The position numbers and the translations under genes are program-made. Under the pieces are notes generated by a model that was given only the letters and a program-made list of their open reading frames with translations, was not told the origin of the DNA and did no database searches. 40,187 nt of DNA, taken from positions 1 to 40,187 of the forward strand of contig NZ_JAJAFU010000022.1 of assembly GCF_020480685.1 (NCBI RefSeq), read 5' to 3'. The stretch comes from Deferrivibrio essentukiensis (GTDB taxonomy: Bacteria > Chrysiogenota > Deferribacteres > Deferribacterales > Deferrivibrionaceae). Positions 1 to 40,187 of this stretch are shown here, piece after piece; the stretch's first letter is position 1; every line of letters begins with the position of its first letter.

Positions 1-19
1 TTTTTTATCTCAAAAAGTA

Positions 20-47
20 TTGACAGTGACCTTTTTCGTGGTATTAT
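20..47 (+). promoter_or_regulatory. Sigma-70-type promoter of the rhodanese gene
   Basis: TTGACA at 20-25 is a perfect -35 hexamer. A 16-bp spacer separates it from TATTAT at 42-47. Transcription would start near 54, giving a 5' leader of about 24 nt that carries the Shine-Dalgarno AGGAGG just before the ATG at 78. Seen directly in the sequence; activity is inferred. Confidence 0.7.
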
Positions 48-77
48 TTTAATACAGAATTTTATTAGGAGGCATGT

Positions 78-1286
78 ATGTCAAAAAGTTTCAAAAAACT
101 CACTATGTTAGTATCCGTTTTAGCACTCTTTATTTTTGCAAGCTGTGCTCAAAAAGCTCAGGTTAAGCCTGAGGGGGAAAAAGCTAAAGGCCCATCCGTT
201 ATGGAGCAGGTCAAAGCAGCAGGATTTGAAATAGTCGATTATGACTATGTAAAGGCAAAAGTAGGAAATGGACTTAGAAAGTTTAATCAAGTAGTAATCA
301 TTGATGCAAGGCCGGAAAGAAAATACGACTCAGGTCACATTCCAAGTGCCATCAATATCCCTGACACAAAATTTGACAAGTTTTATCCACAGCTTGAAGA
401 GCTTAAGGTAACTAAAGATACCGAATTAGTCGTTTACTGCGGAGGTTTTAACTGTATCAAAAGTTATAATGACGCAAAATACTTAAGGGACAAAGGCTTT
501 AAAAATATCAAAGTCTACCTTGCTGGTGACCCTGATTGGTCTCAGAAAAATTTTATGGAAATCAGCTTTGACTATGCAAAATCATTACTTAGCAAAGGTG
601 TATTGTTTGTAGATGCAAGACCTGACAGAGTTTACGCAAAAGGAACAATCCCAGGGGCCATCAATATCCCTGACACTAAATTTTTGAAAGACCCAGCACC
701 TTTTATGAGTATGCTTCCAGCCGATAAGAATACTCAAATTGTTGTATTCTGTGGTGGATACGCATGTGTAAAATCTCATAAAGTAGCAGAAAAACTTTAT
801 GAAATGGGTTACAAAAAAGTATTGGTTTATGCAGGAGGAGAGCCTGAATGGAAAGAAAAAGGTGAGCAAATTTTAAAGCCGGGTGAAAAAGCTGATATGG
901 TAGCAGCTAAAACTGCTGCACCAACTGCAAGTGCAATCAAAGCCGGAGCAGATGAAGGTACTGTTGATAAAGAATTTTTCAAATCATTAATAGATAGCAG
1001 ACCTGACAATATTGTAATAGTAGATGTTAGATCACCTTCTGAGTTTCAAGCTGGTCATGTAAACGGTGCAATCAATATTCCTGTTGATGATATGTATAAA
1101 GATTGTAATCTTGTCACTTCAAAATTACCAAAAGATAAATATGTTATATTTATGTGTGCGACCGGTGGTCGTGCTGGAGAAATGTATTTTGGTCTGAAGG
1201 AAGACTGTAAATATCCTGAAATGAGCAGACTTTATTTTTTAGATGCCCATGTTGATTATTCCAGCGGGAAATGTGAAATTAAGTAA
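78..1286 (+). CDS. Lipoprotein with three rhodanese-like domains
   Basis: A 402-residue exported sulfur-carrier-type protein. The N-terminus is a lipoprotein signal peptide (basic MSKSFKK, hydrophobic core, lipobox FASC with the lipidated Cys at residue 23). Three rhodanese homology domains follow, at about 45-155, 165-265 and 295-400. Each has the DARP or DVRSP strand, a GHI/GTI/GHV turn and an INIP motif. Putative active-site cysteines are C121 (CGGFNC), C215 (CGGYAC) and C360 (CATGGRAG). The first two loops resemble each other and carry a second Cys, while the third is closer to a classical loop. The lipid anchor implies a membrane-facing periplasmic location. Rhodaneses move sulfane sulfur from thiosulfate or polysulfide to acceptors, but the substrate here is unknown. 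It has its own promoter and lies directly upstream of an octaheme cytochrome, which suggests joint work in periplasmic sulfur chemistry (inference). The start is set by AGGAGG. Confidence 0.9.
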   Translation: MSKSFKKLTMLVSVLALFIFASCAQKAQVKPEGEKAKGPSVMEQVKAAGFEIVDYDYVKAKVGNGLRKFNQVVIIDARPERKYDSGHIPSAINIPDTKFDKFYPQLEELKVTKDTELVVYCGGFNCIKSYNDAKYLRDKGFKNIKVYLAGDPDWSQKNFMEISFDYAKSLLSKGVLFVDARPDRVYAKGTIPGAINIPDTKFLKDPAPFMSMLPADKNTQIVVFCGGYACVKSHKVAEKLYEMGYKKVLVYAGGEPEWKEKGEQILKPGEKADMVAAKTAAPTASAIKAGADEGTVDKEFFKSLIDSRPDNIVIVDVRSPSEFQAGHVNGAINIPVDDMYKDCNLVTSKLPKDKYVIFMCATGGRAGEMYFGLKEDCKYPEMSRLYFLDAHVDYSSGKCEIK

Positions 1287-1297
1287 TTTTATTTTTT

Positions 1298-1326
1298 AAA
1301 GGGCAGCCTATCGGGCTGCCTTTTTT
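1298..1326 (+). terminator. Intrinsic terminator or intercistronic hairpin after the rhodanese gene
   Basis: GGCAGCC (1302-1308) pairs with GGCTGCC (1314-1320) around a five-base loop. Six T follow at 1321-1326, and flanking A/T bases can extend the stem. It ends only 30 bp before the cytochrome ATG, so it probably attenuates rather than fully separates the two genes. Confidence 0.85.
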
Positions 1327-1356
1327 GCATTTCATTAAAGATAGGGAGGTAACACT

Positions 1357-2838
1357 ATGAAAAAGCTTTTATTTTTTATTTTGTTAGTTTTGTCATTTTC
1401 AGTTTATTGCTTTGCAGATGGTTACGTGTTAAGTGATGATTATTACAAATCTGATGCTTACTCAAAGTACAAGTCAAGAAGTGCACGTAAAGCTAACCCT
1501 CACACTAAATTAACCGGATACACAGGTGCATACTACTGCGAAAAATGTCACGAAGGTGCAATTAAAGAAGTAATGAACTCCTCTCATTACAAGTGGGCAG
1601 GCCCTGTTCCTGCTAATTATCTTAAAGATAATGATGGTAAATTTGTTACCGGTGGCAAGGAAGTCGGCAAAAAGTATAAAATAGGAAACTGTCCAGGAGC
1701 ATATCCGCTTGCCAATTATCTTGGTATGCTTCCCAACAAAGATGGAAAAATGGTAGGGATGGGCTGCGGTAATTGTCATATCGGTGGTGGTTTTCCACCA
1801 GCAGATTTTGAAAAAGCTACTTTTGAACAAAAAAATGCAATTGAGTGTCTTTATTGTCACGCCGAAAATTACGATAAATCTAAAAGAACCGTTATTAAGG
1901 TTGGTGAAAAAGATGGCAATCCAATATTAAGACTTACTCAAGATATGAGTGATAAGGCGTTACAGTCTGTTGGCAGACCTACCAATGATGCTTGTATGAG
2001 ATGCCATTATACTGCAGGTGGTGGACCATTATTTAAAAGAGGTGTTGATTATGCCAGTGATGTGGATGTGCACGCTGCAAAAGGTCTGATGTGCGTAGAC
2101 TGCCACACCAAAAGGCCAAGGACTGACCATGGTATGATAAGGGGGGCAGGTCTGAACAATTGGGCTTACGACCATTATCTTGACACAGAATCTTGCGTAA
2201 GATGCCACACAGGCCAAATTCACAAGGATGAAATCTACAATAAATGTAGTGCTGTTGCCTGTGTAACTTGTCATGTAGGTAAAACAGGAGGGCTTGTCCA
2301 TAAAGATTTCAGCCAGCTGCACCAGAGTGAAAAAAGTGGTTTCTGGCTGTTTAAAGTAGTTGTAAAAGATGAACATTCTGTGCCAGTAGAGTATATGTGG
2401 TGGGATAAAACTACCAGTGAAAAACTTACCCCTACCGGTGGCAAAAATATAAAAGGCAGCAAAATTTATCCTTTCAAAAAATATACATCAAGAATCCCTG
2501 TTGATAAAGATGGCAACAGATTGCCAATCAAACTTGGCTTGGTTACCAAGGGAGGACCTGGCGAAGATAAAAACGGCAACGGAGTTGGAGATAACCTTGA
2601 AAAAGCTATCTTCATAGGTGAAAAATTAGGGACTATGGCAAATGGAAAACCTGATAAACCATTTTTAAAGGAATCCTCTTTCGTAGGCTTTAAAGATGTA
2701 ACTGAATATTTTTCTGTTAGCCACGGTATTCAGCCAAAAGAAAAAGCTCTTAAATGTTCAAGCTGTCATGGTGAAAATCCTGTGATAGACTGGAATAAGT
2801 TTGGCGGTAAAAATCCGGTATCAATAACAGATAAATAA
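1357..2838 (+). CDS. Periplasmic octaheme cytochrome c, tetrathionate-reductase (OTR)-like
   Basis: A 493-residue exported cytochrome with a Sec signal peptide (about residues 1-20, ending CFA). It has exactly eight CxxCH heme-binding motifs: 61-65, 137-141, 154-158, 213-217, 246-250, 280-284, 302-306 and 467-471. The order (first heme followed by VMNSSHYKW, then CGNCH and CLYCH close together, a central group, and an isolated last heme near the C-terminus) resembles the octaheme tetrathionate-reductase family, whose members reduce tetrathionate, nitrite or hydroxylamine in vitro. That assignment is from memory of the family and is moderate. A Lys, Cys or other ligand at a catalytic heme cannot be fixed by eye. 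SD GGGAGG lies 8 nt before the ATG. No promoter fits between the upstream hairpin and this gene, so it is probably expressed by read-through from the rhodanese promoter. The rhodanese neighbour favours a sulfur-compound substrate (inference). Confidence 0.85.
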   Translation: MKKLLFFILLVLSFSVYCFADGYVLSDDYYKSDAYSKYKSRSARKANPHTKLTGYTGAYYCEKCHEGAIKEVMNSSHYKWAGPVPANYLKDNDGKFVTGGKEVGKKYKIGNCPGAYPLANYLGMLPNKDGKMVGMGCGNCHIGGGFPPADFEKATFEQKNAIECLYCHAENYDKSKRTVIKVGEKDGNPILRLTQDMSDKALQSVGRPTNDACMRCHYTAGGGPLFKRGVDYASDVDVHAAKGLMCVDCHTKRPRTDHGMIRGAGLNNWAYDHYLDTESCVRCHTGQIHKDEIYNKCSAVACVTCHVGKTGGLVHKDFSQLHQSEKSGFWLFKVVVKDEHSVPVEYMWWDKTTSEKLTPTGGKNIKGSKIYPFKKYTSRIPVDKDGNRLPIKLGLVTKGGPGEDKNGNGVGDNLEKAIFIGEKLGTMANGKPDKPFLKESSFVGFKDVTEYFSVSHGIQPKEKALKCSSCHGENPVIDWNKFGGKNPVSITDK

Positions 2839-2843
2839 TTTTT

Positions 2844-2868
2844 AGGGGGCTCTTGCCCCCTCTATTTT
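2844..2868 (+). terminator. Intrinsic terminator after the octaheme cytochrome
   Basis: AGGGGGC (2844-2850) pairs with GCCCCCT (2855-2861) around a TCTT loop, followed by CTATTTTAT. The weak U tract lies on the plus strand only. It sits between convergent genes; the opposite strand ends at 2867. Confidence 0.7.
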
Positions 2869-3922
2869 ATATGCTGTTAACCAAATTAATATATTCTTGA
2901 TAAAATTTATCATCGGAAAATATAAAAGTTTTTTTAGAGTGATTTTTTATTTTTTCAGCTAAATCTATATAATTATCAAATTGATATACATTTTCTTTTT
3001 CAACAAGCTCAGGCAGCGTACCGATATTTGATACTACCAAAGGGACTCCGCATGCCATAATCTCCATCCCTACTCTGCATATTGTTTCTGAGCCTACAGA
3101 GGCAACAACCCCCAAATCAAAACTATTTAACACAGAAGGGATATCATCCCTAAATCCTGCAAATTTTGTTATATTGTCTATTTTATGAGCTACCAATTTT
3201 TCCTGCAACTGACTTTTGGATATAATCGAATCAAAACCCACAATAAACAATTTTATATTATTAAAACCCTCTTCATTATAAAGGTGTGATATCGCTTTAA
3301 TCAGTATTTCATGCCCTTTCACTGGGTCAAATCTCCCAACAATCCCCACTACAAAGTCTTCCTCTTTGAAGTTAAACTCTTTTCTTATTCTATTTCTTTC
3401 AATATGGTCCGGATAAAACTTTCTCGTATCAACGCCACCATATATAACTTCAATTTTATCCGTATTTATCCCCATCTGTAAGTAATAATTTTTTATTTTA
3501 TTACTTGAAGTTATTATTTTATCGCACCATCTGTCGTGTATAATCTTATTGAATACGTCTGTAGATGGCTTTCGCTGATCACCTCGTGTACGGATAAGTT
3601 TAAAGTTTGAGTTTTTAAACCTGTTGAATGCAAACCACCAAAAAAACTCACCTCTATGGCAATTTATTATTTCAGGCTTATACTCTTTTATAAATACTGA
3701 AAGTTCACTCTGATTTTTATAAAATATAAGTGGATTATTACTGTTTAAATTCAATTCTAATACTTCTAATCCATGCTCACAGGCTTTTTTGATAGGGGGT
3801 GAGCCGGGCAGGCCCAAAACTACAACTTTATGCCCGTGCTCTTGCAAAATACGTGATAAGTTTACTGCATACCATGCAGTAGCATTATACCACCTAACAT
3901 TTATGACCTGCAAAAACTTCAT
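2867..3922 (-). CDS. Family 4 glycosyltransferase (GT-B fold)
   Basis: A 351-residue glycosyltransferase of the GT4 type. The N-terminal acceptor domain starts [17 protein letters not shown], and the C-terminal nucleotide-sugar domain has VVGIVGRFDPVKG (about 191-203). The EX7E element is E279...E287 within SETICRVGMEIMACGVPLV, where the acidic residues contact the donor sugar in retaining GT4 enzymes. There is no signal peptide or clear membrane segment, so it is cytoplasmic or peripheral. The start ATG shares one base with the ftsZ stop (TAATG), so it is translationally coupled and is the last gene of the dcw operon. Donor and acceptor are unknown; lipopolysaccharide or another envelope glycan is plausible from the family and context. 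This gene is not part of the standard dcw set. Confidence 0.85.
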   Translation of the reverse strand: MKFLQVINVRWYNATAWYAVNLSRILQEHGHKVVVLGLPGSPPIKKACEHGLEVLELNLNSNNPLIFYKNQSELSVFIKEYKPEIINCHRGEFFWWFAFNRFKNSNFKLIRTRGDQRKPSTDVFNKIIHDRWCDKIITSSNKIKNYYLQMGINTDKIEVIYGGVDTRKFYPDHIERNRIRKEFNFKEEDFVVGIVGRFDPVKGHEILIKAISHLYNEEGFNNIKLFIVGFDSIISKSQLQEKLVAHKIDNITKFAGFRDDIPSVLNSFDLGVVASVGSETICRVGMEIMACGVPLVVSNIGTLPELVEKENVYQFDNYIDLAEKIKNHSKKTFIFSDDKFYQEYINLVNSI

Positions 3923-5055
3923 TAATCTACTTGTTTTCTTATGTAAGTCGGTATTTCAAACTCCTCTTCATCAAAATCATCCAACGTCTTTAAGCCCCTA
4001 TCTATATTTCTGATACTTTGAACCTTTTTTATAATTTTTGAGGCCTCCGGAGTCGTATTTTTGATATACTCATCCATTTTTACGGTTTTCTGAGTTTCTT
4101 TTACCCTGCCAAGCCCAGTAGCCACGACAGTTACCTTGATCTGCCCCTGATATTTATCATCAATTACCACACCCTTATAAATAGCGGCATCCTCACCGGA
4201 ATTTTCATATATATATTGAGCAATATTTTGTATTTCATACATAGTTACATCTTGACCACCGGTAATATTTATCAATATACCTTCGGCACCTTTTATATTT
4301 GCATCAGCAAGCAGAGGGCTCATTAAAGCCTTTTTAGCGGCTTCAATATCTCTATTCTCACCGCTTGCTTGACCAATACCCATAAGAGCCATCCCTTTAG
4401 ACTCCATAATTGCTCTGACATCCGCAAAATCCACATTGATATAACCTTCACTGTTAATAGTGTCCGAAATACCTTGAACACCTTGCCTTAAAACATCATC
4501 TGCAATTCTGAAAGCCTCAGTAAAGGAAGTGTTCTTATCAATAATATCAAGCAGCCTATCATTTGGAACAGCAATAAATGTGTCCACATGCTCTTTCAAA
4601 AATTTTAACCCCTGCTCTGCAAACTCATTCCTCCTTTTACCTTCCCAGTAAAAAGGCTTTGATACTACTGCCACTGTAAGTGCTCCCATGTCCTTTGCAA
4701 TACTTGCAATTACAGCCGCAGCACCTGTACCTGTACCGCCACCCATTCCAGCAGTAACAAACACTAAATCCGCACCTCTTAAAGCATCTTCAATACTTTC
4801 GGCATCTTCTACGGCAGCTTTCCTTCCTACCTCTGGATTACCACCTGCACCCAAACCCTTTGTAAGGTTTGTCCCCAGCTGAATCTTAACCGGAGCCAAG
4901 TTTTTTGATAAAGCCTGAGCATCAGTGTTAGCTGAAATAAATTCAACCCCCTCGATGCCTGACTTAATCATGTTGTTGATGGCATTGCCGCCCGCTCCGC
5001 CAACTCCGATAACCTTAATTACCGCACCACTGTTAAAAGTTTCAAATTCAAACAT
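3922..5055 (-). CDS. ftsZ: Cell division protein FtsZ
   Basis: The tubulin-like GTPase that polymerises into the cytokinetic ring. At 377 residues it is of normal length. It has the N-terminal [13 protein letters not shown] nucleotide loop (17-29), the tubulin signature GGGTGTG (105-111) and the T7 synergy loop [11 protein letters not shown] (207-217), which supplies the catalytic aspartates. A variable linker leads to the conserved C-terminal peptide [10 protein letters not shown], which docks FtsA and other partners. The ATG is preceded by a GGGGGTGAG Shine-Dalgarno and lies 18 bp after ftsA. The gene downstream, a glycosyltransferase, overlaps the stop by one base. Confidence 0.99.
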
Positions 5056-5073
5056 ATGCTCACCCCCGTTTAT

Positions 5074-6303
5074 TTAGAAGAACTCGCCAAACCAGCTCTT
5101 CATTCTTTTTAACACTTGTGAAAAAACTTTTTCATCACTACCTTTAGATATTTTTACCTGTTGATGCCCTTTTTTAGCAGCGTGGATTGCCAAACCAACA
5201 CCGGTAGCATAAACAGGATCATCCACCAAATCTTTCAATCCATACACATTTAATGGCTTACCTACCCTTACGGGAAGCTCAAAAATTGACTGAGCCAAAT
5301 ATTCTATGCCATTAAGATTAGACAAACCGCCAGTAACAACAACACCAGCCCCCAAAAACTCAATAAGCTGTTTTTTTTGCAATTCACCTAAAAACATTTG
5401 AAAAATCTCTTCACATCTTGCCTGTAAAATCTGTGTCAAAACAGGCTTAGAAATTTTTCTTGGTGGTCTTCCACCAACAGATGGGACTGCTATGGTTTCG
5501 TCGGCAGTTGTAGGAAGCCACACAGAGCCATAGAGTTTTTTTAACTTTTCCGCTTCAGATTCAGGTGTATTTAGCCCAATGGATAAATCTCTGGTAAAAT
5601 TATTACCCCCCAACTGTAATACCGCTGTATGACAAACAGCTCCCCTTTTAAATACTGCCATATCTGTTGTACCACCGCCGCCATCTATAAGGCAAACACC
5701 AATCTCTCTTTCATCATCTGACAACACTGCTTCACTTGAAGCAAGCTGCTCCAAAACTATATCATCTACGGAAATATTGGCCCTTTCGCAGCTTTTTAAT
5801 ATATTTTTCGCACTGCTGACAGCACCAGTAACTATATGAACATCAACTTCAAGCCTTATTCCATTCATTCCAATAGGGTCTTTTATTTCAGTTTGCCCAT
5901 CAAGAACATATTGCTGGGGGATGACATGCAGGACTTCACAACCTAATGGGATATCTACAGCAGAAGCTGATTCTATAACCCTATCCACATCTTTAGCTGT
6001 CACTTCTCTATTTTTTACAGCAATTATCCCCCTTGAGTTAAAACTCTTGATATGTCCGCCTGCAATGCCTGCGCACACGCTTTTAATCTGAACCCCAGAA
6101 ACTTTTTCTGCTTCTCTTACTGCCTCAGTTATTGAGTTTACGGTTGCATCAATGTTTATAACTACCCCTTTTCTCAATCCAACGCTCGGAGCTGTCCCAA
6201 CCCCAATGACATCAAGGGAATCATCTTGATTTTTCTTAACCACCACTACACATACTTTTGTGGTGCCAATATCAAGCCCAACATATACATTTTCCTGCTT
6301 CAT
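5074..6303 (-). CDS. ftsA: Cell division protein FtsA
   Basis: An actin-like ATPase that tethers FtsZ to the inner membrane and recruits later division proteins. 409 residues. Phosphate-1 motif GLDIGTTKV (9-17), phosphate-2 motif LIDGGGGTTDMAVF (205-218) and adenosine motif GVVVTGGLSNL (330-340) are visible, with the FtsA-specific 1C (SHS2) domain at about 85-165. The C-terminus (about 396-409, VLKRMKSWFGEFF) is the amphipathic membrane-targeting helix. It overlaps ftsQ by 4 bp (ATGA), so it is translationally coupled. Confidence 0.98.
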   Translation of the reverse strand: MKQENVYVGLDIGTTKVCVVVVKKNQDDSLDVIGVGTAPSVGLRKGVVINIDATVNSITEAVREAEKVSGVQIKSVCAGIAGGHIKSFNSRGIIAVKNREVTAKDVDRVIESASAVDIPLGCEVLHVIPQQYVLDGQTEIKDPIGMNGIRLEVDVHIVTGAVSSAKNILKSCERANISVDDIVLEQLASSEAVLSDDEREIGVCLIDGGGGTTDMAVFKRGAVCHTAVLQLGGNNFTRDLSIGLNTPESEAEKLKKLYGSVWLPTTADETIAVPSVGGRPPRKISKPVLTQILQARCEEIFQMFLGELQKKQLIEFLGAGVVVTGGLSNLNGIEYLAQSIFELPVRVGKPLNVYGLKDLVDDPVYATGVGLAIHAAKKGHQQVKISKGSDEKVFSQVLKRMKSWFGEFF

Positions 6304-6971
6304 AATCTAACTCCGTCAACATAGATTCTATTCTTAATCCTTAAATCAACATAATTAACCTTTTTATATCTTTTTAATATATTATTAAGCCTTTCCGCTG
6401 ATTTAACAAAACTACCACCATCATAACCGGCTTTAATTATAATCTCTCCATCAGTCATTTTAATATACGAATCCATTAACTCTATTTTTTCCATTTTTGA
6501 CAAATAATTGTTGTCATAAAAACTCTTAAACTTTTTCAAATTATCCTTCCAATAATTACCATACACAATAATCTTGCTTTCTTGTTTCTTTGCCTTTAAA
6601 TAACTATCATCAGAAAGGTAGCTATAAACAACCCCTCCCTTATTAAAGTCAAAAAGAGGTTTCTTTTCGTAAACAACTAATTTAATTTTTGAAGGATAAC
6701 TTTTGATTATCTCAACCTTTTCAACCCATTCGTCATTAAAAAAATGTGAGTAATCACTTTCGTTTACCTGAAAAATATTTTTACCAAGTATTTTTTTTGA
6801 AACACTATCCATTTTTTTTATATCAGCATTTAAAACACCAATAAGATTCACACTTTTGACTTCAAAATAAGGACTATTTAAAAACTCACTGATTACCCTA
6901 TTTGAGTAATACAGCAAAAAAGCCATAATTAAAATTAACACAAAAGCACCGAACCTTTTCATAATCTTCAT
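6300..6971 (-). CDS. ftsQ: Cell division protein FtsQ (POTRA domain)
   Basis: A 223-residue bitopic inner-membrane division protein that links the early ring to the FtsL/FtsI module. It has a short basic N-terminus, one membrane segment (about 8-28) and a periplasmic POTRA domain beginning at about residue 35 (FEVKSVNLIGV), then a beta domain. Sequence conservation is low, as is usual for FtsQ, so the call rests on topology plus position between ddl and ftsA. The first ATG shares a base with the ddl stop (TAATG). A second ATG three codons later (6962) is an equally possible start, since neither has a strong SD. Confidence 0.88.
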   Translation of the reverse strand: MKIMKRFGAFVLILIMAFLLYYSNRVISEFLNSPYFEVKSVNLIGVLNADIKKMDSVSKKILGKNIFQVNESDYSHFFNDEWVEKVEIIKSYPSKIKLVVYEKKPLFDFNKGGVVYSYLSDDSYLKAKKQESKIIVYGNYWKDNLKKFKSFYDNNYLSKMEKIELMDSYIKMTDGEIIIKAGYDGGSFVKSAERLNNILKRYKKVNYVDLRIKNRIYVDGVRL

Positions 6972-7858
6972 TAAGCAAGCTCCAACATCTTTTCAATAAG
7001 CTCTATAAAACTTAAGCCCGCCTTTCTCGCTGCATTCGGCAACAAGCTAGTTTCAGTCATACCTGGGCAAGTATTTACCTCTAAGACATAAAACTCATTG
7101 CCATCGTAAATAAAGTCAACTCTGGCAGCCGAAGTACATCCTAAAACCTTTACGGACTTTAGTGCCAACTCTTTTAAAACCTCAAGCTCATCAATACTTA
7201 AACCTGTCTCAAATATATATTCAGTCATCCCTTTGGTATATTTAGATTCATAGTCGTAAAATCCTTTTTTTGGTCTTATCCAAATAGGAGGAAAAACTTC
7301 ATCCCCAACTACGCTCACAGTTAACTCTTTGCCGTTTATAAACTTTTCTACAATTACTTTCGAGTCGTATTTAAATGCCAAATTAACGGCTTCAGAAAAA
7401 TCTTTCGCATTTTCAACAATACTTATCCCTATCGTAGAGCCTTCCCTTGCCGGTTTTACTACGCACTTTTCGAAAGGGGTATCAATATCTACATTGTTTT
7501 CCAAAACAACATAATCTGCAGTAGGGATGGCGTTTGCGACAAACACATATTTTGACAACACTTTATCAAATGCAACAGCGCTTGCTGCGACATTAGAGCC
7601 GGTATATTTTATGCCAAGTGTTTCAAGTAAGCCCTGTATGGTGCCATCCTCCCCAAATTTGCCATGAAGAGCATTAAAGCAAACATCAGGTTTTAACTCA
7701 ATAAGTGTTTGGGCAATACTTTTATCGACATCAACCAAAATCGCGTTGCTATAACCATTTTCAACAAGTGTATTGTATACCGCCTTGCCGGTCTTTAGAG
7801 ACACTTCCCTTTCACTTGACAGTCCGCCATACAAGACAACTATTTTTTTATCTTTCAT
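6971..7858 (-). CDS. ddl: D-alanine--D-alanine ligase
   Basis: An ATP-grasp enzyme that joins two D-alanines for the peptidoglycan pentapeptide. Visible motifs are VVLYGGLSSEREVSL near the N-terminus, FNALHGKFGEDGTIQG (D-Ala site), the VVKPAREGSTIGI ATP-grasp strand and EVNTCPGMTETSLLPNAA (metal and D-Ala binding). The open frame extends four codons upstream to a GTG at 7870. The ATG at 7858 is preferred because AGGTGG lies 8 nt ahead, giving 295 residues. It overlaps the 3' end of murC by 11 bp, so no murB lies between them, unlike many dcw clusters. Confidence 0.96.
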   Translation of the reverse strand: MKDKKIVVLYGGLSSEREVSLKTGKAVYNTLVENGYSNAILVDVDKSIAQTLIELKPDVCFNALHGKFGEDGTIQGLLETLGIKYTGSNVAASAVAFDKVLSKYVFVANAIPTADYVVLENNVDIDTPFEKCVVKPAREGSTIGISIVENAKDFSEAVNLAFKYDSKVIVEKFINGKELTVSVVGDEVFPPIWIRPKKGFYDYESKYTKGMTEYIFETGLSIDELEVLKELALKSVKVLGCTSAARVDFIYDGNEFYVLEVNTCPGMTETSLLPNAARKAGLSFIELIEKMLELA

Positions 7859-9239
7859 AAACACCACCACCTAAAAATTCAGCTATTTCAAAAGAAAATT
7901 TAGTAATACTACCCGCCCCAAGCGTCACAATGACAAGGCTTTCATCTTTTATTCTTTCGTAGTATTTAAAAAAGTCACTCTCCTTGCCCAAATAAAATAC
8001 ATCTTTGAAGCCGTGTTTTTTTATCTCCTCTACCAACACTTGAGAATGAACACCTTCGATAGGATCTTCGCTTGCAGCGTATATGTCCGTTACAAAAACC
8101 ATGTCAGAGTTAAAAAATGATTTGGCAAAATCGTTCATTAATAGCTTTGTCCTTGTATACCTGTGAGGCTGAAACACTACCACTACCTTTCTATTTTCGT
8201 AAGCTTCTCTGATTGCCTTCAAAGTTGCCTTAATCTCCGTAGGGTGATGCCCGTAATCATCAAAAACCACCACATTATCCGTTTCAAATCTTTTACTCAG
8301 CCTTCTTTGAACACCCTTAAAATTCTTGAGGGCTGCTTTAATTACGTTTACATCAATAGAAAACTCCAGAGAGATACCTATTGCAGCCAAAGAATTTGAA
8401 ATATTGTGCTCACCCGGAAAATTCAGTTCAAATTCTCCAAGCTCCTGGCCATACGCTGTTACATTATAAGTAGTCCTAAATCCATCTTTTTTGATATTTG
8501 AGGCTGTTATATCCGCTTTTGAACGAAGGCCATAGGTAACTACCTTCCTTTTGATAAACTGAAAGATATCCGCGCAGTTTTCATCATCAAGACATATAAA
8601 ATTTTTACCGTAAAATGGCACTCTGTTTGCAAATTCCGCAAAAGCACCCTTTATATCGTCCATATCTTTGTAACAATCAAGGTGCTCCAAATCTATATTG
8701 GTTATAACGGAAAATGTCGGATATAAAATTAGAAACGATCTGTCGCTCTCATCTGCTTCAGATATCATAATCAAGCTTTTGCCAAGACTTGCATTGTTAT
8801 CCTCACTATTTAATCTGCCACCTATAACAATCGTAGGGTCAAGCTCAGCCGCTTTAAAAATTTCCGCAAGCATTGAAGTAGTTGTCGTTTTTCCATGACT
8901 ACCGGCTACAACTATTGAGTATTTCATCCTCATAAGCTCAGCAAGCATCTCACCTCTTCTAATGCACGGAATATACATTTCCGAAGCAGCTACAAGCTCA
9001 GGATTATCAGGTCTTACAGCTGAGGAATAAACCACCACATCGACCCCATCCACATTGCTCTTATTATGCCCTTTAAAAACTCTGACCCCCATATTTTTAA
9101 GCCTTTGAACATTAGCATTTTCGCTCAAGTCAGAGCCTGTTACCTCAAACCCCATATTTTTAAGCACCTCAGCAATACCGCTCATCCCTATACCACCGAT
9201 GCCTACAAAATGTATCTTTTTTACCTTTCCAAATATCAT
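7848..9239 (-). CDS. murC: UDP-N-acetylmuramate--L-alanine ligase
   Basis: The first Mur ligase, which adds L-Ala to UDP-MurNAc in the cytoplasm. 463 residues. The N-terminal Rossmann-like UDP-binding loop is FVGIGGIGMSGIAEVL (11-26), the ATP P-loop GSHGKTTTTS (113-122), the central EADESDRSFL segment is conserved in MurC, and FDDYGHHPTEI marks the C-terminal domain. It overlaps murG by 4 bp and ddl by 11 bp. Confidence 0.98.
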   Translation of the reverse strand: MIFGKVKKIHFVGIGGIGMSGIAEVLKNMGFEVTGSDLSENANVQRLKNMGVRVFKGHNKSNVDGVDVVVYSSAVRPDNPELVAASEMYIPCIRRGEMLAELMRMKYSIVVAGSHGKTTTTSMLAEIFKAAELDPTIVIGGRLNSEDNNASLGKSLIMISEADESDRSFLILYPTFSVITNIDLEHLDCYKDMDDIKGAFAEFANRVPFYGKNFICLDDENCADIFQFIKRKVVTYGLRSKADITASNIKKDGFRTTYNVTAYGQELGEFELNFPGEHNISNSLAAIGISLEFSIDVNVIKAALKNFKGVQRRLSKRFETDNVVVFDDYGHHPTEIKATLKAIREAYENRKVVVVFQPHRYTRTKLLMNDFAKSFFNSDMVFVTDIYAASEDPIEGVHSQVLVEEIKKHGFKDVFYLGKESDFFKYYERIKDESLVIVTLGAGSITKFSFEIAEFLGGGVYER

Positions 9240-10276
9240 AAGTTCATCCCTTTCAATATAATTGATACAGAATCTTTTGTCTTAATTTCCAGCAATTTAG
9301 GCAAAAACTTCTCCTTATAATCTCTATGTATCTCTTCAATCTTTTTAACTAATATATCTTTGTTTAAATTGTTTTCCTCTATAATTACTCCACAACCCTT
9401 CTCCACAGCTTCCAGAGCATTAAAATACTGATGATTTTCGGCAGCAATCTTTAAAGGAACAAATACTGCGGGTTTTCTAACCTTCATTATTTCAAATATA
9501 GACCCTGAGCCGGCACGACTAACTAATATGTCTGCCTTAGAGTAATAGTGATTAATATCATCTAAATAATCCAAAAGCTCTATATTTGAATTACCAAGTA
9601 AACCCAAAGATTCATATTTTGCTTTAGTTTCATTAAAAAGTTTTTTCCCTGTCTGATGAATAATTCTATACCCTTTATCAACTAAACCCCTTGCACTTTC
9701 GACCATTATATTATTTAAGAGTCTGCTCCCCTGACTGCCACCCATAAGCATAACAGTTTTGCCAAGCTCTTCCTTTGGAACAGTTTCTATTATGCTACTT
9801 CTTACCGGATTGCCTGATACAAGTGCCTTCCCCTTTACCCTTAACGTTTTTTCAAAACTAATAAAAACCTTTTTAGCATATCCGGCAAAAAATCTGTTTG
9901 TAAAACCCATTACAGAATTTTGCTCATGTATGTACAAATCACATCCTCTGATTAGAGCAATCAACCCTGAAATAGCCGCAGCAAATCCTCCAAACAATAT
10001 AACCTTATCATTTACATCAAAATGCCTTCTTAAACGATAAACCTCTTTGGCAATACCAAAGAATATATTAATCTTGCCGATAAAACTTCTGTCAGCAAAA
10101 GGCTTAATATTTTGCTCAACAAATTTATAATTTAATTTACTTAATATCTCTCTTTCTATACCTCTATCAGAAACCATAAAGATAAAATCTATCTCTTTAC
10201 TCTTTAGCTTTTCAGCCAACGCTATTGCAGGATACAGGTGACCACCGGTGCCTCCTCCAGCTAAAATTACCTTCAT
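9236..10276 (-). CDS. murG: Lipid II synthase MurG (GlcNAc transferase)
   Basis: Transfers GlcNAc from UDP-GlcNAc to lipid I on the cytoplasmic face of the inner membrane. 346 residues, GT-B fold (GT28). It has the G-loop GGGTGGHLYPA (7-17), HEQNSVMGFTNR and a second G-loop MLMGGSQGSRLLN, plus SRAGSGSIFEI for donor binding. It overlaps ftsW and murC by 4 bp each. Confidence 0.98.
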   Translation of the reverse strand: MKVILAGGGTGGHLYPAIALAEKLKSKEIDFIFMVSDRGIEREILSKLNYKFVEQNIKPFADRSFIGKINIFFGIAKEVYRLRRHFDVNDKVILFGGFAAAISGLIALIRGCDLYIHEQNSVMGFTNRFFAGYAKKVFISFEKTLRVKGKALVSGNPVRSSIIETVPKEELGKTVMLMGGSQGSRLLNNIMVESARGLVDKGYRIIHQTGKKLFNETKAKYESLGLLGNSNIELLDYLDDINHYYSKADILVSRAGSGSIFEIMKVRKPAVFVPLKIAAENHQYFNALEAVEKGCGVIIEENNLNKDILVKKIEEIHRDYKEKFLPKLLEIKTKDSVSIILKGMNL

Positions 10277-11364
10277 GCAATCTCCCTTACACTTCTTAGT
10301 AAAATTCCCATAATACCTAACTGAAAAATAAGTGCTGAGCCTCCATAGCTAATAAAAGGGAGCGTAATCCCTTTTGTAGGCAAAATTCCAATCGCAACTC
10401 CAACATGAATAATAGCCTGATATATTACCAAAAATGCTATACCAAGAGTTAAAAGCCTTTTATATCTATCCTTATGCATAAAAGCTATCTTAAAAGAGAT
10501 ATAAAAGATATAACATATCATCCCTAAAACAAATACAGAGCCAATAAACCCAAACTCTTCTGCTATAATAGAATATATAAAATCAGTATGTGCTTCAGGA
10601 AGAAAGTAAAGCTTTTGAGAGCTGTTACCAAGCCCTTTTCCAAATATACCACCGCTGCCTACTGCAGTTAGTGACTGTATAAGCTGATAGCCAACAGTAT
10701 CCTTATATTCCCAAGGATTTAAGAAGCTTATAAATCTCATTTTTCTATAATCACCCATCATTATCAGCGTAATAAGTAGCGGAATTGTCATGAATATTGC
10801 TCCTAAAAGATGGGTAATATTCATACCTCCTACAAAAAAGAGACTTAATGCCAAAAGCATAATCAAAAAGGTTGTACCAAAATCAGGCTCAAGCATAATT
10901 AATGAAGCCAAAACACCAAGTAAAATAGAAGCAGGCATAAATCCTTTAGTAAAATCTTTTAATTTATCCTGCTTTTTATCCAGGTAGTGAGCAAGATATA
11001 ATATAGTCGTAAATTTTGCCAATTCTGATGGTTGAACATTTATATGTGACAAAATTATCCATCTGTGAGAACCATTTATCTCAGGGAATATAAATACAGA
11101 AACAAGCAAAAACAGTGTTATCAAATATATTATAAAAACACTCTTACGGTAAAACTCAAGAGGTATCTGATATGCTATTATCATAGCAACAATGCCTATC
11201 ACTGAAGCTATAAATTGCTTATAAAAAAAATAACTCTCTGGTTTACCAAGTCTAATCGCCTGCATAGAGCCTGCTGAAAAAACAAATATAAGACCGGTAA
11301 GCACCAGAATCACAGTAAACAAAACAATTTTTATTTTCATATTTACCATACTATCTTTATGCAT
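10273..11364 (-). CDS. ftsW: SEDS peptidoglycan polymerase FtsW
   Basis: A polytopic inner-membrane glycosyltransferase that polymerises lipid II at the septum with FtsI. 363 residues and about ten hydrophobic segments. The family motifs SELAKFTTILYLAHYL, AEEFGFIGS and GITLPFISYGGSALI are present. The sequence alone does not fully separate FtsW from RodA, but the dcw location does. The ATG at 11364 is chosen over in-frame ATGs at 11349 and 11340 because AAAGGAA lies about 8 nt upstream. It overlaps murD by 8 bp. Confidence 0.95.
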   Translation of the reverse strand: MHKDSMVNMKIKIVLFTVILVLTGLIFVFSAGSMQAIRLGKPESYFFYKQFIASVIGIVAMIIAYQIPLEFYRKSVFIIYLITLFLLVSVFIFPEINGSHRWIILSHINVQPSELAKFTTILYLAHYLDKKQDKLKDFTKGFMPASILLGVLASLIMLEPDFGTTFLIMLLALSLFFVGGMNITHLLGAIFMTIPLLITLIMMGDYRKMRFISFLNPWEYKDTVGYQLIQSLTAVGSGGIFGKGLGNSSQKLYFLPEAHTDFIYSIIAEEFGFIGSVFVLGMICYIFYISFKIAFMHKDRYKRLLTLGIAFLVIYQAIIHVGVAIGILPTKGITLPFISYGGSALIFQLGIMGILLRSVREIA

Positions 11365-12598
11365 TAACTAATTCCTTTACATACTTCTTAAAATATTCTC
11401 CCCTTTCCTCAAAGTTTTTGAATTGATCAAAACTTGCACAACCCGGAGAAAACAATACATATGAAGTGTTACCGCTTAATTCGTATGCTTTATAAACAGC
11501 ATCTTTTAATAAATTAACCTTATAGTGCGGGACATCTATTTTACCTTTTAATTGACTTTCAATTTTTTCAGCAGCTGCACCATATAGTATAAGCGACTTT
11601 ACTTTCTTATTTATCAAATCTGTTAACAAACTAAAGTTGCCACCTTTATCCTTCCCGCCAAGAATTAAAATACAGTTGTCATCCATAGACTTTAACGCCA
11701 CCATTGTTGAATCAACATTTGTTCCTTTAGAGTCGTTTATATAAATATTACCTTTAATTTCAGCTACATATTCACACCTGTGAGGTAACCCTTTTAAAGT
11801 ACTTATAAGATTTGTAACATCTCCATTCAAATTAACAACTTCAGATGCCAGACTCAATGCAAATGCCAAATTTACTTTGTTATGCCAACCAAACAGATTA
11901 AATTTTTGAAGATTCACATAAAAATTATCAAATTTCATGACTTCATCTTCAATAAACGGATAAGAGATTAAATCTTTATCAATAAATCTTGCAACACCAG
12001 TCAACTTTTCTTTAAGGATATTATCATTTAACGCGTAAACCTTGAATTTTGTTATATCCAAAATCTTTAGTTTGGCGTTAACATAATTTTCCAAATTACC
12101 ATATCTGTCGAAATGATCATCGGTAATGTTTGAAATACATGACGAATCGGCTTTGAACAGTTTGATCAAGTCAATTTGAAAACTGCTTAACTCGACCACA
12201 TAAGCATCATATTGTTCCAAGACTGCTTCTCCAAAAGGGTATCCTATGTTACCACACGCTTTGGCTTTGATGCCGTAATGGTTTAATATCTGCTCAGTTA
12301 AATAAGTAATGGTAGATTTCCCGTTTGTGCCTGTAACTCCGATAATTTTGGCATTATTATCAATCTTACTATAAGCAAGGTCGATTTCGTTTGTCACCTT
12401 GTCCTTGTCAATATTTAATTTATTTAAATCTAATCCTGGTGAAACCACAATTGTATCGTAACCCTCTTTTATCTCTGATATGTTTGGATATGATGCCAAT
12501 GAGTCATCATATATATCTATATTTGTAATCCCGTTAACTTTCAAAATTTTCTCGGCAGATTGTCCGCTTTTTCCGTATCCCAAAATAGCTGCTTTCAT
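11357..12598 (-). CDS. murD: UDP-N-acetylmuramoyl-L-alanine--D-glutamate ligase
   Basis: The second Mur ligase, adding D-Glu. The frame stays open to 12688, but that extension runs back into mraY and has no family resemblance. The ATG at 12598 (MKAAILGYGKSG) is the natural start, with AAGGTAA before it and 2 bp after the mraY stop. This gives 413 residues. N-terminal UDP-binding domain ILGYGKSGQSAEK, P-loop GTNGKST (90-96), then NSLEN-like and GGKDKGGNF segments. Confidence 0.95.
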   Translation of the reverse strand: MKAAILGYGKSGQSAEKILKVNGITNIDIYDDSLASYPNISEIKEGYDTIVVSPGLDLNKLNIDKDKVTNEIDLAYSKIDNNAKIIGVTGTNGKSTITYLTEQILNHYGIKAKACGNIGYPFGEAVLEQYDAYVVELSSFQIDLIKLFKADSSCISNITDDHFDRYGNLENYVNAKLKILDITKFKVYALNDNILKEKLTGVARFIDKDLISYPFIEDEVMKFDNFYVNLQKFNLFGWHNKVNLAFALSLASEVVNLNGDVTNLISTLKGLPHRCEYVAEIKGNIYINDSKGTNVDSTMVALKSMDDNCILILGGKDKGGNFSLLTDLINKKVKSLILYGAAAEKIESQLKGKIDVPHYKVNLLKDAVYKAYELSGNTSYVLFSPGCASFDQFKNFEERGEYFKKYVKELVNA

Positions 12599-12600
12599 AT

Positions 12601-13686
12601 TTACCTTAATTTTAAAGTACTTAGAGCAATCAGTGCCAAAACAAGTGAGACAATCCAAAATCTCACAATAATCTTTGGCTCCTGCCAACCTTTTAATTCG
12701 AAATGATGGTGTATCGGTGCCATTCTAAACAGCCTTTTACCTTTTGTGGCTTTAAAAAAACCAACCTGTAAAATTACAGAAACAGTTTCTATTACAAAAA
12801 GTCCACCTACAATTGCCAAAACAATCTCTTGCTTAACTATAACCGCAACTGTCCCAAGCGCAGCCCCGAGAGAAAGGCTGCCCACATCCCCCATAAAAAC
12901 GGAAGCAGGATATGCATTAAACCATAAAAATCCAAGACCAGCCCCAACCAAGCTCCCACAAAATATTGCCAATTCACCGGCACCCGGCACATATATAATT
13001 TGCAGATAATTAGCAAATTTCACATTACCTGCGACATAAGCAAAAATTATGAATGTCCCAAACGCAATAACGCTTGGCATCGTAGCAAGACCATCAAGCC
13101 CATCCGTCAAATTTACCGCATTGGAAGCACCCACTATTATAAATACTGCCAATACTGCGTAGAAATATGACAGGTCGACTATTAGATTTTTAAAGAAAGG
13201 GAATGTCAATTTTGTAGAATTAGCCCCTCTGTCAGCATATATAACGGAAAAAGCAACAATAATCGCTATAACAAGTTGCAATGTAAATTTAAGTTTGGGA
13301 CTTATCCCTTCGGGATTTTTCTTAACAGTTTTAATATAATCATCATAAAAACCTATCATTCCGGTGCCTGCAAAGGCGAAAAGAATTATCCAAACATAAG
13401 GGTTCTTCAAATCCGCCCACAGTATTGTAGATATTGCAGCAGATAAAATTATAAATATTCCACCCATAGTAGGTGTGCCTTCTTTTGCCTTGTGGGTTTC
13501 AGGCTCATAACCTTTTGTTTTTTGTGAAAGTTGCAAACTTCTAAGCTTTTCTATAACAACCGGACCCAAATACAAACTTAAGGCAAGGGAAGTGAGTATC
13601 GCATAGGCAGTCCTGAAAGTAATGTATTTAAAAACGTTAAATATCGAAATATATTCTGATAGCGGATAAAGAAGATTATAAAGCAT
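12601..13686 (-). CDS. mraY: Phospho-N-acetylmuramoyl-pentapeptide transferase MraY
   Basis: Transfers phospho-MurNAc-pentapeptide to undecaprenyl phosphate to form lipid I. 361 residues, polytopic. Active-site aspartates are visible in DDYIK (115-119), NLTDGLDGL (192-200) and FMGDVGSL (264-271), and the HHH motif (326-328, in [12 protein letters not shown]) is intact. [14 protein letters not shown] near residue 63 is the family signature. It overlaps murF by 11 bp. Confidence 0.98.
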
Positions 13687-15022
13687 TGCTCCTCCTCTTT
13701 GTATTTGTCTTCAAATAATCAACATACTCATCAAACTTTTTACTTCTTGAGGCCTTCAGTAATACAATGCCATCATTGATTGAAGAAAGCCTTTCAAGTA
13801 ACTTCTCTTTTTGTGTAATTATTTCAATATATCCATTTTCATCATACTTTTTGTACTTTTCACCAAAAAAGGTAAATTGTATACCTTTGAGTGAGCAGGC
13901 AAGATTGTAAATTTTCTCATAAAATTCATCTTCAAAACCTTCGATCTCCGCCATTTCACCCACTATTGCGTATTTCTTGGCATTATTAAGCTCACTAAAA
14001 TTTTTTATTGCTTCAACCAAAGACTCAAATGAACAATTATATGTATCATCAACTATTGTCAGGATGCCTGTCTCAATAACATTCCCCCTGTGCTCTTCAG
14101 GAGTAAAATTTTTAAGTGCATATTGAATGTCTCTTATCTCTAACCCTTCATCCAGACCTAAAATAGCTGCTGCCGTCGCATTGTAAATAAAGTGACGATA
14201 TATGTGGTTAAGTTGAAGGTTATACTTTTTATCTTTATATTTTATGGAAAAATTCAATTTATTCCCTTCTCTATAAATATCTGAAATAACAGCAGAATTA
14301 TTTTCCGACATACCGTAACTGACAATAATGCCGGAACTATTCCCAATAAAATTTAGGCAGTTTTCATAAAGATAACTGACTTTTTTGGTATAATTCAAAA
14401 GTGTTAACTTTTCTTTTGCTATATTTTCAATACTTTTAAAGCGGCCAATATGAGATTTGCCGATATTTGTAATTATACTGACATCAGGAGAAAGATACTT
14501 TGCAAGAAGCTCAATCTCCCCGGGATTATTTGTACCGATTTCAAAAACCGCATACTCAGTGTCCAAATCAAGATTTGCCGCATTTAAGGCTACTCCTATT
14601 TCATTATTATAATTTTTATATGCAGTGAAAACCTTATATTTCGAATTTAAAACATCACTTACCATCTTTTTGGCAGTTGTTTTCCCGGCACTTCCGGTAA
14701 TACAAATAAGCTTTCCGCCAAACTCGGACAGACATGATCCCCCTATCTCTTTCAGTGCCATTAAACTATCTTTTACCAATACCTTAGGATATTCAATATT
14801 TTCATATATCTCTTTGTTATCCAATATCAACAATGAAGCACCGTTAGCAGCTGCTGTTTTTGCGAAAAGATTGCCGTCGAAATTTTCACCTTTCAAACCG
14901 ATAAATATTTCCCCTCTCTTTATAGTCCTGCTGTCTATCGACACACCTTTAAATGGTAAAAATTCTTTGACTTCAGCCGACTCAAACTTTTTTAAATATT
15001 TATCAATTTTAAATGCTCTCAT
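13676..15022 (-). CDS. murF: UDP-MurNAc-tripeptide--D-alanyl-D-alanine ligase
   Basis: The last cytoplasmic Mur ligase, adding the D-Ala-D-Ala made by Ddl. 448 residues. It has the N-terminal domain with [23 protein letters not shown] (about 28-50, shared with MurE), the P-loop [10 protein letters not shown] (110-119), [11 protein letters not shown] (conserved in MurF) and [11 protein letters not shown]. It overlaps murE by 4 bp and mraY by 11 bp. Confidence 0.97.
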
Positions 15023-16464
15023 TTTTCAGTTATCGCCTTCAATATTTCTTCTTTGTCATCAAAATGTATCTTTTCTTTCCCTATTATCTGATAATCCTCA
15101 TGCCCTTTACCAGCCACAAGCACAATATCACCTTCTTCAGCAATACTTGTGGTATATTGAATAGCTTTTCTTCTGTCAGGGATAACAACCACATTCTTTT
15201 TATCTTCAAACCCCTGTAAAATATCTTCAATAATTTCTTCAGGATCTTCAGTTCTCGGATTATCGCTGGTAACAATTATCTTATCCGAATATTGTTCCGC
15301 AGCTTTTGCCATTCTCGGTCTTTTTGTCTTGTCCCTGTCACCACCGCAACCAAATACAGTGATAATTCTATTCTTTTTATAAAAACTAAGGGCTCTTAAA
15401 ACATTTAATAATGCATCATCTGTATGTGCATAATCCACAAAATAATAAATTCCGTTACTTTCTATTTTTTCCAATCTGCCAGGAACATTCTTTAGACTTT
15501 CAATACCTTTTCGAATAGCATCACCATTAATATTTAACATATACCCTGCACCAACAGCACAAAGTATATTTTCCAAATTATGTTGGCCCACAAGACATGA
15601 AGTTATATCCAAATCAAAAGAACCACTCTTTAGTTTGCAGTTTATCCCATCCAAATGATAGTCCACATCACGCGGGACAAGATTTGCATCTTTTGAAACT
15701 GCGCATGACAGCTTTTTAATATTAATTTCATTATAAAGCTTATACCCGTATTCCCCTTCAATATTAATGACACACTTGTCAGAATATAAATCCGTAAACA
15801 GTAATTTTTTAGAATTGTAATAATCATCCATGCTCAGATGGTAATCAAGGTGATCACCTGAAAGATTTGTAAAAACTGCTACATCAAATTTTAACCCAAA
15901 TATACGATTTTGTTTAAGCGCATGTGAGGATATCTCCATGACAAGAGCATCGGCACCTTTTTTGACCCCTTTTGCTATCATACTGCAAATCTCGTACATC
16001 CCCGGTGTAGTATTATTGGCTGTTAATTTTTCGCCGCAAATATCATATTCTACAGTGCCAAGCCTTATAGTTTTTGCTCCGTTTGACTTTAATATACTCT
16101 CTACCAAATAGGATGTAGTAGTTTTGCCGTTTGTACCGGTAATCCCTATTTTCACAAATTTATTAAGGTCTATATTAAAATAATTTAAGCATATATTGTT
16201 AAATGCTTTTTTTGAATCATCCACCAAAATGTAAGGGATATTGTCAACTTTCTTTTCTGTTAATACGCAGACAACTTCCCCCGAACTATAAACATCATTA
16301 ATTACCGAGTGAGTGTCAAATGCTTCACCTTTTATTGCCACAAAAATTGAGTTAGGCTTTATATCTCTATTATCAAATGAGATATCTTCTACTTCTTTCT
16401 CTAAAAGAGCAGAGTCAGAAATTTCCAACACTTTTATGTCTTTAAGAAGCTTTTCTATTTTCAT
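15019..16464 (-). CDS. murE: UDP-MurNAc-tripeptide synthetase MurE (meso-DAP type)
   Basis: Adds the third residue of the stem peptide. 481 residues, P-loop GTNGKTTT (110-117), the SSHAL segment (179-183) and the lysine of YYNSKK (carbamylated in this family). DNPR at 401-404 is the meso-diaminopimelate recognition motif, so the peptidoglycan is predicted to be DAP-type. It overlaps the 3' end of ftsI by 23 bp and murF by 4 bp. Confidence 0.97.
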   Translation of the reverse strand: MKIEKLLKDIKVLEISDSALLEKEVEDISFDNRDIKPNSIFVAIKGEAFDTHSVINDVYSSGEVVCVLTEKKVDNIPYILVDDSKKAFNNICLNYFNIDLNKFVKIGITGTNGKTTTSYLVESILKSNGAKTIRLGTVEYDICGEKLTANNTTPGMYEICSMIAKGVKKGADALVMEISSHALKQNRIFGLKFDVAVFTNLSGDHLDYHLSMDDYYNSKKLLFTDLYSDKCVINIEGEYGYKLYNEINIKKLSCAVSKDANLVPRDVDYHLDGINCKLKSGSFDLDITSCLVGQHNLENILCAVGAGYMLNINGDAIRKGIESLKNVPGRLEKIESNGIYYFVDYAHTDDALLNVLRALSFYKKNRIITVFGCGGDRDKTKRPRMAKAAEQYSDKIIVTSDNPRTEDPEEIIEDILQGFEDKKNVVVIPDRRKAIQYTTSIAEEGDIVLVAGKGHEDYQIIGKEKIHFDDKEEILKAITEK

Positions 16465-18112
16465 TTTCCACCATCATTTTATTTATATTTAGTCTGAAAT
16501 GAATTGCCATTTGCTCGGCTATCTTTTTAAATGTGTAAGCAGCCGTACTTCCGCCATAAATTGATTTTCTCGGTGAATCATAAGTAACAATCATTACATA
16601 TCTCGGTTTTTCAACAGGGAAAAAACCTATAAAACTTGCGTTGTAATCCCTATATGAATAACTATTCGTTGATTTATCAAATTTTTGAGCAGTACCTGTT
16701 TTGCCGGCTATTTTAATTAATTCAGATTTGGCATTCTGGCCTGTCCCCGTTTCAACTGCAGCAATCAGAAGTTTTTTTAATAAGGTCGCAGTTTGTGCAC
16801 TTAAAATTTTTTCTCTTTCTTCGGTCTTACCTTTTATAATAGTAGGTCTGACAGCATAGCCACCGTTAGCTAATGCCCCATAAAATCTCAACATCTGTAT
16901 AGGGGTAACGAGAATTTCTTGTCCGATAGATACTGATGGTTTTGAAAGCTTTGACCAATCTTTTACATTTCTTAAAAAACCTGATTCTTCAGCAAACCCT
17001 TTTGTGCCTGTTAATTCTCCAAAACCATATTTTTTGAGATATTTGTAAAACTGTGCTGAGCTAATCTTTTCTGTAAGTTTGATTGTACCGATATTACTTG
17101 AATTGGCAAATATCTCTTCATATGTAAGGCGTTCAAATTTATGCACATCATTAAATATATGACCTGCATAAGGGTATTTACCGTTTTCACAATAAACTTT
17201 TTCATCCCTCTTAATAAGATTTTCCTCGGCAAGCACTGAGAAAGTAACAGCCTTAAATATTGATCCCGGTTCAAAAAGATAATAGAAGAGCGGGTCTTTC
17301 CATAATGTTTTTTCGTATTTATCAAATTCATTGGAATCGTATGTTGGTACAGATGAAGAAAAAATTATTTCTCCAGTATTTACATCCATAGCAGCGGCAA
17401 AAACAGACTTTGCACCAATCTCTTTCAAGTCATTGTAAAGTATTGAAGTAGCCACTTTCTGTAAATTTGAATCTATGGATAAATACAGACTATTTTCAGG
17501 ATTCGTTTTTACTGCTCTATCCTCAAATACAAGCGTTTTCCCTCTGCTATCTTTTAAAACTGAAACATTAACCTTTTCCCCTTTTAAAGATGAGTCAAAA
17601 AATGCTTCCACCCCTTCCAACCCTTGATTATCTATCCCAGTAAACCCAACAATTTTCGATGCCACATCCCCTTCAGGATAAAATCTATTTTCCTGCAAAA
17701 TCATCTGCAAATTGTCATCCAAACGGCTTATTTTTTTAGCCTTTTCTACATCTATCCCTCTTACTATCCAAACAAATCTATCTTTTTTTAATATTTTTTC
17801 CTTGATCTTTTTTGGTAGCTCGATTCCGTTAACCTTCAGTATATAGAGAAAATTTCTTGGATTATCTACTTTAGAAGCATCTACATATACAGATGCATTG
17901 TATACATTTTGTGCTAATACTTTGCCATTCCTATCGTATATAACCCCTCTATTCCTATCAAGTGTAATAACTGCGGTAGATTGCTTTTTGGAAAAATTTT
18001 CGTAAAAAGTATGTTTATACACCTGTAGGTAAAGGAGTCTTCCTAAAATTATAATAAGACAAACTGTCAATGCTCCGGCAATAAATGTTGCCTTAAAATA
18101 GTCATTTAACAT
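16442..18112 (-). CDS. ftsI: Septal transpeptidase FtsI (class B penicillin-binding protein)
   Basis: Cross-links septal peptidoglycan and partners with FtsW. 556 residues. One membrane anchor (about 9-28), a pedestal domain with RNRGVIYDRNGKVLA (about 53-67), then the transpeptidase domain with SIFK (284-287, nucleophile Ser284), SSN (338-340) and KTG (471-473). There is no C-terminal PASTA domain. It overlaps ftsL by 11 bp. Confidence 0.97.
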   Translation of the reverse strand: MLNDYFKATFIAGALTVCLIIILGRLLYLQVYKHTFYENFSKKQSTAVITLDRNRGVIYDRNGKVLAQNVYNASVYVDASKVDNPRNFLYILKVNGIELPKKIKEKILKKDRFVWIVRGIDVEKAKKISRLDDNLQMILQENRFYPEGDVASKIVGFTGIDNQGLEGVEAFFDSSLKGEKVNVSVLKDSRGKTLVFEDRAVKTNPENSLYLSIDSNLQKVATSILYNDLKEIGAKSVFAAAMDVNTGEIIFSSSVPTYDSNEFDKYEKTLWKDPLFYYLFEPGSIFKAVTFSVLAEENLIKRDEKVYCENGKYPYAGHIFNDVHKFERLTYEEIFANSSNIGTIKLTEKISSAQFYKYLKKYGFGELTGTKGFAEESGFLRNVKDWSKLSKPSVSIGQEILVTPIQMLRFYGALANGGYAVRPTIIKGKTEEREKILSAQTATLLKKLLIAAVETGTGQNAKSELIKIAGKTGTAQKFDKSTNSYSYRDYNASFIGFFPVEKPRYVMIVTYDSPRKSIYGGSTAAYTFKKIAEQMAIHFRLNINKMMVENENRKAS

Positions 18113-18398
18113 AAAAAGTATGCTCCAGGTTTATGTGACGCATCCCCAAACTCTCACTTTTTTCCGTAAGCAAACCCGTATTTGTATACCTGTACTCAAT
18201 TTTTTTTAAAGACTCATACTTAATCCTGACATTTTGAAGTTCGTTTGTGATCCTACTAATCTGATAACCGGTCTTTATGCATGAAATTTTGACAGAAATG
18301 ATTGCTATTACAATAATTGCAAGCAAGAAAATCTTAAGAAAAAAGACTTTGTTGATATTCACTTCAAAAAATTTAATACTTGCAATTAACGTTTTCAT
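18102..18398 (-). CDS. ftsL: FtsL-like bitopic division protein
   Basis: A 98-residue protein with one strong membrane segment (about 18-37) and a downstream helical stretch (about 45-68, NELQNVRIKYESLKKIEY) that could form a short coiled coil. FtsL is too divergent to recognise by motif. The call rests on size, topology and position between rsmH and ftsI. It overlaps rsmH by 4 bp and ftsI by 11 bp. Confidence 0.8.
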   Translation of the reverse strand: MKTLIASIKFFEVNINKVFFLKIFLLAIIVIAIISVKISCIKTGYQISRITNELQNVRIKYESLKKIEYRYTNTGLLTEKSESLGMRHINLEHTFYVK

Positions 18399-19318
18399 AC
18401 AATTTTCTCCGCAGCTCTAAGCTTCGCGCTTCTGCTTAGCTTATTTTCATTTATCTCACTTTCAGATGGAATAACCGGTTTTTTGGTAAGTATTCTAAAG
18501 GTTTTGACTTTACCACAATTACAAATAGGTGTTTTTATCTCACAAATACAATCTTTAGCATAGTAATTGAGCATATCTTTAACAAGCCTATCTTCAAGAG
18601 AATGAAAAGAAATAAATACTACACGCCCAGACTTATTTATAATTTTTTCGAGTGACTTTAATAACGATTCTATAGACTCCAGCTCTTTATTTACAAATAT
18701 CCTCAATGCTTGAAAAGATTTTGTCGCAGGATGAATACCAGGTTTATGAAACTTTTTAGGTACAGCATCAAAGATTATATCTGCAAGCTCTTTTGTAGTA
18801 GATATTTTTTCAATAGCCCTTTTTTGAACTATTTTTCCTGCAATGCGCTTAGCAAACTGCTCTTCTCCATATTTTTTAAGAATATTTGCGATTGTTTCCT
18901 CAGGATAGTTATTAACTAGGGTATAAGCATCAATTTCAAGATTTTTATCCATCCTCATATCAAGCGGCCCGGACCTTAAGAAAGAAAAACCTCTCTGAGG
19001 ATCGTTTAACTGAAAACTTGAAGCTCCAAAATCCGCATATAGCCCGTCAACTGCCTGAATACCTAATTCAGCCAGTATATTTGCTATGTTAGAAAAATTA
19101 TCATTTATTACCATAACATTAGGCAAATTAAATTTCTCCTTTAATCGCTCTACGGCATCTTGATCTCTATCTAAAATTATAAGCTTCCCTGACTCACCTA
19201 TCTTTTCCAAAACCAGCTTAGCATGTCCACCACCACCGCCGGTGCAATCAACATACACGCCACCTTTTATAGGTCTTAAATATTCTATCAATTCTTTAGA
19301 CATCACAGGCTTATGCAT
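18395..19318 (-). CDS. rsmH: 16S rRNA (cytosine1402-N4)-methyltransferase RsmH
   Basis: SAM-dependent methyltransferase for C1402 in the ribosomal P site (formerly MraW). 307 residues. MHKPVMSKELIEYL start, SAM motif VYVDCTGGGGGHA (about 17-29), DGLYADFGASSFQLNDPQRGFSF (about 94-116) and FISFHSLEDRLVK. The AGGTGAT Shine-Dalgarno overlaps the 10-bp gap after mraZ. Confidence 0.97.
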   Translation of the reverse strand: MHKPVMSKELIEYLRPIKGGVYVDCTGGGGGHAKLVLEKIGESGKLIILDRDQDAVERLKEKFNLPNVMVINDNFSNIANILAELGIQAVDGLYADFGASSFQLNDPQRGFSFLRSGPLDMRMDKNLEIDAYTLVNNYPEETIANILKKYGEEQFAKRIAGKIVQKRAIEKISTTKELADIIFDAVPKKFHKPGIHPATKSFQALRIFVNKELESIESLLKSLEKIINKSGRVVFISFHSLEDRLVKDMLNYYAKDCICEIKTPICNCGKVKTFRILTKKPVIPSESEINENKLSRSAKLRAAEKIV

Positions 19319-19328
19319 TTATCACCTG

Positions 19329-19793
19329 CTACAAATTTATCTCAGGAAACTGTTCAGAAATCGTATTGAACATATCCTCCACATCAATATGCTCAAACTC
19401 TGCATCCCATTTATCTTTAGGCCATATCTCTATTTTATTTCTAACTCCTACAATCACACATTCCGAAGACAGACCTGTTTTTTCTCTCAATATGTTCGGT
19501 ATCAAGATTCTACCCTGCCTATCGATAGTACAATCCTCCGCAGTAGAATACAGATACTTTATAAATTTTTTTACTTTTGGGTCACTTGGCGGTTCTTTTT
19601 CCCAAGCTTCCTCAAGCTTTGCCCACTCATATACCGGATAAGCGACAATGTGACTGCCGAGTGAAACTAAAATCAGTGACTCTTCATTGTATTTTGATTT
19701 AAGAATATCTCTAAATTTGGACGGAATACTGACACGGCCTGTTTCGTTGATGGTGTGCAAACTTTTGCCTTTGAAACTTCCTAAAATTTTCAT
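19329..19793 (-). CDS. mraZ: Transcriptional regulator MraZ
   Basis: First gene of the dcw operon. MraZ is a DNA-binding protein of the AbrB/MraZ fold that controls its own operon in several bacteria. Two tandem domains are visible: GSFKGKSLHTINETGRVSIPSKFR near the N-terminus and EDCTIDRQGRILIPNILRE at about 70-88. The ATG at 19793 gives 154 residues. The frame runs five codons further to a TTG at 19808, which is less likely because family members start at the M-x-x-G-x-F/Y-x-G sequence. Confidence 0.93.
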   Translation of the reverse strand: MKILGSFKGKSLHTINETGRVSIPSKFRDILKSKYNEESLILVSLGSHIVAYPVYEWAKLEEAWEKEPPSDPKVKKFIKYLYSTAEDCTIDRQGRILIPNILREKTGLSSECVIVGVRNKIEIWPKDKWDAEFEHIDVEDMFNTISEQFPEINL

Positions 19794-19816
19794 AACATTC
19801 CATACCAATAAATGAC

Positions 19817-19858
19817 ATTATATGACAAATAATACACATATACAACATTTGCTGTCAA
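19817..19858 (-). promoter_or_regulatory. Promoter region of the dcw operon
   Basis: Two overlapping sigma-70 arrangements can be read on the minus strand: TTGACA (19858-19853) with an 18-bp spacer to TATTAT (19834-19829), and TTGTAT (19845-19840) with a 17-bp spacer to a perfect TATAAT (19822-19817). Either leaves a short leader before mraZ. Two TGTCAT repeats (19827-19822 and 19817-19812, period 10 bp) overlap the second -10 hexamer and could be an operator. Confidence 0.65.
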
Positions 19859-19914
19859 GGGAAATATCTATAAAATTTTCTTTTTAATTACTAAAAATAC
19901 TTAAAAATATAGCC

Positions 19915-19943
19915 TTTACAACATACATAAAAATACCTATACT
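19915..19943 (+). promoter_or_regulatory. Promoter of the outer-membrane protein gene
   Basis: TTTACA (19915-19920), a 17-bp spacer and TATACT (19938-19943). A start near 19950 would give a leader of about 50 nt ending in the SD GAGG at 19993-19996. Confidence 0.6.
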
Positions 19944-20002
19944 GATTAAACAATTACTAACTGAACACTGGCTTTCAATAAAAAGTTTATCCGAGGTGTT
20001 TA

Positions 20003-20914
20003 ATATTACGTTTTATAATAATCTTATTATTTTTTACAATCAGTAGTCTTTATGCCGAAACAAAGTTAGGTATAGGCACTATATTTACTTCCACAAAAAG
20101 CAATTTTGATACAAACAGTAATAATTATTTAGCTAAACATGATAAACCTAGCTCGTATGAAAGTGATACGGCACTCATAGGGGAGCTTAGCTTCTCAAAG
20201 AAATATGGCGATTCATCAATCTCAGGCGGAATAGGATATTCGGGTGATGCACGCGGACTTTTTATTTCTGGTAAAAGGAAAATTGAAAATTACGGTGATT
20301 TGAAAGCTCAAATATTTATTGACCCTTTTAAAAAAGGGTGGAAAAATCCATATAAATTAAACAGTAAAAGAGAAGAAACTGATATTTACACTTACGGTCT
20401 TAATCTTGAACTTAATAAAGTAATGAACACAAACTTTTTGATTAAATATAACTTAAAATATACTGATATCAGAAAAGATAATGTAGAATACAGTACTCTC
20501 AAAAGGGATGCAATCTTTAAAGACTTTATTGTAGGGTACAATGTAAAGACAAAAATTAGGGGCTTAATGTTTATACCGGAAGTATCTTTCAATACATCAA
20601 AAGCAAAAGGTGAAAGTAACAGCTTTTATGGATATGGTGCTGGTTTTTCATCTCTTTATTTCAAAAGAAACCTTAAGCTAATCTTTAAAGGAAATATTTA
20701 TAAAAAATATTACCAAGATGATGAGCCTATTTTTGGAAAAAAACGCAATGAAAATTCACACAACCTTATGCTTGTTTGCAATATTGATAATCCGTTAGGT
20801 TTTGAAAAAACTTATCTGACTTTGACAGCAGGATATTCAGAAAAATATTCAAACATAGATTTTTATAAAGAATCAAAAATATTTTCAGGGATTATTATTG
20901 GATACAAATTTTAA
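20003..20914 (+). CDS. Outer-membrane beta-barrel protein, possibly DUF2860, with ATA in the start position
   Basis: An unbroken frame of 303 codons. Its first 18 codons read as a classic Sec signal peptide (ILRFIIILLFFTISSLYA, cut before ETK) if translation begins at ATA 20003. GAGG (19993-19996) lies 6 nt ahead, and a promoter lies at 19915-19943. No ATG, GTG or TTG exists in frame between the upstream stop (19979) and the signal peptide. The first in-frame TTG (20300) would remove the signal peptide and 99 residues. The mature part alternates polar and aromatic residues and ends GIIIGYKF, the terminal-Phe signature of outer-membrane barrels. The WKNPYKLNSKREETD segment recalls DUF2860 proteins of Vibrio and relatives (from memory, moderate). 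Either the start is non-canonical or a point mutation (ATG to ATA) has silenced a recently intact gene. Confidence 0.75.
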   Translation: MLRFIIILLFFTISSLYAETKLGIGTIFTSTKSNFDTNSNNYLAKHDKPSSYESDTALIGELSFSKKYGDSSISGGIGYSGDARGLFISGKRKIENYGDLKAQIFIDPFKKGWKNPYKLNSKREETDIYTYGLNLELNKVMNTNFLIKYNLKYTDIRKDNVEYSTLKRDAIFKDFIVGYNVKTKIRGLMFIPEVSFNTSKAKGESNSFYGYGAGFSSLYFKRNLKLIFKGNIYKKYYQDDEPIFGKKRNENSHNLMLVCNIDNPLGFEKTYLTLTAGYSEKYSNIDFYKESKIFSGIIIGYKF

Positions 20915-20940
20915 AAAAGTATGCCGGAAGACCGGCATAC
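20913..20940 (-). terminator. Intrinsic terminator of leuA
   Basis: A nine-base perfect stem, GTATGCCGG (20919-20927) with CCGGCATAC (20932-20940), and a four-base loop. On the minus strand it is followed by six T (20918-20913), right after the leuA stop. On the plus strand it has no U tract, but the hairpin may still protect the 3' end of the convergent outer-membrane protein mRNA. Confidence 0.88.
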
Positions 20941-20941
20941 C

Positions 20942-22492
20942 CTAAATAGTATCGCTAACTTCTTTTTTACCAAAATTTTTTCTATTTAAATATCTGTTTA
21001 AAGCATTTAAATAAGCTTTTGCACTTGCTTCTACAACATCCGTCGAATATCCACGCCCGGTAACCTCTATACCTGAGTCTTCAAAAACTACACTCACTAC
21101 CACTTCTCCTTGAGCATCTTTTCCAGCTGTCACTGCATTAATTCTATACTTTTTTAGCCTACCTTGAACACCTGCTATCCTTTCAATAGCCTTAAAGCTT
21201 GCATCTACCGGGCCATCACCGGTTGAAGCATCCATACTAATATTACCTTTGGCATCCATAAGCTGAACTGTGGCAGTCGGAACAGCGGTATTACCACTAA
21301 CAATATTTATATATTCAAGAGAAAAAGCTTCTTTGGCAATGCTTGTTTGATTTTCAATAATTATTTCAATATCTTCGTCATATACCTCTTTCTTTTTGTC
21401 TGCCAACACCTTAAATTTATTGTATACTTTCTCGATATCTATCCCTTCTATATCATAACCCAAATCCTGAATTCTTTTTAAAAGAGCATGTCTTCCAGAA
21501 TGCTTACCAAGAACAAGTTTGTTAGATGGGAAACCAACACTTTCAGGTGTCATTATTTCATAAGTTGTTCTCTCTTTTAAAACACCATCCTGATGTATTC
21601 CAGCTTCATGGGCAAAAGCATTTTTACCAATAATCGCCTTATTTGGCTGCACTTGTACTCCAGTAATAGAAGTCAAAAGTCTGCTTGTTTTATAGATTTC
21701 ATGAGTATTAATACCATTTTCAACATCGTTGAAAATATCACGTCTAACATACATTGCCATTATAACTTCTTCAAGGGAAGCATTACCAGCTCTCTCACCT
21801 ATCCCATTGATAGTACATTCCACTTGTGAAGCACCGGCTTTTATAGCAGCTAAAGAGTTAGCAACCGCAAGTCCAAGATCATTGTGACAATGTACACTTA
21901 TTGCAGCCTTGTCAACATTTGGAACCTTATTCATAATTGTTGAAATAATCTTTTCAAATTCCATCGGCACAGTGTAACCTACGGTATCTGGGATATTTAC
22001 TGTTTTAGCACCTGCCTTTATTACCTCTTCAACAACCTTGCATAAAAAATCAAGATTAGTCCTCGTGGCATCTTCAGCACTAAATTCCACGTCTTCACAA
22101 AGATTTCTTGCATATTTTACCGCTTCAATAGCTGTTTCCAACACTTCTTCAGGGGATTTTTTAAGCTTATACTGCATATGTATATCAGACGTGGCAATAA
22201 ATGTGTGGATTCTTGGTCTAAAAGCATTTTTAAGTGCCTCATAACCAACTTCAATATCTTTTTTATTAGCTCTGCAAAGACCTGCGACTGCCGGTTTTTT
22301 TACAGTTTCCGCGACCTTTTTGACCGCTTCAAAATCACCGGGTGAAGAGATAGGAAAACCGGCTTCAATAACATCTACCCCCAAACGTTCGAGCTGCAAG
22401 GCCATTTTAATCTTCTCATCAATGTTCATACTAAAACCGGGCGCTTGTTCCCCATCCCTTAATGTGGTGTCAAATACTACAATTTTTCTCAT
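20942..22492 (-). CDS. leuA: 2-isopropylmalate synthase
   Basis: Condenses acetyl-CoA with 2-oxoisovalerate in the first committed step of leucine synthesis. 516 residues, the full long form. The DRE-TIM barrel begins [16 protein letters not shown] (7-22), the metal-binding [11 protein letters not shown] is near 198-208, then [14 protein letters not shown]-terminal regulatory domain (about 380-505) implies leucine feedback control. The ATG has a GGAGGAAG SD. A terminator-like hairpin lies just ahead of that SD, with no space for a promoter between. Confidence 0.97.
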
Positions 22493-22520
22493 CGACTTCC
22501 TCCTTTATTTTAAACTATAC

Positions 22521-22556
22521 AAAAAAAGCCCTACCCCCGTTGGAGGGTAGGGCTTT
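22521..22556 (-). terminator. Terminator-like hairpin between pssA and leuA
   Basis: GCCCTACCC (22528-22536 on the plus strand) pairs with GGGTAGGGC (22545-22553), extended by three A-T pairs. On the minus strand the stem is followed by seven T (22527-22521). It follows pssA by about 25 bp and ends 28 bp before the leuA ATG. It could be the end of the psd-pssA unit, an attenuator for leuA, or both. Confidence 0.85.
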
Positions 22557-22581
22557 ATATTCGCCTTTGCGGTATAGAGAG

Positions 22582-23316
22582 TTAAATCTCCTCTATACTG
22601 TCCTCCACCGGGATCTTCTTCTTATAACGTAGTAGACCAAGTAGTAGACCTGAAAAAATATAACCGACAAAAAACAGAAAGAGAAATACTTCAGGATACA
22701 TCCCTATTATGAATATAAACAACACGAAAAGAACCATTATATTAAAGGGCCTCTTAGAAATACCCTCAACCTTTTTAAAACTATAATATGGAAGTGAACT
22801 AACCATTAAAAATGCCAAGAGATATATCATAAAGACATAAGTAACAGGTATGGAAAAGTCTGTCGGATTGCCAAACACATCTTTAACAAAAAGGACACTT
22901 GTGGCTATTATTCCTGCAGCTGACGGAATCGGTAAGCCCACAAAAAAAGTGGAATCAACCTTCCCTGCCTGTACATTGAATCTTGCAAGCCTTAAAGCAC
23001 CACACGCCACAAAAAGAAAAGCAGCCATCCATCCAAGTCTCCCGTAAGGGATTAAAAGCCACATATATATCAAAACAGCTGGAGCTACTCCAAACGACAC
23101 CAAATCACTTAAAGAATCAAGCTGCACGCCAAACTTGCTTGTAGCATTGAGAGCTCTTGCAACCTTGCCATCCAACCCGTCAAAAACAAACGCAACCAAT
23201 ATTGCATATGCTGCCGCCACATAATTACCCTGTATTGATGATACGATGGAATAAAATCCACAAAACATACTCATTACAGTTAAGAAATTCGGCAAAATAC
23301 ATTTTTTTTCTATCAA
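22582..23316 (-). CDS. pssA: CDP-diacylglycerol--serine O-phosphatidyltransferase
   Basis: Makes phosphatidylserine from CDP-diacylglycerol and serine in the inner membrane; Psd then converts it to phosphatidylethanolamine. 244 residues, polytopic. The CDP-alcohol phosphotransferase motif is complete (DGLDGKVAR, then FGVQLDSLSD, about 46-71). The start is TTG at 23316 with AAGGAG 7 nt ahead, overlapping the psd stop by 4 bp. Confidence 0.95.
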   Translation of the reverse strand: MIEKKCILPNFLTVMSMFCGFYSIVSSIQGNYVAAAYAILVAFVFDGLDGKVARALNATSKFGVQLDSLSDLVSFGVAPAVLIYMWLLIPYGRLGWMAAFLFVACGALRLARFNVQAGKVDSTFFVGLPIPSAAGIIATSVLFVKDVFGNPTDFSIPVTYVFMIYLLAFLMVSSLPYYSFKKVEGISKRPFNIMVLFVLFIFIIGMYPEVFLFLFFVGYIFSGLLLGLLRYKKKIPVEDSIEEI

Positions 23317-23951
23317 CTATCTTCTCCTTCTTTAACACCTTCAAATCTTGCAATCACAGTTTCCCCGGCTTTAACATGGTCATTAAGGCTTACCACTATA
23401 AATGTATCCGCCGGAAAATAATGATCAACTCTTGACGAGAATTTGATTATACCTAACCTATCGCCTATTTGCAACAACTCATTTTCCTTCGCATAGCAAA
23501 CTGTCCTTCTGGCTACAAGACCAGCAACCTGTTTAAATATCATTCTGCCGTATTTTGAGTCCACATAGATAAGATTTTGTTCATTTTCCATAGAGCTTTC
23601 AGGCTTATCTGCCGCCAAAAACTTTCCAGGTCTATGCTCAACCTTAACAACCGTGCCGGTAACAGGCATACGGTTTACATGGACATTAAAGACATTCATA
23701 AATACACTTACTTTTTTATATGAAACTCCATCTAACTCTTCATCCTTTATTTCCACGACCTTTCCATCTGCAGCAGAAACAGCAATATTTTCAAAAGGGG
23801 GAACTGTCCTTTCCGGGTCTCTGAAAAATATTAAAAAGAAAACAACACAAGTTAAACTTAAAACTACCAAAAGCCATTTTGGAAAAACCAAAAAAACGAC
23901 AAATAAAACTGCCGCAGTTACAATAAAAGGAAAACCTTCTTTCGCTATCAA
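23313..23951 (-). CDS. psd: Phosphatidylserine decarboxylase (short type)
   Basis: A pyruvoyl enzyme that decarboxylates phosphatidylserine. 212 residues, the short form found with pssA. One or two N-terminal membrane segments (about 8-42), then ADGKV (61-65), SVFMNVFNVHVNRMPV (82-97) and the C-terminal processing site FSSRVDHYFP (171-180). In short-type enzymes the self-cleavage dyad is normally Gly-Ser (as in FGSRVD). Here it reads Ser172-Ser173 (TCG TCA). Ser173 can still form the pyruvoyl group, so function is probable but the change is unusual. The start is TTG with GGGAG five nt ahead, giving the typical MIAKEGFPF beginning. Confidence 0.92.
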   Translation of the reverse strand: MIAKEGFPFIVTAAVLFVVFLVFPKWLLVVLSLTCVVFFLIFFRDPERTVPPFENIAVSAADGKVVEIKDEELDGVSYKKVSVFMNVFNVHVNRMPVTGTVVKVEHRPGKFLAADKPESSMENEQNLIYVDSKYGRMIFKQVAGLVARRTVCYAKENELLQIGDRLGIIKFSSRVDHYFPADTFIVVSLNDHVKAGETVIARFEGVKEGEDS

Positions 23952-24064
23952 ATTCGACTCCCATTATTTTTCTAGTAATTTAACAAGTATAAAAAAAAAA
24001 GCAAGAGCATTTTAACTAACACTGCTAACTTATTAGAATAATCAAACTAACTTAATACTTTTCT

Positions 24065-24093
24065 TAAAAAAGAGGAGGGAGGATAACCCTCCC
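24065..24093 (-). terminator. Terminator after ilvC
   Basis: GGGAGG (24077-24082) pairs with CCTCCC (24088-24093) around a five-base loop. On the minus strand it is followed by TCCTC and then six T. It starts 10 bp after the ilvC stop and separates ilvBNC from psd-pssA. The rest of the 150-bp gap is A/T-rich, and I see no promoter for psd I would defend. Confidence 0.65.
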
Positions 24094-24102
24094 ATGATTA
24101 GA

Positions 24103-25119
<1,017 letters not shown>

Positions 25120-25128
25120 TTATTCCTC

Positions 25129-25644
25129 CTAGTGTTTTAAATCTTGTTTTGTAAAATCGGTAGTAGCCTTGCTACCCCTTGCTATTGCTACGCTGCCTGT
25201 CCTTACCACCTCAATAATACCATATACTTCCAAAACATCCAAAAAAGCTTTATTTTTATCCTTAGTGCCGGTAATTTCTATAACCATGGACTCGGTAGTC
25301 AAATCTACAATCTTACCCCTAAAAGTATTTACTATTCCGAATATTTCCGCCCTATATTTAGGAGAAGCATGGACTTTTACAAGCACCATCTCCCTTTCAA
25401 TATGGTCCATTTGGGTTACATCTCTGACTCTTATTGTATTAATCAATTTTCTTAACTGCTTGATTATTTGCTCAATAATTCTGTCATCACCGTGCGTAAC
25501 AATTGTCATTACAGAAAATTTCGGGTCATCAGTAACCCCCACAGAAAGACTTTCTATATTGTAGCCCCTTCCGCTGAAAAGACCTGCTACTCTCGATAAA
25601 ACTCCAAAATTATTTTCAACTAAAACGGAAATAATGTGTCTCAT
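25129..25644 (-). CDS. ilvN: Acetolactate synthase small (regulatory) subunit
   Basis: 171 residues with an N-terminal ACT domain (HIISVLVENNFGVLSRVAGLFSGRGYNIESL, about 3-33) and a C-terminal ALS-regulatory domain. The small subunit activates IlvB and confers valine feedback inhibition in the family. It lies 4 bp after ilvB. Sometimes called ilvH, as the two names are not separable by sequence here. Confidence 0.96.
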   Translation of the reverse strand: MRHIISVLVENNFGVLSRVAGLFSGRGYNIESLSVGVTDDPKFSVMTIVTHGDDRIIEQIIKQLRKLINTIRVRDVTQMDHIEREMVLVKVHASPKYRAEIFGIVNTFRGKIVDLTTESMVIEITGTKDKNKAFLDVLEVYGIIEVVRTGSVAIARGSKATTDFTKQDLKH

Positions 25645-25648
25645 AATA

Positions 25649-27343
25649 CTACTCCCCGTATATCATTTCATTGAGTGCTGCACCTGCAGGCACCATTGGA
25701 TATACGTTTTCTTCTCTATCCACTCTAAAGTCCATCAATACAGGTTTATCTTCAATCTTTAGAGACTCGGCAATCACATCGGCTACTTCTGACGGTTTTT
25801 CAGCTATCAGACCAACACACCCGTATGCATCTGCAAGCTTGACAAAGTCAGGCTGGCATTCAAGACATGAATAAGAATACCTTTTATTGTAAAATAGGTG
25901 CTGCCACTGTCTAATCATCCCTAAAAACTTATTATTAAGTATGGCAACCTTTACCCCTACTCTGTATTGGACGGCAGTACAAATCTCCTGCATATTCATC
26001 AAGAAGCTCCCATCACCGGCAATGTCAAAAACGTGTTTATCAGGTCTGCCAAGTTTAGCCCCGATTGCAGCAGGAAAACCAAACCCCATCGTACCAAGCC
26101 CCCCTGAGCTTATAAACTGTCTGGGGTGCTTAAATTTATAAAACTGTCCTGCCCACATCTGATTTTGTCCTACTTCCGTCGCAATTATTGCCTCTCCGTC
26201 AGTAAGCCTGCATATCTCCTCAACTACAAATTGAGGTTTTATCACTTTATCAGATTTTTTATAACTAAACGGTCTTTCGCTATTCCACGCTCTTATCTTT
26301 TTCAACCACCCTTTTCTGCTTTCAGCATTCTTCTCCCAGTTAAACTTATCAAGATACTCTTCCATCTGCTTCAAGACTTTTTTACAATCACCAACTACCG
26401 GTATATCTATATCCACAATCTTACTTATTGAAGCAGGGTCAATATCTATATGAGCAATTTTTGCATTAGGCGCAAAACCGTCGAGTCTGCCTGTTGACCT
26501 GTCGGAAAATCTTGTGCCGATAGCAAGTATAAAATCGGTTTCAGTCATTGCCATATTTGAAGCAAAATTACCGTGCATCCCTAACCAACCAACATAGTTC
26601 TCATGAGCACTTGGGAAACCGCCAAGCCCCAAAAAAGAATTTACGACTGGTAGACCAATCCTTTCCGAAAGTTTAACAAGCTCTTCTGTAGCGCCACTTA
26701 TAATCACACCGCCACCTGCATATATAACCGGTTTTTTTGCCTCTGATAGCTCTTTCAAAAGCTTTTTTATCTGCAAGGGGTGCCCTTCATAGGTCGGATT
26801 GTAACCCGGCAAATCTATTTTGCCACTACACTTTGTCTTAGTTTTTCCTGCAACCACATCTTTTGGCAAATCTATTACAACTGGCCCTGGCCTTCCTGTA
26901 CTAGCGATATAAAATGCTTCATTTATAACCCTTGGCAAATCATCTACATTTTGTACAAGATAGCTGTGTTTAACAATAGGTCTTGTAATCCCTATAATGT
27001 CCGCTTCTTGAAATGCATCTCCACCGATTAAAGCTGTAGGCACTTGACCGGTAAATGCCACCAAAGGAACAGAATCCATATATGCATTTGCAATGCCTGT
27101 CACAAGGTTTGTAGCACCGGGTCCACTTGTCCCAAAACAGACACCAACCTTTCCTGTTGCCCTGGCATACCCATCAGCAGCATGAACACCACCTTGCTCA
27201 TGACGAGGAAGCACATGAAGAATATCAGCATCAAATAGAGTATCATAAATACCAAGTAGCACACCGCCGGGATAACCAAATACTATGTCAACATTTTGCT
27301 TTTTCAAGCATTCTACCAATGCCTCTGCGCCTGTCCTGCTCAT
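25649..27343 (-). CDS. ilvB: Acetolactate synthase large (catalytic) subunit
   Basis: ThDP-dependent synthase for acetolactate and acetohydroxybutyrate. 564 residues. FGYPGGVLLGIYD and RHEQGGVHAADGYARATG (about 46-63, with the ThDP-activating Glu), GPGATNLVTGIANA, and the C-terminal ThDP motif GDGSFLMNMQE...NNKFLGMIRQWQ. AGGGG SD before the ATG. The 161-bp gap upstream, to the end of cobS, holds no clear terminator, T-box or leader peptide. A weak TTGAAA (27466-27461) is the only -35-like element. Confidence 0.98.
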   Translation of the reverse strand: MSRTGAEALVECLKKQNVDIVFGYPGGVLLGIYDTLFDADILHVLPRHEQGGVHAADGYARATGKVGVCFGTSGPGATNLVTGIANAYMDSVPLVAFTGQVPTALIGGDAFQEADIIGITRPIVKHSYLVQNVDDLPRVINEAFYIASTGRPGPVVIDLPKDVVAGKTKTKCSGKIDLPGYNPTYEGHPLQIKKLLKELSEAKKPVIYAGGGVIISGATEELVKLSERIGLPVVNSFLGLGGFPSAHENYVGWLGMHGNFASNMAMTETDFILAIGTRFSDRSTGRLDGFAPNAKIAHIDIDPASISKIVDIDIPVVGDCKKVLKQMEEYLDKFNWEKNAESRKGWLKKIRAWNSERPFSYKKSDKVIKPQFVVEEICRLTDGEAIIATEVGQNQMWAGQFYKFKHPRQFISSGGLGTMGFGFPAAIGAKLGRPDKHVFDIAGDGSFLMNMQEICTAVQYRVGVKVAILNNKFLGMIRQWQHLFYNKRYSYSCLECQPDFVKLADAYGCVGLIAEKPSEVADVIAESLKIEDKPVLMDFRVDREENVYPMVPAGAALNEMIYGE

Positions 27344-27504
27344 AAATTACCCCTTATTTTTTCTAATATTTACCCGGGTATAACCCTAAGCAAACATATT
27401 TTAAAAATCATGTTTAATTACACTAAATTTTTTTAAACGATTAACACAATAATGGTCTGTTTTCAAGTAAATTTTTAGAGTTTATCAAAATATTTATAAA
27501 GACA

Positions 27505-28194
27505 TTAAAAAGATAAAACATATAAAATGATTACTTCAGAAAACTCAATACTTGCCCCAACTGTATCGCCTGTCCAACCACCAAAAGAATTATTAAATTG
27601 CCTAATCAATAACTTTGCCAAAATAAAGCTAATGATAGTTACAAAAAGATATTGTTTTAAATCTATAAAAATAAAAAGTGCAAAAGAGCTTAATAAAAGG
27701 ATAAACACATTTTCTCTAAATGAGTAGTCTTTAAAAAAATTACCTGTCCCTTCACTGCGAGCATATTTAGAATTTGAAATCACATACCCACCAATAAACC
27801 TCGAAAAAAACATCGAAGCAGGAATTATACCGGGATTTGCATTTTTAAAAATATTTATTTTAAGTATTAGTATTAATATCAAAGTAATTGCCCCCATTAC
27901 CCCAATCCTACTATCTTTCATTATCTCAAGTTTTTTCTCTTTGTCCCTATGGGAAAAAAGTGCATCAGCCGTATCAGCAACCCCATCTAAATGCAAAGCC
28001 CCTGTAAAAACTACTATGGTAATCAATGCAATAATTTCTTTTAAATAAATATCACTCATCAACAACAAATATGCAGGTAAACCCATTAAAAGTCCAACTA
28101 ACGGAAAATAGGCAGGCGCATTTTTATTATCATATTCTTTTAAATTAAGCCTAAATATTGTTAAAAATGAAATGGCAGTAAGAAATGATTTCAT
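27505..28194 (-). CDS. cobS: Adenosylcobinamide-GDP ribazoletransferase (cobalamin synthase)
   Basis: Last enzyme of nucleotide-loop assembly: joins alpha-ribazole (or its phosphate) to AdoCbi-GDP in the inner membrane. 229 residues, strongly hydrophobic. The family motif HLDGVADTADALFS is near 68-81, then SRIGVMGA and GGWTGDTVGA at the C-terminus. It overlaps cobT by 4 bp and is the last gene of the operon. No clear terminator follows. Confidence 0.95.
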   Translation of the reverse strand: MKSFLTAISFLTIFRLNLKEYDNKNAPAYFPLVGLLMGLPAYLLLMSDIYLKEIIALITIVVFTGALHLDGVADTADALFSHRDKEKKLEIMKDSRIGVMGAITLILILILKINIFKNANPGIIPASMFFSRFIGGYVISNSKYARSEGTGNFFKDYSFRENVFILLLSSFALFIFIDLKQYLFVTIISFILAKLLIRQFNNSFGGWTGDTVGASIEFSEVIILYVLSF

Positions 28195-29249
28195 TTTGGA
28201 ATACCGGCTTCCTCAAATGTGTACACGTTAGAAATTAAATTCGCTGCTTGCTTTATAATAGGAAATGCCAAAACTGCTCCTGTGCCTTCCCCTAGCCTCA
28301 TGTTTAAATTTAAAATTGGCTCAAGCGACAAATACTCAAGCATTTTTATATGCCCGGGCTCTTCTGAGCAATGCCCTGCAAACATATACTCCCTTACCAA
28401 CGGGTTTAGTTTATAGGCAATCAGTGCACCGGCAGTAGAAATAAACCCGTCTATAATAACGGGAATTTTACTATATGCTGCTGCTAATATTGTACCTGCA
28501 ATTGCACCGATTTCAGCTCCACCAACTTTTGCCAACACATCTATAGGGTCATCTGCATTAGGACTGTGTAAGTCAATCCCTTTTTTTATAATCTCAATCT
28601 TTTTTAATACACCTTCATTAGTTAAACCTGCTCCCTTTCCTGTCATATCTTCAACAGATACCCCTGTAATAACTGCACCAATGGCAGCCGAAGGGGTTGT
28701 ATTTCCTATACCCATTTCCCCTGTCAATACTATATTAAGTTGCTTTTCTTTGATATATTTAAGCGTAATTTCGATACCTGCCTCAATACATTCAATTGCC
28801 TGCTGTCTTGTCATTGCAGGCTCTTTAGCAAAATTTCTTGTCCCATTTACAACCTTTTTTGCTATAAATTCATTCTTTACATTTTGATTATTTTTAAACT
28901 CAAACTTAGAGCCTACATCAGTTAATATGATTTCCAGACCTTCCCTTTTGCCTAACACACTGACTGTTGCCATATCATTTAAAAAGGCATTAAACATTAA
29001 TCCTGTAACTTCTTGTGGAAATGGTGATACTCCCTCTTCTACTACTCCGTGGTCACCTGCCATTACAAAAACAGCTCCTTTTTTTATTTCAGGCTTCAAT
29101 GTTCCATAAATAGCACATAATCTTTCTGAAATATCGTGCAATCTCCCCATAGCTTTTGGAGGCATTAGGAGATTAGCAGTGCGATTTTCTGCCTTTGTCA
29201 TATATTCTTCAGAAGGTTTCTTAATATTTTTCAATATATCATTTAACAT
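28191..29249 (-). CDS. cobT: Nicotinate-nucleotide--dimethylbenzimidazole phosphoribosyltransferase
   Basis: Activates the lower-ligand base to alpha-ribotide for CobS. About 352 residues. [43 protein letters not shown] and the C-terminal [13 protein letters not shown] (catalytic Glu) are present. The frame has an earlier ATG at 29264, but the codons between encode AAGGAG 6 nt before the ATG at 29249, so the latter is chosen. It still overlaps the 3' end of the Cys-rich gene. Confidence 0.96.
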
Positions 29250-29496
29250 TGTCAGCTCCTTCATTTTTTACCTTTTCAAAATACTTTTTAATCCTGCTTA
29301 ATACAAAATCATAACTATTCTCATCATGATTTTTTGTGCAATTAGAGCAATCTTTATAACCATTTAATATCTTAAAGTCTCCACCGCAATCCTCAATGAG
29401 ATACAAAGGGCAAAAGCAAAAAAGACAGTTTTGGTTTTCTATTTTATGACACGGGTAGTACTCACAATCTTTATTGCTGAAAAATTTATAACTCAT
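29239..29496 (-). CDS. Cysteine-rich small protein of cobalamin clusters (PF04071-like)
   Basis: 85 residues with nine cysteines and two histidines arranged [22 protein letters not shown] and DCSNCTKNH. This pattern matches the 'cysteine-rich small domain' family (Pfam PF04071, from memory), whose genes sit next to cobalamin genes in many anaerobes. It probably binds a metal (zinc, cobalt or an iron-sulfur cluster); its function is not known. It lies between cobU and cobT inside the operon with an AGAGGAT SD. Confidence 0.88.
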
Positions 29497-29514
29497 AATA
29501 TCCTCTACGTAATA

Positions 29515-30015
29515 TTATTTTATGTATAAAGGGCACCCTGATACCATAAGTATTGCTTTATCACTAATAGATGCAATTTTTTGATTTACCATTCCCAATA
29601 AGTTAATATATTCTCTTGATAATTTATCCGCTGATATTAACCCTAAACCTACTTCATTTGAAATAAATGCCAGATTTTTAAACTTTGATATTTCAAGGTA
29701 TTTTACCAATCTACCAGTCTCTTTTGAAATCTCTTTTTTATAAAACATAAGATTATTTATCCACATAGTAATGCAGTCAACTAAAACAAATTCGTAAGTT
29801 TTAATCTTTTCCAAAGCCTGAACAATATCTAAAGGCTCTTCAATAGTTTTCCATTCACCTTTTCTCTCAGCCCTATGCAGTAAAATCTTTTTCTCCATCT
29901 CTTCATCAAATGATTCGGCAGTTGCTAAATATGCCTTATCTTTAAAACCACTTCCTAAGCTCAATCCAAAGGTTGTCTTTCCGCTTTTAATCCCACCTGT
30001 TATAAACGTAATCAT
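29515..30015 (-). CDS. cobU: Adenosylcobinamide kinase / adenosylcobinamide-phosphate guanylyltransferase
   Basis: Phosphorylates AdoCbi and converts AdoCbi-P to AdoCbi-GDP. 166 residues. P-loop GGIKSGKT (7-14), ATAESFDEEM, HRAER with His47 as the likely guanylylated residue, FISNEVGLG and the C-terminal NQKIASISDKAILMVSG segment. It overlaps cbiR by 29 bp, the longest overlap in the operon. Confidence 0.96.
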   Translation of the reverse strand: MITFITGGIKSGKTTFGLSLGSGFKDKAYLATAESFDEEMEKKILLHRAERKGEWKTIEEPLDIVQALEKIKTYEFVLVDCITMWINNLMFYKKEISKETGRLVKYLEISKFKNLAFISNEVGLGLISADKLSREYINLLGMVNQKIASISDKAILMVSGCPLYIK

Positions 30016-30706
30016 TTTCTCTAAAAAACTCCTTTAAATAATTAATTGAGTCAAAAAAATCCTTCTTACCAAAAATTTCGATAATTATATCAACGTCATT
30101 CTCACTTGCAAAATCAAATAGGTATTTCAAAAGTTTTTTGTCCAGATATCTAACCGAAAGATGATCTTTACCATCTTTAACACCATGTAAATGATAGGCT
30201 TTGATGGTGCTGCTATAAGTGTTAATAAATTCTTTAATATCAATCCCTTTTAATACAGCATGGCCTACATCAAAACAGATATCAGCACCTTTTGTTTTTA
30301 CCTTATCAAAGAAATGTACCTCATTAATATTTTCTACTAACGTAGCAGGAAATTTTGCCAAAAATTTTTCCAAATAATCAAAAAATATCTTATTATTTAC
30401 AGGATGTACAATTAATCGCTCAGGCTTTAAAAATGAAAGTTTTTCGGCAAAAAATATTAATCTATCCCAATCCCTTTCTTTTCCCAAATCTAAATCAATA
30501 GGCATATGGATATAATATTTTAATTCTTGCTTGGCTTCTATCAATTGCTCAATCTCTGTTTCATCCGGCAAATCATAATGATTAAAGCTGTCAAGATACA
30601 AAAGTTGCACAATATCAACCTTATTTTGTAAATATTTTACATTCACTACCCTGCTGTCGTGAATAATAAAAGATGTGGTGCCTATTGATTTAATCTCTTT
30701 CTTCAT
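29987..30706 (-). CDS. cbiR: Cobamide-remodelling phosphodiesterase CbiR (TIM barrel)
   Basis: 239 residues of the AP-endonuclease-2 / xylose-isomerase-like TIM-barrel family. It opens KSIGTTSFIIHDSRV, typical of CbiR. Putative metal ligands are H67 (IHMP), H101 (VHP), E125 (VEN), D146 and H149 (DVGH), H172 and H174 (YHLHG) and E210 (EIF). CbiR, described in Akkermansia, removes the lower nucleotide loop of cobamides so they can be rebuilt with another base (established from literature I recall). The start shares a base with the tonB stop, and the end overlaps cobU, whose substrate is the expected product AdoCbi-P. Generic sugar-phosphate isomerase is the alternative call; the context argues for CbiR. 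Confidence 0.85.
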   Translation of the reverse strand: MKKEIKSIGTTSFIIHDSRVVNVKYLQNKVDIVQLLYLDSFNHYDLPDETEIEQLIEAKQELKYYIHMPIDLDLGKERDWDRLIFFAEKLSFLKPERLIVHPVNNKIFFDYLEKFLAKFPATLVENINEVHFFDKVKTKGADICFDVGHAVLKGIDIKEFINTYSSTIKAYHLHGVKDGKDHLSVRYLDKKLLKYLFDFASENDVDIIIEIFGKKDFFDSINYLKEFFRENDYVYNRWD

Positions 30707-31464
30707 TATTGAAGCCTATATGAAATCTTTAATGGGAAACTTACTGTTTCAGGTGGAAGCTGCTCAAATGTAATTTTTTCCTGCATGTCCAATGTATTTT
30801 TATCAAGTATTTCATAACCTGAAGATTTCAGTATCTCTAATTTTTCCAGTTTACCTAATTTGCTAACCGTTATCATAACCTCAACATCACCTTCAATCCC
30901 CCTTCGTCTTGCTAGAAAAGGATATTCCAACCTTTCTTTAATTTTTGACAATATATATTTAGAATAGCTTTTTATATCAAATGCAGGCTCTAAATCATTA
31001 CTCTCTGCTACATCCTCTTGAGTAGCTACCTCGTTAAATTTACTTTCTACATTTTTAAGCACATTAGTTTTGGTTATAGTATACGTATAACCTTCTGTTG
31101 GTTTTGCAGAATTTGAAATATCTTTATTTATTGACTGTATCTTAACATCATTTACTTTTTTGATAGGAATATTGTCTTTATCGGGGATATCAGCAATTTT
31201 ATTTTTTATAAAAGGTTTAGGTCTAACCCTTTCTATTTTTTTGAGCGGCTGTTTTTCTATGTGTATATTTTTGTCTATTTTTTCTGTTTTAACATGATGT
31301 GGTGCAACTTGATTCTTTTTGGAAACTGTTAATATATCCAAGCTATATAATTTATGATTGTATAACTGCTTATCAAAACTCATATTTACCTTTAATGAAT
31401 AAAAAAGAATAGTATGAATTAAAACTGAAAAAATAAGAAAAAAATTAAATCTATTTTTTATCAA
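30706..31464 (-). CDS. tonB: TonB family energy-transducing protein
   Basis: 252 residues: an N-terminal membrane anchor (about 6-24), a long charged Lys/Pro-rich periplasmic linker, and a C-terminal TonB domain (about 165-252; YPFLARRRGIEGDVEVMITVSKLG ... LEILKSSGYEILD). It couples the proton-motive force to the outer-membrane receptor, here most likely BtuB of the same operon. The start is TTG with AGGAG 7 nt ahead, inside the 3' end of the ABC ATPase gene. No exbB or exbD is in the window. Confidence 0.9.
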   Translation of the reverse strand: MIKNRFNFFLIFSVLIHTILFYSLKVNMSFDKQLYNHKLYSLDILTVSKKNQVAPHHVKTEKIDKNIHIEKQPLKKIERVRPKPFIKNKIADIPDKDNIPIKKVNDVKIQSINKDISNSAKPTEGYTYTITKTNVLKNVESKFNEVATQEDVAESNDLEPAFDIKSYSKYILSKIKERLEYPFLARRRGIEGDVEVMITVSKLGKLEKLEILKSSGYEILDKNTLDMQEKITFEQLPPETVSFPLKISYRLQ

Positions 31465-32275
31465 TTTTAACTCCTAAAATACTCTTTAAAGCATTTTTTG
31501 AAGCCGGCAATACCATAGGCTTCTTTGATACTGGGTTTATATCTGTCACGATTACAGTTTGGTAAACTTCTTCAAGTATTTCATATGTAATAATTTTCTC
31601 AGGCTCACCCGACTTAAATATTGCTCCATTATTTAGTAAAATTAAGTCGCTGCAATATTCGGCAGCTAAGTTCAAATCGTGCAAGATACAGACAATTGTC
31701 AATCCCATATTTTCATTTAACTCTTGCAACAAATCTAATATTTTAATTTGATAATTTAAATCAAGATGTGCGGTAGGCTCGTCCAAAAACAAAATTTCAG
31801 GCTCCTGCGCTAAGGCTGAACATATAGCCACCACCTGCTGCAGCCCTCCACTCAATTCATACATATATTTATTTTCATAATGCAGAATATCAAATATTTT
31901 CATATACTTATATGCTATTTCCCTATCTTTCCCCGTTTCAAAGAGTTGGAAACTTTTAAAATGAGGAAGCCTTCCTGCAAGAATAAAGTCAATCACTTTT
32001 ATATCCTTATTCTCCACAAACTGACTTACATAAGCAATTTTTTTACTCCTCTGCTTTTGGTTATAAGAATAAAAATCCTTTTCATCTAAAAAAATGCTGC
32101 CACTAAAAGGTTTTAATATTCCTGTCATTGTCTTTAAAAGTGTAGATTTTCCTGAGCCATTTGGGCCTATAATTCCATAAAATTTTGATTTATAGATAGT
32201 TAAGTTTATCCCTTTTAAAGAAAACCCTTTTTCATATCCCGAAATTATATTTTCAAGCCTCAAGATTTCAGTCAT
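31451..32275 (-). CDS. btuD: Cobalamin/corrinoid ABC transporter ATP-binding protein
   Basis: 274 residues, the FecE/BtuD-type ATPase. Walker A GPNGSGKST (37-45), Q-loop YVSQF, signature LSGGLQQ (141-147), Walker B ILFLDEP (161-167) and H-loop His199. It overlaps btuC by 4 bp. The fold alone would also fit siderophore uptake; the riboswitch and gene set point to corrinoid. Confidence 0.92.
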   Translation of the reverse strand: MTEILRLENIISGYEKGFSLKGINLTIYKSKFYGIIGPNGSGKSTLLKTMTGILKPFSGSIFLDEKDFYSYNQKQRSKKIAYVSQFVENKDIKVIDFILAGRLPHFKSFQLFETGKDREIAYKYMKIFDILHYENKYMYELSGGLQQVVAICSALAQEPEILFLDEPTAHLDLNYQIKILDLLQELNENMGLTIVCILHDLNLAAEYCSDLILLNNGAIFKSGEPEKIITYEILEEVYQTVIVTDINPVSKKPMVLPASKNALKSILGVKIDKK

Positions 32276-33240
32276 GCCCTCTTCTCTTTTCTGAAAATAT
32301 AGATAAAAAATATTCCGCCAAGAATTCCGGTAACAACACCCACAGGCAACTCATTCGGATAAATTATTTTAGAAGCAATAAAATCTGAAAGCATCAAAAA
32401 TATTGCTCCACCTAAGAATGAGGCTATAAATAATATTCTAAAATCATTGTAAAACAATTTTCTCATTATATGAGGAATAATTAAACCTATAAATCCAATT
32501 ATCCCTGTAACAGACACAGATGCTGCCGTTAATAAAGAAGAGAGTATTACCGTTATTTTAATAACCTGCTCCACATTTACTCCTAAAGTAGCACCCTTTT
32601 CATAACCAAACTGTAAAGCATTTAATTTGTTTGCAAAAAAATAAAATATCAAAAGTCCAAAAAGTGTAATGCAGCCCAAAGCAATATTTAGATTATTTTG
32701 AGCATTACTGAGCGAGCCCATCATCCAAAAAATTATTCCATGTAAATTTTGTGTATTTGAAACAGCTAAAATCAACATTAAAATAGATGATGAGATAAAA
32801 CTTATCATAACACCGATTAGAAGTAATGTTTTTATATCCAACTTATAATTTTTTATTGCAATTACATAAAGTAGCAAAAGGACCAAAATTGCTCCTAAAA
32901 AACCGGCACTTATTAGTGAAAAAACGCCAAATATTTTATTTAATGATAGACTTAGGGCAACTGCAACACCAACCGCAGCACCACCAGAAACACCTAAAGT
33001 ATATGGTTCTACTAAACTATTACGAAAAACTCCCTGCAACGCAGCACCGCATATTGAAAGACTACCACCTGCAAGTATTGCTAACACAGCCCTAGGCAAC
33101 CTTAAATTTAATAAGATTGTTTTATCAATATCCGAAGATTTCTCAAACAGATGAAGCCCATACGTAATATTAAAATAAGCCATTATAATCAATATAAAAA
33201 AAAGAATAATTATCTTAATAAGCGCTCTCTTTTTAACCAT
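32272..33240 (-). CDS. btuC: Cobalamin/corrinoid ABC transporter permease (FecCD family)
   Basis: 322 residues with about nine to ten hydrophobic segments. NLRLPRAVLAILAGGSLSICGAALQGVFRNSLVEP (start about 46) and GFIGLIIPHIMR (near 242) are FecCD/BtuC hallmarks. It overlaps cbiB by 8 bp and btuD by 4 bp. Confidence 0.93.
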   Translation of the reverse strand: MVKKRALIKIIILFFILIIMAYFNITYGLHLFEKSSDIDKTILLNLRLPRAVLAILAGGSLSICGAALQGVFRNSLVEPYTLGVSGGAAVGVAVALSLSLNKIFGVFSLISAGFLGAILVLLLLYVIAIKNYKLDIKTLLLIGVMISFISSSILMLILAVSNTQNLHGIIFWMMGSLSNAQNNLNIALGCITLFGLLIFYFFANKLNALQFGYEKGATLGVNVEQVIKITVILSSLLTAASVSVTGIIGFIGLIIPHIMRKLFYNDFRILFIASFLGGAIFLMLSDFIASKIIYPNELPVGVVTGILGGIFFIYIFRKEKRA

Positions 33241-34171
33241 ATAAATTCAGCCTTAATGCAGTAATAATGATTACAAATAAAACGGTAACTTTCATATTTA
33301 TGTTGCATACATCAAGAATATCCTTTTTTAAAATAATTCTATCATTGTCACCAATAGTGCCTTTATCAATTTTTATATTGTTGTAATAGTTTACTCCGCC
33401 AAGCTGACAATTCAAAAAACCTGCAATTGCAGCTTCAGGATAACCTGAATTTGGACTTGTGTGAACTCGTGCAAACTTTTTAACACCTTTAAGCACATCA
33501 TCTTTCAAAGTAACAACGTATATCAATAAGGCAGTTAACCTTGCCGGGATAAAATTTAACAAGTCATCTATTTTTGCTGAAAAATATCCAAAATTTCTAT
33601 ATTTATCATTTTTATAACCGACTATAGAATCAAGGGTATTTACGGTTTTATATACATAAAGAAAATAAATTCCACCTAAGAAATAGTAAAACAAAGGTGC
33701 TATAACCCCATCACACAAATTTTCTGAGGTAGTTTCAATTACTGCCTTTCTTATCTGATTTTCATCAAACTGTTTTGTATCTCTACCCACAATAAAGCTT
33801 AACTCTTTCCTTGCAATTTCTATATCATTACTACTTAATTTGCTTTCAATACTTTTAGCTCGGGTTATCAACTCTTTATTTGAAATTCCAAAATACACAA
33901 GCAGCGATAAAATAAATATTCTGTAATATGTGGTTTCAAATATATTTATCACTAAATAAATTAAAACATATACTGCCAATATACAGCTAATAAAATAAAA
34001 TAGACCGTAAAGCTTCATTTTAGCAGAATTTTTGGTCTTCTTATAAAATATTTTTTCAAAAAATGTTGATATTTTACCTATCAATCTTATTGGGTGAAAT
34101 TTACTTTCAGGGTCACCAAAAACAAAATCCAAAAAAAATCCAATTATCAGAGGAAAAATAAAATCATTCAT
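33233..34171 (-). CDS. cbiB: Adenosylcobinamide-phosphate synthase
   Basis: 312 residues, inner-membrane enzyme that attaches aminopropanol phosphate to cobyric acid. FVFGDPESKFHPIRLIGK (about 15-32), VGRDTKQFDENQIRKAVIETTSENLCDGVIAPLFYY, NTLDSIVGYKNDKYRNFGYFSAKIDD and NSGYPEAAIAGFL are conserved CbiB segments. It overlaps cobD by 8 bp. Confidence 0.95.
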   Translation of the reverse strand: MNDFIFPLIIGFFLDFVFGDPESKFHPIRLIGKISTFFEKIFYKKTKNSAKMKLYGLFYFISCILAVYVLIYLVINIFETTYYRIFILSLLVYFGISNKELITRAKSIESKLSSNDIEIARKELSFIVGRDTKQFDENQIRKAVIETTSENLCDGVIAPLFYYFLGGIYFLYVYKTVNTLDSIVGYKNDKYRNFGYFSAKIDDLLNFIPARLTALLIYVVTLKDDVLKGVKKFARVHTSPNSGYPEAAIAGFLNCQLGGVNYYNNIKIDKGTIGDNDRIILKKDILDVCNINMKVTVLFVIIITALRLNLYG

Positions 34172-35168
34172 AGAATTTTCTCAATCCTTCAAGTAATATC
34201 AGATTATTATCCCTCATCAAGGTTGCAACCCGAAAATAATTTTCCGAAAGCCCTCTAAAATTAGAGGCATCTCTTATTAAAATTGAACAGTTTTCCGCTA
34301 AAAATCTTTTTAAAATTAATGATGCCACATTACTTTTACACAGGAAAAAATTTAACTCACTAAAATAAACTTCCACTCTTTTTATCTTAGAAATCTCACC
34401 CTGTAGCCATTTTGACTCATTTACTATCAATTCAAAATGTGGCTTCAATTCACTATAATTATCAATGATAAATTCACCTGCCAAAAGTGCAAGAGAGTTA
34501 ACACTCCAAGTATATTGAAGATTACATATTTTCCTTACAATATCTTTATTACCAACCAGATAACCTAATCTTAAGCCAGGTATTGCAAATACCTTAGTAA
34601 ATGATTTTAAAACAATTAAATTATTAAATTTATCAACATATTCTACCAAAGATATATCATTAAGCAAAAACTCAACATAAGCTTCATCTACAATGAAAAA
34701 TGTTTCTTTAAATTTATTTAAATAAAATATAATTTCTTCCCTTTCATAAAACTTACCATCAGGGTTATTCGGATTGCAAAGAAAAACCAAATCAACATCT
34801 CTTTCTAAATCGGATAAGCTATTAATAAATATTAATTTGTGATTATAACGCATAGCAGCTTCTTCATATTCTATAAATGTTGGGACTAAAATAGCTGTCT
34901 TTGCATTCTTAAATAACTCTGCTATCAAATATATCCCTTCTATTGAGCCGTTTAAGATAAAAATGTTATCCTGCAACACGTTTAAAAAACTTGATATTTT
35001 TTCTTTTAAGCGTCTGCTTTCAATATCGGGATAGTGCTCAAAAACATTTACATTTTCAGCTAAATAGCTTTTTAATTTGCTGTGCATACCGTAAGGGGAA
35101 ATATTTGTACTGAAATCATATTTAATATCCTCAAACTCAGAAATATTTCCGCCGTGCCCTTTTAACAT
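34164..35168 (-). CDS. cobD: Threonine-phosphate decarboxylase
   Basis: PLP enzyme of the histidinol-phosphate-aminotransferase fold that makes aminopropanol phosphate for CbiB. About 334 residues. GHGGNI at the N-terminus, YDFSTNISPYG, CNPNNPDGK (131-139), the VDEAYVEF strand and PLP-binding K192 in VLKSFTKVFAIPGLRLGY. The ATG at 35168 (MLKGHGGNI) is preferred over 35183, which has no SD. Pairing with cbiB and cobQ distinguishes it from HisC. Confidence 0.93.
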   Translation of the reverse strand: MLKGHGGNISEFEDIKYDFSTNISPYGMHSKLKSYLAENVNVFEHYPDIESRRLKEKISSFLNVLQDNIFILNGSIEGIYLIAELFKNAKTAILVPTFIEYEEAAMRYNHKLIFINSLSDLERDVDLVFLCNPNNPDGKFYEREEIIFYLNKFKETFFIVDEAYVEFLLNDISLVEYVDKFNNLIVLKSFTKVFAIPGLRLGYLVGNKDIVRKICNLQYTWSVNSLALLAGEFIIDNYSELKPHFELIVNESKWLQGEISKIKRVEVYFSELNFFLCKSNVASLILKRFLAENCSILIRDASNFRGLSENYFRVATLMRDNNLILLEGLRKFYE

Positions 35169-36631
35169 TTTCCACTCATACAATCATATATATAGTTTAT
35201 ATTAAGGGAGCTTCTCAAAATATCTGCCAATTTATCATACTGCCTATCTTTAAATGCGGCAAAGTCTTCTAAAGTTATCTCTTTTCTAATAATATCTCTC
35301 AATACAATACTGTTGTCGAAAATACCGTGAATATATGTACCAAAACACTTTTCATTCAATAGGAAGCCTTCAGCAGAACCATCTTCAAAAAAGTTTAGAG
35401 GGCTATTTTCAAAAAATGTTGTTTCCCCCATATGAATCTCATAACCTATACATTTTTCAGGATAATTTTTATATCTAAAACTTCGTTGTACCGTTTTTTT
35501 ATCTTTGGTCATCCTTGTAACTATTGGGAAAATACCTATACCATCAATCTCTTGAACATCACTTTCCACCCCATAAGGGTCGAATATTTTTCTTCCCAAA
35601 ATCTGAAAACCGCCACATATCCCTATCACACCTTTACCACTGTTAACATGTTTTTTAATTGCTCTATCAAAGCCTTTTCTTTTTAAATATAGCATATCAG
35701 AAATGGTGTTTTTGCTGCCTGGAACAATAATCAGATCTGCATCATCCAGCTCCTCAGGATTCTCCGCATAAAACAGATTTACATCATCGATACGCTCAAA
35801 TGGAGCAAAATCAGTAAAATTAGACATATGTTTCAACAGCACCACTGCTACTTTAAAAACTTTGCTTTTATCCGAATATCGTTTTTTACAATTTAAACTG
35901 TCCTCTTCATCAAGATAAATATCCCTAAAGTATGGTATTACACCAACAACAGGAACACCGGTTAACTGTTCAATAATTTTTTTACCATCTTCAAAAAGTG
36001 AAATGTCACCTCTAAATTTGTTTATTATAAAACCTTTGATTAATTTCCTATCTTCCTCTTTTAATAACTTATAATGTCCGTAAATATTCCCTATGACACC
36101 GCCTTTATCAATATCAGCAATTAAAAATACCGCAGCATTTGTAAACCTTGCCACAGGCATATTAACAATATCTTTTTCCCACAAATTCATTTCACTAATA
36201 CTGCCTGCACCCTCAATAAGTATCGGGAAATATTTATTTTGTAGATAGTAATAGGAATTTTTAACCTCTTGAAAAAAATTGTTTTTTAAATCATTACCAA
36301 AATAATCCTTAGCAGAAAAATTTCCTATAGGTTTGCCATTTAATACAATCTGACTCTCAGTATCCTTATTAGGCTTTAAAAGAATTGGATTCATCTGCAC
36401 TTCAGGCTCAACCTTGCAACTTTCTGCCTGCATTGCTTGAGCCCTGCCAATTTCAAGACCATCTTTTGTGACAAAACTGTTAAGTGCCATATTTTGAGCT
36501 TTAAATGGTGCCGGGTTAAAACCATCCTGTTTTAAAATTCTCCCAATACCTGCTACAATTATGCTTTTACCCACATCTGAGCCGGTGCCAACAAACATCA
36601 AAGGTCTACAGTTATTTTTTAGACCCTTCAT
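35162..36631 (-). CDS. cobQ: Cobyric acid synthase
   Basis: Amidates four carboxylates of adenosylcobyrinic acid diamide using glutamine. 489 residues. N-terminal dethiobiotin-synthetase-like domain MFVGTGSDVGKSIIVAGIGR (12-31) with FKAQNMALNSFVT, and a C-terminal glutaminase with nucleophile C339 (GVIGICGGFQILG) and H435 (GTYIHGIF). The ATG overlaps the btuF stop by 4 bp. It is the only late-ring amidase here; cobB/cbiA is absent from the window. Confidence 0.96.
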   Translation of the reverse strand: MKGLKNNCRPLMFVGTGSDVGKSIIVAGIGRILKQDGFNPAPFKAQNMALNSFVTKDGLEIGRAQAMQAESCKVEPEVQMNPILLKPNKDTESQIVLNGKPIGNFSAKDYFGNDLKNNFFQEVKNSYYYLQNKYFPILIEGAGSISEMNLWEKDIVNMPVARFTNAAVFLIADIDKGGVIGNIYGHYKLLKEEDRKLIKGFIINKFRGDISLFEDGKKIIEQLTGVPVVGVIPYFRDIYLDEEDSLNCKKRYSDKSKVFKVAVVLLKHMSNFTDFAPFERIDDVNLFYAENPEELDDADLIIVPGSKNTISDMLYLKRKGFDRAIKKHVNSGKGVIGICGGFQILGRKIFDPYGVESDVQEIDGIGIFPIVTRMTKDKKTVQRSFRYKNYPEKCIGYEIHMGETTFFENSPLNFFEDGSAEGFLLNEKCFGTYIHGIFDNSIVLRDIIRKEITLEDFAAFKDRQYDKLADILRSSLNINYIYDCMSGKC

Positions 36632-37464
36632 CTGTTTACAAGCTCGCCTAAATTTTCAATCAAATCAATCAAATCCGGTAAGTAAGGGCTACCAAGCCTA
36701 TCAGCATCTATGATAAATAGTTTATCTTTTTTTACCGCATTTACAAAATCGTATTTTTTAAAATCATCAATCACATCATTAGCAATTGCACCCATATCCA
36801 TTACAAATATTACATCAGGATTTTCTTTTAAAATAAACTCCTTTGAAATAATTCCCGAATTTAAATTTCCAGCAATATTTATTCCATCGATAAGGTTTAT
36901 TATATCATCTATATATGTATTTTTTGGTGCTGTAAAAAGTGGGTTAGCACCAATTAAAAAAACAACTTTCTTCTTATCGTTATGTAAAAATTTAGTTTTA
37001 ATCTTTTCTAATCTACTTTTTGACTCGTTTACAATTTTTTCAGCTTTCTGCACTTTACCTGTAATTTCCCCTAATCTTACTACCGATTGAAAAATATCAT
37101 CAATGCTTTTTGGGTATTCAAAAACTTCCACATTTACCTTCAAACTTTTAAGTTTCTCTATAGACTTTATGTTTGTCAAAGAATTTGCCATTACAATATC
37201 TGGTTTTAGTTGAAGAATAGCCTCTATATTAATTGCCGAAACTGAGCCTATCACTTTTGCATTTGTATCTTTTTTATGAGCCAAAGGGCAATAACTTGTG
37301 CACCCAACAATATTATTTTCAAGACCCATAGTTATTAATTGCTTTGTAATGGAAGGGGTCAGTGAAATTATTCTAATATCTTTTGCATAAACAGGTAAAT
37401 TTAGCAAAAATACAAAATTTAAGGCGACAATAAGCCGCCTTAAACATTTAGAAGTTATAAACAT
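36628..37464 (-). CDS. btuF: Periplasmic corrinoid-binding protein BtuF
   Basis: 278 residues with a Sec signal peptide (about 1-28, cut after VYA). The type III periplasmic binding fold shows RIISLTPSITKQLITMGLENNIVGCTSYC, LKPDIVMANSL, a long connecting helix and NPDVIFVMD. It delivers substrate to BtuCD, though the genes are separated by cobQ, cobD and cbiB. The start lies within the 3' end of btuB (17-bp overlap). Ligand specificity is inferred from the operon. Confidence 0.9.
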   Translation of the reverse strand: MFITSKCLRRLIVALNFVFLLNLPVYAKDIRIISLTPSITKQLITMGLENNIVGCTSYCPLAHKKDTNAKVIGSVSAINIEAILQLKPDIVMANSLTNIKSIEKLKSLKVNVEVFEYPKSIDDIFQSVVRLGEITGKVQKAEKIVNESKSRLEKIKTKFLHNDKKKVVFLIGANPLFTAPKNTYIDDIINLIDGINIAGNLNSGIISKEFILKENPDVIFVMDMGAIANDVIDDFKKYDFVNAVKKDKLFIIDADRLGSPYLPDLIDLIENLGELVNR

Positions 37465-39451
37465 ATTTTAAAGTTCCCTTATAATTTTTTTCGGGCATAG
37501 GGTAACCTTCCACATAGGAATAATCTTTATCAAACAAATTATTAACATCTAATTTTAAATATAGTTTACCTGCCACTTTAGAGTTAACCAATCTCTTACT
37601 CACGCTTAAATCACTTACAGTAAAAGAGCCCTTATATTTTCTTGTAGTTGTATAAGTTGCAGGGTCGTAATCATCTACTAATTGCTTGCCTGTATAAGTA
37701 AAATTTAGCCTACAGTAAAAATCATCAGGGTTATTAGTTATAAATATCCCGTAACTTGCTTGTAATCTTGATACATAAAGAAGTTTAACATCGTTAGTAT
37801 CATCATAAAATCTATCATAATAAACAAAATTTAGATATGGCTCAACAACTACAGGTAATTTAAATAATCCCCCTATATCAAACCTTGCATTACCTTCAAC
37901 CCCCCTAATAGTTGCTTTGCCACTATTTATCCAGGTTATGTAAGATGGTGTTGCAGAGACTGTTTCAGTTATTATTTTATCCTTATATTTTGTATAGAAA
38001 TATGTCAGATAGCCATTTAAAAGCATTGAGTTGTAATCAACTCCTACTTCATATGTCTTACTCGTTTCAGGGTCAAGGTCAGGATTACCTTTGTAAGGTG
38101 TACCCCATACAGAGAAATCTGCATTTAATTGGTCAGCTTGAGGGATAACATATGCTTCCCCATAACTTCCTCTTAAAGAAATCTTTTTTGAGAAATTATA
38201 TTTTACACCAAAAGATAATGTTGTAGGTTTCTTTTCTGTTTCCTCTGCCTTAACATCACTTCTTAAAGGAGTTTCTTTAATTTTCAAATTGTAAATATCA
38301 TACCTTAGCCCTGCAGTTACAATAAGTTTATTATTTAACAGCTTTAACTTAGGTAAAACGAATAACCCGAAGTCAGAATACTCACTGTCAGGATTATAAG
38401 GTGCAGTATTTTCCGAATTTCTGTTAATTGTTTCATAACTATTGTAATCAAAACCTGTAGTCAGCTCAATCAGTGCTCTTTTGTAAAAAAGATTACCCTG
38501 AATACCTTTAAATTCAGTTTTGTAATAATTTTCTGAATTTGAGCCCAAAAAATCATTCTTGTCAGGGTCGTGATACGTTTTTTCCTCTTTACCTTTAAAA
38601 ACTTTTAAATTCCAACTGATTTTTTCTCCATTTCTTGTGTAATCGAAATCATAGGATTCAAGCTTTTTATTTTGGTAGTCATCAAGATATAATGCTAAAT
38701 TATCAATAGTATATTGTTGTTTATTATTGTAGCCAATATCCCCTGAGTCAAATTTATTATAAACAAATCCAATTCTATCAACTTTATTAAAGGTATAGCC
38801 AAAATTTGCGGAAATACTTTTTTCACCGATATCTGTTTTCGGATATGTCCCCATATCGGTATCATAATCATCTCTATCCATACCTTTTAGTGCCAATGCA
38901 AAGTCAAAACCATTCTTTTTACCATTAGCCCCAACAGTAACACTTTTGTAATCAAAGCTGCCGAGTGACCCTTCTATAAAAAATTCACCCTTTTCTTTAC
39001 CTTGTTTCAATATAATATTTACTACACCACCCATTGCAGCAGAGCCATATTGAATACCTGCCGGCCCTCTTATAATCTCTATTTTTTGAACATTAGTCAT
39101 AGGTATTAGGGATAAATTGCCTGTCCCTGCCCTGCGACCATTGATTAAGACTAATACTTTACCTCTCAAATCTACTCCATGGGTATCTGTCCTAAAACCC
39201 CTAATGTCTATTGAAGTGGAAAGTCCGGGATAATCGTGAATATGCCCCATGTTTATCTGCTTTAAAAAGTCAGCAATATTTTCAGCATTGTATGTTTTAA
39301 GGTCTTCTTCCTCATAAACTAATACTTTTTGAGGAATCACTTCTTCTGTTTCACCTATTCTGTTACCAGTCACAACTATAGTTTCAACAGCATATACATT
39401 TATAGAAAAAACAAAAATTAACAAACTTATACAAAAATTTTTAAAAAACAC
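37448..39451 (-). CDS. btuB: TonB-dependent outer-membrane corrinoid receptor BtuB
   Basis: 667 residues from the GTG at 39451, which has GGAGG 5 nt ahead and gives a proper signal peptide (FFKNFCISLLIFVFSINVYA). An in-frame ATG at 39565 would lie inside the riboswitch P1 stem and is rejected. The mature start VETIVVTGNR is a TonB box. The plug domain (about 20-150) carries SIDIRGFRTD, VLVLINGRRAG and VQKIEIIRGPAGIQYGSAAMGGVVNIILK; then a 22-strand-type barrel ends GTLKYVYNF with terminal Phe. The operon and riboswitch make cobamide or cobinamide the expected ligand. Confidence 0.94.
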   Translation of the reverse strand: MFFKNFCISLLIFVFSINVYAVETIVVTGNRIGETEEVIPQKVLVYEEEDLKTYNAENIADFLKQINMGHIHDYPGLSTSIDIRGFRTDTHGVDLRGKVLVLINGRRAGTGNLSLIPMTNVQKIEIIRGPAGIQYGSAAMGGVVNIILKQGKEKGEFFIEGSLGSFDYKSVTVGANGKKNGFDFALALKGMDRDDYDTDMGTYPKTDIGEKSISANFGYTFNKVDRIGFVYNKFDSGDIGYNNKQQYTIDNLALYLDDYQNKKLESYDFDYTRNGEKISWNLKVFKGKEEKTYHDPDKNDFLGSNSENYYKTEFKGIQGNLFYKRALIELTTGFDYNSYETINRNSENTAPYNPDSEYSDFGLFVLPKLKLLNNKLIVTAGLRYDIYNLKIKETPLRSDVKAEETEKKPTTLSFGVKYNFSKKISLRGSYGEAYVIPQADQLNADFSVWGTPYKGNPDLDPETSKTYEVGVDYNSMLLNGYLTYFYTKYKDKIITETVSATPSYITWINSGKATIRGVEGNARFDIGGLFKLPVVVEPYLNFVYYDRFYDDTNDVKLLYVSRLQASYGIFITNNPDDFYCRLNFTYTGKQLVDDYDPATYTTTRKYKGSFTVSDLSVSKRLVNSKVAGKLYLKLDVNNLFDKDYSYVEGYPMPEKNYKGTLKYVYNF

Positions 39452-39512
39452 TTCAACCTCCAAAATTTTATAACATGTTAGAAATACATTAGAACAAGGT
39501 GGATTATTCGTA

Positions 39513-39533
39513 TCAAGTAAAAGGATAACACAT
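39513..39533 (-). CDS. Six-codon leader ORF after the cobalamin riboswitch
   Basis: ATG (39533-39531) followed by five codons and TGA, encoding MCYPFT. A strong SD, AAGGAGG, lies 5 nt ahead of the ATG. It begins about 30 nt after the aptamer and stops about 60 nt before the btuB GTG. Its SD sits in two alternative hairpins, described separately. Whether it is translated is unknown; a chance ORF is possible, but the SD is better than that of most genes here. Confidence 0.45.
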   Translation of the reverse strand: MCYPFT

Positions 39534-39557
39534 ACAGGCCTCCTTATCCACGTAAGG
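39522..39557 (-). promoter_or_regulatory. Mutually exclusive hairpins, probable riboswitch expression platform
   Basis: On the minus strand GGATAAGG (39549-39542) can pair in two ways. Its TAAGG part can pair upstream with CCTTA (39557-39553, six-base loop). Its GGATAA part can pair downstream with TTATCC (39528-39523), enclosing the SD GGAGG and the leader ATG. The two pairings share bases and cannot coexist. There is no U tract, so translational control is suggested. Confidence 0.5.
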
Positions 39558-39562
39558 TATTT

Positions 39563-39697
39563 CATAGGGGGTATCCTGGCTCACCTTCAACCTACTTGCC
39601 AGCCTTCCCACTATTAAAAGCAGTGGCTAATTTGGCTTTCGTCAGGCTCACAGTTGCGGGACAGCGCCGGATTTTCACCGGACTTCCCCACTCTATG
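39563..39697 (-). ncRNA. Cobalamin riboswitch aptamer
   Basis: On the minus strand the conserved AdoCbl core reads in order: GTGGGGAAG, TCCGGTGAAAATCCGGC (39684-39668 region), GCTGTCCCGCAACTGTGA, GCCTGACGAAAGCC, and the B12 box AGCCAGGATACC (39581-39570). P1 is formed by CATAG (39697-39693) and CTATG (39567-39563). It precedes btuB and the whole cob operon and is expected to reduce expression when cobalamin is plentiful. The predicted transcript starts within a few bases of P1. Confidence 0.97.
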
Positions 39698-39705
39698 ATT
39701 AGGCA

Positions 39706-39734
39706 ACATTAAACAACAAATAGAATTTTGTCAA
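39706..39734 (-). promoter_or_regulatory. Promoter of the cob/btu operon
   Basis: TTGACA (39734-39729), a 17-bp spacer and TAATGT (39711-39706). The start would fall near 39699, immediately before the riboswitch P1. The -35 lies inside a perfect 7-bp inverted repeat. Confidence 0.7.
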
Positions 39735-39746
39735 TATAAGACAAAA
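39726..39746. repeat. Perfect inverted repeat over the cob promoter -35
   Basis: TTTTGTC (39726-39732) and GACAAAA (39740-39746) with a seven-base A/T spacer. It overlaps the -35 hexamer of the cob promoter, the place where a dimeric repressor would bind. I cannot name a regulator. Confidence 0.5.
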
Positions 39747-39814
39747 CCCTTTGGAAAAATTCAAACTATTTTAAAATTAGTTAATACATAGAAAAATACA
39801 AACAAAAAAAACTA

Positions 39815-39843
39815 TTGAAATTACTGATAATTTATAATAATAT
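39815..39843 (+). promoter_or_regulatory. Promoter of the TRAP receptor gene
   Basis: TTGAAA (39815-39820), a 17-bp spacer and TAATAT (39838-39843). A better-looking TATAAT at 39833-39838 has no -35 at proper distance. The region is very A/T-rich, so this is moderate. Confidence 0.5.
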
Positions 39844-39855
39844 CACCCCAATAAC

Positions 39856-39879
39856 TTAAACAATGTTTTAATTGTTTAA
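39856..39879 (+). repeat. Nine-base inverted repeat in the TRAP gene leader
   Basis: TTAAACAAT (39856-39864) and ATTGTTTAA (39871-39879), perfect, with a six-base spacer. It lies just after the predicted transcription start and before the SD AGGAGG, consistent with an operator or an mRNA hairpin. Confidence 0.5.
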
Positions 39880-39902
39880 ATAAAACTAAACAAGGAGGCG
39901 TC

Positions 39903-40187
39903 ATGAAGAGAAGAGATTTTCTAAAAAAAGCTGCTGCAACTACTGCTGTTGCCGGTGCATCTTTAGCCTTTGGTGCTCCTGCCGTTCATGCGGCAAAAAA
40001 ATATCAATGGAAAATGGCAACTACTTGGCCACCTAACTTCCCAGTTTTTGGCGAAAGCGCAAACTTTATAGCCAAGTGGATTGAAGAAATGTCTGAAGGT
40101 AGACTTAAAATACATGTATACGCCGGAGGAGAGCTTGTACCGGCGCTTCAAGCTTTTGATGCCGTTGGGCAAGGTATGGTTGAAATG
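39903..40187 (+). CDS. TRAP transporter solute-binding protein, DctP/TakP type (5' part)
   Basis: First 95 codons; the gene runs off the window. The N-terminus is a twin-arginine signal (MKRRDFLKKAAATTAVAGA), so the protein is exported folded by Tat. The mature part KYQWKMATTWPPNFPVFGESANFIAKWIEEMSEGRLKI..GGELVPALQAFDAVGQG matches the DctP-like receptors, especially those for 2-oxo acids and related carboxylates (TakP group, from memory). It binds the solute in the periplasm and passes it to the DctQM membrane pair, presumably downstream. AGGAGG precedes the ATG by about 6 nt. It is divergent from the cob operon. Confidence 0.9.
   Translation, partial: MKRRDFLKKAAATTAVAGASLAFGAPAVHAAKKYQWKMATTWPPNFPVFGESANFIAKWIEEMSEGRLKIHVYAGGELVPALQAFDAVGQGMVEM

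Follow-up and report, generated by a model that had tools for sequence, protein, structure and literature searches.

A cobalamin riboswitch of the Deferribacterales seems to switch a tiny leader frame rather than the B12-uptake gene behind it

Riboswitch annotation takes the gene that follows the aptamer as the direct target. The locus from Deferrivibrio essentukiensis described here puts a six-codon open reading frame (ORF), with a Shine-Dalgarno sequence (SD) of its own, between a cobalamin aptamer and a btuB-like gene, and thus raises the question of which of the two the RNA controls. Comparison of sequences across the order leads us to the view that the B12-sensing RNA seems to switch translation of a tiny frame of 6–8 codons, not the B12-uptake gene, and that the tiny frame therefore probably acts as a relay passing the B12 signal to the downstream operon. 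The features on which the argument draws are given below; the window is the whole stretch of DNA that was analysed, 40,187 nt long.

39549–39726, minus strand: cobalamin riboswitch aptamer, RF00174, class-I-type (94.4 bits, E 2e-22, full-length match to model positions 1–189)
39658–39662, minus strand: aptamer L5 (GUCCC), the aptamer side of the kissing loop, assigned from sequence and from matching L5/L13 types across loci
39570–39581, minus strand: B12 box AGCCAGGATACC, an 11/12 match to AGCCAGGAGACC
39553–39557, minus strand: P13 5' arm CCTTA, an anti-SD that pairs with TAAGG at 39546–39542
39547–39552, minus strand: L13 loop CGTGGA, whose GGA pairs with UCC of L5
39542–39546, minus strand: P13 3' arm TAAGG, overlapping the leader SD (sequence comparison)
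39539–39545, minus strand: leader SD AAGGAGG, kept as AAGGAGG or AAGGGGG in class A loci
39523–39528, minus strand: TTATCC, 3' arm of a proposed alternative stem with GGATAA 39549–39544; not conserved and judged not functional
39513–39533, minus strand: leader ORF of six codons, ATG TGT TAT CCT TTT ACT TGA (MCYPFT), conserved in position, start and 6–8 codon length, not in sequence
39452–39512, minus strand: spacer of 61 nt from the leader stop to the btuB start (C 0.17, G 0.10), without a terminator-like hairpin
39457–39461, minus strand: SD GGAGG of the btuB-like gene, outside the riboswitch structure (sequence)
37448–39451, minus strand: TonB-dependent receptor, btuB-like, with GTG start at 39451 and signal peptide (PF00593, PF07715)
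28191–37464, minus strand: downstream B12 uptake/salvage operon, whose genes overlap or nearly abut

The covariance-model match in the window lies far above the gathering score (94.4 versus 31.5 bits) and is about equalled by the aptamers of two same-genus genomes (91–99 bits); a genome search found two RF00174 riboswitches in D. essentukiensis. As expected of a cobalamin riboswitch, the full-length match is accompanied by a B12 box and by an L5-L13 kissing loop to P13. The loop-loop pairing in the window is short, consisting either of UCC/GGA only or of five pairs including one G-U, and the isolated P13 hairpin folds with a predicted energy of -2.3 kcal/mol. Its CCTTA arm is invariant in the genus, and at least four pairs are kept in all class A loci of the order. 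No terminator follows the aptamer in the window, as the original prediction had it, the sole terminator-like site being upstream of the aptamer core. Intrinsic terminator-like hairpins with a U tract after the aptamer were likewise found in 0 of 62 leaders, and we rejected termination overlapping the leader ORF. We infer that the element is a cobalamin riboswitch with a translational OFF platform, ligand binding being predicted. At the 5' edge of the Rfam match (39734–39706, minus strand), where the outer model stem is poorly paired, TTGACA and a weak -10-like sequence may represent a promoter.

The layout behind the aptamer also agrees with what had been predicted: a strong SD (AAGGAGG, 39545–39539) precedes the ATG of MCYPFT at 39533 by five nucleotides, and the btuB start, placed about 60 nt further on with its own SD, is a GTG at 39451, 61 nt after the leader stop and preceded by GGAGG at 39461–39457. 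The ORF list had extended the btuB frame to an ATG at 39565 (705 aa); we rejected this version. Since the upstream extension is closed by stops in both same-genus relatives, translation probably begins at the GTG that precedes the signal peptide. We call the gene btuB-like because it matches the TonB-B12 model TIGR01779 at 150.9 bits, below the cut-off of 599.7. Behind it follow genes for a BtuF-like protein, cobyric acid synthase, a CobD-type decarboxylase, CbiB, BtuC-like and BtuD-like proteins, TonB, CbiR, two further ORFs and CobT; given these uptake and salvage functions, the riboswitch heads a long B12 operon. The presence in it of its own TonB gene and of the cobamide-remodelling phosphodiesterase CbiR (29987–31464, minus strand) suggests salvage and remodelling of foreign cobamides.

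Is the leader ORF a peculiarity of this genome? At least one cobalamin riboswitch is carried by 56 of the 60 relatives searched, and our sample comprised 120 riboswitches; 45 genomes of the order contributed 110 of them, and the other 10 came from a different class of the phylum. At 60 of the 110, spread over 40 of the 45 genomes, P13/L13 holds the SD of a short ORF, and a separate main gene with its own start follows; two further loci in the other class have the same design, and a few more, read by eye, share the layout with a slightly longer SD spacing (e.g. L101, L132). By comparison, any GGAGG plus start lies upstream in only 5 of 80 ordinary leaders, a control drawn from twenty 20-kb stretches. 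The leader SD, start and short frame thus recur more than chance would have it. A same-genus hit is a metagenome-assembled genome labelled Deferribacteraceae. In the two same-genus genomes the leader shows no difference between the B12 box and the end of the leader SD but diverges beyond; the ATG is nonetheless at the same place, with a stop after 6 or 7 codons (MSISVSL, MRCLFT). Some riboswitches of the order put the regulated SD directly at the main gene, so that the tiny ORF holds the position of the regulated cistron.

The loci fall into two classes. In the 17 loci of class A, which precede TonB receptors, cbiM and other genes, the arrangement is CCUUA[CGNGGA]UAAGG-AGG, and P13 buries part of the SD. 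In the 45 loci of class B, including the two outside the order, the SD lies inside the loop (CGGAGG[A/G]), and the main genes encode the anaerobic ribonucleotide reductase (nrdD), the small chain of ribonucleotide reductase (RNR) or lipoproteins. For P13 and a three-pair L5-L13 interaction in twelve distinct class B variants, related sequences that were aligned manually by joining short motifs, 92.9% of cells are paired and 13 show changes on both sides; none of 500 shuffles reached either value, and slid registers scored far lower. The loop types match in every case, GCCCCC with CGGAGGG, GUCCCC with CGGAGGA and GCCCCCC with CGGGAGG, one additional tabulated combination being a misassigned downstream SD. 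Class A offers a compensatory change in genome G034, where L5 GUCGC and L13 GCCGA replace GUCCC and GGA. We infer from this covariation that the conserved OFF structure is the upstream hairpin P13 (CCUUA/UAAGG) together with the L5-L13 kissing loop. RNR small-chain genes (L094 and related loci), and elsewhere nrdD, stand under these riboswitches, which is consistent with repression of B12-independent reductases when B12 is available.

A further line of evidence comes from the frame itself. Among 46 leader ORFs, deduplicated only at 75% identity and hence still phylogenetically related, none has a stop within the first five codons, where shuffles predict 12.9 and the other frames contain 9 and 15; a length of 6–8 codons is found for 28 of them, versus 6 and 6 in the other frames. 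The bias is marked in class A, where 14 of 16 ORFs have 6–8 codons (p=0.0003 for no more than eight, by shuffling). Class B lengths are broad (6–46 codons), so that selection on length is clear there only as a minimum. No sequence relationship links the leader peptides, and GTG replaces ATG as the start in some; across the order, conservation is one of position, start and length. We found no conserved peptide in class A, and a similar one of 18–19 aa in a few closely related loci only (L075b, L100b, L102b, L117b, L126b), where a lipoprotein/RCC1-repeat gene is preceded by ORFs of 18–19 codons (MKSxTYHxF...) whose peptide may itself be conserved. Most simply, selection would act on translation of a minimal frame and not on the peptide. 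With unrelated peptides and no terminators, the leaders do not resemble leader-peptide attenuators of the trp/his type.

The design appears to be specific to these cobalamin riboswitches. The TPP riboswitches of the order lack the leader ORF design: most have a terminator immediately ahead of the gene, and others act on the gene directly. About 95 cobalamin riboswitches of other phyla either carry terminators or target the gene start itself. Among these, a handful of seeming exceptions look like chance or direct starts, and the apparent tiny ORFs of one control phylum were rejected as they are located just before or at the direct gene start. One family of a control phylum (L274–L292) has, after the B12 box, a conserved hairpin (GGTGGAGGCTCTxCGC...GCGxAGAG) between an SD-like sequence and the gene start, apparently a different expression platform.

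The position of the leader SD in the P13/L13 hairpin that kisses L5, together with the order-wide conservation of the ORF in place, start and length, makes the original proposal that the direct target of the switch is the leader ORF, and not btuB, well supported by comparative evidence. We consider it fairly probable that the cobalamin riboswitch acts as a translational OFF switch on a minimal upstream ORF (uORF), its regulated cistron, which serves as relay, most likely via Rho. With B12 bound, aptamer L5 would kiss L13 and lock P13, so that part of the leader SD is buried (in class B, L13 itself contains the SD). With B12 absent, the weak P13 would open and ribosomes would translate MCYPFT, as selection on frame and length suggests; the act of translation, rather than the peptide, would then permit expression of btuB and the operon. 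The relay is most likely transcriptional: an untranslated, G-poor leader would let Rho terminate before the operon, and ribosomes on the leader ORF would prevent this. In some lineages it may instead, or also, be translational, with ribosomes either reinitiating near the start of the main gene or melting a hairpin that covers its SD.

Rho-dependent termination is our best guess for the relay. A rho gene is present, and the operon of about ten genes would be silenced as a unit by transcriptional control. The spacers are G-poor (C 0.19/G 0.09 versus 0.16/0.18 in the 80 ordinary leaders of the order), with C at least 1.8 times G in 45 of 60 spacers versus 7 of 80 ordinary leaders. A spacing-based scan for regularly spaced rut-like motifs gave no significant enrichment (8/48 versus 7/80, p=0.26), and the depletion of G has other explanations, since an unstructured spacer, for example, would suit reinitiation. 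Against a Rho relay, a six-codon ORF shields little RNA from the factor. Riboswitches that keep P13/L13 without a recognisable leader ORF also speak against the reading. They comprise the cbiK leaders of one family (L047, L062, L073, L085, L088, L091, L099, L108, L114), in which the platform is kept as CTTTACGAGGATAGAG or a close variant, no leader SD and short ORF are recognisable and several continue into C-rich sequence; the relay ORF may have been lost in this form.

The most serious alternative is translational coupling, in which ribosomes finishing the leader ORF reinitiate at btuB or open its start and transcription termination plays no part. It has a precedent in ppe2 of M. tuberculosis (PMC11260477), and G-poor, weakly structured spacers would suit scanning ribosomes. 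For the leaders of two genomes (L045 in G006 and L061 in G013), as well as for some nrdD leaders, it is the better reading: in the former pair a 15-codon ORF, located around +60 to +122 relative to the B12 box, stops 10 nt short of a TonB-receptor start that has no recognisable SD and looks translationally coupled, and in nrdD leaders L063, L086, L109 and L115 ORFs of 36–46 codons overlap the nrdD start out of frame. Some nrdD leaders also have a CCTCC/GGAGG hairpin that could cover the main SD near the end of the ORF or, as in these four, inside it. As a general account, however, coupling seems rather unlikely to us, given the 61-nt gap in the window, a btuB gene with its own strong SD, and gaps elsewhere of up to 130–300 nt. 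Nor is a main-SD hairpin opened by leader translation a general feature, accessibility being 0.30 versus 0.28 with shuffled upstream sequence (p=0.95), so that the main SD is no more buried than by chance.

Other readings dispense with the leader ORF or with its P13 control. Ribosome loading at the leader SD might stabilise the mRNA, in the manner of SD-based stabilisers, or provide a standby site toward btuB, the short ORF being incidental; AAGGAGG is the best-conserved element after the aptamer, and initiation in S. meliloti metA occurs 74 nt downstream of the riboswitch SD that drives it (PMC9373788). SD binding alone, however, needs neither the start codons, kept even through ATG/GTG exchange, nor the stop-free minimum of six codons, and we regard this reading as improbable. 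That the leader SD and AUG are a functionless relic, left when an indel moved a formerly controlled gene away, would fit the variable peptides and the loci whose main gene carries an SD of this kind directly at its start, but the relic would have to persist in 40 genomes and before genes as unrelated as those for TonB receptors, nrdD, cbiM and the RNR small chain; the covarying P13/L13 and the non-random ORF length also speak against it and make it very unlikely. Equally hard to credit is the switch of the original prediction, in which GGATAA has two alternative partners, CCTTA and TTATCC, and the hairpin formed with TTATCC closes over the leader SD and AUG as the OFF state. Its upstream pairing, CCTTA/TAAGG (39557–39553/39546–39542), is conserved; the downstream one has six complementary bases in the window (-3.4 kcal/mol) and is only partly kept, being absent in one same-genus relative (G001) and dependent on G-U wobbles in the other. 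At 56 loci, downstream sequence offers the leader SD region no better pairing than shuffled sequence does (mean z +0.46, none with p<0.05). In the comparison with related genomes, which had been proposed as a check, the ORF and the P13 stem are kept but not the alternative stem. It had also been noted that AGGTTGAAG of the btuB SD region is repeated inside the aptamer. The copy is present, at 39593–39585, one base from the predicted 39594–39586, but is not kept in the two same-genus relatives (GGAGGATAATG, GGAGGTTATTG) and looks compatible with chance in a leader of such size.

Returning to the minimal ORF as relay, we think it reasonably likely that a phylum-wide module exists in which the riboswitch controls a dedicated ORF of 6–8 codons selected for length and not for sequence, ribosome passage rather than a product signalling to a distant gene or operon, and that this module spread to, or was kept at, several unrelated B12-related genes. 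If so, B12 control of uptake genes and of alternative ribonucleotide reductases would, in a whole order, pass through reading frames so short that gene finders do not call them. The leaders would also form a natural series, varied in length and spacing, in which to study how so short a translated ORF controls events 50–300 nt downstream.

We found no paper on riboswitch uORFs in this phylum in the open-access literature; the closest known systems are from elsewhere. In S. meliloti metA, the SD of a SAM-II riboswitch is needed for expression starting 74 nt downstream (PMC9373788), which resembles the present case in having an SD inside the riboswitch and an expression start at a distance; metA has an in-frame second AUG and an intrinsic terminator, whereas the short ORF here is independent and closed by a stop, and a further SD follows. 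The pe20 Mbox of M. tuberculosis controls a uORF through a translational platform, and transcription ends prematurely in its leader in a Rho-dependent way (PMC12810186). The likeness lies in a translational riboswitch platform acting on a small upstream ORF; ligand and aptamer differ, and the pe20 uORF is a conserved small protein, whereas the peptides here lack conservation, which leaves the act of translation as the only thing open to selection. In the ppe2 cobalamin riboswitch, which together with pe20 is the closest precedent, an L13-containing hairpin masks the SD of uPPE2, the uORF that ppe2 expression is reported to need (PMC11260477), and here too a B12 riboswitch has the SD of a short uORF within the hairpin that contains the L5 partner, L13. 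The ppe2 uORF, however, overlaps the gene start (AUGA) for termination-reinitiation, an arrangement that the 61-nt gap of the window does not share; overlap or proximity of about 10 nt is confined to a few loci of the order, and leader ORFs here are mostly separated from the main start by tens to hundreds of nucleotides and, unlike that of ppe2, often minimal in length. The ppe2 aptamer is also of an atypical class II type from a single lineage, in contrast to the order-wide occurrence at several genes described here. If our reading is true, the two cases recently described from M. tuberculosis would be no isolated curiosities, and relays of this kind would exist in distant phyla. With the canonical class I riboswitch of the E. 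coli btuB type, for which the role of the L5-L13 kissing loop is cited in PMC9600662 and PMC10653944, the present element shares aptamer, B12 box, P13/L13 and kissing-loop logic; the sequestered SD would here belong to a tiny relay ORF instead of the regulated gene.
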